Assembly: GCA_021806045.1 (NCBI GenBank)
Contig: JAJZDI010000001.1
Span: 256,518-320,517, forward strand
Reading direction: 5' to 3'
DNA from: Actinomycetes bacterium
GTDB lineage: Bacteria; Actinomycetota; Acidimicrobiia; Acidimicrobiales; RAAP-2
DNA length: 64,000 nucleotides
The position numbers were made by a program, and so were the translations under genes. Position 1 is the stretch's first letter; each line of letters begins with the position of its first letter. The notes under the pieces are model-generated. The model did no database searches. It saw only the letters and a program-made list of their open reading frames with translations, and was not told the DNA's origin. Of the stretch, positions 1 to 64,000 are shown in pieces.

Positions 1-1
1 G

Positions 2-676
2 CGCAAGCGCAAGATCATCGGCGAGCTCTTCATCCGCATCTTCGAAGAGGTGGCCCGTGACCTGGTCAGCTCGGGGGACCATCCCGGCGAGGCCGGGTTC
101 CTCGTCCAGGGGACCCTCTACCCCGACGTGATCGAGTCGGGCTCGGCCCAGGCCGCCACCATCAAGTCCCACCACAACGTGGGCGGCCTCCCCGACGATC
201 TTGCCTTCGACCTGGTCGAGCCCCTCCGGCTCCTGTTCAAGGACGAGGTGCGGGCCGTCGGCGAGGAGCTCGGGCTGCCCCACGAGATCGTCTGGCGCCA
301 GCCGTTCCCCGGTCCGGGGCTGGCCGTGCGCATCGTCGGCGAGGTCACCCCCGAGCGTGCCGCCATCCTGCGGGCCGCCGACGCCGTCGTGGTCGAGGAG
401 GTTCGCCGGGCCGGCCTGTACCGGGAGCTGTGGCAGAGCTTCGCCGTCCTGCCCGCGGTGCGCACGGTGGGGGTGATGGGGGACGGCCGGACGTACGCGT
501 ACCCGGTGGTCATCCGCGCCGTCACCAGCGACGACGCCATGACCGCCGACTGGGCCCGCCTCCCCTACGACCTGGTCGAGCGCATCTCGTCGCGCGTCAT
601 CAACGAGGTGGAGGGTGTCAACCGGGTGGTCCTCGACGTCACGTCGAAGCCGCCCGGCACCATCGAGTGGGAGTGA
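2..676 (+). CDS. guaA: GMP synthase (glutamine-hydrolysing), C-terminal part
   Basis: The reading frame is open from base 2, so the 5' part lies outside the window. The visible ~224 residues cover the end of the ATP-pyrophosphatase domain and the whole C-terminal dimerisation domain. Family signatures are [12 protein letters not shown] near the edge, the [11 protein letters not shown] loop, the [11 protein letters not shown] motif, and the terminal KPPGTIEWE, which is the conserved GuaA end that reaches the XMP site. GuaA amidates XMP to GMP in the last step of guanine nucleotide synthesis. The stop overlaps the next start as GTGA (673-676), so translational coupling to the helicase is likely. 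No internal damage is seen. Confidence 0.97.
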
Positions 677-3084
677 GCGCCCCGGCGGTGCCCGACGACC
701 TGGTGGCCGGCCTCACCGACGCCCAGCGGCGGGCCGTGGAGCACCGGGGCGGCCCGCTCCTGATCGTGGCCGGCGCCGGCTCGGGCAAGACCCGGGTCCT
801 CACCCGGCGGATCGCCCACCTCATCGCCACCGGGGACGCCGCCCCCTGGCAGGTCCTCGCCATCACCTTCACCAACAAGGCGGCCGACGAGATGCGGCGC
901 CGGGTGGCCGAGCTGGTGGGGCCGGCCGGTGCCCGCATGTGGGTCTCCACCTTCCACTCGGCGTGCGTGCGCATCCTCCGGGCCCAGGGCGACCGGCTCG
1001 GCTACAAGGGTTCGTTCACCATCTACGACGACGCCGACGCCCGCCGCCTGGTCGAGACGGTGTGCAAGGAGCTCGACGTCGACACCAAGCGCATCACGCC
1101 CCGCGCCGTGCTCGGCCAGATCAGCCAGGCGAAGTCGCGCGGTCTCGGTCCCGAGGAGTACCGGGACGAGGCGGCCACCATCTTCGACCGGCGCATCGCC
1201 GACGTGTGGGACGTCTACCAGCGCCGCATGGTGGCGGCCAACGCCATGGACTTCGACGACCTCCTGGTGAACGTGGTCCGCCTCTTCGAGGGCCATCCGG
1301 ACGTGCTGGCCCACTACCGGGAGCGCTTCACCCACGTGCTCATCGACGAGTACCAGGACACGAACGCCGTCCAGAACGCACTGGCCGTGCTGCTGGCCGG
1401 CGAGCACCGCAACATCGCCGTCGTGGGCGACAGCGACCAGTCCGTCTACCGCTTCCGGGGTGCCGACATCACCAACATCCTCGATTTCGAGGAGGCGTTC
1501 CCCGACGCCACCACCATCACCCTTGACCAGAACTTCCGCTCCACCCAGACCATCCTCGACGCCGCCAACGCGGTGATCGCCAACAACCTGTCGCGCAAGC
1601 CCAAGGCGCTGTGGACCGACCGTGGGGCGGGCGACCGCATCGTCCGCTACCGGGCTGAGGACGAGGTGGACGAGGCGACGTGGGTGGCCGGGGAGGTCCG
1701 CCGCCTGGTACGCGAGCACGGGCTGGCGCACGGGGACGTCGCCGTCTTCTACCGGACCAACGCCCAGAGCCGGGCCCTCGAGGAGGCCCTCGTCCGGGCC
1801 GAGGTCCCCTACCGGGTGGTGGGGGGGACCAAGTTCTACGAGCGTCGAGAGGTGCGGGACCTGCTCGCCTACCTGCGGGTGCTGGTGAACCCGGACGACG
1901 AGGTGAGCTGGCGCCGGATCGTCAATGTGCCCAAGCGGGGGGTGGGGGAGACGTCCGTCGCCCGGCTAGCCGCCTGGGCCGCGGCCAACGGTGAGCCGTT
2001 CGGCGCCTCGGTGGCCCGGGCCACCGAGGCAGGCGTGACGGGCAAGGCGGCCGCCGCCCTCGGCGAGCTGGCATCGCTCCTCGACGACATCCGCGCCCGG
2101 ATGGCGCCCGGGCCCGAGGTGGGTGACGGGCTGGATGTGGGTGGGCCCGAGGTGGGTGACGGCCTGGAGGCGGGTGGGCTGGAGACGGGCGGACCGGGGC
2201 CGCGTGGGTCCGTGGACGGGTCAGCTGGCGGGCGCTCGATGGCAACCACCCCCGGACCCCACGAACCGGCCGGTCCCGGCGAGCTGCTCGGCCCCGGCGA
2301 TGTCGTCGTCGAGCTGGCCGAGCGCACCGGCTACCGCAGCGCGCTGCTGGCCGACGGCAGCATCGAGGCCCTCGGGCGGGTGGAGAACGTCGACGAGCTG
2401 GCCGGGGTGGCCGCCGCCTACCGCTCGGTGGCCGAGTTCCTCGAGGCGGCCTCCCTGGTGGCCGACGCCGACGACCTGGGCGGCGACGGGACGGCGGTGT
2501 CGCTCATGACCCTCCACATCGCCAAGGGCCTGGAGTTCCCGGCCGTGTTCATCGTGGGCATGGAGGACGGGATCTTCCCCCACTTCCGTGCCCTGGGCGA
2601 CCCGGTCGAGCTGGAGGAGGAGCGGCGCCTCTGCTACGTCGGCATCACCCGGGCCGAGCGGTACCTCGCACTCACACACGCCTGGAACCGCACCCTGTGG
2701 GGGTCGACGAGCGCCAACATGGCCAGCCGGTTCCTGGCCGAGCTACCCGACGAGCTGGTCGTGGACGTGGCCTCCGCCTGGGGGTCGTCAGGGGGCCGCT
2801 TCGTCCGGGCGAACCGGGACGCCGGCGGGGTGGCGATGGTCGGCACCCCCGGCCGCACCGCCTTCGGCACCGGCACCCCGTCGAGCCGCCGCCGGGAGCC
2901 GACCCCGACCGGTGCGCAGTCCCTCGGTCTCGCCGCCGGCGACCGGGTCGTCCACGGGACGTGGGGCGAAGGGACGGTGGTCGAGACCCGAGGCGAGGGT
3001 GACGACGCCGAGGCGGCGGTGGCCTTCCCCGGGCTCGGCACCAAGCAGCTCCTGTTGCGCATGGCCCCCCTCAAGCGGGCCTGA
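673..3084 (+). CDS. pcrA: UvrD/PcrA-family ATP-dependent DNA helicase
   Basis: Superfamily 1 3'-5' helicase for repair and replication-fork or transcription conflicts. Visible motifs are Q-motif [11 protein letters not shown], Walker [12 protein letters not shown], motif Ia [10 protein letters not shown], Walker [11 protein letters not shown], motif [16 protein letters not shown], motif IV DQNFRST, motif [12 protein letters not shown] and motif [12 protein letters not shown]. The C-terminal [12 protein letters not shown] segment matches the PcrA/UvrD Tudor-like RNA-polymerase-binding domain. The frame is open much further upstream, but GTG at 673 is chosen because homology starts there and it overlaps the guaA stop. 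It gives 803 residues. A Gly/Pro-rich insert of about 60 residues (around residues 480-540) contains two 33-bp direct repeats and is not typical of the family. Confidence 0.96.
2110..2175 (+). repeat. Two 33-bp direct repeats inside the helicase gene
   Basis: Two adjacent 33-bp units (2110-2142 and 2143-2175) differ at a few bases and encode [11 protein letters not shown] and [12 protein letters not shown] degenerate third copy (GLETGG) follows. They lie in a surface-type linker before helicase motif V and keep the frame. Confidence 0.85.
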
Positions 3085-3109
3085 AGCGGGACTGAGCCGT
3101 TCCGGGTGG

Positions 3110-5524
3110 TCAGGATCGAAGGAAGGCGGTAATGCCGTCGGCCAGCCCCTGGGCGGCCGCCTGCCGCCACGACGCGCTCTCCACGTTGGCGGCGTCGGCG
3201 GCGTTCTGCATGTTGGCGCACTCGATGAGCACCTTCGGCACCGTCGACAGGTTGAGCCCCCCCAGATCGCCTCGGGCGTCGATCCCGTTCTGGCCCACGT
3301 AGTCGGCCGGCGGTTCGCCCGTCGACGCCTGGAAGGCGTTGCGCACGTCGACGGCCAGCGCCGCCGACGGCCCGACGATGGCGGTGTTGTTGCTGATCGA
3401 GCTCACGACGGGCAGCGGCTCGATGACGTCGAAACCGCTGCCCCACGCCGGCCCCCCGTCGCCGTGGATGGAGATGGCCGCGTCGGCATGTGCGTTGTTG
3501 CCGATGGCGGCCCGGACGTTCACGCACGGTCCAACACCGGTGTCGGTGGTCCGGGTCAGCACCACGGTCGCTCCCTCGGAGCGGAGGATGGCCGCCAGCC
3601 GCATGGCCACATCGAAGTTGAAGGCGTGCTCGGTGTAGCCGCTCGGCGTCTCCGTGCCCGCCGTGTCGCACGGCTCGGTGAAGCCGCCGCCGTCGATCGG
3701 CTGGTCGATGATCGCCGGGGCAGCCCCGTTGCCGCCGTCGTGACCCGGATCGATGGCGACCACCTTGCCGGCCAGGGGCGGGAGCTGGGCGTGGAGCGAG
3801 CCGAGCCAGGTGGCGTCCCCGGTTGCCGACACCCCGCCGAGGGTGCCCACCAGCCACAGCCCGCCACCGTCGGACGTCGACGTGGCGGCCACGGCACTTC
3901 CGGTCAGCCCGCCACCCGCGGGCGGCAGCGCCGGCGCATCGAACCCGGTGACCGTCCCCGACGCGGCCACCAGCCAGTAGCCACCGGTCACCTGGTCGGC
4001 CACGATGGCCACGATGGGACCCGAACCGGCGGCGGCGCCCAGCGAGCCGTGGAAGGCGGCATCGCCGAAGGAGAACACCCCGCCGTCCGAGGCCACCAGC
4101 CAGTAGCCCCGGCCGTCGACGGTCGAGGCCATGCCCACTACCGGCGCGTTCAGGTGGTCGGCCCCCAGTGAGCCGTGGAAGGCGGCCCCGCCGAAGGAGA
4201 ACACCCCGCCGTCCGCTGCCACCAGCCAGTAGCCGCCCCCGTCGGGGGTGGCCGCCATGCCCACCACCGGCGCGTTCAGGTGGTCGGCCCCCAGCGAGCC
4301 GTGGAAGGCGGCCCCGCCGAAGGAGAACACCCCGCCATCCGTTGCCACCAGCCAGTAGCCCTGGCCGGGTGCTGACGCCGCCCCTACCACCGGCGCCACG
4401 CTCACTCCCGCCGTGCCGCCGAGCGCGGGCGCGCCGAAGGGGTAGACCTGGCCGCTGGCATCCACCACCTGGTACCCCCCGGTGGCGCGGTCGGGGACGA
4501 CGGCCACCGCCGGCCTGGTGGAGGTGGGCGCCGGCACCGGCGACGCGGCCGGCACGGGCTGGAGGGAGATCGACCCGTGATACGTGGCGTCCCCGAAGTC
4601 GAACACGCCGCCGTCCGAGGCCACCAGCCGGTAGCCCAGGCCGTCGGCGGTCGAGGCCATGCCCACCACCGGCTTGTTCAGCACCAGGCTGCCGGTGGAG
4701 CCGAAGAAGTGGGCATCCCCGAAGGCGAACACCCCGCCGTCCGAGGCCACCAGCCAGTAGCCCTTGCCGTCCACCGTGGCGGCCATGCCCACCACCGGCT
4801 TGTTCAACACCAGGCCGCCCGTGGAGCCGAAGAAGTGGGCATCCCCGAAGGCGAACACCCCGCCGTCCGAGGCCACCAGCCAGTAGCCCTTGCCGTCGGG
4901 GGTGGTGGCCATGCCGACGATGGGCCGGTTGAGGCGGGTGCCCGCCATCGATCCGAAGGAGGAGGCGTCGCCGAAGGGGAACACGGCACCGGATGCGCCG
5001 GCCAGCCAGTAGCCGCCCCCGTCGGGGGTGGCCGCCATGCCGACGACGGGAGCGCCGATCGCCTGCCCGCTCATCGATCCATGGGAGGTCGCGCTGCCGT
5101 AGGGGAGGACGGCGCCGTCAGCGGTGGCCAGCCAGTAGCCGCCCCCGCCGGGGGCGGCCGCCGAAGCCACGACCGGTTGGACGAGGGTGTCGCCGCCGGC
5201 GGAGCCGTGGAAGGCGGCGTCGAAGGAGAACACGCCGCCTGACGTGGTGACCAGCCAGTAGCCGCCGGTGGAGGCGTCGGTGACGATGGCGCTGGCCGGC
5301 TGGTAGGTGGGGGGAGGGGTGCGGGGAGCGAGCGACCGGGGAGACCGGTTCGATGTGGCCCCGACCGGCACCGCGTTCGGCACCAGGGCGACAAGGGCGA
5401 CGAGGGCGACCATCGCCGCCACCAGGGCGGCGAGCGTGCTGAGGGGCGGTGCGCACGGTCGCCTCCCGGGGCGGCGGTGGCGAGCGGACACGGAGCCGGT
5501 GCCTCGTCCGTGGCCCGCGGTCAT
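3110..5524 (-). CDS. Secreted N-acetylmuramoyl-L-alanine amidase with 12 GYWLV repeats (Ami1/Rv3717-like catalytic domain)
   Basis: Peptidoglycan amidase that should cut the MurNAc-L-Ala bond outside the membrane. The 804-residue protein has a signal peptide (hydrophobic stretch about 29-55), twelve repeats of about 42 residues (88-586; core GYWLVASDGGVFxFGDA), and an Amidase_3 domain (587-804). The zinc site is readable as His595 (DPGHDGG), Glu632 (YTEH) and His687 (SIHGDGG), with catalytic Glu768 (LIECAN). The catalytic domain closely resembles mycobacterial Ami1, including the cysteine pair EPCDTAG/GPCV. The ATG at 5524 overlaps the dprE2 stop as ATGA, so it is the last gene of the ubiA-dprE1-dprE2 operon. 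The frame stays open upstream to 6466, but that is a shadow of dprE2. Confidence 0.93.
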   Translation of the reverse strand: MTAGHGRGTGSVSARHRRPGRRPCAPPLSTLAALVAAMVALVALVALVPNAVPVGATSNRSPRSLAPRTPPPTYQPASAIVTDASTGGYWLVTTSGGVFSFDAAFHGSAGGDTLVQPVVASAAAPGGGGYWLATADGAVLPYGSATSHGSMSGQAIGAPVVGMAATPDGGGYWLAGASGAVFPFGDASSFGSMAGTRLNRPIVGMATTPDGKGYWLVASDGGVFAFGDAHFFGSTGGLVLNKPVVGMAATVDGKGYWLVASDGGVFAFGDAHFFGSTGSLVLNKPVVGMASTADGLGYRLVASDGGVFDFGDATYHGSISLQPVPAASPVPAPTSTRPAVAVVPDRATGGYQVVDASGQVYPFGAPALGGTAGVSVAPVVGAASAPGQGYWLVATDGGVFSFGGAAFHGSLGADHLNAPVVGMAATPDGGGYWLVAADGGVFSFGGAAFHGSLGADHLNAPVVGMASTVDGRGYWLVASDGGVFSFGDAAFHGSLGAAAGSGPIVAIVADQVTGGYWLVAASGTVTGFDAPALPPAGGGLTGSAVAATSTSDGGGLWLVGTLGGVSATGDATWLGSLHAQLPPLAGKVVAIDPGHDGGNGAAPAIIDQPIDGGGFTEPCDTAGTETPSGYTEHAFNFDVAMRLAAILRSEGATVVLTRTTDTGVGPCVNVRAAIGNNAHADAAISIHGDGGPAWGSGFDVIEPLPVVSSISNNTAIVGPSAALAVDVRNAFQASTGEPPADYVGQNGIDARGDLGGLNLSTVPKVLIECANMQNAADAANVESASWRQAAAQGLADGITAFLRS
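3767..5263 (-). repeat. Twelve ~126-bp coding repeats (GYWLV family)
   Basis: Each 42-residue unit has the pattern GYWLVxxDGGVFxFGDAxFxGSxG...PVVGMAxTxDG. Some neighbours are nearly identical in DNA, for example the copies starting near 4671 and 4797, and near 4146 and 4272, both exactly 126 bp apart. This points to recent unit duplication. Outer units are more diverged. Repeats of this type are common in secreted actinobacterial proteins and may form a beta-propeller or wall-binding rod, but their function is not known to me. Confidence 0.9.
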
Positions 5525-6279
5525 CCCGGCAACCGCCTCCACACGGCTCGGGGCAGGTGGCGCATCACCAGGAAGACCCAGCGCAGCACGGACGGGACGT
5601 ACACGACCGCTGCCCCGGTGGTGATGGCCCGGGCCACCGCCTCGCCCACCTGCTCGGGGGTGGTGGCGAAGGGCGCGGGCGTCATTCCCTCGGTCATGCG
5701 CCCGACCACGAACCCGGGCCGGACGATGGTCACGCCGACGCCCGACCCGACCAGTGCGTCGCCCAGCCCCTGGGCGAAGGCGTCGAGGCCGGCCTTGGAC
5801 GACCCGTAGATGAAGTTGGCCCGGCGGGCACGCAGGCCGGCGACGGAGGAGAGCACGACCAGGCGTCCGTGCCCCTGATGGCGCATCCGGTCGGCCACGG
5901 CCACGAGGGCGGAGGCGAGACCGGTGTAGTTGGCCGCCATGACGGCGGCCGCCGATGCCGGGTCGTGCTCGTCGACCTGCTGGTCCCCGAGCACCCCCGC
6001 CGCTGCCAGCACCACGTCGAAGTCGCCGAAGTGCTCGAAGACGTCCCGGGCGAAGTCGGCGTGACCGGACACGTCGGTGGCGTCGAAGCGGACGGTGGTC
6101 GCCTCGGCTCCGAGAGCCCGGGCCGCCTCCAGCGCGGCATCGAGGCGGGGCCCCTCCCGGCCGGCCAGGACGACCGTCCGGCACCGCTCGGGCACCAGGC
6201 GGGCGACGACGGCACCGGCGAGCTCGGACGCACCTCCGAGGACGAGGATCGACTGGGGTCGTCCCACGGCGTTGATCAT
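5521..6279 (-). CDS. dprE2: Decaprenylphospho-beta-D-erythro-pentofuranosid-2-ulose 2-reductase
   Basis: Short-chain dehydrogenase of 252 residues, close to the 254 of mycobacterial DprE2. It reduces the 2-keto sugar lipid made by DprE1 to decaprenyl-phosphoryl-arabinose, the arabinose donor for the cell wall. Visible are the cofactor loop [12 protein letters not shown] near the N-terminus, a catalytic Ser in [11 protein letters not shown] and the YGSSK motif with catalytic Tyr and Lys. The ATG at 6279 overlaps the dprE1 stop (ATGA) and the gene's own stop overlaps the amidase start. Adjacency to dprE1 makes the specific assignment much safer than SDR homology alone. Confidence 0.92.
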
Positions 6280-7856
6280 CGTTCGCTCGACTCCTCCGTG
6301 CGGGGTTCTGGTTCCGGCCGGCCGGGCGGGTGTGGCCCGTCGCCGACGGTGGTGCTGGTGCTGGTGGTGGTCGTGGTGCTGGTCGTGGTGCTGGAATCGG
6401 CTGTGGCCCGCCGGCTGCGCTGGCGCGACCGGGTGCGGGCCGGGGCCGGGGTTGCCGGCTGCGCATCGCCGCTCAGCCCGAGCCGCCGGCCGAGGTCGGA
6501 GCGGAGCACGCCCTCGGGGTCGACACGGGTCCGCACGGCCAGGAAGTCGTCGAGGCGCGGGTACATGGCGCGGAACGTCTCGGGCGACAGCCGGGAGTCC
6601 TTGGCCAGGTAGAGGCGACCGCCCGCAGCCAGCACCTCGCTGTCGAGGTCCTCGAGCAGCCCGGGCAGGGCGACGCTGCCGACGGGGATGTCGAGGGCCA
6701 GCGTCCACCCCGGGGCGGGGAACGACAGGGGACCGGGGTCGCCCGGCCCGAACCGCTTCAGGACGGCGAGGAACGAGGCCAGGCGCTCGCGCGTGAGGCG
6801 CTCGATGACCCTGCGGACCGCGTCGCCGTGGTCGTCGCCCACCACGAACTGGTACTGGAGGAAGCCCCGCGGGCCATAGAGGCGGTTCCAGGCGCCCACC
6901 CCGTCGAGCGGGTGGAAGAAGCCTGCCATGTGCTGGGGCTTGCCCACCTGGTGGCGGGGGGCCTTGCGGAACCACAGCTCGTTGAAGGCGCCGACCGTGG
7001 CCGGGTTGAGCAGGCCGCCAGGCGGGGTCAGGGGCACGTTCGCCAGCGTCCGGGGAGCGAACGCCCGGGCCCGCTCGGGCCGGGCCCGAAGCCTGGCCGG
7101 CAGGTCCTCCATCCGGGCATGGTCGCCACGGGTGAGGACGGAGCGGCCGAGGCGCGATCCCGTCGACTGGCAGTCGATCCAGGCCACCGAGTAGTGGTAG
7201 CCGTCGTCGCCGGTCAGCATCCGGTCCATGGCGTCCTCGAGGTCGGTGGCCCGCTCGGTGTCGACGAGGATGTAGCTGGTCTCGACCGGGATCATCTGCA
7301 GGGTGGCCTCGGTCACCACCCCGGTCAGGCCCATGCCGCCGGCGGTCGCCCAGAACAGGTCGGGATCGCTCTGCGGGGTGACCTCGACGACGCCGGTCGG
7401 GGTGACCAGGCGCATCCGGGTCACGTGCGAGCAGAAGCTGCCGTCGCGGTGGTGGTTCTTGCCGTGGATGTCGGCGGCGATGGCGCCACCCACCGAGACG
7501 AGCCGGGTGCCCGGGGTCACGGGCACGAACCAGCCCAGGGGAACGAGCTCCTCCATGAGGGACTGCAGGGTGGTGCCTGCCCCCACCGTGACCAGGCCCG
7601 TCTCGAGGTCGGCGTGGAGGACGCCGGCGAGCCAGGTGGCGTCGATCACCACCCCGCCGGCGTTCTGGGCGGCGTCGCCGTAGCTGCGCCCCATACCCCG
7701 GGCGATGAGCCCCCGGTCCGACGCCTTCCGGTGGGCGGGGTCGAGCAGGCGGTCGACCACGCCGGCGTCGACGGCACGGACCACGTCGGCCGCGCTTGGC
7801 GCCGTCCGGCCCCATCCGGTCAGGACCTGCCGCAGGGGGAGAGGGAGCGCCGTCAT
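6276..7856 (-). CDS. dprE1: Decaprenylphosphoryl-beta-D-ribose 2'-oxidase with C-terminal Ser/Thr tail
   Basis: FAD-dependent oxidase that makes the 2-keto intermediate in decaprenyl-phosphoarabinose synthesis. The FAD-binding region carries [13 protein letters not shown] and [14 protein letters not shown]. The substrate half carries [15 protein letters not shown] and [11 protein letters not shown], with the conserved active-site Lys at 419. Residue 387, the position of the Cys that benzothiazinones modify in M. tuberculosis (GWNICVDF), is Ala here. The 526-residue protein is about 65 residues longer than the mycobacterial enzyme because of a low-complexity Ser/Thr/Pro tail from about residue 466. 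The ATG at 7856 overlaps the ubiA stop as ATGA. Confidence 0.94.
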
Positions 7857-8833
7857 CCGTAGATCCCCGCCGCGAACATGGCCACCCAGACCAGCCCGTA
7901 GAGCTGGAGCCGGTGATCGTGGATGGCCAGGTCTTCAGGGGTGTGGCCGTGGCCGGCGTCAAGGTCGCGGACCACGTGGAGGAGGCCCAGCACGAAGGGC
8001 ACGATGGTCAGCTGGAACCAGATGGGATCGTGGCCGGGGTGGGCGTGGGCGGCCCGGTCGAACGCCCACAGGCAGTAGGCGGTCACCGTCACCGCCGCCG
8101 ACAGGGTGCGGACCGTCTGGAGGAACGACGGCGTGTAGGCGCCCAGCGTGGCGCGCACCTCGTGGTGGGCGGTCTCGGCGTCGGTCAGCAGCCGCTGCTC
8201 GCCCGATCGCTTGCCCGTCACGATGAGCAGCGATCCGAAGGCTGCGACGATGACGAACCAGTCGGTCAGGGGCACCCGGGTGGCCACACCACCGGCGATG
8301 GCCCGCAGTACGAACCCGGAGCTCACCGCGGCGAGGTCGAGGATCGGCTCGCGCTTGAGGCCGAGGGAGTAGCAGATGTTGACGGCGGCGTACACGGACA
8401 TGACCACGGTCAGGTCGCGTCCGGCCACCACCGCGGCGAGGACCAGCGAGCCGGCGAGGAGCACCACGCCGATGGCGACGGCCAGCCCTACCGGGACGAC
8501 GCCGGAGGCCACCGGCCGGCTCGACTTGGTCGGATGTCGGCGGTCGGCCTCGACGTCGATGGCGTCGTTCAGGAAGTACGAGCCGGAAGCGGCCACGCAG
8601 AACACACCGAAGGCCTCGAGCGCGTGCACGAACACATCGCCGTGGAGTAGGACGCCGGCGGCTCCGGGAGCCACGAAGACCAGGAGGTTCTTGATCCACT
8701 GGTGGGGCCGGGCGATGCGCGCGATCCCCGACACCATGGATGGCCGGTGGGCTGGCGCACCGCCGCCGACCGGGCTCTTCGGCCCCTCGGCTCCCTCGGC
8801 TGGCTGTGACGCGGCGTGGGCCGGCGTGGTCAC
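7853..8833 (-). CDS. ubiA: Decaprenyl-phosphate phosphoribosyltransferase (UbiA family)
   Basis: Polytopic membrane prenyltransferase of 326 residues that transfers 5-phosphoribose to decaprenyl phosphate, the first step towards decaprenyl-phosphoarabinose. The first Asp-rich Mg site is [13 protein letters not shown], with several hydrophobic helices before and after. The second conserved region is [13 protein letters not shown]. The frame runs open to 9067, but GTG at 8833 is chosen because GGAGG stands 6 bases upstream and the residues before it look non-coding. First gene of the ubiA-dprE1-dprE2-amidase operon. Compare M. tuberculosis Rv3806c, which is about 300 residues. Confidence 0.92.
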
Positions 8834-8879
8834 GGCGTCCTCCGCTCTTGGGTCGGGATCATTCCTCACGGGCCGTTCG

Positions 8880-8885
8880 ACCGTA
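8880..8885 (-). promoter_or_regulatory. Candidate -10 box of the ubiA-dpr operon (TACGGT on the minus strand)
   Basis: A TANNNT hexamer lies about 46 bases upstream of the GTG at 8833 and would give a leader of about 40 bases carrying the GGAGG site. No good -35 was identified. Confidence 0.4.
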
Positions 8886-8946
8886 GCACGGCACGTGACG
8901 CGAACGGCCCACCAGCCCGTGTGGCGCCGCCCACCGGGGCAGCGTT

Positions 8947-8952
8947 TAGTAT
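8947..8952 (+). promoter_or_regulatory. -10 box TAGTAT, leaderless promoter
   Basis: TAGTAT ends 8 bases before the GTG at 8961 and there is no ribosome binding site between them, so the transcript probably begins at the start codon. Confidence 0.6.
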
Positions 8953-8960
8953 CAGCCCCC

Positions 8961-9377
8961 GTGAAACGACCGTACCGAGTGGTCGTGGCCAAACCCGGCC
9001 TCGACGGGCACGACCGCGGGGCCAAGGTGATCGCCCGGGCCCTCCGTGACGCGGGGTTCGAGGTCATCTACACCGGGCTCCACCAGACGCCCGAGCAGGT
9101 GGTCCGAGCCGTCATCCAGGAGGATGCCGACGCGGTGGGGCTGTCCCTGCTGTCCGGAGCGCACCTCACCCTCGTGCCGAGGGTGATCGACGGGCTGCGC
9201 GAGGCGGGCCTCGACGACGTGCTCGTCATGGTGGGCGGGATCATCCCCGAGGCCGACATCCCCGTGCTGAAGGATGCGGGCGTGGCCGAGGTCTTCACCC
9301 CGGGGTCGTCCCTGCCGTCCATCGGCACCTGGCTGGCAGAGACCCTCGACGCCCGGGAGGACGCCGGAGAGGGCTGA
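8961..9377 (+). CDS. Cobalamin B12-binding domain protein (small subunit/C-terminal domain of methylmalonyl-CoA mutase type)
   Basis: 138-residue stand-alone B12-binding domain. The GLDGHDRG motif supplies the lower-ligand histidine (DxHxxG), followed by [11 protein letters not shown] and the [13 protein letters not shown] and [10 protein letters not shown] blocks typical of the mutase C-terminal domain. In species with split mutases this domain pairs with a separate large catalytic subunit, and none is present in this window. GTG 8961 is chosen because the family starts with [15 protein letters not shown] and a -10 box sits 8 bases upstream. The neighbouring sucCD genes fit a propionate-to-succinyl-CoA role, but that link is inference. 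Confidence 0.88.
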
Positions 9378-9513
9378 GGGAACCGCCGGACGTGCGCCCC
9401 GCCGGCCCGGTGCCGGTGGAACGCCCACACGGGCGGACGAGGGCGCAGGGGCGCGGTCGAGCACACGAGCGCAGCAGAGCGGACGAACAGAGAGCAGAGA
9501 GGAACAGGATCCC

Positions 9514-10662
9514 GTGGATCTCTTCGAGTACCAGGGCAAGCAGTACTTCGCCCGTTTCGGCATCCCCACGTCGGCCGGCGGGGTGGCCGACACGGTCGAC
9601 GAAGCGGTCGACCAGGCCGAGCGGGCCGGCTATCCGGTGGTGGTCAAGGCCCAGGTGAAGGTGGGCGGCCGGGGCAAGGCGGGCGGGGTCAAGCTGGCCA
9701 CCGACGCGGCCGAGGTGCGCACGCACGCCGGCAACATCCTGGGGCTCGACATCAAGGGGCACGTGGTCAAGCGGCTGTGGGTTGAGCACGCCTCGGACAT
9801 CGCCCGCGAGTACTACGCCAGCTTCACCCTGGACCGGGCGGCGAAGAAGCACCTCGGGATGCTCTCGGCCAAGGGCGGGGTCGACATCGAGGAGGTGGCG
9901 GCCACCGACCCCGATGCCATCGCCATGATCCACATCGACCCCACCGAGGGGCTCGACGCCGCCGGCGCCCGCCGGTGGGTCGACGCCGCCGGCCTGGACG
10001 AAGAGGCGCGTGACCAGGCGGCCGCCCTCCTCGTCGACCTCTACCGCTGCTACGTGGAAGGCGACTGCGACCTGGCCGAGATCAACCCCCTCATCCTCAC
10101 CACCGAGGGCCGGGTCCACGCCCTCGACGCCAAGGTGACCCTGGACGACAACGCCTCGTTCCGCCACCCGGAGTGGGAGGAGTACGCGGCGACCGACACG
10201 GAGGACGTGCGCGAGGCCCGTGCCCGGGAGCGCGGCCTCAACTACATCGGCCTCGAGGGATCGGTGGGCATCATCGCCAACGGGGCCGGCCTGGCCATGA
10301 GCACCCTCGACGTCGTGAACCAGGTCGGGGGATCGGCGGCCAACTTCCTCGACATCGGTGGTGGCGCCAGCGCCGACGTGATGGCGGCCGCCCTCGAGGT
10401 CATCAACTCCGACCCCTCGGTGCGGGCCATCTTCGTCAACATCTTCGGTGGCATCACCCGGGTCGACGAGGTGGCCAAGGGCGTGGTCGAGGCCCTTGGC
10501 CGGGTCGACATCGCGTCGCCCATCGTCCTGCGCCTCGACGGCACCAATGCCGAGGCCGGGCGTGAGATCCTCGCTCCCCACCTTTCCGACCGCCTGGTCG
10601 CCGAACCCACCATGGTCGCCGCAGCCCGGCGTGCCGTCGAGCTTGCAGGAGGCCCCCGATGA
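9514..10662 (+). CDS. sucC: Succinate-CoA ligase (ADP-forming), beta subunit
   Basis: ATP-grasp beta subunit, 382 residues as usual. It starts VDLFEYQGKQYFARFGIP and carries the nucleotide-binding VVKAQVKVGGRGKAGGV loop and the ECD-type CDLAEINPLI metal motif. The C-terminal half contains NFLDIGGGAS and VNIFGGITRVDEVA. Together with SucD it converts succinyl-CoA, ADP and phosphate to succinate, CoA and ATP. GTG 9514 is preceded by AGAGAGGA at suitable spacing. The stop overlaps sucD (ATGA). Confidence 0.97.
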   Translation: MDLFEYQGKQYFARFGIPTSAGGVADTVDEAVDQAERAGYPVVVKAQVKVGGRGKAGGVKLATDAAEVRTHAGNILGLDIKGHVVKRLWVEHASDIAREYYASFTLDRAAKKHLGMLSAKGGVDIEEVAATDPDAIAMIHIDPTEGLDAAGARRWVDAAGLDEEARDQAAALLVDLYRCYVEGDCDLAEINPLILTTEGRVHALDAKVTLDDNASFRHPEWEEYAATDTEDVREARARERGLNYIGLEGSVGIIANGAGLAMSTLDVVNQVGGSAANFLDIGGGASADVMAAALEVINSDPSVRAIFVNIFGGITRVDEVAKGVVEALGRVDIASPIVLRLDGTNAEAGREILAPHLSDRLVAEPTMVAAARRAVELAGGPR

Positions 10663-11549
10663 GCATCTTCGTCGACGAGAACACCACGGTCGTCGTCCAG
10701 GGCATCAGCCCCACCAGCCAGGGCCTGTACCACGGGCTGCGCAACCGCGCCTATGGCACCAAGGTCGTGGCCGGGACCAACCCCAACCGGGGCGGCGAGG
10801 AGATCGAGGGGATCCCCGTCTTCGCCACCGTGGCCGAGGCCGTCGAGGCCACCGGGGCCAACGCGTCGTTCATCTCGGTGCCGCCCAAGTTCGCCGCCGC
10901 CGCCATCATCGAGGCCGCCGAGGCGGGCATCCCCTTCGTCGTGTGCATCACCGAGGGCATCCCAGCCCAGGACGAGGCGCTCGCCTACAACCGGCTGGTG
11001 CGCGACTTCCCCGGCACCCGCCTCCTCGGCCCCAACTGCCCGGGCATCATCTCGCCGGGGAAGTGCAACATCGGCATCACCTCCGGCGACATCGCCCTGC
11101 CGGGGGGACCGGTCGGGATCGTGAGCCGGTCGGGGACGCTGACCTACCAGGCCCTCCACGAGCTCTCCCAGCAGGGTGTGGGGCAGACCACCTGCGTCGG
11201 CATCGGCGGCGACCCGGTGCCCGGCACCAGCTTCATCGACTGTCTGACCGCCTTCGAGGCCGATCCCGACACCCGTGCGGTGATGATGATCGGTGAGATC
11301 GGCGGCTCGGCCGAGGAGGAGGCCGCCGAGTTCATCGGCACGAAGATGACCAAGCCCGTCGTCTCCTACGTGGCCGGCGTCACCGCCCCCCCGGGCCGCA
11401 AGATGGGCCACGCAGGGGCCATCATCTCCGGCTCCAAGGGGACGGCCCAGGCGAAGATGGAGGCCCTGGCCGCCGCCGGGGTGACCGTCGCCCAGAACCC
11501 GACCGAGGCCGGCGAGGCGATGGTCGAGATCGTCCGGAAGCTCGGCTGA
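10659..11549 (+). CDS. sucD: Succinate-CoA ligase, alpha subunit
   Basis: 296 residues, typical length. The N-terminal CoA-binding Rossmann domain has VVQGISPTSQGLYH and GTNPNRGG. The phosphohistidine loop is GHAGAIISGSKGTAQAK, with the active His, and SRSGTLTYQ is the substrate motif. The ATG overlaps the sucC stop and is preceded by AGGAGG, so the two subunits are co-translated. Its own stop is overlapped by a possible CTG start of the HAD gene. Confidence 0.97.
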   Translation: MSIFVDENTTVVVQGISPTSQGLYHGLRNRAYGTKVVAGTNPNRGGEEIEGIPVFATVAEAVEATGANASFISVPPKFAAAAIIEAAEAGIPFVVCITEGIPAQDEALAYNRLVRDFPGTRLLGPNCPGIISPGKCNIGITSGDIALPGGPVGIVSRSGTLTYQALHELSQQGVGQTTCVGIGGDPVPGTSFIDCLTAFEADPDTRAVMMIGEIGGSAEEEAAEFIGTKMTKPVVSYVAGVTAPPGRKMGHAGAIISGSKGTAQAKMEALAAAGVTVAQNPTEAGEAMVEIVRKLG

Positions 11550-12274
11550 GCACGGTCCCTCCCGACCACCGGCCCCCGCCCCGGGTCGCCTCGGCGGACG
11601 CCCAGGCGGACCGGGCGCTGGCCGCCGTCATCTTCGATCTCGACGGGTTGCTCATCGACTCCGAGCCGCTGTGGCGGCAGGCGGAGATCGAGGTGTTCGG
11701 CTCGGTGGGCGTGGCCCTGACCGAGGACGACGCCCGTCAGACCATGGGACTGCGGATCGACGACGCCGTCGCCCACTGGTGGGAGCGCAGGCCCTGGTCG
11801 GGACCGGCGCCCGTCGAGGTCGCGTCGGCTGTCACGACCCGGGTGGCCGAGCTGGTCACCGCGCAGGGCCGGCCGATGCCGGGCGCCGCCGAGGCCGTCG
11901 CCACGTGCCGCAGGGCCGGCCTGGCTGTGGGCGTCTGCTCGGGCTCGTACGCGGTGGTGATCGAGGCGGCCCTGGAGCGCCTGGGGATCGTGGGTGACAT
12001 CGCCGCCTGGCATTCGGCCGAGTGGGAGGCGGCGGGCAAGCCGCACCCGGCCGCCTTCCTCGCCACCGCGTCCAAGCTGGGCGTGGCGCCGCTGGCGTGC
12101 CTGGCCGTCGAGGACTCCTTCAACGGCGCCATCGCGGCGAAGGCGGCCCGTATGCGGGTCGTCGTCGTGCCCGAACCGGCGGCCGCCGGCGCGCCGGCGT
12201 GGGGCTTCTGCGATCGGGAGCTGTCCAGCCTGGAGCAGCTCGACGCGGACCTCCTCCGCTCGCTCGGTGCCTGA
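11546..12274 (+). CDS. HAD-superfamily hydrolase (beta-phosphoglucomutase/2-deoxyglucose-6-phosphatase-like), non-standard start
   Basis: HAD phosphatase of the PGM-like subfamily. Motif I is VIFDLDGLLIDSE (nucleophile and acid/base Asp), motif II lies around VCSGS, the Lys is in EAAGKPHPAAF, and motif III is CLAVEDSFNGAIAA. No ATG, GTG or TTG exists in frame upstream of motif I, and the first standard codon (TTG 11648) falls after the nucleophile and would destroy the enzyme. CTG at 11546 overlaps the sucD stop as CTGA and has GGAAG 5 bases before it. CTG 11618 is an alternative nearer the domain. The exact start is therefore uncertain; the substrate is unknown. Confidence 0.75.
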   Translation: MSTVPPDHRPPPRVASADAQADRALAAVIFDLDGLLIDSEPLWRQAEIEVFGSVGVALTEDDARQTMGLRIDDAVAHWWERRPWSGPAPVEVASAVTTRVAELVTAQGRPMPGAAEAVATCRRAGLAVGVCSGSYAVVIEAALERLGIVGDIAAWHSAEWEAAGKPHPAAFLATASKLGVAPLACLAVEDSFNGAIAAKAARMRVVVVPEPAAAGAPAWGFCDRELSSLEQLDADLLRSLGA

Positions 12275-12586
12275 ACCGGAACAGCCCGCCGCCCGCCTCC
12301 GGTAGGCGGTCGGACAATCAGACATGCGATATTTCCGCTCCGCGCGCTTTGGTCGGCACCGACTCGTGCCGATGGAATTGGTGCGAGGGGTGGGCCGGGG
12401 GCAGGGGGGCCGGCCGGTGCAGCGAAGGACCCGGAGGGCAGGCCGGATACGCTGCGCCGGACCGGCCCGCCCCGACGCCCGCAACTCGGGCAGCCGGGCC
12501 GGCACCACCGGCCCGGCGCCCCCCGGCCCGTCGACCCGTGCACCCGGGTGCCCCGGCAGCCGCCCGTGCCGGTAGTCTGCGACACC
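12275..12586. other. 312-bp intergenic region with two hairpins
   Basis: No gene is supported. A hairpin CCGCCT/AGGCGG at 12293-12309 could end the suc-HAD transcript. A second perfect stem TCGGCAC/GTGCCGA with a 6-base loop lies at 12353-12372 inside a locally AT-richer stretch (12311-12350). The rest is GC-rich without clear coding signal until the -10 box at 12573. Confidence 0.6.
12573..12578 (+). promoter_or_regulatory. -10 box TAGTCT, leaderless promoter
   Basis: TAGTCT ends 8 bases before the GTG at 12587, with no Shine-Dalgarno between. Same geometry as the other leaderless promoters in the window. Confidence 0.6.
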
Positions 12587-13789
12587 GTGCGGACGCGCTG
12601 GCTGTTGTGGGCCCTCGGGGCCGCCTCCGTGACCGCCACCGTGGTCCGGGCGCTCTTCCTGGCCCACGTCCCCCACCAGACCGACATCGACGTCTACCTG
12701 TTGGGGGGCCGCCATGTGTTCTCGCCCAGCCTGTACACGGTGCGATCGGCCTGGGCAGGGCTCCCGTTCCTCTACCCCCCGTTCGCCGGCCTGTTGTTCC
12801 TCCCCCTCGACGCCTTCACGGCCGGCACCGCCCAGCTGATCTGGGCCGTCGGCAACGCCGGGACCCTGGTGGCGTTCACGATCCTGTCCGTCCACGCCGT
12901 CCGGCCCGACCTGCCCCGGCGCACGGCGGTTGCCTGGGGGGCGGTGCTGGTGTTCCCCGCCTACCTCCTCCAGCCCGTCCACCTCAACTTCGACCTGGGC
13001 CAGATCAACATCATGCTGGTGGCACTGATCTTCTTCGACCTGACCACGTCCCGGCGGATCGGCAGGTGGACGGTGCCCGAGGGTGTGGCAACCGGGATCG
13101 CCGCTGCCATCAAGCTCACCCCGCTCATCTTCGTCCCCTACCTGTGGATCGTCGGCCGCCGGCGGAGTGCGGGGCGGCTGACGGCGACGTTCGCCGCCAT
13201 CGCCGCCGTGATGTTCGTCCTGAGCCCGGGGGCGTCGTGGGCGTACTGGACGAAGGACGCGTACCAGGCCGACAAGGTGGGGGTGGCGTTCACCAGCGAT
13301 CAGAACGTGACGGCACTGGCCATCCGCCTCAACCACGCCATGGTGTCGAACCTCGTGCTGCTCCCGATCCTGGCCGTGATCGGTGTGGCCGGGCTGGCAC
13401 TGGCCATCTGGGCCCACCGGGTGTCCTCGCCCGTGCTGGGGATCCTGGTGTGCGGCGTCACCGGGCTGCTCGTCTCGCCGATCAGCTGGAGCCATCACAT
13501 GGTGTGGGTGGTCCCCGGCCTGCTGTGGCTCGTCGTGGGCGCCGACCGCCCCCGCTTCGGATGGCTGTGGGCGTTGGGGGGGACGTGGCTGTTCTGGCGC
13601 GCCCCCATCTGGTGGGTGCCCCACGCCGCGCTGCAGGGCTACCACGAGCACGGCTGGGGGTTGCTGGAGGGGAACTCGTACCTGCTCGCCCTGGTCGTGT
13701 TCATGGTGGGGGTGGCCGTCATGCTGTGGCGGCGCACGGCACGGGCCGGGGTGGCGGCCGTTGCCGAACGCGTGGAGGCGAGCCCGTGA
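12587..13789 (+). CDS. GT87-family membrane glycosyltransferase (polyprenyl-phosphate-sugar dependent)
   Basis: 400-residue polytopic membrane protein with about ten hydrophobic helices. The first extracytoplasmic loop has the acidic TDIDVYLLGG motif of GT-C enzymes, followed by YPPFAGLLFLPLDAF and FDLGQINIMLVAL, which fit the GT87 family (PimE-type mannosyltransferases and relatives). Such enzymes add a sugar from a polyprenyl phosphate donor to envelope glycolipids; the acceptor cannot be told here. Start GTG 12587 follows a -10 box by 8 bases. The stop overlaps the purN start as GTGA, so an envelope gene heads a purine operon. Confidence 0.8.
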   Translation: MRTRWLLWALGAASVTATVVRALFLAHVPHQTDIDVYLLGGRHVFSPSLYTVRSAWAGLPFLYPPFAGLLFLPLDAFTAGTAQLIWAVGNAGTLVAFTILSVHAVRPDLPRRTAVAWGAVLVFPAYLLQPVHLNFDLGQINIMLVALIFFDLTTSRRIGRWTVPEGVATGIAAAIKLTPLIFVPYLWIVGRRRSAGRLTATFAAIAAVMFVLSPGASWAYWTKDAYQADKVGVAFTSDQNVTALAIRLNHAMVSNLVLLPILAVIGVAGLALAIWAHRVSSPVLGILVCGVTGLLVSPISWSHHMVWVVPGLLWLVVGADRPRFGWLWALGGTWLFWRAPIWWVPHAALQGYHEHGWGLLEGNSYLLALVVFMVGVAVMLWRRTARAGVAAVAERVEASP

Positions 13790-16002
13790 CCGGGCAGCTC
13801 GACGCACCGGCGCGTCTGGCCGTGCTGGCCTCGGGTGCGGGGTCGATCCTGCGTTCCATCCTGGAGGCGGCGCTCCCCGTCGCCGTGGTCGTGGCCGACC
13901 GGCCGTGTGCCGCCCTCGACATCGCCCGCGGCGCCGGCATCGACGCCGTGCTCGTCGACCGGGCCGACCACGGTGGGTTCGGGCGCTCGTTCGACCGGAC
14001 CGGCTACACGGCCGCGCTCACCGCGGAACTGGAGGAGCGGGGGATCGACGTCGTGGTGATGGCCGGCTTCGGCACCGTTCTCGACGCGCCCATCCACCAG
14101 GCGTACCCGGGTCGGATCCTCAACACCCACCCCGCCCTCCTTCCAGCGTTCCCCGGGTGGCACGCGGTGGAGGAGGCGCTGGCAGCGGGTGTCGCCGAGA
14201 CCGGCACGACCGTCCATGTCGCCACCCTCGAGATGGACGCCGGTCCCATCCTGGCCCAGCGGTCCGTCCCCGTCCTTCCCGACGACACCGTCGAGTCGCT
14301 CCACGAGCGCATCAAGCAGGTCGAGCGGGTCCTCTATCCGGAGACGATCCGGGCCTTCGTCGACGGGTTGGCGACCGACGCCCCCGATGCACCAGGATCA
14401 CCAGCGGAGGTGGAGATGCGCGCACTGCTGTCCGTGTATGACAAGACGGGGCTGGTCGACCTGGCCCGGGGGCTGAGCGACCTCGGCTGGGAGCTGGTGT
14501 CGAGCGGCGGTACGTCGGCCGCCCTGGCCGGCGCCGGCATCGCCCATACCGAGGTCGCCGACCTGACCGGCGCCCCGGAGATGCTGGGTGGCAGGGTCAA
14601 GACCCTCCACCCCTCCATCCACGGCGGCATCCTCGCCGACCGGGACGACCCGGGCCACCGGGCCGACGTCGAGGCCCGGGGGATCGGCCTGATCGACCTG
14701 GTCGTCTGCAACCTCTACCCGTTCGGGTCCGACCCCTCGGTCGAGCTCATCGACGTCGGCGGACCCACCATGGTGCGGGCGGCGGCGAAGAACCACGCCC
14801 ATGTGGGGGTGGTGGTCGATCCGGCCGACTACGGCGCCGTCCTCGAGGAGCTCCGCCGTGACGGCGCCCTGACGGCTGCCACCCGCGTGCGCCTGGCCCG
14901 CCAGGCGTTCGCCCACACCGCCGCCTACGACGCTGCCATCGTGGCCTGGTTCGACTCGGGCGAGCCGGCCGCCGGCCTGGGGGTCGAGCCCGAGGACGGT
15001 GATGCCACCGCCGAGGACAGGGTGCTGCTTCCCCCGACCCTGCACCTCACCCTGGAGCGCGCCGGCTCCCTCCGCTACGGGGAGAACCCGCACCAGCACG
15101 GCGCCCGCTACCGGATCGCCGGGCGCCCGTCGTGGTGGGACGGGGTGGTCCAGCACGCCGGGACCGCCCTCTCCTACCTCAACCTGTTCGACGCCGACGC
15201 CGCCTGGCGGCTGGTGCACGAGCTGGCCGGGGCGGGTGGGCCCCCAGGGGCGGCTGACGAGGTGGCCGTCGCCATCATCAAGCACGCGAACCCGTGCGGT
15301 GCGGCCGTCGCCGCCGATCTGGTCGCCGCCTACGAGCTGGCCCTCGAGGCCGACCCGACGTCAGCCTTCGGCGGGATCGTGGCCGTGGGCGGTGCCGTGA
15401 CCGCCGAGGTGTCGGAGGCCATCGCCGAGGGGCCCCAGGCCGACGTGATCATCGCCCCGTCCTTCGAGCCAGCGGCGGTCGAGCGCCTGGTGGCCAAGCG
15501 CAAGGCGACGCGCCTGCTGTCGGCGGCCGCGCCCGAGCCGATCGAGCGCCAGCTGCGAGGCCTGGGGAACAGCGTGCTGGTGCAGGGGCCTGACCGGTTC
15601 GTCGCCGATCCGTCCACGTGGACGGTGGCCACCTCGCGGGTGCCGACCGAGTCCGAGTGGCGGGACCTGGCGCTGGCCTGGCGGGTGTGCGCCCGCACCA
15701 CGTCCAACGCCATCGCAGTCGTGAACGGGGGGCAGGCGGTGGGGGTGGGGGCCGGCCAGCAGTCACGCGTGGTGGCGGCCGAGCTGGCGGTGACGAAGGC
15801 CGGGGAGCGAGCCCGGGGCGGCGCGGCTGCATCCGACGCCTTCTTCCCGTTCCCCGACGGGATGCTGGTGCTGGCTGCGGCGGGGGTGGCGGCCGTGGTC
15901 CAGCCCGGCGGGTCCATCCGCGACGGTGAGGTGGTGGCCGCCGCCGACGAGGTCGGGATCGCCATGGTCATGGCGGGCGGCGAGCGCCACTTCCGCCACT
16001 GA
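13786..16002 (+). CDS. purN-purH: PurN-PurH in-frame fusion: GAR formyltransferase joined to AICAR formyltransferase/IMP cyclohydrolase
   Basis: One uninterrupted frame of 738 residues. Residues 1-190 are a GAR transformylase with LASGAGS, the catalytic LNTHPALLPAF (Asn, His) and LEMDAGPILAQ (Asp). After a linker of about 20 residues, 211-738 form a complete PurH. Its cyclohydrolase half shows LLSVYDKTGL, SSGGTS and RVKTLHPSIHGG; its AICAR transformylase half shows RYGENPHQH, KHANPCG and SDAFFPFPDG. Both parts use 10-formyl-THF in de novo purine synthesis and folD follows. PurN and PurH are normally separate. A strong internal site (GGAGG, 5 bases before ATG 14416) could also produce free PurH. 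The GTG at 13786 overlaps the GT87 stop. Confidence 0.88.
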   Translation: MTGQLDAPARLAVLASGAGSILRSILEAALPVAVVVADRPCAALDIARGAGIDAVLVDRADHGGFGRSFDRTGYTAALTAELEERGIDVVVMAGFGTVLDAPIHQAYPGRILNTHPALLPAFPGWHAVEEALAAGVAETGTTVHVATLEMDAGPILAQRSVPVLPDDTVESLHERIKQVERVLYPETIRAFVDGLATDAPDAPGSPAEVEMRALLSVYDKTGLVDLARGLSDLGWELVSSGGTSAALAGAGIAHTEVADLTGAPEMLGGRVKTLHPSIHGGILADRDDPGHRADVEARGIGLIDLVVCNLYPFGSDPSVELIDVGGPTMVRAAAKNHAHVGVVVDPADYGAVLEELRRDGALTAATRVRLARQAFAHTAAYDAAIVAWFDSGEPAAGLGVEPEDGDATAEDRVLLPPTLHLTLERAGSLRYGENPHQHGARYRIAGRPSWWDGVVQHAGTALSYLNLFDADAAWRLVHELAGAGGPPGAADEVAVAIIKHANPCGAAVAADLVAAYELALEADPTSAFGGIVAVGGAVTAEVSEAIAEGPQADVIIAPSFEPAAVERLVAKRKATRLLSAAAPEPIERQLRGLGNSVLVQGPDRFVADPSTWTVATSRVPTESEWRDLALAWRVCARTTSNAIAVVNGGQAVGVGAGQQSRVVAAELAVTKAGERARGGAAASDAFFPFPDGMLVLAAAGVAAVVQPGGSIRDGEVVAAADEVGIAMVMAGGERHFRH
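14406..14418 (+). promoter_or_regulatory. Internal ribosome binding site and ATG for a possible separate PurH
   Basis: GGAGG at 14406-14410 is followed after 5 bases by ATG 14416, exactly where ordinary PurH proteins begin (MRALLSVYDKTGL). No stop codon separates it from the upstream PurN frame. The site suggests that fused PurN-PurH and free 528-residue PurH could both be made. Confidence 0.65.
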
Positions 16003-16059
16003 CGGGCGCCTCCCGGCTACGGGCCGGCCGCGCCACGAACACGAGACCGGGGAGGTCCG

Positions 16060-16914
16060 ATGACCGCAGTGCTGCTCGACGGTGAGGCCCTGGCCGCCCG
16101 CGTCCGCGCCGAGGTGACCGACCGGGTCGCACGCCTGGCCTCCGCCGGTGTGACCGTGGGGCTCGGCACCATCCTGGTGGGTGACGACGGCCCGTCGGCC
16201 CGCTACGTTGCCATGAAGCACGCCGACTGCGCCGAGGTGGGGATCACCTCCGTCCACGAGCACCTGCCGGCTGACGTCAGCCAGGAGGACCTCGAGGCGG
16301 TGGTCGCCCGCTTCAACGCCGACCCTGGCGTCCACGCCTACCTGGTGCAGCTGCCCCTGCCGGCAGGGCTCGACGAGGAGCGGGTCCTCCTCGCCGTCGA
16401 CCCGACCAAGGACGTCGACGGTCTCCACCCGGTCAACCTGGGCAAGCTCGTCATGGGCGCGCCGGGACCGCTGCCGTGCACGCCCGCCGGCATCGTCGAC
16501 CTGCTCCATGCCTACGACGTGCCGGTCGAGGGCAAGCACGTGGTGGTCATCGGTCGGGGGCTCACCATCGGCCGTCCCCTGGCACTGTTGCTGGCCATGA
16601 AACGGCCCGGCTGCAACGCGGCGGTGACAGTCGTCCACACCGGAGTCGAGGACCTGGCCGGCCTGGTCCGCCAGGGCGACGTGGTCGTGGCCGCGGCCGG
16701 GCGTGCCGGTCTGGTGACCCCCGACATGGTCAAGCCGGGAGCAGCCGTGGTGGGGGCGGGGACCTCGTGGGAGGGCAGGCGGCTGCTGTCCGATGTCGAC
16801 GAGTCGGTCGCCGAGGTGGCCGGGTGGATCACCCCCCGGATCGGGGGCGTCGGCCCGATGACACGGGCCATGCTCCTACGGAACGCGGTGCGGGCTGCCG
16901 AGCGATCGGCCTGA
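16060..16914 (+). CDS. folD: Bifunctional methylene-THF dehydrogenase/methenyl-THF cyclohydrolase
   Basis: 284 residues, standard length. It interconverts 5,10-methylene- and 10-formyl-THF using NADP, supplying formyl groups to the PurN-PurH protein just upstream. Signatures are [17 protein letters not shown] with the catalytic Lys, [26 protein letters not shown], the cofactor loop [14 protein letters not shown] and the C-terminal [18 protein letters not shown] 16060 is preceded by GGGGAGG. It lies 57 bases after the fusion gene, probably in the same transcript. Confidence 0.96.
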
Positions 16915-16978
16915 GGAAGGCGACCCCGTTCGGTCCGGCGCTCCGGTCCCGCCGGCCCGGTACGGTCCGCCGGCCGGA

Positions 16979-18184
16979 TCAGCCGAAGCGGAGGGGCAGG
17001 CTGGCCGGTCCCCAGATGCCGAACGACGACGGCTTCCACGTCACCGGCCCGTCGAACGCGAGCTCGGGCATGCGCTCGGCCAGGACGGTGAGTGCCTCGG
17101 CCAGCTCGGAGCGGGCGAGCGCCGCTCCCAGACAGTGGTGGATGCCCGAGCCGAAGGTGAGGTGGGTGTTCGAACGCTCCCGGGTCAGGTCGAACGTGTC
17201 GGGGTCGTCGACGACCTCCGGATCGCGGTTGGCCGCGGCCAGTGCCACGCTCACCAGCGTGCCGGCCGGGAACGTCACGTCCCGGTAGGTGATGTCCTCC
17301 GACGCGAATCGGACGGTGCCCCGCACCGCGCCGAGGTAGCGCATGGTCTCCTCCACCGCCCGGGGCGCCAGCTCGGGCCTGGCCCGGAGCAGCTCCCACT
17401 GGTCGGGATGGCTGGCCAGCAGGGCCATGGAGCACGCCAGCTGGTTCCGGGTCGTGTCGGTACCGGCCATCAGCACCGCTTCGGCCAGCATCGCCATCTC
17501 GTCGGTGTCGAGGCGGTCGCCCGCCTCCTCCACGGCGATGAGGTCGCTCAGCAGGTCGTCGGCGGGCGAGGATCGGCGCTCGTCGATCATGGCCCGGACG
17601 TAGGCGCCGAGCTCGTCGGAAGCGCGGGCGATGGCGGGCAGGTCGTGCTCCAGGTCCTGGTTGAAGATCTTGAAGATGTCGGTGGCCCACGCCGAGAACC
17701 GGCGCCAGTCCTCCTTCGGCGCCCCGAGCAGCTCGCAGATGATGGGGATCGGATACGGCTCGCACACGTCGGCCACCAGGTCGCACCGGCCGGCGGGCAC
17801 GACGGCGTCGACCAGCTCGGTGACCACGGCCCGCATCACCGGCCGGAGGCGGTCGGCCGACATCGGGGTGAACGCGGGGGCGACCAGGCGCCGGAGGCGG
17901 GCGTGCTCGTCACCCTCCATGGAGAGGATCGACGGCCGGCGGTTGGCGAAGTAGTCGCCGACGTCGATGCCGGCCATGCGGGGGATCTGGGACAGTGCCG
18001 AATGGAAGCGGCGGTCGCGGAGCACGGCAACCGCGTCGCGGTAGCGGGTGATGGCGAAGCCGAGCGGCGACCGGGCCAGCCAGTGCTGCTCCCTGGCGGC
18101 GGACGCGGCCTCGAGCGCCTCGTCGTGCTCCATGCCGACGACATCGAGCACCGGCAGCTCCAGCTCGAAAGCGGACACGGTCAT
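16979..18184 (-). CDS. Cytochrome P450
   Basis: 401-residue soluble bacterial class I P450. The I-helix oxygen-binding motif is AGTDTTRNQ, the K-helix ExxR is ETMR, and the heme loop is FGSGIHHCLGAALAR with the axial Cys. It needs ferredoxin and reductase partners, none of which are adjacent. Substrate unknown. ATG 18184 follows a GGGGGGAGGA ribosome site; a -10 box TAGCCT (18217-18222, minus strand) gives a leader of about 26 bases. The gene is convergent with folD and divergent from metF. Confidence 0.93.
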   Translation of the reverse strand: MTVSAFELELPVLDVVGMEHDEALEAASAAREQHWLARSPLGFAITRYRDAVAVLRDRRFHSALSQIPRMAGIDVGDYFANRRPSILSMEGDEHARLRRLVAPAFTPMSADRLRPVMRAVVTELVDAVVPAGRCDLVADVCEPYPIPIICELLGAPKEDWRRFSAWATDIFKIFNQDLEHDLPAIARASDELGAYVRAMIDERRSSPADDLLSDLIAVEEAGDRLDTDEMAMLAEAVLMAGTDTTRNQLACSMALLASHPDQWELLRARPELAPRAVEETMRYLGAVRGTVRFASEDITYRDVTFPAGTLVSVALAAANRDPEVVDDPDTFDLTRERSNTHLTFGSGIHHCLGAALARSELAEALTVLAERMPELAFDGPVTWKPSSFGIWGPASLPLRFG

Positions 18185-18216
18185 CGCGGATCCTCCCCCC
18201 CGTCAACGCCGAGGGG

Positions 18217-18222
18217 AGGCTA
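18217..18222 (-). promoter_or_regulatory. -10 box TAGCCT of the P450 gene
   Basis: TAGCCT on the minus strand lies about 32 bases before the ATG at 18184, with a strong Shine-Dalgarno in the leader. Confidence 0.5.
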
Positions 18223-18404
18223 GCCCACCTCCCGGGTGGTGACCGTGCCGGGTGCTCGAACCGATAGTTGCCCGCCCCAGACACCGCCGCCGGCCTACCC
18301 GCCCCCAGATGGCTACCCGCCCCAGGCGCCGCCGCCAGGGACCGGACGCCTCTGGTCGTCGGGTGCGCCGCTGCGGATTGGGCACCCGGGCGACCGCCCA
18401 GCCG

Positions 18405-18410
18405 TAGGCT
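18405..18410 (+). promoter_or_regulatory. -10 box TAGGCT, leaderless promoter of metF
   Basis: TAGGCT ends 9 bases before ATG 18420 and no ribosome site is present. Confidence 0.6.
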
Positions 18411-18419
18411 GGCGTCCTG

Positions 18420-19295
18420 ATGACGCGCATCACCGAGTTGCTCGCCGCCGGTTCGACCTACTCGTTCGAGTTCTTCCCGCCGAAGAACGACGCCGAGCAG
18501 GCCACGCTCGTGCGGACACTGCGCGACCTGGAGCCGCTGGCGCCCTCGTTCGTGTCGGTGACCTACCGGGGCGGTGCCGAATCGCGGCAGCGGACCTACG
18601 ACCTCGTCACCGGCATGCTCCGGACGACCTCGCTCACGCCCATGGCCCACCTGATCTGCGTGGCCCACACCCGGCTCGAGCTGGCCGACATCCTCGTCGC
18701 CTACCGCAAGGCGGGAGTCGAGAACCTCATGGCCCTCGGCGGCGACCCGCCCACCGATCCGGGCGCGGCGCCGGGGGAGCTCACCCATGCCATCGAGCTC
18801 GTCGAGCTGGCGCGGGCGATCGGCGGGTTCGCGATCGGCGTGGCCGCCCATCCTGCCGGCCATCCGGCGTCGCCGGACCTGGTCACCGACCGCGACCGGC
18901 TGGCCGAGAAGCTTCGCCTGGCCGACTTCGCCATCACCCAGTTCTTCTTCGAGGCGGCCGAGTACGTGGGCCTGGTCGAGGACCTCCGGGCGCGGGGCGT
19001 GGACAAGCCCGTGCTCCCGGGGATCATGCCGGTCACGTCCCTCGCGTCGATCCCTCGGAAAGAAGGGATGGGGGCAGCGGTGCCACCGTGGATGGTGGCC
19101 CGGCTCGAGGCGGCCGACCGGTCCGGTGGCGCGGAGGAAGTCCGCCACGAGGGGGTGGCCATCGCCACCGAGCTCTGTGAGGAGCTCCTGGCCACCGGCG
19201 TCCCCGGCCTGCACTTCTACACGCTCAACCGGTCCAAGGCGACCCGCGAGATCTACGAGGCGCTCGGTCTCGGCGCCAGCCGGCAGGCCGGCTGA
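18420..19295 (+). CDS. metF: Methylenetetrahydrofolate reductase
   Basis: 291-residue TIM-barrel FAD enzyme reducing methylene-THF to methyl-THF for methionine synthesis. Signatures are [11 protein letters not shown] with the conserved Glu, [22 protein letters not shown], the substrate-binding [11 protein letters not shown], and [14 protein letters not shown] near the end. Length is typical of bacterial MetF. ATG 18420 is supported by the -10 box 9 bases upstream. Monocistronic as far as can be seen. Confidence 0.95.
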
Positions 19296-19380
19296 GGCTC
19301 CGGGGACCGACGGCGGGGAGCCCCGGTCACCGGCCAATTGTGAGGGACCGTCAGTTGGCGGTGCCCGGGGGGCGCGGCAG

Positions 19381-19386
19381 TAGGCT
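19381..19386 (+). promoter_or_regulatory. -10 box TAGGCT, leaderless promoter of icd
   Basis: TAGGCT ends 7 bases before ATG 19394. TTGGCG at 19355-19360 is a weak -35 candidate with a long 20-base spacer. Confidence 0.6.
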
Positions 19387-19393
19387 CGGCCGC

Positions 19394-20590
19394 ATGGCTG
19401 AGCTGATTTCCATGGACGCGGACGGAACGCTGCAGGTGCCGGACGAACCGGTCATCCCCTTCATCGAGGGTGACGGCACCGGGGTCGATATCTGGCCCGC
19501 GGCCAAGCTGGTGCTCGATGCGGCGGCCGCCAAGCACGGCAAGTCCGTCGCCTGGAAGGAGGTCCTCGCCGGCCAGAAGGCATTCGACGAGACGGGGAAC
19601 TGGCTTCCCGACGAGACGGTCGAGGCGTTCAGGACCCACCTCATCGGGATCAAGGGGCCGCTCACGACCCCGATCGGTGGTGGCATCCGCTCGCTCAACG
19701 TGGCTCTCCGCCAGATCCTGGACCTCTACGTGTGCCTGCGCCCGGTGCGTTGGTTCACGGGCGTACCCTCGCCGGTCCGCCACCCGGAGAAGGTCGACAT
19801 GGTCATCTTCCGGGAGAACACCGAGGACATCTATGCCGGGCTCGAGGCCGAAGCCGGCTCGCCGGAGGCGGCCAAGCTGTCCGCGTTCCTCCGTGACCAG
19901 ATGGGGTGGGACATCCGCGAAGGTTCCGGCATCGGCATCAAGCCGGTCTCGGAGTTCGGTTCGAAGCGACTGATCCGGGCATCGATCGAGTACGCACTGC
20001 GCCACGGCCGCAAGAGCGTGACCATGGTCCACAAGGGGAACATCCAGAAGTTCACCGAGGGCGCGTTCCGCAACTGGGGCTACGAGCTGGTGCGCGATGA
20101 GTTCGCCGAGTCGGCCGTCGGCTGGGACGACTGCGACGGCAAGCCCGGCGACAGGCTGCTGGTGAAGGACGCCATCGCCGACATCACCCTCCAGCAGGTC
20201 CTCACCCGGCCGGACGAGTTCGACGTGATCGCCACCACCAACCTGAACGGCGACTACCTGTCGGACGCGCTGGCGGCACAGGTGGGCGGGATCGGCATCG
20301 CTCCCGGCGCCAACATCAACTACGTGACCGGGCACGGGATCTTCGAGGCCACCCACGGCACCGCCCCCAAGTACGCGGGCATGGACAAGGTGAATCCGGG
20401 GTCGGTCCTCCTCTCCGGGGTGCTCATGTACGAGCACCTGGGGTGGCAGGAGGCTGCCGACGACATCGTCCGGGCGCTCGAGGCCACCATCGCCGACAAG
20501 GTCGTCACCTACGACTTCGCCCGGCAGATGGAGGGCGCCACCGAGGTCAAGTGCTCCGAATTCGCTGCCGCAGTGGTCGATCGGCTGTAG
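19394..20590 (+). CDS. icd: Isocitrate dehydrogenase, NADP-type, homodimeric E. coli-like form
   Basis: 398 residues. Substrate motif [13 protein letters not shown] contains the Ser that is phosphorylated in E. coli, and [15 protein letters not shown] holds the metal-binding Asp residues. The cofactor region [17 protein letters not shown] has the Lys-Tyr and Val pattern, and [10 protein letters not shown] has the Arg, that select NADP in the E. coli enzyme. It oxidises isocitrate to 2-oxoglutarate in the TCA cycle. Start ATG 19394 follows a leaderless-type -10 box by 7 bases; the open frame to 19340 is rejected for lack of homology. Confidence 0.95.
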
Positions 20591-20648
20591 CGGCAGCAGC
20601 CGGTCGGTCGTCTCGGAGCCCGGGCGCCGCCCTGTAGCGCGATCGCGA

Positions 20649-20678
20649 TGGACGGACGTGAACGCGTGCCACTATGAT
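20649..20678 (+). promoter_or_regulatory. Promoter of the SPFH-zinc ribbon operon
   Basis: TGGACG (20649-20654) and TATGAT (20673-20678) are separated by 18 bases, a good fit to a housekeeping promoter. It predicts a start near 20685 and a leader of about 80 bases, unusual here where most genes are leaderless. Confidence 0.55.
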
Positions 20679-20692
20679 AAGTGAGTGAATAG

Positions 20693-20754
20693 CCACTCTG
20701 AGTGGTAGGGCGAACTTTCCCTGTGTAGCTGCAACGTGTTGTGCCGATACACAG
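20693..20754 (+). promoter_or_regulatory. Two dyads in the leader of the SPFH operon
   Basis: CCACTC-T-GAGTGG at 20693-20705 is a perfect 13-bp palindrome just after the predicted transcription start. CTGTGTA (20721-20727) pairs perfectly with TACACAG (20748-20754) across a 20-base loop, ending directly before the G-rich ribosome site. They could be an operator and a translation-controlling hairpin; this is inference. Confidence 0.5.
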
Positions 20755-20766
20755 GGGGTGGGGACG

Positions 20767-22827
20767 ATGCCAGAACTCTTCAGCCAGACCGGTCATGCTC
20801 CCGAGCGGCTTGTCGTCGACTGGCCTGATCAGTTCCGTACCAAAGTGGTCCTCAGGTGGCCTGATTCGCAGATCCGGAAGTACGCCGAAGTCCGCGTCGA
20901 TCCCGACGCGGTGGCCATCTTCACCAGCCGTGGCGAACCGGTCGGAGCGCCGCTCGCGCCTGGCCGCTGGCCGCTGGACGAGGGTGCGTCGATCGGACTC
21001 GACTGGCTCGCTGACCTGCTCATCGACGATTCCTACTACGGGGCCGAGCTGTACTACGTCTCCACCCGCGAAGGCATCAGCGCTCCGTTCGGCGGAGCGT
21101 TCGGGGAGTTCACCGATCCGTCAACCGGCGCGGTCGTCACCGTCCGTGGCTATGGCGAGTTCGTCTATCGGGTCGTCGAACCGTGGTTCCTCGTCAGCAA
21201 GCTGGCTGAGCCCGGAGCCGAGGTCGCGAACGACGACGATCTCCAGCCGTGGATCGGCCAGCGGGTGGTCGCCGCCGTCCAGGCCGGCCTCCCGAGCCTC
21301 ATCCAGCAGCACGGCGTCCTGGCACTCGAAGCGGTTCAAGCAGCGGTCGTCCCGGGTGTGCTCGATGCCGTCAATGCGGAGCTCGATGACTACGGCGTGG
21401 TCATCGAGTCGATTCCCCAACTGACGCTGAACATCTCCGAGGACGATCGTGCTCGCGTGATGCAGCTCGCTCATCCGCCGCCGGCCACGGTTCCGGCTGA
21501 ATCCCAGACGGTCGACCTGGCCTTCGGTGGGACCGCCGACCCGTTCGATGATGATGACGACGACGACGAGGTCGTAGGGGTCGACAACATGTTCATGGCG
21601 GCAGCCATGGGCATGGGATTCCCCGACCCAGACCATGAGGTGTTCGACCCCGAACCGCCGCCCGTTCCGTCGATCCCGGTGGCAGAGGAGGCGCCTGGTT
21701 TCCCGCCTCCCCCACCCGATCCGGTCGATCCGTTGGCGCCGCTCGGATTGGGGAGCGAGTTGCCGGGCCTGCCATCGATGCCCCAGGCCGGACCTCCGCC
21801 CGTGCTCCTACCCGACGAGGACGTCGGTGGTCCGGCCGCCGAACCTGGACCGTCGCCCGAACCAGTCGAGGCAGCGTCCCCGTTCGGCGGAGAGGTCAAC
21901 CTCGAGGAACTGTTCGCCAGCTCGCCGCCGGCGCCCGTCGAACCTCCGGCGCCGTCCTTCGAGATGCCGACCTTCGATGATCCGACGTCAGCGGATGAGG
22001 AGCCCGAGGACGCCAAGAGCCTGGCGGACGCCCTCTTCGGTGTACAGGACGTCGACGAGGACGAGGCTGATGAGGATGTCGAGCCCGAGCCGGTCGTGGA
22101 TGCCGAGCCCGAGCCGGTCGTGGATGCCGAGCCCGAGCCGGTCGTGGACGTCGCCCCCGAGCCGGAGCCGGAACCGATCGTGGACGTCGCCCCCGAGCCG
22201 GAGCCCGACGTTGACGCGGAGCCGGAACCGGTGGTGGACGTCGTCCCCGAACCCGAGCCCGTCGTGGACGCTGAGCCCGAGCCGGTGGTGGACGTCGCCC
22301 CAGAGCCGGAACCCGAGCCGGTGGTGGACGTCGCCCCAGAGCCGGAACCCGAGCCGGTGGTGGACGTCGCCCCAGAGCCGGAACCCGAGCCGGTGGTGGA
22401 CGTCGCCCCCGAGCCGGAACCCGAGCCGGTGGTGGACGTCGCCCCAGAGCCGGAACCCGAGCCGGTGGTGGACGTCGCCCCAGAGCCGGAACCCGTCGTG
22501 GACGCTGAGCCCGAGCCCGTCGTGGACGAGTCCTCCACCTCCGAGGCGCCCGCTGAGGACGACGCCGCCATGCGGGCCCCGGCTCCGGCGGCGATGCCCG
22601 CCCCGCTCCCTGTCGAGCCTGTGGCTGAAGTGCCCGCGCCCGCAGCTGCACCCGAGCCGGCCCCGGCTGCCGCCGCCTCGGCCCCCCGGGCTAAGTTCTG
22701 TGCACACTGCGGCCAACCGTTGGTCGCCGGAGCGAACTTCTGCGCCGTATGTGGTGCTCCGGTTCCCGTGCTGAGCGGGGGACCGGCCGCCGCCACGCCG
22801 CCGGCTGAGGAGGGAGGCGCGTCGTGA
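20767..22827 (+). CDS. SPFH-domain protein with acidic PEPEPVVD repeats and C-terminal zinc ribbon
   Basis: 686 residues in three parts. Residues 1 to about 235 resemble the SPFH/Band 7-like domain of virion-core-type proteins (compare B. subtilis YdjI), for example [13 protein letters not shown] and the block ending [11 protein letters not shown]. The middle is an acidic, proline-rich linker with an Asp run and a tandem [10 protein letters not shown] repeat. The end is a double-CxxC zinc ribbon, FCAHCGQPL and FCAVCGAPV. Such proteins form membrane-associated oligomers, often in envelope stress responses; the role here is inferred from the domain only. ATG 20767 is preferred over GTG 20758 because of ribosome-site spacing. 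The stop overlaps the next gene as GTGA. Confidence 0.75.
22285..22494 (+). repeat. 36-bp tandem repeat (12-residue [12 protein letters not shown] unit)
   Basis: Five complete units (22285, 22321, 22357, 22393, 22429) and a partial sixth are almost identical in DNA; unit four differs by one base. Looser copies extend back to about 22080. The near-identity indicates recent expansion, and the number probably varies between strains. It is coding, not a CRISPR, since there are no spacers. Confidence 0.93.
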
Positions 22828-23405
22828 CGATGTCTACTCCAGCCGGAGGAGGTTGGCCGGCAACCTCGGTCTTCGTGCCCGTCACCGTGCCGACGCAGCT
22901 GGCGAACCCCTACGGCTGGGCGGAGATGTGCGCCCCGCTCGCCACCGGCATGGGAGACCCGACCGACGTCCTGCTGTTCATCGGCCAGACGGTGCCCGCC
23001 CTCTTCGTCGCCCACGACACCGGCGACTTCGAGGTCCTCGTGGGCCGGGTCTCGGACGAGGTGCTGGCCAAGCAGCGCCGCATCCCCGTCAATCCCTACG
23101 CGGGGTGGTCGCCCACCGCCGTCGACACCCAGGTCCTGGGCGTCGAGGACGAGGGCGTCCGGGCCCGCCTGTCCATGCTCGTCACCACCTACGCCGTCGG
23201 GCCCGACGGTTCGAGCGGTGCCGACAGCGAATCGTGGGACCTGACCGTCGCCTTCGATGTCCAGCACGCCTCGGATGCCTGCGGCGTGTGCGGCGCGCCC
23301 TACGACTCGCCCCTGGGGTCGTGCCGCTTCTGTGGCGCCCCGTCGACGTCAGGTGTGCGTGTGGCCACGCCGGCGATCACCGTGGTTCGCCTGGTTCCCG
23401 CCTGA
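22824..23405 (+). CDS. Zinc-ribbon protein, partner of the SPFH protein (Tim44/NTF2-like fold suspected)
   Basis: 193 residues, translationally coupled to the SPFH gene (GTGA overlap, GAGGAGGGAGG upstream). The C-terminal [21 protein letters not shown] is a four-Cys zinc knuckle of the kind that ends bacterial Tim44-like proteins. The preceding region, with [19 protein letters not shown] and [11 protein letters not shown], is compatible with that alpha/beta fold, but I could not confirm it. Both operon proteins end in similar zinc ribbons, suggesting they act in one complex. Function unknown. Confidence 0.7.
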
Positions 23406-23455
23406 CGGGGACCGACCTGGGTCCGCCAGGTTCGACCGTGCGAGGGTGGCACGGA

Positions 23456-23461
23456 TAACCT
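23456..23461 (+). promoter_or_regulatory. -10 box TAACCT, leaderless promoter of mdh
   Basis: TAACCT ends 6 bases before ATG 23468 and no ribosome site is present. Confidence 0.55.
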
Positions 23462-23467
23462 CGGCTC

Positions 23468-24460
23468 ATGACCGCAAAACCCCCCATCCACGTCACGGTC
23501 ACCGGCGCTGCCGGCCAGATCGGGTACTCGCTCCTCTTCCGTATCGCCTCCGGGCAGATGTTCGGTGCCGACCAGCCGGTCGTGCTGCGCCTGCTCGAGA
23601 TCGAACCGGGCATGCGCGCCCTCGAAGGTGTCGTCATGGAGCTCGAGGACTGCGCGTTCCCCCTGGTGAGCAGCATCGTCCAGACCTCCGATCTGAAAAC
23701 GGCGTTCGATGGCACGTCGTGGGCCCTGCTGGTGGGATCGGTGCCCCGCAAGGCGGGTATGGAGCGAGGCGACCTGCTCAACGTGAACGGCGGGATCTTC
23801 GGCCCGCAGGGTCAGGCCATCGCCGCCAATGCCGCATCCGACGTCCGGGTCGTGGTGGTGGGCAACCCGTGCAACACCAATTGCCTGATCGCTCGGTCCA
23901 ACGCTCCCGAGGTCCCCTCCGACCGCTGGTTCGCCATGACCCGACTGGACGAGAACCGGGCGAAGAGCCAGCTGGCCCACCGGGCCGGCGTCCCCGTCTC
24001 GTCGGTGACCAACATGGCCATCTGGGGCAACCACTCGGCCACGCAGTTCCCGGACTTCGCCAACGCCCGCATCGACGGCGCACCGGCGGAAGAGGTCATC
24101 GGCGACCGGGCGTGGCTCGAAGGCGAGTTCCTCACCACCGTCCAGAAGCGCGGCGCGGCCATCATCGACGCTCGGGGGTCGTCGTCGGCCGCGTCCGCCG
24201 CCAATGCGGTGGTGGACTCGGTGGTCGCCATCCGGACGGGAACCGCCGGCGGGGACTGGACGTCCCTCGCCGTCGTCTCGAACGGCGAGTACGGGGTGCC
24301 GGCCGGCCTCCAGTTCGGCTTCCCGGTCCGGTCCGACGGCGCAGGTGCGTGGACGGTCGTCGAGGGCCTCGAGCACGACGCGTTCGCGACGGAACGGATC
24401 CGCATCACCACCGAGGAGCTCGAGTCCGAGCGAGCCGAGGTGGCGAACCTCCTCCCCTGA
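23468..24460 (+). CDS. mdh: Malate dehydrogenase (NAD)
   Basis: 330-residue MDH of the cytosolic/actinobacterial type. The cofactor loop is [15 protein letters not shown], followed by LRLLEIEP with an acidic residue after strand two as expected for [16 protein letters not shown] binds cofactor, [13 protein letters not shown] holds substrate Arg and Asp, and [13 protein letters not shown] has the catalytic His. It oxidises malate to oxaloacetate in the TCA cycle. A strong hairpin follows 25 bases after the stop, so it is probably monocistronic. Confidence 0.96.
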
Positions 24461-24484
24461 GCGCACGTCCCAGGGTCAGTTGAC

Positions 24485-24519
24485 GACCACCCGCCGGGCC
24501 ACCCGCTCGGCGGGTGGTC
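24485..24519 (+). terminator. Terminator of mdh
   Basis: Perfect 12-bp stem GACCACCCGCCG/CGGCGGGTGGTC (24485-24496 and 24508-24519) with an 11-base loop. No T-run follows, as is common for actinobacterial terminators. Confidence 0.75.
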
Positions 24520-24624
24520 CATTCTGGGCCCAGTTCCGGGCATGGGCTGCGGACGTTCGAAGGTGGCCGCGGGCGGCGGGGCCCGGGCACTCTCTCCGGG
24601 GTCCTGCCGGCCTCGGCCCGCATG

Positions 24625-24840
24625 TCAGGCGGTGGCGTCCCCCGGCACGATATCGATGCCGATCCGCTGGAGAAAGGCGATCTTGCGGCTCAGCGCCGCA
24701 CGCCACGCGGCCAGGTCCTCCTCCCAGTGGTCCCGGTCCCCGTCCTCGAACGCATGCTCCAGCTCGTCGAAAGCCGCGTCCTCTGCGTCGAGGAGCTCCC
24801 GGTAGTGCTGGAGCGTCTGGTCATCGAGCACGGTGGTCAT
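24625..24840 (-). CDS. Small conserved-looking acidic helical protein
   Basis: 71 residues, rich in Glu, Asp, Ala and Leu, predicted largely helical (LDDQTLQHYRELLDAED, WEEDLAAWRAALSRKIAFL). Third-position GC matches real genes. A GGGGGAG site precedes two in-frame ATGs; 24840 is preferred with 8-base spacing over 24846 with 2-base spacing. No family recognised. Confidence 0.6.
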   Translation of the reverse strand: MTTVLDDQTLQHYRELLDAEDAAFDELEHAFEDGDRDHWEEDLAAWRAALSRKIAFLQRIGIDIVPGDATA

Positions 24841-25005
24841 CGGCATGACTCCCCCTTCATGGGCGGCGGTCGTTCACGTTCCCGACACTACTCCTGGAGC
24901 GCCTCGCCGGCCCGGTCCGGCAGCGAGTCCCACGATGGTGTCCGGAGCTCCCCACCCAGGGTCCAGACGCCGCACGAGCCGCCCTGCGCCACCTGGCGGG
25001 GCAGG

Positions 25006-25449
25006 TCAGGTGGCGGACCCTGCGGGCGCGTCGTCGGGGCCCGCACCGGCGGTGAACGGCCGGGTGTCCCGCCGCAGCGGGTGATCGGGGGGGACCTCGA
25101 CCAGGTGGATGCGCATGCCGTCGGGATCGGTCACCCACGCCTCGACCAGTCCCCACGGCTCGAGCACCGGACCCCGGGTCACCTCGACGCCCCGCCCCGC
25201 CACGTCGGCGACCGTCGCCGCCACGTCACGCACCTGGAGCCACAGCGCCACCGGCGGCGCACCGTCCCCCCACCCCTCCGAGCGCCCGACGATCTCGATG
25301 AACCCGCCACCTGCGGAGAACACCACGCCCCGGTCCTGCCCGGCGCCGAACTCCCGGGCCACGGCCAGCCCGAGCCCGTCGCCATAGAAGCTGATGGAGC
25401 GGTCCAGGTCCGATGGGTGCACCAGCGTCCGTGATCCGAGCACCTCCAT
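25006..25449 (-). CDS. VOC/glyoxalase-fold protein
   Basis: 147-residue single vicinal-oxygen-chelate unit with two beta-alpha-beta-beta-beta halves. The first half has LVHPSDLDRSISFYGDGLGL and the second has VRDVAATVADVAGRG and WVTDPDGMRIHLVEV. Likely metal ligands are His in TLVHPSD, Glu in FIEIVG and the terminal Glu in HLVEV. The reaction cannot be inferred; options include lyase, dioxygenase or antibiotic-binding protein. Start ATG 25449 has an excellent AAGGAGG site. Probably monocistronic. Confidence 0.82.
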   Translation of the reverse strand: MEVLGSRTLVHPSDLDRSISFYGDGLGLAVAREFGAGQDRGVVFSAGGGFIEIVGRSEGWGDGAPPVALWLQVRDVAATVADVAGRGVEVTRGPVLEPWGLVEAWVTDPDGMRIHLVEVPPDHPLRRDTRPFTAGAGPDDAPAGSAT

Positions 25450-25526
25450 GGCCGACCTCCTTCCCGGCGGTCCGGGGCTCGCCGGTCCGACCGGCGCGGT
25501 GACACCGCCTATGACAGGATTGCACC

Positions 25527-27074
25527 GTGCGGCCGACCAGCGTCAACGCCGGCCCGGGCCACTGGGCCACGGCTGTTGTGGCGGCTGTCCTGGCGGTCGT
25601 GCTGGCTGCCGGTGCCCTGGGCATCGCCGTGGCCCAGCACCAGGCCCGCAACCGGGATCTGGCCCTCTTCACCTCCCGGGTCGGCACGTCGGCCGCGTAT
25701 GTCGCCGCCGCGGTGGACACCCAGGCGCAGCGGCAGGCGAGCGTTGCCACCGCGTTGCTCGCCGGTGCGTCGGTCCAGGCGTCCGAGCTGGCCGAAGCGT
25801 CGAGCGGGCTCGGCGCGGTGGCCGTGGTGGTGGTCGGGCCGGCCAACGCGTTGGTTGCCGCCACCGGTACCGGCGCGCCCGACCTCGCCTCGACGGGGGC
25901 CACCGTGCTCGCTGCTGCCGCCGCCAGGGGCAGGGCTGTCTCGGAGGGGATCGCGCTGCCGGGCCTCCACGGGACTGCCGTGATGATCGCCGTCCCGTAC
26001 GCGACGGGTTCGGGGAGGCGGGTGGTGGGTGCCGTCTACGTGGGTGGCGGGGCGGTGCTCGCCGCGTTCGTGAGCCACGTCAGCCTCTACCAGGGACACC
26101 AGACCTACCTCGTGGACCAGACGGGGGGCGTGATCGTCGCCGATCCGCCGGCGACGGCGCCCTCGTCCGGGCTCGCCCACCTGCCTGGCCGCGTCACAGC
26201 CGCGGTGGCGTCGCTCCACGCCGCGCCGACGGCGGGCGTCCGGGTGGGCCCGGTCGGGTCCGGTGCCACGGTGGCCGAGGCCGCGGTGGCCGAGACGTCC
26301 TGGCGCCTCCTCGTCGTCGCGCCGGACACGGCGCTGTTCGCACCGAGCTCCGGGATCGCCACCGTCGTACCCTGGCTCGTCTGGGGCGCGGTCCTCCTGC
26401 TCGCCGCGGCGATGGTCGTCCTCGCCTCGCGGTTCGTACGCCAGCACCGCGAGCTGGTCGCCACCGCCACCCGCCTGGGCGAGGTGGCCCGGACCGACGA
26501 GCTGACGGGGATCGCCAACCGGCGCAGCCTCATCGAGGAGCACGGCCGTCTGGCCGAGGTCTCCGCCCGCTACGGCCACACCTACGCCGTACTCATGGCC
26601 GATCTCGACCGGTTCAAGGACATCAACGACACCTACGGGCACGAGGCCGGCGACCGCTACCTCGTGGCCGCGGCGGGGTGCCTGCGGCGGGCCCTGCGCG
26701 ACACCGACATCGTCGGCCGGTGGGGCGGGGACGAGTTCCTGGCGCTGCTGCCCGAAACGGGCCCGGACGGCGCCGAGGACGCTGCCCGCCGGGTCGTTGG
26801 TGAAGGTCTGGCCACCCTGGTGGAGATGGGCAGCTCGAAGGGGGACCCCGTCCGGCTGCCCGTCCGCTTCAGTGCCGGGTGGGCCGAGGCGACGAGGGGA
26901 ACCGACCCCGACACCGCCGTCCATGCCGCCGACCTCTCCCTCTACCGGGCCAAGGCGTCGGGGAACGGCACGGACGGGCAGCGGGAGGGGAGCCGGAGCT
27001 CGGGTGGGGCGACCGCCACCGTCGTCACGGACCCACCGGTGACGGGCGAGGGGCCGGCGGGCTCCCTTCGCTGA
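25527..27074 (+). CDS. Membrane diguanylate cyclase with extracytoplasmic sensor domain
   Basis: 515 residues. Two membrane helices (about 14-37 and 281-302) bracket an extracytoplasmic region of about 240 residues with a Cache-like pattern (TYLVDQTGGVIVADPP). A short linker leads to a GGDEF domain. The active site WGGDEF is intact (400-404), and an inhibitory I-site RDTD lies at 391-394, five residues before it. DELTGIANRR and MADLDRFKDINDTYGHEAGD are the other cyclase motifs. It should make cyclic di-GMP in response to an external signal, with product inhibition. No EAL domain is present. GTG start, no clear ribosome site. Confidence 0.9.
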   Translation: MRPTSVNAGPGHWATAVVAAVLAVVLAAGALGIAVAQHQARNRDLALFTSRVGTSAAYVAAAVDTQAQRQASVATALLAGASVQASELAEASSGLGAVAVVVVGPANALVAATGTGAPDLASTGATVLAAAAARGRAVSEGIALPGLHGTAVMIAVPYATGSGRRVVGAVYVGGGAVLAAFVSHVSLYQGHQTYLVDQTGGVIVADPPATAPSSGLAHLPGRVTAAVASLHAAPTAGVRVGPVGSGATVAEAAVAETSWRLLVVAPDTALFAPSSGIATVVPWLVWGAVLLLAAAMVVLASRFVRQHRELVATATRLGEVARTDELTGIANRRSLIEEHGRLAEVSARYGHTYAVLMADLDRFKDINDTYGHEAGDRYLVAAAGCLRRALRDTDIVGRWGGDEFLALLPETGPDGAEDAARRVVGEGLATLVEMGSSKGDPVRLPVRFSAGWAEATRGTDPDTAVHAADLSLYRAKASGNGTDGQREGSRSSGGATATVVTDPPVTGEGPAGSLR

Positions 27075-27163
27075 GTCGGCCGGGTCCGGCTGGGCCGGCC
27101 GGCCATCACCCGGTGAGGTCGAGCGGGACCGCCGCCCGCGCCGTCTCGGCGGCGGCCAGTGCG

Positions 27164-27604
27164 TCAGTACGTCGTGCGGTCGGCGAGCCCGGCGACCAGT
27201 TCCCGGCCCCGGGCCAGGAGCCGCTGGGCGTCGACCAGTACGGACAGGTCGCCGCGGACCCGGATGCGCCCGGAGGCCAGCGCATCCCCGATGGGGAGGT
27301 CGCCGGCAGACAGGGCGGCGGCATCGGCATAGGCCAGCGAGACGGTCACGTCGGCACCGGGAGCGGCACCGCCACCGGCGTCTCCGTCAGCCGCAGGTTC
27401 TTCCAGGGCCAACCGGAGGCGCCCCTCCTCGACCCGCAGGACGAGCACGACATCGCCGCCGGGCGCCCCTGTCACCACCTGGCGGACGGTGAACGTTCCC
27501 GAGCTCCCCACCAGTCCGGTGGCATCGCCGGGCTCCCCGAGGACGTGGTCGCTGACGGCCGCGTCGAACTCCTGGACCCACTCGGGGCTGAGGTAGCGCG
27601 GCAC
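27164..27604 (-). CDS. SCP2 sterol-carrier-like domain protein
   Basis: 146 residues. The C-terminal half (VTVSLAYADAAALSAGDLPI, GRIRVRGDLSVLVDAQRLL) matches the SCP2 lipid-binding fold, as in many actinobacterial proteins linked to lipid or sterol handling. It lies 24 bases downstream of sdhB on the same strand and may be co-transcribed. GTG 27604 has only a weak ribosome site (GGGAA). Ligand unknown. Confidence 0.72.
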   Translation of the reverse strand: MPRYLSPEWVQEFDAAVSDHVLGEPGDATGLVGSSGTFTVRQVVTGAPGGDVVLVLRVEEGRLRLALEEPAADGDAGGGAAPGADVTVSLAYADAAALSAGDLPIGDALASGRIRVRGDLSVLVDAQRLLARGRELVAGLADRTTY

Positions 27605-27628
27605 CGGTTCCCGGTGTGGCGGCCGTGC

Positions 27629-28600
27629 TCAGTCGCCGCCGGCCACGGGCACGCCCGAGACCGGCTCGGAGGGCTGGATGGCCGCCGGGCCCTTCGACGG
27701 GGCGCTGGCCGCAGCCTCACGGGCGGTGCGCTTGCTCCGGTTGAGGATCTTGCGTCCCAGCCACGCGATGGGGTCGTAGGAGGCGTCGACCACCCGCTCC
27801 TTCAGCGGGATGATGGCGTTGTCCGTGATCTTGATGTGCTCCGGGCACACCTCGGTGCAGCACTTGGTGATGTTGCACTTGCCGAGGCCCTGCTGTTCCC
27901 GCAGGAGCTCCCGCCGGTCGTTGACGTCGAGCGGGTGCATCTCGAGCTCGGCGCTGCGGGCGAAGAAGCGCGGGCCGGCGAACGCCGTCTTGTTCTCCTC
28001 GTGGTCGCGGATCACGTGACAGACGTCCTGGCACAGGAAGCACTCGATGCACTTGCGGAACTCCTGGCTCCGCTCGACGTCGATCTGGGCCATGCGGTAG
28101 CCGCCGGCAGCCTCCTCGTCGGCCGTCTTCGGCCGGGGCTCGAAGGGGGGGATGCGCTTCGCCACCTCGTAGTTGTAGGAGACGTCGGTGACCAGGTCCC
28201 GGATGACGGGGAACGTCTTCATCGGCGCGATGGTGACCGGCTCGCCCGGCGGGAGGCTGTCCATCCGGGTCATGCACATGAGGCTGGGCTTGCCGTTGAT
28301 CTCGGCCGAGCACGACCCGCACTTGCCGGCCTTGCAGTTCCACCGGCAGGCAAGATCGGGGGCGTGGGTGGCCTGCACGCGGTGGACGACGTCGAGCACG
28401 ACCTCGCCCTCCTGGGCGGGCAGGTGGTAGGTGGCGAACTCGCCGCCATGCTCGTCGCCCCGCCAGATGACCATGGTGACGTCCTCGGTCGACGGTGCCG
28501 GGACGCTGCCAGGCACGCCGGCGACCACGTTCGTCGCCTCTGCGGTCTCCTCCGACGGTGCGGTCTCCTCCGCATGGGGATCGGTGGTCGGCTCCTCCAT
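27629..28600 (-). CDS. sdhB: Succinate dehydrogenase iron-sulfur subunit (Sdh1 type)
   Basis: 323 residues. The plant-type [2Fe-2S] site is CRWNCKAGKCGSC with a fourth Cys in PSLMC. The second domain has CIECFLCQDVC and CNITKCCTEVCPEHI for the [4Fe-4S] and [3Fe-4S] clusters. The block CIECFLCQDVCHVIRDHEEN closely resembles M. tuberculosis Rv0247c. About 40 extra residues at the N-terminus and about 30 at the C-terminus are low complexity. The start overlaps the sdhA stop by one base (TGATG). It passes electrons from the flavoprotein to the membrane anchor. Confidence 0.95.
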   Translation of the reverse strand: MEEPTTDPHAEETAPSEETAEATNVVAGVPGSVPAPSTEDVTMVIWRGDEHGGEFATYHLPAQEGEVVLDVVHRVQATHAPDLACRWNCKAGKCGSCSAEINGKPSLMCMTRMDSLPPGEPVTIAPMKTFPVIRDLVTDVSYNYEVAKRIPPFEPRPKTADEEAAGGYRMAQIDVERSQEFRKCIECFLCQDVCHVIRDHEENKTAFAGPRFFARSAELEMHPLDVNDRRELLREQQGLGKCNITKCCTEVCPEHIKITDNAIIPLKERVVDASYDPIAWLGRKILNRSKRTAREAAASAPSKGPAAIQPSEPVSGVPVAGGD

Positions 28601-30435
28601 CAGTGCGCCTCCTCGAAGAGTGCTGCGAGCTCGTCCGGCATGACCGGCAGCGGCTCCGGGCCGACGCCGATGGTCCGCACCGACGGCGTGCCCAGGACGC
28701 CCGCCGCATCGGGCTGCTCGATCCGCTGTACGAAATTGACCTTGCCCATCTCCGCGTCGGGCGTCGGGAAATCGTCCCGGGTGTGGCCGCCCCGGCTCTC
28801 CTTGCGGTTGATGGCACCCTGGGCCACCGCCCGCGACACGGTGAGCATCGAGGGGAGGTCGGTGGCCATGTTCCAGCCGGGGTTGTAGGCGATGCCGCCG
28901 CCCACCGACACCGCCGACGCCCGCTCCTCGAGCTCCTCGATGGCCCCGAGGGCCTCCTCCAGCTCCGAGCCGGTGCGGATGATGCCGACCAGGCTCTGCA
29001 TGGTCCGCTGCAGGTCCTGGTGGACGGCGTAGGGGTTCTCCCCGCCCTCGCGCTGGAGGGGGGCGACGGCCGCGTCGATGATGGCGGCGACCTCCGCCTC
29101 GTCCAGCGACACCGAACCGGTGCGGCCCTCGGCGAAGGCCACCGCGCCCTCGCCGGCCCTGCGCCCGAAGACGAGCAGGTCGGAGAGGGAGTTGCCGCCT
29201 AGCCGGTTGGAGCCGTGCATGCCGCCGGCCACCTCGCCTGCGGCGAACAGCCCGGGCACGGTGGCCGCGGTCGAGTCGGCGTCGACCCGCACCCCGCCCA
29301 TGATGTAGTGGCACGTCGGGCCCACTTCCATGGGCTCGGCGGTGATGTCGACCCCGGCCAGCTCCTTGAACTGGTGGTACATCGACGGCAGCCGTCGGCG
29401 GATGTCCTCGGGCGTCCGGCGGGAGGCGATGTCGAGGAAGACGCCGCCGTGCGGGCTGCCCCGGCCCGCCTTCACCTCGCTGTTGATCGACCGGGCCACC
29501 TCGTCACGGGGGAGGAGCTCCGGGGGGCGACGGCCGGCCGTGTGGTCGTCGTACCACTTGTCCGCCTCCTCCTCGGAGTCGGCCGTCTCGGCGGCGAACA
29601 TGGGCGGGATGTAGCCGAACATGAAGCGCTTCCCGTCCGAGTTCCGCAGCACCCCGCCGTCGCCCCGGACGCCCTCGGTCACGAGGATGCCCCGCACCGA
29701 CAGCGGCCACACCATGCCGGTGGGGTGGAACTGGACGCACTCCATGTCGATCAGGTCGGCGCCGGCCCACAGGGCCATGGCGTGGCCGTCGCCGGTCGAC
29801 TCCCACGAGTTGGACGTGTACATCCAGCTCTTGCCGACACCGCCGGTGGCCAGCACGACCGCCTTGGCCGAGAAGGACAGGAACTCGCCCGTCGGACGGC
29901 GGTAGGCGACCGCGCCGGACACGACGCCGTCGGCGTCGCGCAGGAGGCGGAGGACCTTCACCTCCATGAACACCTTGAGCCCGTCGGCGACCGCCTTCTG
30001 CTGCAGGGTGCGGATGATCTCGAGGCCCGTCCGGTCGCCGACGTGGGCCAGGCGGGCGTAGCGGTGGCCGCCGAAGTCGCGCTGGAGGATGAGGCCGTCC
30101 TTGGTGCGGTCGAACAGCGCCCCCCACTCCTCGAGCTCCCGGACCCGGTCGGGCGACTCCTGGGCGTGCAGCTGGGCCATGCGCCAGTTGTTGAGCATCT
30201 TCCCGCCGCGCATGGTGTCGCGGAAGTGGACCTTCCAGTTGTCCTCGGAGTAGACGTTCCCCATGGCGGCGGCCACGCCGCCCTCGGCCATGACGGTGTG
30301 GGCCTTGCCGAGGAGGGACTTGCACACCAGTGCCGTCCGCATTCCCTTGGCCTGGGCTTCGATGGCGGCACGCAGTCCGGCTCCTCCGGCCCCGATGATC
30401 AGGATGTCGAAGTCGTGCGTTTCGATGTCGGGCAT
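28600..30435 (-). CDS. sdhA: Succinate dehydrogenase flavoprotein subunit
   Basis: 611 residues. FAD binding begins IIGAGGAGLRAAIEA. The covalent FAD His is in GKAHTVMAEGG, and the catalytic region holds QFHPTG, TEGVRGDGG and GPTCHYIMGGV. It oxidises succinate to fumarate and feeds electrons to SdhB. It sits 13 bases after sdhC with GGAG 4 bases before ATG 30435. Order anchor-flavoprotein-iron-sulfur equals M. tuberculosis Rv0249c-Rv0248c-Rv0247c. Confidence 0.97.
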   Translation of the reverse strand: MPDIETHDFDILIIGAGGAGLRAAIEAQAKGMRTALVCKSLLGKAHTVMAEGGVAAAMGNVYSEDNWKVHFRDTMRGGKMLNNWRMAQLHAQESPDRVRELEEWGALFDRTKDGLILQRDFGGHRYARLAHVGDRTGLEIIRTLQQKAVADGLKVFMEVKVLRLLRDADGVVSGAVAYRRPTGEFLSFSAKAVVLATGGVGKSWMYTSNSWESTGDGHAMALWAGADLIDMECVQFHPTGMVWPLSVRGILVTEGVRGDGGVLRNSDGKRFMFGYIPPMFAAETADSEEEADKWYDDHTAGRRPPELLPRDEVARSINSEVKAGRGSPHGGVFLDIASRRTPEDIRRRLPSMYHQFKELAGVDITAEPMEVGPTCHYIMGGVRVDADSTAATVPGLFAAGEVAGGMHGSNRLGGNSLSDLLVFGRRAGEGAVAFAEGRTGSVSLDEAEVAAIIDAAVAPLQREGGENPYAVHQDLQRTMQSLVGIIRTGSELEEALGAIEELEERASAVSVGGGIAYNPGWNMATDLPSMLTVSRAVAQGAINRKESRGGHTRDDFPTPDAEMGKVNFVQRIEQPDAAGVLGTPSVRTIGVGPEPLPVMPDELAALFEEAH

Positions 30436-30448
30436 GTGCTCCGTCCCC

Positions 30449-31276
30449 TCAGAAGTGGAAGCCGGCGTCGTGGATGGTGCCGCTCGCCACCAGCCGGACG
30501 TAGAGGTCCGTCAGCGCCACGAAGACCAGGCTCATCCAGGCGAAGGCCATGTGCTTGGCGTTCAGCGGGGTGAGGAGCTTCCAGATCCGGTGGCGGATGG
30601 GGTGGTTCGAGAACACCTTGAGCCCGCCGCCGCACAGGTGCCGGCAGGCGTGGCAGCTGAGCGAGTACAGCCACAGCAGGATGGCGTTGACCGACAGCAC
30701 CACCGTCCCGACGCTGATGCCGATGCCGTGGCCCGGTTGGCGGAAGGCCATGACGGCGTCGATGGTGAGGATCGTGTTGAGCACGAGCCCGGCGAAGAAG
30801 AAGTAGCGGTGGACGTTCTGCATGATGAGCGGGAACCGCGACTCGCCCGTGTAGGAGTTGTGGGCGTCGGCCACCGCGCACGCCGGCGGCGCCCACCAGA
30901 ACGACCGGTAGTAGGCCTTGCGGTAGTAGTAGCAGGTGAGGCGGAACCCCAGGGGGAAGATGAGGATCAGCAGGGCGGGCGAGATCGTCCACCACGACAG
31001 CACCGAGCCCGGATGGCTGCCGGGCACGCAGCTGCCCGTCAGGCAGGGGGAGTAGAAGGGCGAGATCAGGTCGCGGTGCGACGCGGCGCCGACGTAGTAG
31101 TCCTTGTTGATGAACGCCGCCCACGTCGCGTAGGCGACGAACGCGGTGAGCACCGTCACCGTGGTCACCGGCTGGACCCACCACCGGTCCTTGCGCAACG
31201 TGGCTACGCGTGCCGGTCCGCCACGTACGCCACCCAGCACGACCGGCGTGGCGATCGTGTCCTCCTTCGTGACCAC
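30449..31276 (-). CDS. sdhC: Succinate dehydrogenase membrane anchor (Sdh1/Rv0249c type) with CHxCxH motif
   Basis: 275-residue polytopic anchor with about five hydrophobic helices. It is a single anchor subunit, longer than ordinary SdhC. Residues 208-215 read CHACRHLC at the end of a membrane helix, a Cys/His set consistent with the membrane-embedded Rieske-type [2Fe-2S] cluster reported for mycobacterial Sdh1. GTG 31276 is preceded by GGGAGGT. First gene of sdhC-sdhA-sdhB, divergent from the moxR gene. Possible promoter elements on the minus strand are TTGCAC (31377-31382) and AAAGAT (31352-31357). Confidence 0.9.
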   Translation of the reverse strand: MVTKEDTIATPVVLGGVRGGPARVATLRKDRWWVQPVTTVTVLTAFVAYATWAAFINKDYYVGAASHRDLISPFYSPCLTGSCVPGSHPGSVLSWWTISPALLILIFPLGFRLTCYYYRKAYYRSFWWAPPACAVADAHNSYTGESRFPLIMQNVHRYFFFAGLVLNTILTIDAVMAFRQPGHGIGISVGTVVLSVNAILLWLYSLSCHACRHLCGGGLKVFSNHPIRHRIWKLLTPLNAKHMAFAWMSLVFVALTDLYVRLVASGTIHDAGFHF

Positions 31277-31431
31277 GGTGAACCTCCCTTGCGTGGCGCC
31301 GCGGCGCGCCGGAGCGCGGCCGTGCGGCGGTCCGAACGACTGAGCGGCCTCATCTTTCCACCGTTCCGCCCGGCGCGTGCAACCCGGGAGGTCCCCTGGG
31401 CTGGTGCGGATCGACGCCGGGCCCTGCCGCG

Positions 31432-31437
31432 TAGGCT
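31432..31437 (+). promoter_or_regulatory. -10 box TAGGCT, leaderless promoter of the moxR-VWA pair
   Basis: TAGGCT ends 6 bases before ATG 31444, without a ribosome site. Confidence 0.6.
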
Positions 31438-31443
31438 CTGGCC

Positions 31444-32898
31444 ATGACCGAGCAGGCGTCCCCGACCAGCACCACGGCCCGTACGCCGGCGCCGGAGATC
31501 ACCACCCTCGGGGAGCTGCGCGCCTCGGGGTACCGGTCCGTCCCGGTCGCCGCCGAGCTGCGCCGGAACGCGGCAGCCAGGATCGCGGCGGGGGAGCCCC
31601 TCGTCCGGGGTGTCCTCGGGTTCGACGACACCGTGCTGCCCCAGCTCGAGAACGCCGTCCTGGCCGGGCACGACGTCATCCTCCTGGGTGAGCGCGGCCA
31701 GGCCAAGACCCGGATCGTCCGCTCGCTCGTCGGCCTGCTCGACGAGTGGCTCCCGGTCGTCGCCGGTTCCGAGATCCACGACGATCCCTTCAACCCCATC
31801 TCCCGCTTCGCCCGCGACGCGGTCGGTCAGCACGGCGAGGCCACCCCCATCGCATGGGTCCACCGGGAGGACCGGTTCGGGGAGAAGCTGGCCACCCCCG
31901 ACACGTCGATCGCCGACCTCATCGGCGAGGTCGACCCCATCCGGGTGGCCGAGGGCCGCTACCTGTCCGACGAGCTGACCATCCACTACGGCCTGGTCCC
32001 CCGCCTCAACCGGGGCATCTTCGCCGTGAACGAGCTCCCCGACCTGGCCGAGCGGATCCAGGTGGGCCTGCTCAACGTGCTGGAGGAGCGGGACGTGCAG
32101 ATCCGGGGCCACCGGGTGCGCCTCCCCCTCGACATCGTGCTGGTGGCCACGGCCAACCCGGAGGACTACACGAACCGGGGCCGGATCATCACGCCGCTGA
32201 AGGACCGGTTCGGCGCCCAGATCCGCACCCACTACCCGCCCGACGCGGCCACCGAGCTGGCCATCGCCCGTGCCGAGGCGGCCATCCCCGCCGACGGCGC
32301 CGGCACCCCCCGGGTCGAGGTTCCCGAGTTCATGGCCGAGGTGGTGGCCGAGCTGAGCCAGCTCGCCCGCCAGAGCCCCCACCTGAACCAGCGATCGGGT
32401 GTGTCGGTCCGCCTCACCATCGCCAATTACGAGACCCTGGTGGCCAACGCCGTGCGCCGGGCCCTGCGGTCGGGGGAGCAGGTCGCCGTCCCCCGGGTCT
32501 CGGACCTCGAGTCCCTCGTCTCCTCCACGCAGGGCAAGGTGGAGATCGAGACCCTCGAGGAGGGCCGGGAGGAGATCCTGCTGGCGCAACTGGTGGCCGC
32601 CGCCGTGCTCCTGGTCTTCCGCCGCCGCGTCGTCCTCGAGGACCCGAAGGCGGTGGTGGCCGCTTTCGCCGAGGACACGGTGGTCCATGCCGGCGACGAC
32701 CTCCCCTCCGGCACCTACGAGGAGACCCTGGCCCGCCTGCCCGTGCTGCGGGTCCCGGTGGAGGCACTGGCCGGCGGGTCGACGGAGCCGGCCGTGGTGG
32801 CCAGCGCCCTCGAGTTCCTCCTGGAGGGCCTGCACCTGACCAAGCGCCTCAACAAGGAGGCAGCCGGCGCCCGGGCCCTCTACCGGGGGAGAGGCTGA
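31444..32898 (+). CDS. MoxR/magnesium-chelatase-type AAA+ ATPase (Rv0958-like)
   Basis: 484 residues. The Walker A is LLGERGQAKTR, with Ala where Gly is usual. The Walker B region is GIFAVNELPDLAERIQ, and sensor 1 is VATANPEDYTNRGRI. Family blocks KLATPDTSIADLIGEVDPI, LNVLEERDVQIRG and ITPLKDRFGAQIRTHYP match M. tuberculosis Rv0958. MoxR ATPases remodel or activate partners together with a VWA protein, which follows after 4 bases. It is not expected to be a true magnesium chelatase since no chlorophyll or B12 chelatase genes are near. Target unknown. Confidence 0.88.
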   Translation: MTEQASPTSTTARTPAPEITTLGELRASGYRSVPVAAELRRNAAARIAAGEPLVRGVLGFDDTVLPQLENAVLAGHDVILLGERGQAKTRIVRSLVGLLDEWLPVVAGSEIHDDPFNPISRFARDAVGQHGEATPIAWVHREDRFGEKLATPDTSIADLIGEVDPIRVAEGRYLSDELTIHYGLVPRLNRGIFAVNELPDLAERIQVGLLNVLEERDVQIRGHRVRLPLDIVLVATANPEDYTNRGRIITPLKDRFGAQIRTHYPPDAATELAIARAEAAIPADGAGTPRVEVPEFMAEVVAELSQLARQSPHLNQRSGVSVRLTIANYETLVANAVRRALRSGEQVAVPRVSDLESLVSSTQGKVEIETLEEGREEILLAQLVAAAVLLVFRRRVVLEDPKAVVAAFAEDTVVHAGDDLPSGTYEETLARLPVLRVPVEALAGGSTEPAVVASALEFLLEGLHLTKRLNKEAAGARALYRGRG

Positions 32899-32902
32899 CC
32901 GC

Positions 32903-34936
32903 GTGCCCTGGCGGTTCGACTACCGCCGGTGGGACGGCACCCAGGCCGGGCAGGTCGAGGACGCTGACGCCGTCCTCGCCGGCCTGACCGACGACCTCCT
33001 GGCCAACGGCGACCTCCACGAGGCCATCCAGCGGATGATGAACCGGGGGTGGCGGGGAGCGGACGGGCGCGACGTCGAGGGCATCCGCCAGCTCCTCGAC
33101 CGGATCCGCACCGCCCGCCAGGAGCAACTCGAACGGGGCGACCTCGGAGGCACCTTCCACGAGATCGCCGAGGAGCTGGCCGAGGTGGTGGCCGAGGAGC
33201 GCCTGGGGATCGAGCGACTGGCCGACGAGGCCCAGTCCTCGGGCGACGAGCGTCGCCGCCAGGTGACCGACGAGGTCGCCACCGAGCGCCGCATGCAGCT
33301 CGACCTGCTCCCCCAGGACCTCGCCGGCCGGGTCCGGGGCCTGCAGCACTACGAGTTCGTCTCGTCCGAGGCGCGCCAGCACTTCGAGGACCTGGTCGAG
33401 CGCCTCCGCCAGGAGGTGGCCCGCACCTACTTCGAGCAGGTCTCCGATGCGCTCGCCAATCCCGATCCCGAGGCCATGGCCCGCATGCGCGAGGCGTTCG
33501 ACGCCCTCAACCGGATGCTCGAGCAGCGCGCCGCCGGCCAGGAGCTCGACCCGTCGTTCGAGGCGTTCATGGAGCGCTTCGGCGACCTGTTCCCCGGTGA
33601 CCCGAAAGACCTCGACGAGCTCCTCGAGCAGCTGGCCGCCCGGATGGCCGCGGCCCAGGCCATGTTCAACTCGCTCTCGCCCGAGCAGCGGGCCCAGCTC
33701 CAGGGGCTGGCCGAGTCGCTCCTCGAGGACATGGACCTGCGGTGGCAGGTGGAGCGCCTGTCGGCCAACCTGCAGCAGGCCTTCCCCGACGCCGGCTGGC
33801 AGCAGCGCTACCGCTTCAGCGGTGACGAGCCGCTGTCGATGGCCGACGCGGCCGACGCGGCGGCCAACCTGGCCGACCTCGACGAGCTCGAGGCCATGCT
33901 CCGCTCCGCCAACGCCCCCGCCGCGCTGGCCGAGGTCGACCTGGACAAGGTGCGCCAGCGCCTGGGGGACGACGCGGCCGACTCGCTGTCGCGGTTGGCC
34001 GACCTCACCCGACGGCTCACCGACGCCGGCCTGGTCGACCAGCGCGAGGGGCGTTTCGAGCTCACCCCGAAGGGCATGCGCCGCATCGGCCAGCAGGCCC
34101 TCTCCGATCTGTTCGGCCAGCTCAACAAGGACCGCATCGGCGACCACCAGGCCACCTGGAACGGCGCCGGCCACGACCGCGAGGAGCACACCAAGCCCTA
34201 CGAGTTCGGCGACCCCTTCAACCTCGACCTGTCCCGCACCGTCCACAACGCGCTCCGGCGGGCCGGCAGCGGCGTGCCGGTCCGGTTGACGCCGGACGAC
34301 TTCGAGGTGGTGGAGACCGAGGCGCTGACCCGCACCGCCACCGTGCTCCTGCTCGACCTGTCGCTGTCGATGCCGATGCGCGACAACTTCGTGCCGGCGA
34401 AGAAGATGGCGCTGGCCCTCCACACCCTCATCTCGACGCGGTTCCCCCGCGACTACCTGGGGATCGTCGGGTTCTCCGAGGTCGCCCGGGAGATCCTCCC
34501 CGAGGACCTGCCCACCGTCAGTTGGGACTACGTCTACGGGACCAACCTGCAGCACGGGCTGATCCTGGCCAGGCGGATGCTCGCCCACCAGCCGGGGACG
34601 AAGCAGATCATCCTGGTGACCGACGGGGAGCCCACCGCCCACATCATCCCCGACGGCACCCCCGGTGGGTACGACGTCTACTTCAACTACCCGCCCGTCC
34701 CCGAGACCCTCGAGGTCACCCTGGCCGAAGTCCTCCGGTGCACGCGGGCGAACATCACCATCAACACCTTCCTCCTCGACCCGGACCGTGCGCTCGCCGG
34801 TTTCGTCGAGCAGCTCACCCGGATCAACCGGGGGCGGGCGTTCGCCACCTCCCCGGGCGAGCTCGGGGACTACGTGCTGGTCGACTTCCTGCGTCACCGG
34901 ACCACGGTGCGGTCCCGGACCCGCCGGACGGGCTGA
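32903..34936 (+). CDS. VWA-domain protein, partner of the MoxR ATPase (Rv0959-like)
   Basis: 677 residues. The N-terminal 450 residues are mostly charged helices with coiled-coil character. The C-terminal von Willebrand A domain has a complete MIDAS: DLSLSMPM (DxSxS), the threonine region around GTNLQHG, and VTDGEPT. GTG 32903 follows the moxR stop by 4 bases. MoxR-VWA pairs act as chaperone/cargo systems that load metals or assemble complexes. A hairpin at 34956-34975 closes the transcript. Confidence 0.87.
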   Translation: MPWRFDYRRWDGTQAGQVEDADAVLAGLTDDLLANGDLHEAIQRMMNRGWRGADGRDVEGIRQLLDRIRTARQEQLERGDLGGTFHEIAEELAEVVAEERLGIERLADEAQSSGDERRRQVTDEVATERRMQLDLLPQDLAGRVRGLQHYEFVSSEARQHFEDLVERLRQEVARTYFEQVSDALANPDPEAMARMREAFDALNRMLEQRAAGQELDPSFEAFMERFGDLFPGDPKDLDELLEQLAARMAAAQAMFNSLSPEQRAQLQGLAESLLEDMDLRWQVERLSANLQQAFPDAGWQQRYRFSGDEPLSMADAADAAANLADLDELEAMLRSANAPAALAEVDLDKVRQRLGDDAADSLSRLADLTRRLTDAGLVDQREGRFELTPKGMRRIGQQALSDLFGQLNKDRIGDHQATWNGAGHDREEHTKPYEFGDPFNLDLSRTVHNALRRAGSGVPVRLTPDDFEVVETEALTRTATVLLLDLSLSMPMRDNFVPAKKMALALHTLISTRFPRDYLGIVGFSEVAREILPEDLPTVSWDYVYGTNLQHGLILARRMLAHQPGTKQIILVTDGEPTAHIIPDGTPGGYDVYFNYPPVPETLEVTLAEVLRCTRANITINTFLLDPDRALAGFVEQLTRINRGRAFATSPGELGDYVLVDFLRHRTTVRSRTRRTG

Positions 34937-34955
34937 CGGGCCCGCGCTCAGCGCC

Positions 34956-34975
34956 AGCGGGCTGACCGGCCCGCT
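34956..34975 (+). terminator. Terminator after the VWA gene
   Basis: AGCGGGC (34956-34962) pairs with GCCCGCT (34969-34975) around a 6-base loop, 19 bases after the stop. Confidence 0.6.
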
Positions 34976-35132
34976 CGTTCCCCTGATCACAAGCAGTGTT
35001 CATGCCGGTGCGGCTTGCGTCCGCGCGCGAGATGGATCAAGATGACACCGTTGTAGTTACATCCGTGCCATATGGTGTGCCGGCCTGTACCCCGGTGGGC
35101 TGTGTGGATGACCGGTGAGGGGAGGCGTGCCG

Positions 35133-35414
35133 GTGGACATCGTGTCGCTGTTGTACGGACGCCAGGAACGCAGCTGGCAGGCAAAGGCCAACTGCATGGG
35201 GGTGGACCCCGATCTGTTCTTCCCGGAGCGGGGAGCGTCGACCCGCGAGGCGAAGGAGGTGTGCCGGGGCTGCGTCGTGCGTGACGACTGCCTCGAGTAC
35301 GCACTCGCCAACGGCGAGAAATTCGGCATCTGGGGGGGACTCTCGGAGCGTGAGCGCCGCCGCCTCCGTCGCCAGCGGGCGATGGCCAGGCGCAGCGAGG
35401 TGAACGCCTCCTGA
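35133..35414 (+). CDS. WhiB-family iron-sulfur regulator (WhiB2-like)
   Basis: 93 residues. The four cluster Cys are 21, 44, 47 and 53 (CxxC spacing as in the family), followed by FGIWGG and a basic tail ERRRLRRQRAMARR. The GIWGG turn and tail bind sigma factor and DNA. GTG 35133 is chosen because GGGGAGG lies 7 bases upstream; in-frame GTGs at 35115 and 35127 have no usable site. The 196-bp upstream region is AT-richer than average, with CCATATGG and a -10 candidate TATGGT at 35071-35076. The WhiB2 subtype (septation) is a guess from the sequence style. Confidence 0.9.
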   Translation: MDIVSLLYGRQERSWQAKANCMGVDPDLFFPERGASTREAKEVCRGCVVRDDCLEYALANGEKFGIWGGLSERERRRLRRQRAMARRSEVNAS

Positions 35415-35424
35415 TCGCAGCCGT

Positions 35425-35440
35425 CCGGCGCTGGCGCCGG
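35425..35440. terminator. Shared terminator between whiB and ftcD
   Basis: CCGGCG-CTGG-CGCCGG hairpin in the 49-bp gap between convergent genes; it can serve both strands. Confidence 0.5.
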
Positions 35441-35463
35441 CCGGCCGTCGACCAAGGGGCCCG

Positions 35464-36318
35464 TCAGGATCTGGCAGCGAGGCGCGCCTCGATCGTCCTG
35501 TCCTCGGACAGGTCCAGTTCGGCCCACCGACCCCGAGGGATGGCGGCCACCACCGGCGCTGGCGCCAGGCCGACCAGCTCGGCCCGCACGATGGCGCCGT
35601 CGGCGTCGCCCACCAGTGTGGCTACCGCGTCGTAGACGGCTGCCGGCCCCGTCCGCTCCGGATCGACGAGGTTGCAGCTCACCTGGAGGGCGCCGCCCAG
35701 GTCGAGCCCGAGGGCGCGTACCGCCGGTGAGCGGATGGCTGCGGCCACGTCCCGGGCCGTTCCCACCCCGCCGGGTACCTCGACCCACAGGTTGTAGGCG
35801 ATCAGCACAGGGCGGGCTCCCACGGCCATGGCGCCGGCTGTCGGGTGGGGCCATGGCGGGCCCGTGTCGGGGGCGAGGGCGGCGAAGGCACCCCGACGCA
35901 CCTCGGGCAGCGACCGTTCGGGCCCGTAGAGGAAGCACGGGACGGCCAGATGGTCGCCGGCCCAGCGGGCGAACCGGTCACGGGCGCCGACGGCCACCTC
36001 CATGCCGCCGGGCAGGGGCGGCAGCGAGGGCGCGGACCGATCCGTGCCGAGGGGGACGAACGGCACCACGTCGACAGCGCCGAACCGGGGGTGGGCGCCC
36101 TGGTGGGTGCGGAGGTCGATCCGGGCCACGGCCTCGGCCGCGACCGACCGGGCGGCATCCTCCACGTCGTCGAGCGGTCCACCCAGGGTGAGCACGGCCC
36201 GGTGGTGGTCCGGGTCCCGGTGGACGTCGAGGAGCTGGTCGCCGGCAGCGGCGGCCACGGCGCCGATCAGCGCTTCGTCACGCCCCTCGGAGATGTTGAT
36301 GACACTTGCTGCGAACAC
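35464..36318 (-). CDS. Glutamate formimidoyltransferase domain protein
   Basis: 284 residues, matching the transferase half of formiminotransferase-cyclodeaminase. The N-terminus SVINISEGRD, the LDVHRDPDHHRAVLTLGG block and HQGAHPRFGAVDVVPFVP, with the catalytic His, are family signatures. It transfers a formimino group from formiminoglutamate to THF in histidine breakdown. The cyclodeaminase partner and hut genes are not in this window, so it may act alone or on another route. GTG 36318 has no good ribosome site. Confidence 0.85.
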   Translation of the reverse strand: MFAASVINISEGRDEALIGAVAAAAGDQLLDVHRDPDHHRAVLTLGGPLDDVEDAARSVAAEAVARIDLRTHQGAHPRFGAVDVVPFVPLGTDRSAPSLPPLPGGMEVAVGARDRFARWAGDHLAVPCFLYGPERSLPEVRRGAFAALAPDTGPPWPHPTAGAMAVGARPVLIAYNLWVEVPGGVGTARDVAAAIRSPAVRALGLDLGGALQVSCNLVDPERTGPAAVYDAVATLVGDADGAIVRAELVGLAPAPVVAAIPRGRWAELDLSEDRTIEARLAARS

Positions 36319-36417
36319 GCGGGTGCGTCCGGAGTGCCGGTGGGTGGGAGGCGCGCTTCAGCAGGCGCAGCGGGGCGACGGGGGCGCGTCAGGGGACGCG
36401 GCGCAGGCGGGTGCGGC

Positions 36418-36660
36418 TCAGACGGGGACGGCCCGGGCGATACGGCGGCGGCGGAGGATCCGGCGCCGCTCCCGCTCGGACTTGCCGCCCCACACGCCGT
36501 GGTCCACCCGCTCGGTCAGCGCGTACTCGAGGCACGCCGAGGCCACGGGGCACTCGGCGCAGATGCGCTGTGCAGCCTGGACACCGAGGCCGTCGCTGGG
36601 GAAGAAGATCGACGGCGACAGGTCCCGGCACTTGCCCCGCTGCATCCACTCCGTGTCCAT
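36418..36660 (-). CDS. WhiB-family iron-sulfur regulator (second copy)
   Basis: 80 residues. Cluster Cys are 11, 34, 37 and 43, followed by HGVWGG and ERRRILRRRRIAR. ATG 36660 is preceded by GAGGAGG at good spacing; the frame continues upstream to 36729 but without WhiB homology. It differs in sequence from the WhiB at 35133, so the pair is not a recent duplication. The WhiB1/WhiB3 type cannot be decided. Confidence 0.9.
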   Translation of the reverse strand: MDTEWMQRGKCRDLSPSIFFPSDGLGVQAAQRICAECPVASACLEYALTERVDHGVWGGKSERERRRILRRRRIARAVPV

Positions 36661-36739
36661 CGAACCTCCTCGACCGTGCCGGGTGTTACGCCTGCCCACG
36701 AGCCGCGGACACAGCGTCCCTTGCCGCAACTAGTGTCGC

Positions 36740-38404
36740 ATGTCGGCGCACCCGGCAGTGCGAATCGAGCGACGTTTGAGCGATCCCTCACAATTTTCTT
36801 ATGGGGCACCAGGACCTTCTTATGAAGGGACGGCTCCCGACGACCGACCGCCAGCGGTCCCGCCCGTGCCCGTGCCGGGGGCCGAGGTGCCGCCTCCGGT
36901 CCCTCCGCCGACGCCCGTCGGCCTTCCGGGTACCCCGGACCCCCAGGGCTACCCGGTGGTCGGGACCGCGTGGGAGCCCCCTACCGCGGCATCGTCCGCC
37001 TACGGGGCTCAGGGCTACGGCGCCTACGGGGCTCAGGGCCATGGGGGCGGCCTCGGGGCTCAGGGCTACGCCGCCCCGGGTTACGGCGCCCCGGGCTACG
37101 GCGGCCAGGGCTACGGCGGCCAGGGCTACGGCGGCGGCTACGGCGGCGGCTACGGCGCCCAGGGCTACGGCGGCGGCTACGGACCCACCGGCTGGCCGCC
37201 CATGGGCCCGGTGGTCGAGCCCTCCCCGCCGGTCCAGGTCATCCGCCACACCCTGACCCGCCGCAACTGGATCACCGTGGTCGTGGTCGTCGCCCTGCTG
37301 GCCGCCGCGGTCGGCGGCTTCGTCGGCGCCACCGTCGGGATCGGCAACCAGAAGACGATCGTCGAGACGTTCGGGACCAACCGGAGCGTGCTGCCCGCCA
37401 TGGGGAACGTCCAGGGGATCCTGGCGAAGGTGGAGCCGGCGGTGGTCTCCATCGACAGCCAGTCGACCCAGACGGGCGGCGTCGGCGGCGACTTCGTGCA
37501 GGCGGCGGGCACCGGGATGATCATCACGCCCACCGGCGAGGTCCTCACCAACGACCACGTCATCGCCGGCGCCTCCCAGGTCACCGTGACCCTCTTCGGC
37601 CAGACCCAGGCCCGGGCCGCCCACGTGATCGGCACCGATCCGGTCCACGACCTGGCCCTCGTCCAGATCGATGGCGCCTCGGGGCTCCCCACGGTCACCC
37701 TGGGGGACTCGGCGTCGGCGAAGGTGGGCGACTCCGTCCTCGCCATCGGCAACGCCCTGGCCCTGGCCGGGGGACCGTCGGTGACCGAAGGGATCGTCTC
37801 CGCCGAGAACCGCTCCCTCACCGCCCAGAACGACACCGGCGGCACCGAGACGCTGACCGGGCTCCTGCAGACCGACGCCGCCATCAACCCCGGGAACTCC
37901 GGTGGGCCGCTGGTCAACGCCCAGGCCCAGGTGATCGGCATCAACACCGCCGTCGCGTCGTCGAGCGCGGGGAACGCCCCCGCCCAGAACATCGGCTTCG
38001 CCATCGCCATCGACTCGGTCAAGCCCCGCCTGGCCGAGCTCCGCCAAGGGGGTCCCGGCGGAGCCGGCAACTCGGGTGCCCAGCCCATCCCGGCCAACAA
38101 CAGCGCCTTCATGGGCGTCGCCGTCGGGACGGTCACGCCCACCATCCAGCAGCAGCTCCAGCTCACGCCGTCCTCGGGGGCCTACGTGGTGTCGGTGGAG
38201 CCGGGCAGCCCGGCTGACAAGGCCGGCATCCAGGCGAACGACGTGATCGTCTCGTTCAACGGGACGGCCATCACCTCGGCCAGCGACCTGACGACGGCCA
38301 TCCACCCGCTCAAGCCCGGCGACCACGTCACCGTGGGGATCTACCGGGGCCCGAACAAGCGCACTGTCGACGTCACGCTCGGCGCACGCCCGGCCGGCGG
38401 GTAG
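36740..38404 (+). CDS. HtrA/DegP-like membrane-anchored serine protease with PDZ domain
   Basis: 554 residues. A Pro/Gly/Tyr-rich cytoplasmic N-terminus (GAQGYGAYGAQG repeats) precedes one membrane helix (about 175-197). The trypsin-like domain has an intact triad: His in LTNDHVIAG, Asp in DPVHDLALV and Ser in NPGNSGGPLV. A PDZ domain follows (GAYVVSVEPGSPADKAGI). It should degrade or refold damaged proteins outside the membrane. The start is uncertain: ATG 36740 is given, but TTG 36776 is plausible since unusual A/T-ending codons cluster right after it. The TAG stop forms the first half of the next gene's -10 box. Confidence 0.9.
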   Translation: MSAHPAVRIERRLSDPSQFSYGAPGPSYEGTAPDDRPPAVPPVPVPGAEVPPPVPPPTPVGLPGTPDPQGYPVVGTAWEPPTAASSAYGAQGYGAYGAQGHGGGLGAQGYAAPGYGAPGYGGQGYGGQGYGGGYGGGYGAQGYGGGYGPTGWPPMGPVVEPSPPVQVIRHTLTRRNWITVVVVVALLAAAVGGFVGATVGIGNQKTIVETFGTNRSVLPAMGNVQGILAKVEPAVVSIDSQSTQTGGVGGDFVQAAGTGMIITPTGEVLTNDHVIAGASQVTVTLFGQTQARAAHVIGTDPVHDLALVQIDGASGLPTVTLGDSASAKVGDSVLAIGNALALAGGPSVTEGIVSAENRSLTAQNDTGGTETLTGLLQTDAAINPGNSGGPLVNAQAQVIGINTAVASSSAGNAPAQNIGFAIAIDSVKPRLAELRQGGPGGAGNSGAQPIPANNSAFMGVAVGTVTPTIQQQLQLTPSSGAYVVSVEPGSPADKAGIQANDVIVSFNGTAITSASDLTTAIHPLKPGDHVTVGIYRGPNKRTVDVTLGARPAGG

Positions 38405-38407
38405 GCT
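38402..38407 (+). promoter_or_regulatory. -10 box TAGGCT overlapping the htrA stop codon
   Basis: The TAG stop (38402-38404) begins the hexamer. The following gene starts at 38442 with GAGGAGGA in a leader of about 27 bases. Confidence 0.5.
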
Positions 38408-38441
38408 GGCGGCCGCTGGCCGACGAGGAGGACCGACTGCG

Positions 38442-38771
38442 ATGAGCCCGGAGACCGTGGAGCACGACGCCCCCGAGGGCGACGAGGCACCGCCTCCGCG
38501 CGGCCACGTCCGGGTCGTCTACCTGGGGCCGGTGGCCCCCCACTGGGAGGTCCAGTCGGACTGGGGCGACCCCTCCATGATCGAGGAGTTCCGGCAGCGC
38601 ACCATGGCCCGCCTCGTCCTGCTCCCTCCCCACGACCCGCAGTACCGGCGCAACCGTGAGCGCGTGGTGCGCGACGCGGAGCGGGAGAACATCATCCTCG
38701 AGTGGGATCTCGGCATCCCCGAGGAGGAGCCGGCCCCCGCACCTGCGGCGGACGCCACCGCCGGCGCCTGA
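38442..38771 (+). CDS. Conserved-type hypothetical protein, 109 residues
   Basis: Small soluble protein with a folded core GHVRVVYLGPVAPHWEVQSDWG and a helical block EEFRQRTMARLVLLPPHDPQ, flanked by acidic, proline-rich tails. Good ribosome site and third-position GC support it as real. No family recognised. It lies between htrA and the convergent DUF2342 gene. Confidence 0.75.
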   Translation: MSPETVEHDAPEGDEAPPPRGHVRVVYLGPVAPHWEVQSDWGDPSMIEEFRQRTMARLVLLPPHDPQYRRNRERVVRDAERENIILEWDLGIPEEEPAPAPAADATAGA

Positions 38772-38786
38772 GCGCCCCGCCAGCCG

Positions 38787-39995
38787 TCAGGCGTCGGGGC
38801 CGTCGAGCTCCGGGAGCCGGATCCGTTCCAACCACAGTCCCGGCGCGTCGACCTCTGCCGGCGTCGGAAGGTTGGCCGGCGACGCCCACAGCCGGGTGAG
38901 CTCGGACTCGTCGCTCCGCTCGACGACACCGGCGAGGAAGGCCCGACCCCGGTCGACCTGGGCGGCGTCGACGTCCATGCCGAACAGCGCCGCCGCCGCC
39001 TCTTCGCCCTTGCCCCGTTCGATGCGCCGCCGGTACCAGGCTTCGGCCAGCTGGGCGTGGGACCCCGTGAGGGACGCGCCCACCTGCTCGGCGATCCGGT
39101 CGGCGTAGGCGTCGATCACCACGGCCAGCGCGGTCAACTGGTCGGAGTGCCGCCTGACGTCGGGCAGGAGGAGATCGGAGAGGAACGCGTCGGGGTCCGA
39201 GAACAGCCCGCCGATCGCCTCGGGATCGGTGACCCCCCCGAGGGAGCCGGCCAGCCGTTCCATCAGACCCTGCTGGGTGGCGGCCGCCGCCCCGGCCAGC
39301 TGGGTGAGCAGCTCGGTGAGGCGTGCATGGACGTGGGGGCGGCCGATCACCGCGTTGGCTGCCAGCTCCCGGGCGCACAGCCACAGGAGTGCCTCCTCGG
39401 TGGGCAGGCTCCAGTCGGTGGCGAACTGCTCGATGTTGGAGGGCACCAGGAGGAGCTCGCCGGTGGCCGGCCACGGCAGTGGCAGCACGTACTGACCGAC
39501 GGCCCGGTGGGCCAGGTGGCCGACCACCGAGCCGGCCTGGAGGGCGGAGAACATCGGCCCGATGGCGCCGGCCCACATCCCCATCAGCCCGGCCAGCTCG
39601 TCGCCCCCGGCCTCGAGGTCGGTACCCGGCGGGGTGGCGGCCGCCGGTGCGCCGGGGGGGTTCATCGCCTCGATCACGGGTCGCCACGCGTCGAGGGCCC
39701 GGAGGGCCCAGTCGCCTCGGCTGACGGGCAGGCAGCTCAACCGGTGACCGGCGGGGGCCACCGGCAGGCCGGTGGCCTCGGCCACGTGCAGCTCGGCCAC
39801 CCGGCACAGCTCCTCGATCCGGATCCGCATGACCGGGTCGACGTTCCCCTCCGCCTGGCCGTCAGTGGCCACCTGGAGGCCGAAGGCCCGCGCCGTGTCC
39901 CACGAGGCGCCGGCGGCACCCCCGATCATCTTCATCAGGTCGCCCATCAGGAACTGGAAGGGATTGCCCCGGTCGCCCGGCTCAGGCGTGGTCAT
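38787..39995 (-). CDS. DUF2342 (zinc-dependent metalloprotease-like) protein lacking the HExxH motif
   Basis: 402 residues. The overall pattern (NPFQFLMGDLMKMIGG at the start, VVGHLAHRAVGQYVLPLP, LLLVPSNIEQFATDW, long helical second half) fits the actinobacterial DUF2342 family annotated as putative zinc metalloprotease or F420-linked hydrolase. Where HExxH is expected, residues 209-213 read RELAA, so both zinc histidines are absent while Glu remains. Catalysis by the usual mechanism is therefore unlikely. ATG 39995 follows a -10 box by 6 bases; the gene lies 9 bases after the pseudo-HtrA gene. Confidence 0.78.
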   Translation of the reverse strand: MTTPEPGDRGNPFQFLMGDLMKMIGGAAGASWDTARAFGLQVATDGQAEGNVDPVMRIRIEELCRVAELHVAEATGLPVAPAGHRLSCLPVSRGDWALRALDAWRPVIEAMNPPGAPAAATPPGTDLEAGGDELAGLMGMWAGAIGPMFSALQAGSVVGHLAHRAVGQYVLPLPWPATGELLLVPSNIEQFATDWSLPTEEALLWLCARELAANAVIGRPHVHARLTELLTQLAGAAAATQQGLMERLAGSLGGVTDPEAIGGLFSDPDAFLSDLLLPDVRRHSDQLTALAVVIDAYADRIAEQVGASLTGSHAQLAEAWYRRRIERGKGEEAAAALFGMDVDAAQVDRGRAFLAGVVERSDESELTRLWASPANLPTPAEVDAPGLWLERIRLPELDGPDA

Positions 39996-40001
39996 GCACG
40001 C

Positions 40002-40007
40002 ATGCTA
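40002..40007 (-). promoter_or_regulatory. -10 box TAGCAT overlapping the pseudo-HtrA stop codon
   Basis: On the minus strand the TAG stop of the upstream gene (40007-40005) starts this hexamer, which ends 6 bases before ATG 39995. Confidence 0.55.
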
Positions 40008-41312
40008 CGGCGACGACGTCACACCCGCGGGCGGCGCGGTGAGGACGGCGACGGTCGTGCCGGACAGCCCGCCGTCGATGTAGGAGAGCGACACCGACGT
40101 GCCCGGTGGCTCGCCGTAGAGGTGGTCGCGCAGCTCCGCCGGGGATCGGACCGGCTGCCCGTCGACGGCGGTGATCACGTCACCGGCCTGCAGGCCGGCA
40201 GTGGCGGCCGCCCCGCCGGGGACGACCGACGTCACCACGACGCCCCCGGTCGCCGGTGGGCTCGCGTCCGTCTCGAGCGAGACGGTTGCGGCATTGGCCG
40301 TCGTGTGTGCCGGTGCCATGGCGGTCGTCACGCTCGCCCCCAGCCAACCATGCTCGACCGTGCCGGTGGCCACCAGCTGGCGGGCGACCTCGAGGACGAG
40401 GTAGCCGGGCAGGAACGCCGAGACCATGTGCCCCGCCACCGGCGCGGCCAGGTGCTCCACGCCGGCGACGCGTCCGGCGGCGTCGACCAGCACGCAGCCG
40501 GCAGCGGACGGGGTCCCACCGGGAACGGCGGTGGTGGCCAGCGAGGCGGTGACGGCGTCGAGGCGGACGGCCGTGCCCGTCGACAGGACGGTGGTGGGGG
40601 CCGACGACGGCACCGTGGTGCCGCCCGGCCAGGCCACCTCCACGGCCGGCGCACCGGCCGTCAGGTCGTCCTGGTCGGCGAAGGGGGCGATCGGGTGGTC
40701 GCCCGTCACGGCCAGCAGTGCCAGGCCGGTGCCGGGGTCGGACGCGATCACGGATGCACGGTGGCGCTGGCGGCTGCGGTCCGTCGACCACACGGTGGCG
40801 TTGCCGGCGATGAGCGACATGGGAGCGATGACGACGCCGCCGGTGTCGACGGCGAGCCCGGTGGCGGTGGTGCCGTTGGACGACTCGAGGGGGACGATCG
40901 ACGGTGTCACGTGGGCGGCGGCCGCCGCCATCGCCGGGCTCGGGCTCCCGCCGGACGTGCCGCTCCCGCCGGACGAGCCGCCCGTGGCCACGGTCGTCGA
41001 GGTCACCGTGGCCGCCACGGGGGAGCGCACGAGCGTGCCCGGTGACGCACCCGAGTCGGCCAGCATGAGCCCCATGGCCGCCACCGACCCGGCGGCTATC
41101 GACACCGTCCCCGTGATCCACCAGCGGGAGCGGCGCCGTCCGGGGCGAATGCCGGCCAGGACGTCGCCGCCGGCGCCCATCTCGGACGGGTGGCGCCAGG
41201 CGCGGTCGTCGGGTGGGATCCACCCCAGCATCGGCTCGTCGACACCGTCGACGTCGAGATCGTCGTCGCCGGGGAACCCGAGCTCCTCGTCGCCCCCGAA
41301 GCCTCCGTCCAT
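40005..41312 (-). CDS. Membrane-anchored pseudo-HtrA: S1C-protease fold without catalytic triad, plus PDZ
   Basis: 435 residues. An acidic N-terminus with the WIPPDDRAWRHPSE block typical of actinobacterial membrane regulators is followed by one helix (65-86), a Ser/Thr/Gly linker, a trypsin-like domain and a PDZ domain (GGVVVTSVVPGGAAATAGLQ). Aligned to the HtrA at 36740, His is replaced by Ser166 (APMSLIAG), Asp by Gly196 (DPGTGLALL) and Ser by Ala271 (SAAGCVLV). It is likely a binding or scaffold protein. ATG 41312 is chosen over GTG 41318 because a TAGCCT box ends 8 bases before it. Divergent from mreB. Confidence 0.85.
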   Translation of the reverse strand: MDGGFGGDEELGFPGDDDLDVDGVDEPMLGWIPPDDRAWRHPSEMGAGGDVLAGIRPGRRRSRWWITGTVSIAAGSVAAMGLMLADSGASPGTLVRSPVAATVTSTTVATGGSSGGSGTSGGSPSPAMAAAAAHVTPSIVPLESSNGTTATGLAVDTGGVVIAPMSLIAGNATVWSTDRSRQRHRASVIASDPGTGLALLAVTGDHPIAPFADQDDLTAGAPAVEVAWPGGTTVPSSAPTTVLSTGTAVRLDAVTASLATTAVPGGTPSAAGCVLVDAAGRVAGVEHLAAPVAGHMVSAFLPGYLVLEVARQLVATGTVEHGWLGASVTTAMAPAHTTANAATVSLETDASPPATGGVVVTSVVPGGAAATAGLQAGDVITAVDGQPVRSPAELRDHLYGEPPGTSVSLSYIDGGLSGTTVAVLTAPPAGVTSSP

Positions 41313-41320
41313 CGCCACGA

Positions 41321-41326
41321 AGGCTA
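41321..41326 (-). promoter_or_regulatory. -10 box TAGCCT, leaderless promoter of the pseudo-HtrA gene
   Basis: TAGCCT on the minus strand ends 8 bases before ATG 41312. Confidence 0.55.
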
Positions 41327-41385
41327 CCTACGGCCTGCCGTCCGGGGGCATCGCCCCCGAGCCGGTCACCTGCTCCCCCTGGTCC

Positions 41386-41391
41386 TACGAT
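41386..41391 (+). promoter_or_regulatory. -10 box TACGAT, leaderless promoter of mreB
   Basis: TACGAT ends 7 bases before GTG 41399. The in-frame ATG at 41390 overlaps the box, so GTG is the likely start. Confidence 0.55.
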
Positions 41392-41398
41392 GGCGGCC

Positions 41399-42403
41399 GT
41401 GTCTCGGGACCTCGCCATCGACCTCGGGACGGCGAACACGCTCGTCTACGCCAGAGGCCGGGGCATCATCCTCAACCAGCCGACGGTGATCGCGCTGAAC
41501 ACGCGCTCGCACGACGTGCTCGCCGTCGGGAACGAGGCATGGCAGATGATCGGCCGTACGCCGGGCTACATCGTGGCCGTCCGCCCCCTCCGTGAGGGGG
41601 CCATCACCGACTTCGACATCACCGAGCGCATGATCCGGCTCCTGCTCCGGCGGGCCGGGATCACCAAGCTCAGCCGGCCGAGGGTCCTCATCTGTGTGCC
41701 CTCGGCGATCACCTCGGTGGAGCGGCGGGCGGTGAAGGAGGCGGCACGGCGGGCGGGCGCGTCGTCCGCCTACCTGATCGAGCAGCCCATGGCCGCCGCC
41801 ATCGGTGCCGGGCTCCCCATCCACGAGCCCATCGGCAACATGGTGGTCGACGTGGGCGGCGGGACCTCGGAGACGGCAGTGATCTCCCTCGGGGGTCTGG
41901 TGGCGTCGGCTGCCATCCGGTGCGGCGGGTTCGACCTGGACAGCGCCATCCAGTCGTATGTGCGCCAGCAGTACGGGGTGGCCATCGGCGAACGGACGTC
42001 GGAGGAGATCAAGCTGGCCATCGGCTCGGCCCGCCCGTACGCGGGGGAGGCGGACGCCGAGGTGCGGGGGCGCGACGTCGACAGCGGCCAGCCGAAGACG
42101 ATCGTGCTGAGCCCGGCCGAGATCCGTGAGGCGATCGACGAGCAGATCACCCTCATCGTCGACACGGTGATCGACTGCCTGGGCTCCGCCCCCCCCGATC
42201 TGGCCAACGACATCATCCACCAGGGCATCACCCTGGTGGGGGGAGGCGGCATGCTCCGGGGGCTGGCCAACCGGCTGGCCGACGCCACCTCGGTCCCCGT
42301 GCACCTGGTCGCCACACCGCTGGAGTGCGTGGTCATGGGGGCGGGGCGCTGCCTCGACTCCTTCGACGAGCTGCGCGACGTCTTCGCCGCCGCCGACCAC
42401 TGA
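41399..42403 (+). CDS. mreB: MreB/Mbl actin-like protein
   Basis: 334 residues, normal length. Actin-fold ATP motifs are AIDLGTANTLVY (phosphate 1), MVVDVGGGTSETAVISLGG (phosphate 2) and TLVGGGGMLRGLANRL (adenosine). EQPMAAAIGAGLPI and VRPLREGAITDFD are MreB signatures. MreB filaments organise lateral wall synthesis in rods. The usual mreC and mreD partners do not follow; a convergent HEAT gene does. Start GTG 41399 is based on the leaderless promoter. Confidence 0.94.
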   Translation: MSRDLAIDLGTANTLVYARGRGIILNQPTVIALNTRSHDVLAVGNEAWQMIGRTPGYIVAVRPLREGAITDFDITERMIRLLLRRAGITKLSRPRVLICVPSAITSVERRAVKEAARRAGASSAYLIEQPMAAAIGAGLPIHEPIGNMVVDVGGGTSETAVISLGGLVASAAIRCGGFDLDSAIQSYVRQQYGVAIGERTSEEIKLAIGSARPYAGEADAEVRGRDVDSGQPKTIVLSPAEIREAIDEQITLIVDTVIDCLGSAPPDLANDIIHQGITLVGGGGMLRGLANRLADATSVPVHLVATPLECVVMGAGRCLDSFDELRDVFAAADH

Positions 42404-42418
42404 TCCCCGCGGGCTGAG

Positions 42419-43105
42419 TCACCCGGGTTCGGCCAGCAGGTCCTCGGCCACCTGGCGGACCTGCCAGTCGCGGTCCTCGAGGCAGCGGCGGAGGGCGGCG
42501 GTCACCTCGGGGCCGTCGAACGCGGCCAGCGCGGTGGCGGCCCGGCGGCGGATGGCCGGCTTGTCGTCCAGCGCGGCCAGGACCGCTGGAAGCCCGGACG
42601 GGTCGCCGATGGCACCCAACGCGGCCACCGCGGCCTCCCGGCAGAGCGGGTCCCGGTGCCCGCCGTCCCGTTCCGCCACGTGCGAGAGGGCCTCGATCGC
42701 GCCGGCAGCGCCCTGCTCGCCGAGCGCCCACGCCGCCGCCTCGACGACGGAGCTGTCGGCGTCGGCCAACAGGTCGACGAGCGGCACCCGGGGACGGCCT
42801 GCCGCCAGCTCGCAGGCCCGGCGGCGGACCTGGGGATCGGGGTCACCCGACGCCGTCCGCAGGTGGTCATCGGTGAGCGCTCCCAGGCGCTCGAGGGCGC
42901 CGAGCGCGGTGGCCCGGACCGACCCGTCCGGGTCGCCGAGCGCCGTCTCCGCCGCCGTCGCATCCCCGAGGTGCCCGGCCCGCGCCACGGCCAGTCGGCG
43001 GTCGACCCCCGCAGCGCCGAGTTCCGTGGCAGGCTGGCCGGCGGCCCGGTGCGACCGGCGCCCCACGCCCGATCGGCTGCCGTCCGGTGCGCGCTTCGGG
43101 TCCAC
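42419..43105 (-). CDS. HEAT-repeat protein
   Basis: 228 residues made of about five to six helical HEAT/PBS-lyase-type repeats of about 31 residues, for example ALGDPDGSVRATALGALERLG, ASGDPDPQVRRRACELA and CLEDRDWQVRQVAEDLL. Such proteins are binding scaffolds; no partner is evident. The GTG at 43105 stands only 9 bases from the divergent start at 43115. A CATAGT box lies 6 bases before it on the minus strand, inside the neighbour's first codons. Confidence 0.8.
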   Translation of the reverse strand: MDPKRAPDGSRSGVGRRSHRAAGQPATELGAAGVDRRLAVARAGHLGDATAAETALGDPDGSVRATALGALERLGALTDDHLRTASGDPDPQVRRRACELAAGRPRVPLVDLLADADSSVVEAAAWALGEQGAAGAIEALSHVAERDGGHRDPLCREAAVAALGAIGDPSGLPAVLAALDDKPAIRRRAATALAAFDGPEVTAALRRCLEDRDWQVRQVAEDLLAEPG

Positions 43106-43114
43106 GCCACCACT

Positions 43115-44392
43115 ATGACCGACGACGTATCCACCCCCCAGCCCGAGCGCCCGGACAGGTCCCCACCGGACGTGCCCGCACCGGTCGAGGCTTCCGGTGC
43201 CATGCCTTCCGGTGGAGGCGAACCTTCGGATGGCGCCCTACGATCCGGCGACGCCAAGCCTTCCGGTGGCGCCGACGCTGTGGATGGCGCCGAATCCCCC
43301 GGTAGTGCCCAGACCCGGCGCCGGCGGCGGGTCAGCCCCGTCACCGTGGTGCTCGTCGTGGTGCTGGTCGGGCTCATCGTGGCGTCGCGCATCAACCTGA
43401 ACGACTACGCCATCCAGCCGGGAACGGCCCAGCCTGTCCAGCCCTTCATCACCGTGCCGGCCGACAAGGCCCACCCGGTGGCGCAGCCGGTGCTCCTGAC
43501 CGACGTCAACGTGACCAGGGTGACCGCGCTGTCGTACCTGTACTTCCGCCTGCAGGGCGACACCCAGATCCAGCCCATCGTCAACGTGATCGGTGGCACC
43601 CCGCCGTCGGAGTTCGACGCCCAGGGCACGGTCGAGATGGACCAGGCCGAGGCGGCCGCCCTGACGGCGGGCCTCCGCCGCCTGGGGTACACGGTGACCA
43701 CCCGGGCGGTCGGCGCGGTGGTGTTCACGGTGTGGCCGGGCACGCCGGCGTGGGGGAAGCTCTCCGTCGGTGACGTCATCACCGCGGTCGACGGCACCCC
43801 GACGCTCAGCGCGAACGCGGTCACGACCGTCCTGCACCGGTACCACTCGGGCCAGACGGTCACCCTGTCGGTGGAGCGGGGCGGGAAGGGCAAGCCGGTG
43901 CCCGTGGTGGTCACCCTCCACTCGAGCGTGGTCGACCTCGGTCCCGGCCCGTCGGGCAAGCCGGTGCTCGTCACCGTCGACCTGGGAATCCAGCCGGAGG
44001 ACCAGGTGACCCACACCTACCCGTTCCCGGCGTCGATCGACGTGACCGGCATCGGCGGGCCGTCCGCCGGGCTCGCCATGACCCTCGGGGTGATCGACGC
44101 GCTCTCGGGTGGCGATCTCACCGGCCGCACCCGGGTGGCCGCCACCGGCACCATGGACGACCAGGGGAATGTGGGCGACGTGGGTGGGGTGCCCCAGAAG
44201 ACGGTGGCGGTGGAGCGTGCCGGGGCGAAGATCTTCCTGGTGCCGCCCCAGGAGTACAAGGCGGCGGAGTCCAAGGCGTCGGGTGGTCTGAAGGTCTACG
44301 CCGTCTCCACCCTCGACCAGGCGCTGGCCGTGATCGCCGCCCACGGCGGACACGTCCCCCCAGTGGCGAGCCCGCACACGGCCGCCGCGTGA
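43115..44392 (+). CDS. YlbL-like membrane protease: PDZ plus Lon-type (S16) domain
   Basis: 425 residues. A disordered N-terminus (about 70 residues of SGG/PSG repeats) and one membrane helix (VVLVVVLVGLIVA) are followed by a PDZ domain (GTPAWGKLSVGDVITAVDGT) and a C-terminal Lon protease domain. The catalytic Ser is in GIGGPSAGLAMTLG and the Lys in VPQKTVAVERAGA, so the Ser-Lys dyad is intact. ATP-independent, membrane-tethered proteolysis is expected. ATG 43115 matches homologues but has neither ribosome site nor clear -10 upstream. Confidence 0.9.
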   Translation: MTDDVSTPQPERPDRSPPDVPAPVEASGAMPSGGGEPSDGALRSGDAKPSGGADAVDGAESPGSAQTRRRRRVSPVTVVLVVVLVGLIVASRINLNDYAIQPGTAQPVQPFITVPADKAHPVAQPVLLTDVNVTRVTALSYLYFRLQGDTQIQPIVNVIGGTPPSEFDAQGTVEMDQAEAAALTAGLRRLGYTVTTRAVGAVVFTVWPGTPAWGKLSVGDVITAVDGTPTLSANAVTTVLHRYHSGQTVTLSVERGGKGKPVPVVVTLHSSVVDLGPGPSGKPVLVTVDLGIQPEDQVTHTYPFPASIDVTGIGGPSAGLAMTLGVIDALSGGDLTGRTRVAATGTMDDQGNVGDVGGVPQKTVAVERAGAKIFLVPPQEYKAAESKASGGLKVYAVSTLDQALAVIAAHGGHVPPVASPHTAAA

Positions 44393-44438
44393 CCGTCCGC
44401 CCGCCGTTGGCATGACCGTCGGAGCAGCTCGCCCGTCG

Positions 44439-44444
44439 TAGGCT
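44439..44444 (+). promoter_or_regulatory. -10 box TAGGCT, leaderless promoter of the DivIVA gene
   Basis: TAGGCT ends 6 bases before ATG 44451. Confidence 0.6.
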
Positions 44445-44450
44445 GCCACC

Positions 44451-46589
44451 ATGTCGGAAGAGCGCCGGATGTCCATCTCGTCGTCGTCCCGCCTCTCGCC
44501 GGACGAGGTGGCCCGCCACACGTTCGCGACGGTCCGGCGGGGCTTCGATCCCGCCGAGGTGCGGGAGTTCCTCGATTCGGTGGCGACCGAGCTCCGGTCG
44601 TGGGCCGAGCGCGAAGGGGAACTGCGCAAGGAGCTGGCCGATGCGCAGCACCTGGCGGCCAACCCGGTGCTCGACGAGGCCACCTTGACGAGCGCCCTCG
44701 GCACCGAGACGGCACGGGTCCTGCGGAGCGCCCACGAGGCCGCCCACGACATGGTCACCAAGGCCGAGTCCGAGGCCGAACGCATGCTCGACCGTGCCCG
44801 AAGCGAGATCGACGAGGCCGAGACGAAGGCGGAGGCGGCGCTGGCCGAGCGCACCTCCCAGGCGGAAGCGGCGGTCGCCGAGCTGCGCCGCCGCGTCCAG
44901 GAGGAGTCCGCCGTGGTCCTCGAGGCGGCCCGGACGGAGGCGGAGGCGATGGTCGCCCAGGCCAGGACCGAGTGCCGGGAGATGGTCGACGAGGCCCAGG
45001 CGCTCCGGTCGAGGGTCCTCGCCGACCTGTCGCGCCGCCGGAAGATCCTCCACGCCCAGATCGAGCAGCTTCGGGCCGGACGGGAGCGGCTGGTGGAGAC
45101 GATCCGGGGCGTGCGCCGCTCGGTCGACACCATCGCCGAGGACCTGTTCCGGGCCGAGGACCAGGCACGCCTCGCGGCCGAGTCGGCCGGGAGGGATGCG
45201 TTGGCCCGACCGGACGAGGGGACGCCCGAGGAGCAGGCAGCGTCGCTGCTGGCCGAGGAGGCGGCTGCTGTCGAACACGAGGCAGCGGGCGCCGGCGAGG
45301 GTGACGGCGCCGGTGGATGGGGTGCCGGGAGCGACGTGGCCGCGGAGGTGGTTCCCGGCACCGAGCCCGAGGTGGCCGGGGTCGCGTTCGATGAGCCGAC
45401 CGCCGCCGTCGAGGTGGTCGATGGTGACGTCGCCACTGGCGCTGGCGACGCTGTCGGTGCGGGTGGGTCGGAACCTGCAGGCACGGGTGCAGGCCTCGAG
45501 GACGGGCGCGACGAACGCGACGCTGAAGGATCGCCGCCGGCTGGGGACGCACCGGTGGAGGAGCCGGTGTCCGACGAGGGCGAGCCCGGACCGGACGGCG
45601 GGGGCGACGATGGTGGGGCCGGCCGGCTGGGTGCTGCCGAGGAGGCGTTCGCCAAGCTGCGGGCCGCCAGCGCGTCGGTGGACGTCGGTGCGTCGGCGGG
45701 CGAGCCTGCAGGCGATGGTCCGGGCGGGCCGGCCGCCGGCGACGGGACCGGTGACGAGGCCGGCCAATCTGACGAAGCCGGCGACGAGACCGGCCACGCC
45801 GACGAGGTGGACCGTGACGACGAGACCGGCCAAGCCGACGAGGTGGACCGTGAGGACGAGGCCGGCGGCGAGGATGAGGCCGGTGGCGAGGATGAGGACG
45901 GTGGCGAGGACGAGGCCGGTGGCGAGGCCGGCGAAGCGGACGCGGTGACCGTCCGGCGTGACGAGTTGGTGTCGCCGGTGGTGGTGGCACTCGCCCGGCG
46001 GGTCAAGCGCGTCCTGCAGGACGATCAGAACGACATCCTCGACCGGCTGCGGTCGCACGCCGGGGTGTGGTCCGAGGACGTGCTCGCCGACGAAGTGGAG
46101 CAGCGTGACGCGCTGGTGACGGCGACCCTGCCGCACCTGGAGCAGGCCGCATTGGCCGGGCGGGCCTTCCTCGACCCGTCGGCCACGGGCAACCCGGACA
46201 CCGACACGCTGCTGGCCATCGGCAGCGAGCTGGCCGACTCCCTCCTGGTGCCCCTCCGGCGGCGTCTGGCCGGTGCCGACGGCCTCGCCGACGCCGACGA
46301 ATCCGTGGTGGTCGAGCACGTGGGCGCCGCCTTCCGGGAGTGGCGGGGTGAGCGGATCGAACGGTTGGTCACCGACCAGGTGATCGCCGCCTTCTCGGCC
46401 GGGACCCTGGCCAGTGCCCGGGGGCCGGTCGTGTGGCACGCGGTCTCGGCCGACGGGAGCCCCTGCCCCGACTGCGAGGACAACGCGCTGGCGGGCGCGC
46501 TGGGAGCGGGCGAGGAGTTCCCGACAGGGCACCTGATGCCGCCCGCCCATCCCGGGTGCCGGTGCCTCATCGCCGCCGACGTCCCCTAG
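44451..46589 (+). CDS. DivIVA-domain protein with acidic repeats and phage-head (MuF/gp7)-like C-terminus
   Basis: 712 residues. Residues 10-60 are a DivIVA lipid-binding domain (LSPDEVARHTFATVRRGFD, VREFLDSVA). A long coiled coil follows (to about 240), then an acidic low-complexity region with EDEAGG-type repeats (to about 505). The last 200 residues are a helical domain ending in CPDC (672-675), FPTGH and HPGCRC (703-705), the Cys/His layout seen at the end of phage minor head proteins of the Mu F/SPP1 gp7 family. DivIVA proteins mark curved membrane and guide polar growth. Leaderless start; the TAG stop is part of the next -10 box. Confidence 0.82.
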   Translation: MSEERRMSISSSSRLSPDEVARHTFATVRRGFDPAEVREFLDSVATELRSWAEREGELRKELADAQHLAANPVLDEATLTSALGTETARVLRSAHEAAHDMVTKAESEAERMLDRARSEIDEAETKAEAALAERTSQAEAAVAELRRRVQEESAVVLEAARTEAEAMVAQARTECREMVDEAQALRSRVLADLSRRRKILHAQIEQLRAGRERLVETIRGVRRSVDTIAEDLFRAEDQARLAAESAGRDALARPDEGTPEEQAASLLAEEAAAVEHEAAGAGEGDGAGGWGAGSDVAAEVVPGTEPEVAGVAFDEPTAAVEVVDGDVATGAGDAVGAGGSEPAGTGAGLEDGRDERDAEGSPPAGDAPVEEPVSDEGEPGPDGGGDDGGAGRLGAAEEAFAKLRAASASVDVGASAGEPAGDGPGGPAAGDGTGDEAGQSDEAGDETGHADEVDRDDETGQADEVDREDEAGGEDEAGGEDEDGGEDEAGGEAGEADAVTVRRDELVSPVVVALARRVKRVLQDDQNDILDRLRSHAGVWSEDVLADEVEQRDALVTATLPHLEQAALAGRAFLDPSATGNPDTDTLLAIGSELADSLLVPLRRRLAGADGLADADESVVVEHVGAAFREWRGERIERLVTDQVIAAFSAGTLASARGPVVWHAVSADGSPCPDCEDNALAGALGAGEEFPTGHLMPPAHPGCRCLIAADVP
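45760..45945 (+). repeat. Acidic coding repeats in the DivIVA gene
   Basis: Short degenerate units (DEAGG/EDEAGG, HADEVDRDDETGQ) encoded by GAGGACGAGGCCGGTGGC-like 15-18-bp repeats. Copy number is probably variable. Confidence 0.7.
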
Positions 46590-46592
46590 GCT
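46587..46592 (+). promoter_or_regulatory. -10 box TAGGCT overlapping the DivIVA stop codon
   Basis: The TAG stop (46587-46589) begins the hexamer, which ends 8 bases before GTG 46601. Leaderless promoter. Confidence 0.6.
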
Positions 46593-46600
46593 GACCCCCC

Positions 46601-49561
46601 GTGCGCACACCCGACCAGACCGTTCCCCGCCCGCGCCTGACGCGCCGGAGGCGCGTGGTCCTGCTGGTCCTCCTCGTCCTCGTGGTGGCCCTCCTGTCGC
46701 TGCGCACGTTCGCCGTCGCCTTCACCGACTACCTCTGGTTCGGCTCCGTCCACCTGCACTCGGTGTGGACCAGCCTCCTCGAGATCAAGGTCGGCCTGTT
46801 CGTGGCCTTCGCCGCCGTCTTCGGCGTGCTCCTCTTCGTGAACATGATCGTCGCCGAGCGCCTGGCCCCCCGCGGCCCCGTGCGCGACACCGAGGACGAG
46901 TTCGTCCGGCGTTACCAGCAGCTGACCGCGCCGTTCACCCGGTGGATCCGGCTTGCCGTGGTGGTGTTCCTCTCGATCGTCCTCGGCTCGCAGGCCATCG
47001 GGCAGTGGCAGCACTGGATCCTGTTCCGCAACGCCGTGCCCTTCGGTGTGAAGGACCCGATGTGGCACAAGGACATCGGCTACTACGTCTTCACCCTGCC
47101 GTTCCAGAACTTCCTCGTGCACTGGGCCCTGGCGGCGGTGCTGGTGATCCTGCTGCTCACCGTCGTCACCCACTACCTGAACGGTGGCATCCGCACCCAG
47201 GGGCCGCGGCCGCGGGTGCGGCCGGCCGTGAAGGCCCACATCTCGATCCTCCTCGGCGTGGTCGCCCTGATCAAGGCGATCGGATACGTGCTGCAGCGGT
47301 ACTCGTTGGTCAACGCCACGGACGGGTACGTGAACGGTGCCGGCTACACCGACGTGCACGCCCGGCTCCCGGCGCTCGACCTCTTGATCCTGGTGTCGTT
47401 GGCCGCCCTCGTGCTGCTGGCGGTCAACGTCCGCCGACAGGGGTGGGCCCTGCCCGCGCTGGGCGTCGGGCTGTGGTTCCTCGTGGCGCTCACCGCCGGC
47501 ACCATCTATCCGGCCGCCGTCCAGGCGTTCAAGGTCAACCCGGCCCAGAACAACCTTGAGCAGCCCTATATCGCACGCAACATCGCGGCCACCCGGGCCG
47601 CCTACGGCCTGAACTCGGTGGCCCAGACGTCGTACCCGGCGGTGTCGACGCTCACGGCCAGTTCGCTGAACCTGAACTCCGACACGCTCGGCAACGTGCG
47701 CATCTGGGACCCGCTCCAGACCCAGCCCGCCTACGACAAGTTGCAGGACATCCGCTCCTACTACCAGTTCAACTCGCTCTCGATCGACCGCTACAACATC
47801 AACAACGCGGAGACCCCGGTGGTGGTGGGGGTGCGGGAGATCAACCCCACGGACATCCCCTCGCCGTCGTGGGTGAACGTCCACCTGCAGTACACCCACG
47901 GCTACGGCATGATCATCTCGCCCGCCAACCAGCAGAGCTCGACGGGCCAGCCGGTCTTCGCGCTGCGTGACGTGCCGCCGGTGTCGACGGGTGGCCTGCC
48001 CCAGATCACCCAGCCGGACGTCTACTACGGGCTGAACGAGCCCAACTACGTGGTGGCCAACTCGAAGACGCCGGAGATCGACTACCAGCTCCCCTCGGGC
48101 GCCAACGTGGAGACGCACTACACGGGCTCGGGCGGGGTCCAGCTGACGTCGTGGTTCGACCAGGCGATGTTCGCTCTCCGCTTCAACGACTTGAACCTGT
48201 TGATCTCCAACCAGATCACCTCCGACTCGAGGGTGCTCTTCGACCGGTCCATCCAGACGGAGATCCACAAGGCGGCGCCGTTCCTCAGCCTGGATGCCGA
48301 CCCCTACCCGGCACTCGTCGGCGGGCAGATCGTCTGGATCCAGGACGCGTACACCACCAGCGACAGCTACCCCTACGCCCAGCAGGCCGACACCTCGGCC
48401 CTCACCCCGGGAAGCGACCTGTTCTCCAAGAACTTCAACTACATCCGGAACTCGGTGAAGATCGTGGTGAGCGCGTACACGGGGCAGATGAGCTTCTACG
48501 TGATGGACCCGAAGGACCCCATCATCCGGACCTACGAGCGGGCGTTCCCGGGGATGTTCAAGCCGGCGTCGGCCATGCCAGCAGACCTGAAGGCCCACCT
48601 GCGGTACCCGGAGGACGTCTTCTCCGTGCAGGCCGCGATGTACGGCCGCTACCACATCACGAACCCGTCTGCCTTCTACTCGGCCGGTGACGCCTGGAGC
48701 ATCTCGCCGGCACCGGGAACGGGCAACCCGAACCAGGCGCTGGCGACCACCGAGACGACCAACGCCCAGGGGCAGCTCGTCGCGACGAACACGCTTGCCC
48801 GCATGGCGCCCATCTACCAGGTGATGCGGGTGCCGGGGCAGAAGAACGAGTCCTTCAACCTGCTCGACGCGTTCGTGCCCGTGTCGCAGGGGAGCCAGAT
48901 CCAGACACTGTCCGCCTTCATGATCGCCGGGTCGGACCCGTCGCACTACGGGCAGCTCCAGGTCTTCGTCACGCCGCGGGGGCAGCCGGTGAGCGGTCCG
49001 GCACTGGTGTCCGCCCAGATCGACGCGACGTCGGCCGTGTCCACCGAGATCAGTTACCTGAACCAGAACGGGTCGACGGTCCTGCTGGGGCAGGTGATGA
49101 TGGTCCCCATCGCCGACTCGCTGCTCTACGTGCAACCCCTCTACGTGCAGTCGGCTCGGAACAACTTCCCGACCCTCCAGGATGTGATCGCCGTCTACGG
49201 CAAACAGGCGCAACTCGGCGCCACCCTGGGCGACGCTCTCACCAAGGTGTTCTCCGCGCCGGTGGTGCCGGGGTCGACGCCGGGATCGGCCGGGACCGTG
49301 TCGCCGCAGGTCCGGGCCCTGCTCGACCAGGCACAGGCCGCGTACCAACAGGCCCAGGTCGACCTGAAGGCCGGGAACCTGGGCCAGTACCAGACGGACA
49401 TCAGCCAGATGGAGAGCCTGATCGAGCAGGTCCAGGTGCTCACCGGGAAGACGACGTCGCCCACGACGTCGCCGACCTCGTCCACGACGACCACCACGGC
49501 GCCGTCCTCGTCCACCACGACCACGACGTCGCCGTCCACTACGACCACCACGGTCAAGTAG
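46601..49561 (+). CDS. UPF0182 family large membrane protein
   Basis: 986 residues. Seven membrane helices in the N-terminal 320 residues are followed by a large extracytoplasmic domain. Family blocks are FTDYLWFGSVHLHSVW, WHKDIGYYVFTLPF, the NPAQNNLEQPYIARNI region, YGMIISPAN, and FNYIRNSVKIVVSAYTG. The last 45 residues are almost pure Thr/Ser/Pro, probably a wall-spanning or disordered tail. Homologues are near-universal in actinobacteria (for example Rv0064, Rv3193c) and have no settled function. GTG start with a leaderless promoter. Confidence 0.93.
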   Translation: MRTPDQTVPRPRLTRRRRVVLLVLLVLVVALLSLRTFAVAFTDYLWFGSVHLHSVWTSLLEIKVGLFVAFAAVFGVLLFVNMIVAERLAPRGPVRDTEDEFVRRYQQLTAPFTRWIRLAVVVFLSIVLGSQAIGQWQHWILFRNAVPFGVKDPMWHKDIGYYVFTLPFQNFLVHWALAAVLVILLLTVVTHYLNGGIRTQGPRPRVRPAVKAHISILLGVVALIKAIGYVLQRYSLVNATDGYVNGAGYTDVHARLPALDLLILVSLAALVLLAVNVRRQGWALPALGVGLWFLVALTAGTIYPAAVQAFKVNPAQNNLEQPYIARNIAATRAAYGLNSVAQTSYPAVSTLTASSLNLNSDTLGNVRIWDPLQTQPAYDKLQDIRSYYQFNSLSIDRYNINNAETPVVVGVREINPTDIPSPSWVNVHLQYTHGYGMIISPANQQSSTGQPVFALRDVPPVSTGGLPQITQPDVYYGLNEPNYVVANSKTPEIDYQLPSGANVETHYTGSGGVQLTSWFDQAMFALRFNDLNLLISNQITSDSRVLFDRSIQTEIHKAAPFLSLDADPYPALVGGQIVWIQDAYTTSDSYPYAQQADTSALTPGSDLFSKNFNYIRNSVKIVVSAYTGQMSFYVMDPKDPIIRTYERAFPGMFKPASAMPADLKAHLRYPEDVFSVQAAMYGRYHITNPSAFYSAGDAWSISPAPGTGNPNQALATTETTNAQGQLVATNTLARMAPIYQVMRVPGQKNESFNLLDAFVPVSQGSQIQTLSAFMIAGSDPSHYGQLQVFVTPRGQPVSGPALVSAQIDATSAVSTEISYLNQNGSTVLLGQVMMVPIADSLLYVQPLYVQSARNNFPTLQDVIAVYGKQAQLGATLGDALTKVFSAPVVPGSTPGSAGTVSPQVRALLDQAQAAYQQAQVDLKAGNLGQYQTDISQMESLIEQVQVLTGKTTSPTTSPTSSTTTTTAPSSSTTTTTSPSTTTTTVK

Positions 49562-49626
49562 GTGCCGAGCAGACGCGGCCGGGAGCGTGCGGGAGCACCG
49601 ATCGACACCGGCCGGCACGGGCGCCG

Positions 49627-49656
49627 TTCGACGGGGGCCGAGGTTCCGGGTAGGAT
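49627..49656 (+). promoter_or_regulatory. Promoter of the initiator tRNA
   Basis: TTCGAC (49627-49632), 18-base spacer, TAGGAT (49651-49656). Transcription would begin about 5 bases before the tRNA. Confidence 0.5.
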
Positions 49657-49667
49657 GACGGTCACGC

Positions 49668-49744
<77 letters not shown>

Positions 49745-49759
49745 TCGAAAGCGCAGTTC

Positions 49760-49784
49760 AGGCCCGGTCAGAAGGACCGGGCCT
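49760..49784 (+). terminator. Terminator of the tRNA gene
   Basis: Perfect 10-bp stem AGGCCCGGTC/GACCGGGCCT with loop AGAAG, followed by TCTGCTT. It also overlaps the 3' end of the opposing small ORF. Confidence 0.8.
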
Positions 49785-50070
49785 TCTGCTTGGCGGGCCC
49801 GACTTCTGACGGATCTTCTAGGGGGTGCGTGGTGCCCGTCCGCCAGATGGTGGTCCGGCCTGATGGATCGGGACCCGTTGGTGGTTGGACGAGGTGCAGC
49901 ACCGAGCCATCGTCAAGCGTGATGTCGATGGCCAGGCGATTCGAGTTGTCGACTGTGACGTCGGTGATGGTGCGGCCGACAGCGGACTCGATCGACTCGC
50001 TCAGTTCAACCGTCCGAAACGAGTCGAAGCGGGCAATCGTGAACCACCCTGCGCTCCTTGGAGGCTCCAC
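49768..50070 (-). CDS. Orphan small protein, possibly a remnant
   Basis: 100 residues. The middle (ESAVGRTITDVTVDNSNRL, AIDITLDDGSVLHLVQPP) reads like a small beta-rich domain and its codons have normal third-position GC. The first 15 residues use unusual codons and the GTG at 50070 has only a weak site, so the start may be wrong or the gene 5'-truncated. The stop falls inside the tRNA terminator. No family recognised. It belongs to the accessory-looking stretch after the tRNA. Confidence 0.4.
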   Translation of the reverse strand: MEPPRSAGWFTIARFDSFRTVELSESIESAVGRTITDVTVDNSNRLAIDITLDDGSVLHLVQPPTGPDPSGRTTIWRTGTTHPLEDPSEVGPAKQKARSF

Positions 50071-50237
50071 GCCTTGGAATGGAGGATCGGGTCATGCCAA
50101 CCGAGAAGATCCCGCGGAAGCCGCCGACGAGGCGGTTGGTTGGCAAGCGATGACCGTGTGAAGGTTCGCGGAGAGCTTGTGGACGCACGCCTCGAGCTGG
50201 GCAGTGACCGAAGCATGAGCGAGGGGGAGTGTCCCGC

Positions 50238-51476
50238 TCAGCCCCACAGCGCGCAGATGGGCACGGCGCGGATGCGGTCGTCGAGATCGAGCGGTCGTGG
50301 TCCGGTGTGCAGGACGATTCCAGCGGCGAAGCGGTCCTGCAGTCGATCGCGCAGCCACGTCAGGTGTCGGGCGTCATCGCGTCCCGGTGATGCGGTGGCT
50401 TTGACCTCGAAGGCGATGACGTGGCCGCCGCCGAGCTCGGCGAGCAGGTCGATCTCGTGGCGGCCATGTTCCTCGCGTACGTGGTAGAGGCGGGGTCGGC
50501 TCCGGGCGACGGGCAGCTCGGCTCGCAGCTGGAAGGCGACGAAGGTGTCGAGGAGTCGGCCGAGGAGGTCGCCGTCGCGCAGCACGCCGACTTCGTCGAC
50601 GCGCAGCAGCGCGGCGGCAAGCGCTGGGTCGACGACGTAGCGCTTCGGGCGCGCCGAGAGCCGCTGCAGGCGGTTCGAGGTCCACGAGGGGAGCGCCTCG
50701 GTGAGGTACATGGCGGTGAGGAGGCGCTCGTAGGCGTCGGCGGTCTTCCGGTTGACGCCGGCAGCCTCCAGGATGGTGGTCTCGGTGACGGTTCCGGCCG
50801 TGTTGAGGGCGAGGCTCTCGAAATAGCGGCGTAGCCGAGCTGGATCGCGGCCGGGAGCGACGGCCGGGGCGTCGCGGGTGACGACCTGGTCGATGTAGCT
50901 CTCGAGCCAGGCGCTCCGGGCCCGTCGGCCCATGTGGAGCGTCGGCTCGGGAAAGCCGCCGGCGAGGGCGAGCCCGACGTAGCCCCGGAGGTCCGGCACC
51001 TCCGCCGGGAGCGGCAGTGGCTCGTCGCCGAGCACCCGGTCGAGGAAGCAGATCCCCTCGGCACCTCCCCGGAGCTCCCGGACCGTCATGCCGAACATGG
51101 GGACTCGGACGATCCTGCCGGTTCCCGGCCACGTCGCCTCCTCGAGGTCGGCGCGGACCGAACCGGTCAGCAGGAACCTGCCTGGCCGGTAGTCACCGTC
51201 GACGGCCCGCTTGACCGCCCCAAGCACGGCGGGGACCTCCTGCCACTCGTCGAGGAGGACCGGCTCGTCGAGCGCCCCCAGGGCGACGTCAGGGTCTGCG
51301 CGGAATGCGGCCGCCTCGGCGGGCCTGTCGAGGCGCACCACCGTGCGCGCCAGGCGGGCGGCGGTGGTGGTCTTGCCGGTCGCCCGGGGACCGGTGATCG
51401 CCAGCGCCGGAAGCTCGCCGAACAGATCAATGAGGAGGCGATCAACCAGCCGAGGCTGGTAGCGGGCGTCGAGCAC
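50238..51476 (-). CDS. AAA ATPase with DUF4143 domain
   Basis: 412 residues. Walker A GPRATGKTTTA and Walker B PVLLDEWQEVP are followed by LLTGS (sensor). The DUF4143 region contains RDAPAVAPGRDPARLRRYFE and KTADAYERLLTAMYLTEALPSW. The end carries an EVKAT nuclease-like strand after HEIDLLAELGGG, similar to a restriction-endonuclease fold. This family is sporadic and often in genomic islands; function unknown (nucleoside- or DNA-stress, possibly toxin-like). GTG 51476 follows a TAGGCT box by 6 bases. Confidence 0.88.
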   Translation of the reverse strand: MLDARYQPRLVDRLLIDLFGELPALAITGPRATGKTTTAARLARTVVRLDRPAEAAAFRADPDVALGALDEPVLLDEWQEVPAVLGAVKRAVDGDYRPGRFLLTGSVRADLEEATWPGTGRIVRVPMFGMTVRELRGGAEGICFLDRVLGDEPLPLPAEVPDLRGYVGLALAGGFPEPTLHMGRRARSAWLESYIDQVVTRDAPAVAPGRDPARLRRYFESLALNTAGTVTETTILEAAGVNRKTADAYERLLTAMYLTEALPSWTSNRLQRLSARPKRYVVDPALAAALLRVDEVGVLRDGDLLGRLLDTFVAFQLRAELPVARSRPRLYHVREEHGRHEIDLLAELGGGHVIAFEVKATASPGRDDARHLTWLRDRLQDRFAAGIVLHTGPRPLDLDDRIRAVPICALWG

Positions 51477-51482
51477 GCAGCC

Positions 51483-51488
51483 AGCCTA
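51483..51488 (-). promoter_or_regulatory. -10 box TAGGCT, leaderless promoter of the DUF4143 ATPase
   Basis: On the minus strand TAGGCT ends 6 bases before GTG 51476. The 23-bp repeats lie directly upstream. Confidence 0.6.
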
Positions 51489-51493
51489 CTGCG

Positions 51494-51562
51494 TTTCGAC
51501 AGCCTTCAATACTACTTTTCGACGGAGCTACATACCGCTTTTCGACATCTTCCGACGGGTCG
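51494..51562. repeat. Three 23-bp phased repeats upstream of the ATPase
   Basis: TTTCGAC occurs at 51494, 51517 and 51540, exactly 23 bp apart. The first two units also share ATAC at the same offset (15 bases in) and a C-T end. A palindrome TCCGAC-GG-GTCGGA follows at 51551-51564. The layout is that of operator iterons for a regulator bound at two-turn spacing. Confidence 0.65.
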
Positions 51563-51920
51563 GAGAGACGTGAGGCGTGCGACGACAACGGAGACAAGCC
51601 GCAACTGGAGTTGGCACGGTCGGACAGACAGGTTGGTTGTGTCTGATCATGCCGCGTGCCGGTCGGCGTGCCGGTGGTGGATGGCAGTCTCGCCCGTGGC
51701 GAGGACCTTCGCCTTGTACCCAGCGATGAACCTCGGGCGCTGATGAACCTCCGGCGCTGAGACCGGGCGCCCGGGTCGATCTCGGGCACGTCCCCATTGA
51801 GGGCGCAGCCGTCCAGGTCCGGAGCACGACGTGCCATCGATCAGGCGTTCGGTCCCGCCCCACGAGGGATGGTCCGCGGGAGCGGACATCTCATGTGAGC
51901 CTGACACGTCGGGTGAAGAT

Positions 51921-51939
51921 GGCCCGACTGGGTCGGGCC
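51921..51939 (-). terminator. Terminator of the small membrane-protein gene
   Basis: Perfect 8-bp stem GGCCCGAC/GTCGGGCC with a 3-base loop, 23 bases after the stop of the minus-strand gene. Confidence 0.65.
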
Positions 51940-51961
51940 ACTGCCCCCGCCACCGTCCTCG

Positions 51962-52420
51962 CTACGAGACTGCCCGCTCGCCGAGCAGCTTCTGGAGCAC
52001 CTCGTCCTGGGCGGCGAGGTGCTCTTGGAGCTTCACGACCTCGTGGAGCACGGCGTCAGCGTCGTTGTAGGTGGCTTCGGCGCGCTTGTCGGCCGCGTTG
52101 GCGAGCACGTTCTGCCCGACGATGATGACCGAGAGCAGGACCAGCTGGAGGAAGGTCTGGGACACCCACGAGACGAGCGTGACGGCGTTGTGGGAGGTGA
52201 TGGCCGAAGGAAGGCTGACGAACGCCAGGGCGGCGAACGCGTAGGCGCACCACATGGTGCCCACGCCGTTGGTGACCTTCACGGCGAACCACGAGTTGAA
52301 CCGGGCGACGGGGTTGCCGTGCGGGAACTGCTCGCTCACTTTGATGGGCCGAGCGACGTGGTCCAGCTTCTCCTTCGTCCGGTGGTGGGGCACGTAGTCG
52401 TAGAGGGCGCGGACTGCCAT
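51962..52420 (-). CDS. Two-helix membrane protein, DUF1003-like
   Basis: 152 residues. Two membrane helices (MWCAYAFAALAFVSLPSAI; VSWVSQTFLQLVLLSVIIVG) follow the motif NPVARFNSWFAVKVTNGVG. The second helix runs into GQNVLANAADKRAEATYNDAD and a C-terminal helix, the arrangement of DUF1003 proteins. Function unknown. ATG 52420 has GGAGG 8 bases upstream. Confidence 0.75.
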   Translation of the reverse strand: MAVRALYDYVPHHRTKEKLDHVARPIKVSEQFPHGNPVARFNSWFAVKVTNGVGTMWCAYAFAALAFVSLPSAITSHNAVTLVSWVSQTFLQLVLLSVIIVGQNVLANAADKRAEATYNDADAVLHEVVKLQEHLAAQDEVLQKLLGERAVS

Positions 52421-52697
52421 GGGTGGTCCTCCTGGTGGATCGGAACGTCGTCGCCAGTCTCGCCGACGGGGCTTCAGGGCGCGGCGATGCCGGTGCCGCT
52501 TCGTGCCGGCCGTCCAGCCGGCCGTCCCGCCGGCCGTCCAGCCAGGCGGCCGCCGGGCGCCGCGAAGATCGGGTGTGCTCGTTGACCCACCGGCCCCTGA
52601 GGGGCCAGGCCGCCGGCGGCCGAGGCGAAGCAGCCGGACTGCACTGGCGCGGCGGAGGCTGCGGTAACCGCCGGGCAGGTCGACGCGGGCGGGATCC
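52421..52697. repeat. 277-bp gap with a 12-bp GCCGGCCGTCCM minisatellite
   Basis: Three tandem copies of GCCGGCCGTCCA/C run from 52505 to 52540 between the Ehr operon end and the small membrane-protein gene. No gene is supported here. Confidence 0.6.
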
Positions 52698-54200
52698 TCA
52701 CAGGTCGTTGCCGGCGTATGACAGGTTGAAGCTCTTGTTGGCCAGCGGGAAGTCCGGGACGATCGTGTCCGCCAGGGCGACCGACAGCGCCGGCCAGGTG
52801 AGGAAGGAGGGGTCGACGACCTTGCAACGAACGACGTGGCCGGCGTCGATCTCGACCCGGTGGACGATCGTCCCCCGCCAGGCCTCGACGATCCCCATAC
52901 CCGAACCGCTTCGTCGGCCCACGTCGCCGGCACTGGCATCGAGCGACCGGACGCTCCCGCCCAGCTCGGCGACGAGCCGGAGCGAGGCGGCGACCTCGCC
53001 GGCGCGGACCGAGAAGCGCGCCAGCACATCGCCGCCCTCCTCGACGATCGGCACCAGGCCGGGCCCGAAGTCGACGAAGGGATGCGCCACCCGGGCATCG
53101 ACCGGGAGCCCCGAGGCCCGGGCGACGACCCCGAGGGCTCCGATCGTCCTGGCGTCGTCGCTGGACAGGAGGGCCGTCCCCGTGAAGCGGTCCATCACCA
53201 CGGTGTTGGACGTGGCCAGCTCGACGAGCTCGTCGACCAGGCCCCCCACCTCGGCGAGTTCCGCCTCGGTGGGAAGCCGGCGCACGGTCGCCGCGCCGGG
53301 CCGGATGGCGCCGCGCAGCAGCCGATGCCCGGTGACCTCGCCGGCCAGGCGCAGCAGTCGCTCACGCAGCGTGAGCGCACGGGCGTGGGCGACGCCGAAG
53401 CCCACGTCGTTGCAGAGGGCACCCAGGTCGGCGACGTGGTTGGTGATCCGCTCGAGCTCGACCACGATCGCCCGCAGCAGCTGCGCGTCCGTCGGGGTCT
53501 CGACGCACAGGGCGTCCTCGACGGCCAGGCAGTAGGCGAGGGTGTGGCCGGCGGCCGTGTCACCCGAGATGCGCTCGGCGAGGACCACGCCGTCGGCGAC
53601 GGCGCGACCTTCGAAGAGGCGCTCGATGCCACGGTGGACGAACCACAGGCGTGCCTTCATCTTGAGGATCGTCTCGCCGACCACGGAGAACCGGAAGTGA
53701 CCGGGCTCGATCAGGCCGGCGTGGACCGGTCCGACGGGGATCTCGTAGACGCCCGGCCCCTCCACGGGGACGAAGGGGAATGGCTCGGCATCGATCAGCA
53801 TGGGCGGCGTCGGACCGGCGTCGCCGCGCATCGGGTGCCAGTGCGGCGGCCAGTGCTGGTGCCGCACGAGCGGGCGCAGGAAGGGGTGGCCGACCGGCTC
53901 GATGCCGAACAGGTCGGCCAGTTCCCGCTCGAAGCGGCTGGCGGGGAAGGACAGGGCGGCGAGTGACGGGACGGCGGGATGGGCCGGGTCCAGCCGGACC
54001 TGCAACTCGACCCGCCGATCGGGCGGCCCGGCGCAGAAGGCGTACACCACCCGCAGGGCGTGCCCGTCGTCGTGCCCGGCGACTAGGGCGAGACGGAAGC
54101 CGGCATGGAGGAGCTCCCGCGCTCGGGTAGGGAGGTCGCCGGTGGCGATGAGCTCGCTGGTGCGCTGCGGCGCGGGGTCCGCCAGCCGGTGGGGCGTCAC
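52698..54200 (-). CDS. hycE: HycE-like large subunit of a hydrogenase-related membrane complex, without Ni-binding cysteines
   Basis: 500 residues. A NuoC-like N-terminal domain (FERELADLFGIEPVGHPFLRPL) is fused to a NuoD/hydrogenase large-subunit domain (GPVHAGLIEPGHFRF, HRGIERLFEGR, VELERITNHVADLG). The two Ni-binding CxxC pairs are replaced: residues 212-215 read SGDT after ERI, and 465-468 read SFLT after DP. It therefore cannot hold a NiFe centre. The length and cysteine loss match M. tuberculosis Rv0087. GTG 54200 overlaps the hycQ stop as GTGA. Last gene of the operon. Confidence 0.93.
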   Translation of the reverse strand: MTPHRLADPAPQRTSELIATGDLPTRARELLHAGFRLALVAGHDDGHALRVVYAFCAGPPDRRVELQVRLDPAHPAVPSLAALSFPASRFERELADLFGIEPVGHPFLRPLVRHQHWPPHWHPMRGDAGPTPPMLIDAEPFPFVPVEGPGVYEIPVGPVHAGLIEPGHFRFSVVGETILKMKARLWFVHRGIERLFEGRAVADGVVLAERISGDTAAGHTLAYCLAVEDALCVETPTDAQLLRAIVVELERITNHVADLGALCNDVGFGVAHARALTLRERLLRLAGEVTGHRLLRGAIRPGAATVRRLPTEAELAEVGGLVDELVELATSNTVVMDRFTGTALLSSDDARTIGALGVVARASGLPVDARVAHPFVDFGPGLVPIVEEGGDVLARFSVRAGEVAASLRLVAELGGSVRSLDASAGDVGRRSGSGMGIVEAWRGTIVHRVEIDAGHVVRCKVVDPSFLTWPALSVALADTIVPDFPLANKSFNLSYAGNDL

Positions 54201-55660
54201 CTGACGACGACCCGGGCAGCGGCGGCGAGCAGCGACTGGAGCGGCCATGCGGACAGCCCGAAGGCGGCGCAGGCGACGAGGCCGCCGACGAGCGGGATGC
54301 CGACCAGGCGCGATGTCGCCGAGGGGCGCGCGTCCGGGCCGCCGCCGAGGAGGAGGTGGCGCCCGTGCGCCATCACGGCGGCGAAGATGACGGCCATCGC
54401 CAGGAGCGACAGACCCGCTGCCCAGCCGAGCCCTACCGCCAGCTCGCCCCGGATCATGTTGAGCTCGCTCACGAACAGGCTGAAGGGCGGCAGGCCCAAC
54501 AGGGCGACGAGGCCGAAGCCGAAGATCCCGCCGAGCAGCGGCCGGCGGGCAAGGAGGGCGGCGATGCCGTCGATCTCACTGGTGCCTTCGACCAGGAGGA
54601 TCTCGCCCGAAGCGAGGAAGAGCACGGCCTTGGCCAGTCCGTGGCCAAGGATGTGCAGCAGGACGGCGGCGATGGCGAGCGTGGTGCCTGCGGCCGCGCC
54701 CAGGGCGATGAGGCCCATGTGCTCGATGCTGTGGTACGCCAGCATCCGCTTGACGTCGCGCTGCGTGAGGAGCAGCGAGGCGGCCACGAGGAGGGACGCG
54801 AGGCCCATGATGACGAAGAGGGTCCGGGTGTAGCCGGGACCGAGCGCCCCGTCAGCGACCACTTTGAAGCGCAGGAGCGCGTAGAAGGCGACGGTGAGCA
54901 GCACGCCCGACATGAGGGCCGACACGGGGGCGGGTGCCTGGCTGTGGGCGTCGGGCAGCCAGCTGTGCATGGGGGCGAGCCCGACCTTGGTGCCGTAGCC
55001 CAGGACCAGGAGCGCCATGGCGAGGCGCACGACGGCCGGATCGAGGTGGTGCGATGCGTGCACGAGCGAGGTCCAGTCGAGCACGGAGGCCCCCGTCGGG
55101 TGACCGGGCACGTGGAGGGCGGCGAAGTAGACGAGCACGGTGCCGAGGAACGCCAGCGCGATGCCGACCGAGCAGATGAGCACGTACTTCCACGAGGCCT
55201 CGAGAGCCTTGTCGCTCCGGCGGTGGCCGACGAGGAAGGTGGTGGCGATCGTCGTCGCCTCGACCGCCACCCACAGTGCCCCGAGGTTGGCGGCGAGGAC
55301 CGCCGCCAGCATGCAGGTGATGAACGCCTGGACGAGGAAGCTGTAGAGCGAGGCGTGCCGCGCGCCGTGCCCGCCGCGGGCGATCTCCGCCTCGAGGTAG
55401 CGGATCGACTGGATCGACGCCAGGAGCGAGATGACGCCGATCACCACGACCATGAAGGCGCTCAGGGCGTCGGCGCGGAGGGCGCCGTCGAGTCCGCTGG
55501 CCACGTGGTGCCGGCTGGCCTGGGCGGCGAGGGCGATGCCGAGGCCGAGCACGACGGCGTCGGCCAGTGCCATCGTCCAACCGACGGCGCGGCGCCAGGG
55601 GAGCGCGGCGGCCAGGACGCCGGCGGCCAGCGGGACGGCGAGGAGTGCGGACACGATCAT
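54197..55660 (-). CDS. hycQ: Antiporter-like membrane subunit (HycQ/HyfF type)
   Basis: 487 residues, about 14 membrane helices, NuoL/M/N family. The proton-channel Glu is in LWVAVEATTIAT and the Lys in GYGTKVGLAPMHSWLPDAH; LSGVLLTVAFYALLR-type helices follow. It should pump or conduct ions in the complex. ATG 55660 overlaps the hycP stop by one base. Equivalent to Rv0086. Confidence 0.92.
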   Translation of the reverse strand: MIVSALLAVPLAAGVLAAALPWRRAVGWTMALADAVVLGLGIALAAQASRHHVASGLDGALRADALSAFMVVVIGVISLLASIQSIRYLEAEIARGGHGARHASLYSFLVQAFITCMLAAVLAANLGALWVAVEATTIATTFLVGHRRSDKALEASWKYVLICSVGIALAFLGTVLVYFAALHVPGHPTGASVLDWTSLVHASHHLDPAVVRLAMALLVLGYGTKVGLAPMHSWLPDAHSQAPAPVSALMSGVLLTVAFYALLRFKVVADGALGPGYTRTLFVIMGLASLLVAASLLLTQRDVKRMLAYHSIEHMGLIALGAAAGTTLAIAAVLLHILGHGLAKAVLFLASGEILLVEGTSEIDGIAALLARRPLLGGIFGFGLVALLGLPPFSLFVSELNMIRGELAVGLGWAAGLSLLAMAVIFAAVMAHGRHLLLGGGPDARPSATSRLVGIPLVGGLVACAAFGLSAWPLQSLLAAAARVVVR

Positions 55661-56319
55661 CAGTCGTGGAGCTCCCGGAGCTGGTCGAGGTCGACGTGGC
55701 CGAATCGTGCCCGCATCGTGGTGGCGAGGACCTGGAGCACGACCACGACCAGGAGGACGTCCAGGGAGGTACCCAGCTCGACGAGGAGCGGCACCCCGGC
55801 AGTGAGGAGGAACGCCAGGAGGGCCACCCCGTTGTCGACGAGCAGGAGGCCGACGATCTGGGAGACGGCCTTCCTCCGGGTGACGAGCACGAAGAACCCG
55901 ACGAGCACGGTGGCGAGCCCGAGCGGTGCCAGGCGGGTGAGCGGATCGGGCATGAGCGCGGTGAGCTGGCCGGCCACCAGGTAGGAGAGGATGACGAGGC
56001 CGGCGGCGGCGACGAGGGAAGCGGGGACGTTCACGAGGGGCGCCGTTTCCCGGCTCCCGGGGTCGGCGCGCACCACCCGTGCGAGCAGGCCGGGGATGAC
56101 CAGCCCCTTGGTGACCAGCACGACGCCGGCGACGACGCCCAGGCCGACGTCGCCGCCGGTGGCGGCGAGGATGGCGGCCAGGGCCGCCAGCGCGATGCCC
56201 TGGAGCGCCAGCACGGAGGTGAGGGAGCGCAGGTCCTTCCGCCAGAGGGCGAGGATGGCACCGGCGAGCACCACCCCGGCAGCCAGCTCCACCCCGTCGA
56301 GCGCAGCACCGGAGATCAT
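55660..56319 (-). CDS. hycP: HycP/HyfE-like membrane subunit
   Basis: 219 residues with about six to seven membrane helices; Rv0085 has 220. The helix with GLLLVDNGVALLAFLL resembles the NuoK-like part of HyfE. ATG 56319 overlaps the hycD stop as ATGA. Confidence 0.88.
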   Translation of the reverse strand: MISGAALDGVELAAGVVLAGAILALWRKDLRSLTSVLALQGIALAALAAILAATGGDVGLGVVAGVVLVTKGLVIPGLLARVVRADPGSRETAPLVNVPASLVAAAGLVILSYLVAGQLTALMPDPLTRLAPLGLATVLVGFFVLVTRRKAVSQIVGLLLVDNGVALLAFLLTAGVPLLVELGTSLDVLLVVVVLQVLATTMRARFGHVDLDQLRELHD

Positions 56320-57302
56320 CGGGCCACCAGTCCGGTCGTCACGGCCACCACGGCGAGGACGAAGCCGCCGGCCAGGAGCTCGGGAACCCGGAAGAGCCGG
56401 ACCTTCGCCGTCGAGACCTCGACGAGGGCGATGAGCGTGGCGATGGCTGCGGCCTTGGCGCCGAGGGCGACGAGCCCGACCAGGACGGCGAGCGGCCCGC
56501 CGGACCCGCCGATGCCCCAGGGGAAGAACAGGTTGGCTACCAGCCCGAGCAGCAGGCCGAGGCGCATCGCCTCGCCCACAGTGACGAGGGCGAGGTCGGT
56601 TCCTGCGTACTCGAGGATCATCGCCTCGTGGATCATGGTGAGCTCGAGGTGCGTCGAGGGGTTGTCGACCGGGATCCGGCCCGTCTCGGCGATGACCACG
56701 ACGACGAGGGCGACGAGGGCGAGGAGCCGCTGCGGGCTGGCCAGCCATCCGGGGTGGGCCAGGCTGGCGGCGACGATGTCCGGCAGGTTGGAGGAGTGGG
56801 CCTGGACGGCGAGGGCCAGGATCGCGACGAGTAGTGCCGGTTCGGAGATGGCGCCGATGGTCATGGCCCGGCTCGATCCCATGCCGCCGAACGCGGTGCC
56901 GGCATCGAGGCCGCCGAGGGCGAGCGCGACCGATCCCATGAGCAGGAGGTAGACGACGACGAAGACGTCGGCGCCACCTGCGATGGCAGGTCGGGTGGTG
57001 ACGAGCGGGGTGACGGCGGCACCCACCGCACCGGAGGCGACGAGCACGAGCGGCGCCAGGCCGGAAACGGCGCTCGTGTGCTCGGCCCGGATGGCCTCCT
57101 TCCGCATCAGCTTGCGAAGGTCCCGGAGCCCCTGGGTGATGGGAGGACCGACGCGGCCCTCGGCGCGGGCCCGCACCTTGCCCATCAGCCCGAGCAGCAG
57201 CGGGCCGCCGGCGGCGACGGCGGCCACCTGGAGGACCGATGCGCCGATCCTGGCCCAGATGCCCGGGCTCGCGGCGCCGAGGGCGGCGAGTGTCGCGGTC
57301 AC
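56316..57302 (-). CDS. hycD: NuoH/HycD-like membrane subunit
   Basis: 328 residues, about eight helices. Loop signatures are RAEGRVGPPITQGLRDL, ETGRIPVDNPSTHLELTMIH and EAMILEYAG, the charged loops that form the quinone-side interface in complex I. Links the peripheral arm to the antiporter subunits. GTG 57302 overlaps the hyfB-like stop as GTGA. Equivalent to Rv0084. Confidence 0.92.
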   Translation of the reverse strand: MTATLAALGAASPGIWARIGASVLQVAAVAAGGPLLLGLMGKVRARAEGRVGPPITQGLRDLRKLMRKEAIRAEHTSAVSGLAPLVLVASGAVGAAVTPLVTTRPAIAGGADVFVVVYLLLMGSVALALGGLDAGTAFGGMGSSRAMTIGAISEPALLVAILALAVQAHSSNLPDIVAASLAHPGWLASPQRLLALVALVVVVIAETGRIPVDNPSTHLELTMIHEAMILEYAGTDLALVTVGEAMRLGLLLGLVANLFFPWGIGGSGGPLAVLVGLVALGAKAAAIATLIALVEVSTAKVRLFRVPELLAGGFVLAVVAVTTGLVAR

Positions 57303-59311
57303 GCCAGGACGACCAGGATCAGCACCAACGCGGCGAAGCCGAAGGCGAGGTAGCGGTGCACGCTGCCGTTGGGGACCCGCCGGGCCAGGCGCCCCCACCA
57401 GGAGACGGCACCGATGACGGGCCGGTAGGCGACGCGCTCGACGGCGTCGTCCACGCGCTGGTAGTAGGAGACGGCCTGGGTGACGTAGGCCGACTCGACC
57501 GTGTGGGTGACCTCGAGGTCGCGGTCGGGTCGCAGCACGTCGGCGAAGACCCGCTGGAGCGGCTCGGCGAAGGACGTCGCGGTGATCTCCATGCGGGCCG
57601 TCTGCAGCTCCCGCCCGCACCCCCACGCCTCGGCCCGCCGGGGTCGGCGGAGCTCGGCCCGCCGGGGGGCGAGCCGGATCACACCCCACGCCACGATGAT
57701 CCCGGCAAGGAGACCCTCGACGAGCAACGCCGGCTCGATGGCGCCGTGCAGGGAGGCGAGATCGAGCCCGAGACCAACCCGGAGCGTGGTCGGCGCCCCC
57801 CCGGCGAAGCCGGCTGCCGCTGCCCGGTCGAGTGCGGGGAGGGCCACGCCGGGGACGACGCCGAGCACCACACAACCGCCGGCGAGGAGGCCCATGCCGG
57901 CCAGCATCGAGGGCCCGACCTCCCTGGCACCGCCGGCGCGCTCGGAGCGGGGCTGGCCGAGGAACCCGACCCCGAGCGCCTTCACGAACGCCGTCGCCGT
58001 GAGCCCGCCGGTGATGGCCAGGGCGGCGACTCCGGCCAGCAGGGTGGCATCGGTGACGGCGGACCGGGAGGCGAAGCCGTGCAGGAGCCCTTCGAGGAGG
58101 AGCCACTCGCTGGCGAACCCGTTCAGACCGGGAAGCGCCCCGATCGAGAGTGCCCCGATCCCGAACAAGGCGGTCACCGCCGGCATGCGGCGGGCGAGCC
58201 CACCCAGGCGGTCGAGATCGCGCGTCCCCGTCGCGTGCTGGACGGCCCCGGCCCCGAAGAACAGGAGACCTTTGAAGAGCGCGTGGTTCACCAGATGGAA
58301 CAGCGCGGCGAGGAGCACCAGCCCGGCCAGCATCCGCTCACCGCCGGCTGCAAGCGCGCCGGCCGCCCCGACCCCGATGAGGACGAGGCCCATGTTGTCG
58401 ACCGTCGAGTACGCCAGGAGGCGCTTGGTGTCGGTGCTGGCCGCGGCGTGGACGGCACCGAAGAATGCCGACACCACGCCGAGGGCGGCGACCACCACCC
58501 ACCACCATGACTGCCCGCCACCGAGGAGGACTCCGCCGACGCGCAGGATGCCGTAGACGCCGAGGTTGACCATCGCTCCCGACATGAGCGCGGAGACGGG
58601 GCTCGGAGCCTCCGGATGGGCGCGGGGCAGCCAGACGTGCAACGGCACGGCCCCGGCCTTGGAGGCGAAGCCGATCAGGGTGAGGACGAAGACGGTGGAC
58701 GACAACGGCACCGAGAGTCGCCCACGATGGGAGGCGATGGTCGCGAACGTCTGCCCCCCGGCGTGGTCGGCCAGCAGCACCAGGCCGAGGAGGATCGCGG
58801 CAGCACCGATGTGGGTCATCGCCGCGTACCACTGGGCGGCGTCGCGCGTCTCAGGTCGGCGGCGGTGATCGGTGAGCAGGGCGAGCAGCGACGTCAACGC
58901 CATGAGCTCCCAGGCGACCATGAAGGTCGCCACGCTCGCCGCCGCCGGGACGAGGAGCAAGGTCGCGAGGAACGCGGGGAGCATCGCCGTGGCGGTCCTG
59001 CTCGGCGTCGCGTGGGCCCCGTAGCCGACGGAGTACCACGAGGCCGCCAGCCCCACGCCGGCGGTGGTGGCGATGAACAGGGCCCCCAGCGGGTCGAGGG
59101 AGAGGTCGACGCCGGTGAGGGGAAGGACCTGTGCTGTGTGCAGGCCGGAGGTGTGACCGGAGACCAGGACGTGGACGGCGCCGACGAGCACGGCCACGCA
59201 CGCCGCCGCGCTCAGCGCGGCTGCACCGGGGAGGCGGTGCCGGTCGGGCAGGACGGCGCCGACGAGGGCGGCGACGACGGCGATGCCGATGCCGATGAGG
59301 TACGCCGTCAT
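57299..59311 (-). CDS. Large antiporter-like membrane subunit (HyfB type)
   Basis: 670 residues, about 15 membrane helices. Conserved Glu in FMVAWELMALTS, Lys in GFASKAGAVPLHVWLPRAH and a HALFKGLLFFGAGA helix mark it as a NuoL/HyfB proton-translocating subunit. A C-terminal helical extension precedes a last membrane helix. Start is ATG 59311, or TTG 59317, which overlaps the upstream stop as TTGA. Equivalent to Rv0083 (640 residues). Confidence 0.92.
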   Translation of the reverse strand: MTAYLIGIGIAVVAALVGAVLPDRHRLPGAAALSAAACVAVLVGAVHVLVSGHTSGLHTAQVLPLTGVDLSLDPLGALFIATTAGVGLAASWYSVGYGAHATPSRTATAMLPAFLATLLLVPAAASVATFMVAWELMALTSLLALLTDHRRRPETRDAAQWYAAMTHIGAAAILLGLVLLADHAGGQTFATIASHRGRLSVPLSSTVFVLTLIGFASKAGAVPLHVWLPRAHPEAPSPVSALMSGAMVNLGVYGILRVGGVLLGGGQSWWWVVVAALGVVSAFFGAVHAAASTDTKRLLAYSTVDNMGLVLIGVGAAGALAAGGERMLAGLVLLAALFHLVNHALFKGLLFFGAGAVQHATGTRDLDRLGGLARRMPAVTALFGIGALSIGALPGLNGFASEWLLLEGLLHGFASRSAVTDATLLAGVAALAITGGLTATAFVKALGVGFLGQPRSERAGGAREVGPSMLAGMGLLAGGCVVLGVVPGVALPALDRAAAAGFAGGAPTTLRVGLGLDLASLHGAIEPALLVEGLLAGIIVAWGVIRLAPRRAELRRPRRAEAWGCGRELQTARMEITATSFAEPLQRVFADVLRPDRDLEVTHTVESAYVTQAVSYYQRVDDAVERVAYRPVIGAVSWWGRLARRVPNGSVHRYLAFGFAALVLILVVLA

Positions 59312-59313
59312 GC

Positions 59314-59808
59314 TCAACGTCCGGTGAGCCCCCGCAGCGCCTCGATGATCACCGGGGGCTCAGGCGGGCAACCGGGGATCTCCACGTCGACGGGGACGAC
59401 GTCGCCGACCGTCCCGGTCACGCCGTAGGCGCCGGTGAAGACCCCACCGTCCACCGCGCAGTCGCCGCAGGCGATCACGATCCGCGGCCGGGGAACGGCC
59501 TCGAGGGTCGTCCGGAGCGGGGTCGCCATGTTCGTCGTGACCACACCGGTGACGAGCAGGCCGTCGGCGTGCCGGGGCGAGGCCACCAGGCGGACCCCGA
59601 AGCGCCCGGCGTCCCAGACCGGCGAGAAGGCCTGGGCGATCTCCACCTCGCAGCCGTTGCAGGAGCCTGCGTCGACGTGGCGCAACTGTGCCGACCCCGG
59701 GAACCGGGCTGGTGCCGCAGTGCCTGGGGGGGCGACTGCCTCGGTGACCGGATGCCCGCGTAGGGCAGCGAGCAGGGGGAGGCGACGCACAGTTGACGAA
59801 GTTATCAT
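59314..59808 (-). CDS. NuoB/hydrogenase small-subunit-like iron-sulfur protein
   Basis: 164 residues. Likely [4Fe-4S] ligands are in GSCNGCEVEI, ACGDCAV and PGCPPEP, so the proximal cluster appears complete. It would carry electrons between the cysteine-less large subunit and an unknown donor or acceptor. ATG 59808 lies inside a perfect dyad. First structural gene; equivalent to Rv0082 (159 residues). Confidence 0.9.
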   Translation of the reverse strand: MITSSTVRRLPLLAALRGHPVTEAVAPPGTAAPARFPGSAQLRHVDAGSCNGCEVEIAQAFSPVWDAGRFGVRLVASPRHADGLLVTGVVTTNMATPLRTTLEAVPRPRIVIACGDCAVDGGVFTGAYGVTGTVGDVVPVDVEIPGCPPEPPVIIEALRGLTGR

Positions 59809-59821
59809 GCAGTCACATGAT
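59804..59821. promoter_or_regulatory. Operator-like dyad ATCATG-N6-CATGAT at the start of the complex operon
   Basis: Perfect 6+6 inverted repeat; its left arm covers the start codon (59806-59808) and its right arm the likely -10 region on the minus strand (TCATGT, 6 bases before ATG). It lies 119 bases downstream of the arsR stop, and the ArsR product is the obvious candidate ligand. Confidence 0.6.
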
Positions 59822-59939
59822 CAAGTACTCCCGGATGTCCACGGCGATCGACGGGACGGTCACGCCGCTGGCCACGTGGGCGCGGGGCGACGTGCAGGGG
59901 TGACGGAGGATCGCGCCTGGCGGCGCGCGGACCGGGCTG

Positions 59940-60311
59940 TCAGCGGGCCGAGCGCCGTCGAGGAGGCGCCGTGCGTTCCACGAACTCCAGGCCCTCGAGC
60001 TCGGCCAGGAGCTGGCGGGATTCGGCCAGCGTGCTCGTGAGGATCGACTTCGCCACCTCGAGCAGCTCGAAGATCCGGGGGTCGGTGACCGAGTAGAGGA
60101 CCGTCGACCCCACCTTGCGGCTCTGCAGAACGTTGGCTCGCCGGAGGATCCCGAGTTGCTGGGACAGGTGTGACGCCTCGAGACCGACCTCGGGGATCAG
60201 CTCGCCCACCGACCGCTCCCCGTCCCGGAGCAGCTCCAGCACCCGGATGCGCGCCGGGTGGGCCAGCGTCTTGAAGAAGTCCGCCTTCACCTGGTAGATC
60301 GGCTGGGTCAC
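59940..60311 (-). CDS. ArsR-family regulator (Rv0081-like)
   Basis: 123 residues; Rv0081 has 114. Winged helix-turn-helix: FFKTLAHPARIRVLELL, GERSVGELIPEVGLEASHLSQQLGIL (recognition helix) and VGSTVLYSVTDPRIFELL. The metal-sensing ELCVC-type cysteines are absent; the protein has no Cys, so it is not a classical metal sensor. It precedes the complex operon on the same strand, as in M. tuberculosis, where Rv0081 controls the locus and belongs to the hypoxia network. GTG 60311 has GGAGG about 10 bases upstream. Confidence 0.88.
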   Translation of the reverse strand: MTQPIYQVKADFFKTLAHPARIRVLELLRDGERSVGELIPEVGLEASHLSQQLGILRRANVLQSRKVGSTVLYSVTDPRIFELLEVAKSILTSTLAESRQLLAELEGLEFVERTAPPRRRSAR

Positions 60312-60586
60312 CGACCCCAGTCCTCCTCGACCGGTGGAACTGGTGACTGGCCGGAGCACCCACCATCGGGCATGCCCGCACGTGACGAACGCATCAACTC
60401 GTGAAGGTATCAGCTGTGTCCGGCCGGCCGCCCATGGACAGCGGCGTGGAACGCGGGGGCGAGCGTCCGGCAGGAGCGGTACCGTCGCGATCACGAGAGG
60501 ATCCGAAGCGCGATCCGGGCAAAGCGTCGCCAGCGCACCGTATCGGCGCTGAACGTGAACCCGTCCCGCCGGGAAGGGGATTCGAG

Positions 60587-61336
60587 ATGGTCCAGCCGGT
60601 CTCCATGCCGTGGTCGACGCCGGTCTTCCCCCCGCCACCCCATGCGTGGAACGGGGTGCGGACGGCGGTCTTCCCCTTCGCCATCGATGTCGACGCCGTG
60701 CGGGCCGTCCTGCCGCCGGCACTCGAAGCGGCGGAGGGGGTTGGCATGGTCGCGCTCCTCTCCTATCCGTGGGGAGCGAACATCCGCATCCACCCCTTCA
60801 ACGAGGCGGTCGTCCTCGTTCCCGCGCGCTGCAACGGCCAGCTCGGCACCTACGTCCCCTTCATCTACGTCACGACCGACGAGGCCCTCATCGCCGGGCG
60901 CGAAGCGGCCGGCTGGCCGAAGAAGCTGGCCGAGATCACCTGGGAGCGCGATGGCGATCGCGTCCGGGTGGCGGTGGTGAGGTGGGGGAGGACGCTGCTC
61001 GCATTCGACGGTGAGGTGAACGTGGACCTCCCCGCGGATGCCGACCTCGCCGGGCTCGCCGGGCTCGCCGGGGAGCCCGTCCCCACCTTCAACTACAAGC
61101 TGGTCCCCGGCCCTGGGGACGAGATCGAAGTCGAGGAGGTCACCGCCACGACGCTCGAGATCGTTCCGAGCGCGATCGAGGTCGGCATGGGCACCCTCGT
61201 GGCCGCATCGTCCGAGGACGACCCGGTGGCATCCGTTGTGCCGTCGGCCGGGGGCCCCTTCGCCGCCCTGGTGTCCGACAACACGATCCCCTGCGGGACG
61301 GTGGTCCACCGGGTCGACGGGCGGGTGCGGCGATGA
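60587..61336 (+). CDS. Acetoacetate decarboxylase family protein
   Basis: 249 residues. The Schiff-base Lys is in REAAGWPKKLAEI, the KK pair typical of true decarboxylases. PYVTTDEALIAGRE-like and VPTFNYKLVPGP blocks support the fold. It may convert acetoacetate to acetone and CO2, or act on a related beta-keto acid. ATG 60587 has AAGGGGA 7 bases upstream; the frame is open to 60401 but non-homologous. The stop overlaps the dehydrogenase start (ATGA). Confidence 0.85.
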   Translation: MVQPVSMPWSTPVFPPPPHAWNGVRTAVFPFAIDVDAVRAVLPPALEAAEGVGMVALLSYPWGANIRIHPFNEAVVLVPARCNGQLGTYVPFIYVTTDEALIAGREAAGWPKKLAEITWERDGDRVRVAVVRWGRTLLAFDGEVNVDLPADADLAGLAGLAGEPVPTFNYKLVPGPGDEIEVEEVTATTLEIVPSAIEVGMGTLVAASSEDDPVASVVPSAGGPFAALVSDNTIPCGTVVHRVDGRVRR

Positions 61337-62529
61337 CCGATCTCGAGCTCGACGCCGCGCACCTCGAGGCCCGGGAGTGGGCACGGGCGTTCGCCGCCCG
61401 GTCCATCACACCGCGTGCCCTCCTCCTCGACGAGGACCCCGGCTCGCCGGAACGGGACGGCCTCCTCCGCGAGGCCGCCCATGCAGGGTTGATCGGGCTG
61501 TCCCTGCCCGAGGAGTGGGGCGGCAGCGGCGTCGACCCGGTGGGGGCGATGGTCGTCACCGAGGAGCTGGCGGCCGCGTGCGCCGGGTGCGCGGTGCTGA
61601 TCGGAGCGACCGCCCTCGGACTGTTGCCGATCGTCGCCACCCTGGACGCGAGCCTGGTGGAGCGCCTGGTGCGACCGCTCGCCGCGTCGTGGTCGACGGA
61701 CACGCCACGTCTGGCCGCCTTGGCGGCCACCGAGCCCGACATGGGCTCGGACTTCATCCAGGGTCACCCGGCCGGCCGGCCCCGCACCACTGCGGTCAAG
61801 GAAGGTGACCGCTACGTCGTCAACGGGCGCAAGGTCTTCATCTCCAACGGATCGCTGGCCAGTATGGTCACCGTCTTCGCCTCTCTCGACCCGTCGAAGC
61901 CGATCCGTGACCACATGGTCTGCCTGGCCGTGCCGACCGGCACCCCCGGCTTCGCAGTGGGGCAGGTCTTCGACAAGATGGGCCAGCGAGCCTCACCGGC
62001 CGTGGAGCTGGTCTTCGACGACGTCGTGGTCCCCGAGGACCACCGGGTGGGGGACGACGGGGCAGCGTGGGAGCTGAACCGGTTGGTCATGGTGATGAGC
62101 CGGCCCGGGGTGGCCGCCATCGCCCTAGGGATCGCCCGTGCCGCCTACGAGCACGCCCTGACCTATGCAGAGGCCCGTGTCCAGGGCGGCCGACCCATCG
62201 TCGGCCACCAGGCGACGCAGCTCGCGCTGGCAGACATGGCGACCCGGGTCGAGGCCGCACGCCACCTGGTCGTCGCCGCCGCCCGGTCGTTCGCCGCCGG
62301 GCGACCGAGCCTCAAGCTGTCGTCGATGGCCAAGACGTTCGCGTCGGACGCCGCGGTGGCCAACGCCCTCGACGCCATCCAGATCCTGGGCGGCATCGGG
62401 TACATGCGTGAGTCCGGCGTCGAGAAGCTGCTGCGTGACGCCAAGCTGACCCAGATCTACGAGGGCACCAACCAGATCAACCGGTTCGAGATGATGGAGG
62501 CGATCGCCGCCGAGCGGCGCCAAGGCTGA
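61333..62529 (+). CDS. Acyl-CoA dehydrogenase
   Basis: 398 residues. FAD and substrate motifs: GLSLPEEWGGSGVDP, ALAATEPDMGSDF, VNGRKVFISNGS, and the catalytic Glu in IYEGTNQINRFEMM. LGGIGYMRESGVEKLLRDAK is the C-terminal signature. Oxidises an acyl-CoA to the enoyl-CoA. Coupling to the decarboxylase gene suggests one catabolic route for a short or branched acid; the substrate is unknown. Confidence 0.93.
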   Translation: MTDLELDAAHLEAREWARAFAARSITPRALLLDEDPGSPERDGLLREAAHAGLIGLSLPEEWGGSGVDPVGAMVVTEELAAACAGCAVLIGATALGLLPIVATLDASLVERLVRPLAASWSTDTPRLAALAATEPDMGSDFIQGHPAGRPRTTAVKEGDRYVVNGRKVFISNGSLASMVTVFASLDPSKPIRDHMVCLAVPTGTPGFAVGQVFDKMGQRASPAVELVFDDVVVPEDHRVGDDGAAWELNRLVMVMSRPGVAAIALGIARAAYEHALTYAEARVQGGRPIVGHQATQLALADMATRVEAARHLVVAAARSFAAGRPSLKLSSMAKTFASDAAVANALDAIQILGGIGYMRESGVEKLLRDAKLTQIYEGTNQINRFEMMEAIAAERRQG

Positions 62530-62595
62530 CGGCGACGTTCTGCTCCGCCACTGTCGCACCGCTTCACGGCTCCAGCGGGCCGGAACCGGCCGGGC

Positions 62596-62601
62596 TAGCC
62601 T
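62596..62601 (+). promoter_or_regulatory. -10 box TAGCCT of the repeat-protein gene
   Basis: TAGCCT, then a leader of about 27 bases with GGGGAGG before ATG 62635. Confidence 0.5.
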
Positions 62602-62634
62602 CGGGGGCGCCCGCAGGACGATTGGGGAGGCCTG

Positions 62635-64000
62635 ATGGGGGGACTGGGGAGCCGAACGCGGGCCGTTGCCCGCCGCTCATGCACGGTGGCCGTCGGGTTG
62701 GCCACGCTGGCCTCGGTCGCCGGCGTCACGGTAGTGGCCGGGCCGCCAGCGGCGATGGCCGCCACGGCCACGGTGGCCACGTGCAGCGGCTCGGGCTCCG
62801 GGTCCCTGCCGGCCGCGGTGGCAGCGGCGTCCCCCGGTGACACGATCGACGTCACCGTGCACTGCACGTCGACGTCCCCCATCGTCCTGACGCAGGCACT
62901 GTCGATCACCGGGAACCTGGCCATCGTGGGCCCGGGTGCGGCCGACCTGTACGTGAGTGGCGGTGGCACCGTCCAGGTGGTGGACGTCTCCTCGGGCGCG
63001 ACCGTCACCATCTCGGGGATGACCATCGAGGACGGCCAGGCCCCGTCCGGATCGAACGGCGGTGGCATCGTCAACGGCGGGTCCCTCACACTGACCGACT
63101 GTGTCGTGACCGGCAATCATGCCGGCAACGGCAGCAACGGGCTCGCCGGCGCACCCGGCGCTACCGGCCCTGGTGCAGCCGGCGGCGACGGGGGAACCGG
63201 CGGATCGGGTGGCGGCATCTACGACACGGGGACACTGCACCTCGTCGACAGCACGGTGTCGGGCAACGGCGCCGGCAACGGTGGCAACGGCGGTGCCGGT
63301 GGTAACGGCGGAAGTGCCATCGCCGCCGGTGCCGGGCCGGCGAATACGGGCGGTGTTGGCGGTGCGGGCGGCAACGGCGCGCCGGGCGGGTCGGGGGGCG
63401 GTATCTACGCCACCGGAGCCGTCACGCTCACGAGCAGCACCGTGGCGGACAACGCAGCCGGCAACGGAGGAAGCGCCGGTAACGGTGGCAACGGTGGCAA
63501 CGGCCAGGCCGGTACACAGGGCCTCGCGTCAGGAGCGTCCGGCGGGGCGGGAGGTCCCGGCGGTCCCGGCGGGCTCGGCGGCAGCGGCGCGCCGGGCGGA
63601 TCGGGTGGCGGCATCTACGGCACGGGTACCATCACCCTCGCGGCCAGCACCGTGGCGGGGAACCGCGCCGGCAACGGCGGCATCGCCGGCGACAGCGGGA
63701 ACGGCGGCGACGGCGGTGTCGGCGGCATGGGGGCGGTCGGGACGGCGGGCCCCGGTGGCAACGGCGGTGGTGGGGGCAACGGCGGTGCCGGCGCGCAGGG
63801 CACGGCCGGCGGCGCCGGCGGCGCCGGCGGTGGCATCTACAGCAGCACCTCCCTCGACGTCCATGACGGGACCCTGTCGGGGAACACCAGCGGCAACGGC
63901 GGCGCGGGCGGGAACGGCGGGAACGGCGGGAACGGCGCGGACGGAGGTGCAGGAGGCGCGGGGGCACCCGGTCAGGCCACCGCCGCGGCGGGTGCCGGCG
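62635..64000 (+). CDS. Secreted beta-helix protein with PGRS-like glycine/asparagine repeats, 3' end outside the window
   Basis: The frame is open from ATG 62635 to the window end (455 residues seen). A signal peptide (about 15-42, VAVGLATLASVAGVTVVAG) is followed by a right-handed beta-helix start (SITGNLAIVGPGAADLYVSG, TISGMTIEDGQAPSGSNGGG). Then modules of 62-74 residues alternate one helix turn (SGGGIYxTGxxxLxxSTVxGN) with a Gly-Asn-Gly stretch like PE_PGRS proteins. Modules begin near 63205, 63391, 63601 and 63823. Strong GGGGAGG site. Probably a surface or wall protein. Confidence 0.88.
   Translation, partial: MGGLGSRTRAVARRSCTVAVGLATLASVAGVTVVAGPPAAMAATATVATCSGSGSGSLPAAVAAASPGDTIDVTVHCTSTSPIVLTQALSITGNLAIVGPGAADLYVSGGGTVQVVDVSSGATVTISGMTIEDGQAPSGSNGGGIVNGGSLTLTDCVVTGNHAGNGSNGLAGAPGATGPGAAGGDGGTGGSGGGIYDTGTLHLVDSTVSGNGAGNGGNGGAGGNGGSAIAAGAGPANTGGVGGAGGNGAPGGSGGGIYATGAVTLTSSTVADNAAGNGGSAGNGGNGGNGQAGTQGLASGASGGAGGPGGPGGLGGSGAPGGSGGGIYGTGTITLAASTVAGNRAGNGGIAGDSGNGGDGGVGGMGAVGTAGPGGNGGGGGNGGAGAQGTAGGAGGAGGGIYSSTSLDVHDGTLSGNTSGNGGAGGNGGNGGNGADGGAGGAGAPGQATAAAGAG
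63205..64000 (+). repeat. Beta-helix/glycine-rich repeat modules
   Basis: Four modules with unit starts at 63205, 63391, 63601 and 63823 (periods 186, 210 and 222 bp). The GGGIY turn is conserved, while the GNGG stretch between varies in length, consistent with slippage and recombination. Confidence 0.8.

Follow-up and report, generated by a model that had tools for sequence, protein, structure and literature searches.

A predicted operator for an Rv0081-type ArsR regulator at the promoter of an actinobacterial Ehr operon

We analysed a 64-kb stretch of an actinobacterial genome (the window) and found, directly before the first gene of an operon for an energy-converting hydrogenase-related (Ehr) complex, a conserved element at 59793-59808 that is probably the operator of the Rv0081-type ArsR protein encoded just upstream, which would repress the operon locally and control its own gene as well. 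A sequence-only reading had proposed local control by such a non-metal ArsR through a perfect dyad nearby. Its idea of an operator across the promoter is supported by comparison, local control being the best reading, but the particular dyad, the start codon that it was said to cover and its alignment with the -10 box are not supported. The features concerned are as follows.

59793-59808, minus strand: predicted ArsR operator of the Ehr operon, ATGATAACTTCGTCAA (30 of 44 regions, top matrix score, 8 of 8 family core matches)
60382-60397, minus strand: second predicted operator, upstream of arsR, TTGATGCGTTCGTCAC (matrix rank 3, 8.3 bits)
59799-59804, minus strand: probable -10 box TAACTT (TANNNT) within the operator, inferred from sequence and alignment
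59804-59821, no strand: the perfect dyad ATCATG-N6-CATGAT, exact, kept in only 3 of 44 regions
59813-59815, minus strand: putative auxiliary half-site TGA, -8 from the operator (14 of 14 in the clade; same offset in two other promoter sets)
59820-59823, minus strand: putative auxiliary half-site TGAT, -16 from the operator (13 of 14 in the clade; same offset in two other promoter sets)
60409-60412, minus strand: putative auxiliary half-site TGAT, -16 from the arsR operator (12 of 14 arsR promoters of relatives)
59940-60311, minus strand: arsR, cysteine-free and Rv0081-like, with a GTG start (Pfam HTH_5; nearest structure 6jmi)
59314-59790, minus strand: Ehr small subunit (Oxidored_q6 by Pfam), start re-assigned to GTG 59790-59788 from the conserved start position and codon usage
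52698-59317, minus strand: rest of the Ehr operon, with antiporter-like, NuoH-like and further subunits down to the large subunit (Pfam and sequence)

On the minus strand, the genes read from 59808 downwards encode the Oxidored_q6 small subunit, an antiporter-like and a NuoH-like protein and, further on, the large subunit, which has RISGDT and DPSFLT instead of the RxCGxC and DPCxxC motifs and so lacks the [NiFe] cysteine ligands; this fits an Ehr complex. The arsR gene lies on the same strand just upstream of the operon. Its product carries an HTH_5 domain (36 bits against a cut-off of 22), which places it in the ArsR family, and the nearest solved structure by sequence is Rv0081 of Mycobacterium tuberculosis (6jmi; residues 2-105, E = 1.2e-31), the next one reaching 1.4e-12.

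For the comparison, we sampled small-subunit orthologs and ArsR relatives in the family and the order, and mapped larger regions around them. It turned out that the conserved element is TGAY-N6-RTCA, or TTGA-N8-TCAA in its 16-bp form, with the core TGAT-N6-GTCA at 59794-59807 in the window. It occurs in 30 of 44 orthologous operon upstream regions (shuffles: mean 0.7, maximum 3), a count that, like the others given here, overstates independence, many of the compared sequences being close relatives. In the same 44 regions, each of the other spacings between N0 and N9 yields 0 to 2 matches, while N10 gives 8 and N14 gives 11, and the background of the element is 0.09 per kb. The exact form is missing from 14 regions, some of which have near variants. 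The core TGATAACTTCGTCA is found 8 times in 172 family genomes, each time (8 of 8) at the Ehr operon promoter. Besides, we built a symmetric matrix from 24 TGA-type sites of arsR promoters in mycobacteria and other actinobacteria, with none from the window's own family, and 59793-59808 ranked first in the 64 kb (22.6 bits; runner-up 9.3). Comparison thus establishes the element with its spacing, position, conservation and ArsR linkage as a true site common to relatives as distant as mycobacteria, and it is probably bound by the neighbouring ArsR-type repressor. An FNR-type box was also considered and rejected: FNR half-sites are spaced by 4 bp, and the TTGAT/ATCAA half-sites here stand 6 bp apart. 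A nearly identical element, CATGATACCTTCGTCAAT, was observed at a second, divergent Ehr-like operon (L074, G052:C255:6000-19084; antiporter 33% and large subunit 32% identity), with no ArsR found near it within that stretch.

The dyad of the sequence-only reading is real as a sequence, since ATCATG-N6-CATGAT with 6-bp arms (ATCATGCAGTCACATGAT) stands exactly at 59804-59821. When up to two mismatches were allowed, it was the sole site in the window, where 0.54 are expected by chance; at least one dyad-like site of this kind was present in 42 of 100 shuffles of the window. When the dyad was searched for in relatives, as that reading had suggested, the exact form failed (3 of 44 orthologous upstream regions) and the shifted element TGAY-N6-RTCA was what recurred. 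Shorter-armed forms are kept more often, ATCAT-N8-ATGAT in 12 and ATCA-N10-TGAT in 13 of the 44 regions, in both cases within a single clade throughout. Among the 172 family genomes, the exact dyad occurs at 7 places, of which 2 are at the Ehr operon and 5 are unrelated to it. On this conservation (3 of 44 regions; 2 of 7 family places) the dyad was rejected as the operator. We therefore give very little credence to the explanation that it is itself the ArsR site, covering the start codon ATG 59808, even though its perfect 6-bp arms and the persistence of ATCAT-N8-ATGAT in one clade speak for it: elsewhere in the family the exact form lies mainly at unrelated places, its left arm at that spacing is absent from other clades, and the matrix from other genera scores the 16-mers within it at -9.6 or below. 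Its two arms are also accounted for separately, the left one as part of the auxiliary -16 TGA half-site and the right one by the operator at 59793-59808, which shares one half with the dyad and lies about 12 bp nearer to the gene. A striking perfect dyad can mislead where a less symmetrical conserved site adjoins it.

The placement of the dyad over the start codon and the -10 box has to be revised too. It does overlap ATG 59808-59806 of the longest open reading frame, which is probably not the true start, and the TANNNT box TAACTT (59804-59799) meets it at one base only. When the regions were aligned by the motif, the first clade and most of the others showed a GTG or ATG 3 nt past the element; the exceptions are L132, with 6 nt, and the L136-L139 clade, with a longer leader, and L142 and L152 have variants of the element with an ATG at the same place. 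Within the first clade ATGATAACTTCGTCA hardly varies, and the frame is open from ATG 59808, as would be expected if the gene began there and the stretch were kept as coding for MITSS. This explanation is scarcely credible. Three codons that ATGATAACTTCGTCA would use are almost missing from the operon genes (ATA 0 of 66 Ile, ACT 1 of 91 Thr, TCA 3 of 90 Ser), other clades without that ATG hold the element with a start codon 3 nt after it (6 nt in L132), and the same element also stands before arsR and in mycobacteria. Because of the conserved start spacing and these operon-rare codons, the first Ehr gene probably starts at GTG 59790, a likely correction of its start codon, and the element belongs to the promoter rather than to the coding sequence. 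TAACTT ends 8 nt ahead of this GTG, which would suit a leaderless or nearly leaderless promoter. In one clade, most members also have a TTGACA that lies 18 bp ahead of the first base of the operator.

A second predicted operator stands before arsR itself at 60382-60397, so that an inverted repeat lies in the arsR promoter, as for the Rv0081 type, and the same was seen in relatives. In the whole genome (G000, 3.1 Mb), TGATNNNTTCNTCA occurs at two places only, 59793-59808 and 60382-60397; the pattern was built from these two sites themselves, and its information is the absence of further ones. We also looked for a wider regulon in the same genome with TTGAY-N6-RTCAA at one mismatch, and the 89 sites against 35 in the reversed control were too unspecific to name targets. 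The stretch 60382-60412 is a divergent intergenic one between arsR (60311, minus strand) and an acetoacetate decarboxylase-like gene (about 60587, plus strand), which is followed by an acyl-CoA dehydrogenase gene (61333-62529, plus strand); the arsR operator could also affect these two genes. Further on, an open frame of repetitive, glycine-rich sequence, whose N-terminus resembles a signal (62635-64000, plus strand), continues past the window's end.

Linkage of an Rv0081-type ArsR with the Ehr operon extends across Actinobacteria by sequence comparison. In most relatives from the family and order, ArsR shares a contig with the Ehr genes; it precedes them, is divergent, or comes last, behind the large-subunit gene. 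Of 80 Ehr loci in named genomes, 71 gave an ArsR match. That arsR sits at the operon's far end in many genomes counts against the operator reading. Mycobacterial arsR promoters contain TGATAAATTCTTCA, Acrocarpospora has a perfect TTGAAGAATTCTTCAA, and Amycolatopsis, Kibdelosporangium and others have dyads of the TTGCTAAGGTTAGCAA type. The recognition-helix residue before N/H is Ser in 64 of 64 TGA-type proteins and Ala in 16 of 17 TTGC-type proteins, which on the tree reflects one switch, a single event, and thus one independent pair without statistical weight. Two mycobacterial loci, L167 (Ca. Mycobacterium methanotrophicum) and L174 (M. celatum), show the TTGC type that characterises other actinobacteria, and their arsR is the distal gene of the operon. 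Their ArsR proteins belong to the TTGC lineage and are paired with TTGC operators; therefore, operator type goes with the regulator and not with the host, and it looks like horizontal transfer of an ArsR-operator unit. In seven other loci (L186, L193, L197, L198, L208, L212 and L215) we observed another conserved dyad-like block upstream of arsR, e.g. CTTTAGTAATTGCAGAATTGCTAAAG; the arsR genes there belong to a divergent clade with the recognition helix EPSSLSQHL or similar.

Further TGA half-sites accompany the operator in a regular way. At -16 and -8, TGA is present in 13 of 14 and 14 of 14 operon promoters of the first clade, in 4 of 4 and 4 of 4 of the second, and in 12 of 14 and 11 of 14 arsR promoters of the first clade, while mycobacteria have TGWT at +16 from the operator in 14 of 20. 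Such repeats in 8-bp steps in three promoter sets might belong to another regulator, e.g. a response regulator reading TGA direct repeats, next to which the ArsR gene would be incidental; judging by its title, He et al. 2011 adds MprA and DosR to the regulators of the Rv0081-Rv0088 locus in M. tuberculosis. We regard this as unlikely: no feature is more widespread than the inverted partner TCA at N8, the same element occurs at arsR promoters, its type tracks the ArsR lineage, and Rv0081 reportedly binds the promoter of its own gene (PMC6177252). We tentatively suggest, as a possibility rather than an expectation, that the ordered array TGA-N5-TGA-N5-TGA-N8-TCA holds two cooperative ArsR dimers 16 bp apart, and that the Ser-to-Ala change in the recognition helix accompanied a switch from TTGA to TTGC half-sites in one actinobacterial branch, so that the repressor would travel from genome to genome together with its operator, M. 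celatum being an example.

We infer ArsR binding, repression, the transcription start and the kind of signal from these comparisons. An ArsR dimer would sit on TTGA-N8-TCAA, over the -10 box and the transcription start, and block RNA polymerase at the leaderless or nearly leaderless Ehr promoter; through 60382-60397 this ArsR would repress arsR as well, and the TGA half-sites 8 and 16 bp upstream may, as a guess, hold a weaker second dimer. The ArsR of the window was correctly described as cysteine-free: no Cys was found in the whole protein and no His after residue 48, hence none in the alpha-5 region, and 128 of 131 aligned ArsR parts of relatives have no Cys either. Neither Cys ligands nor a His-rich alpha-5 site, the marks of a metal-sensing ArsR, is present. 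Because of this lack of Cys in the protein and of His in the alpha-5 helix, a metal bound through cysteines or the usual alpha-5 site is unlikely to be the inducing signal; possible inducers include redox, hypoxia or another cue.

In M. tuberculosis, Rv0081 acts as its own repressor by way of an inverted repeat in the rv0081 promoter and is described without a defined metal site (PMC6177252), and PMC6901956, citing He et al. 2011, states that Rv0081 regulates rv0082-rv0087. As in the window, the arsR gene there adjoins an Ehr/Hyc-like operon (Rv0082-Rv0087). Compared with the loci of mycobacteria other than M. tuberculosis covered here, where the site was seen before arsR only, the operon of the window has its own promoter and its own predicted operator besides that of arsR. 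More than 700 ChIP sites are reported for Rv0081 (PMC6177252), whereas the strict pattern in the window's genome gives two sites, both local. The window ArsR also shares by sequence the winged-helix ArsR fold with BigR (the Xylella biofilm growth-associated repressor, 3pqj) and SmtB/CzrA, and by analogy with these dimeric repressors it may act by promoter blocking. BigR-type sensors use a Cys pair and SmtB/CzrA have metal ligands, and in contrast to both the window ArsR has no Cys at all and no His in the alpha-5 region. The refined element, a predicted operator assigned by comparison, is well supported as belonging to a known type of control, and it provides a precise predicted operator for Rv0081-type regulators across Actinobacteria, including the mycobacteria, in which Rv0081 is a hypoxia hub.
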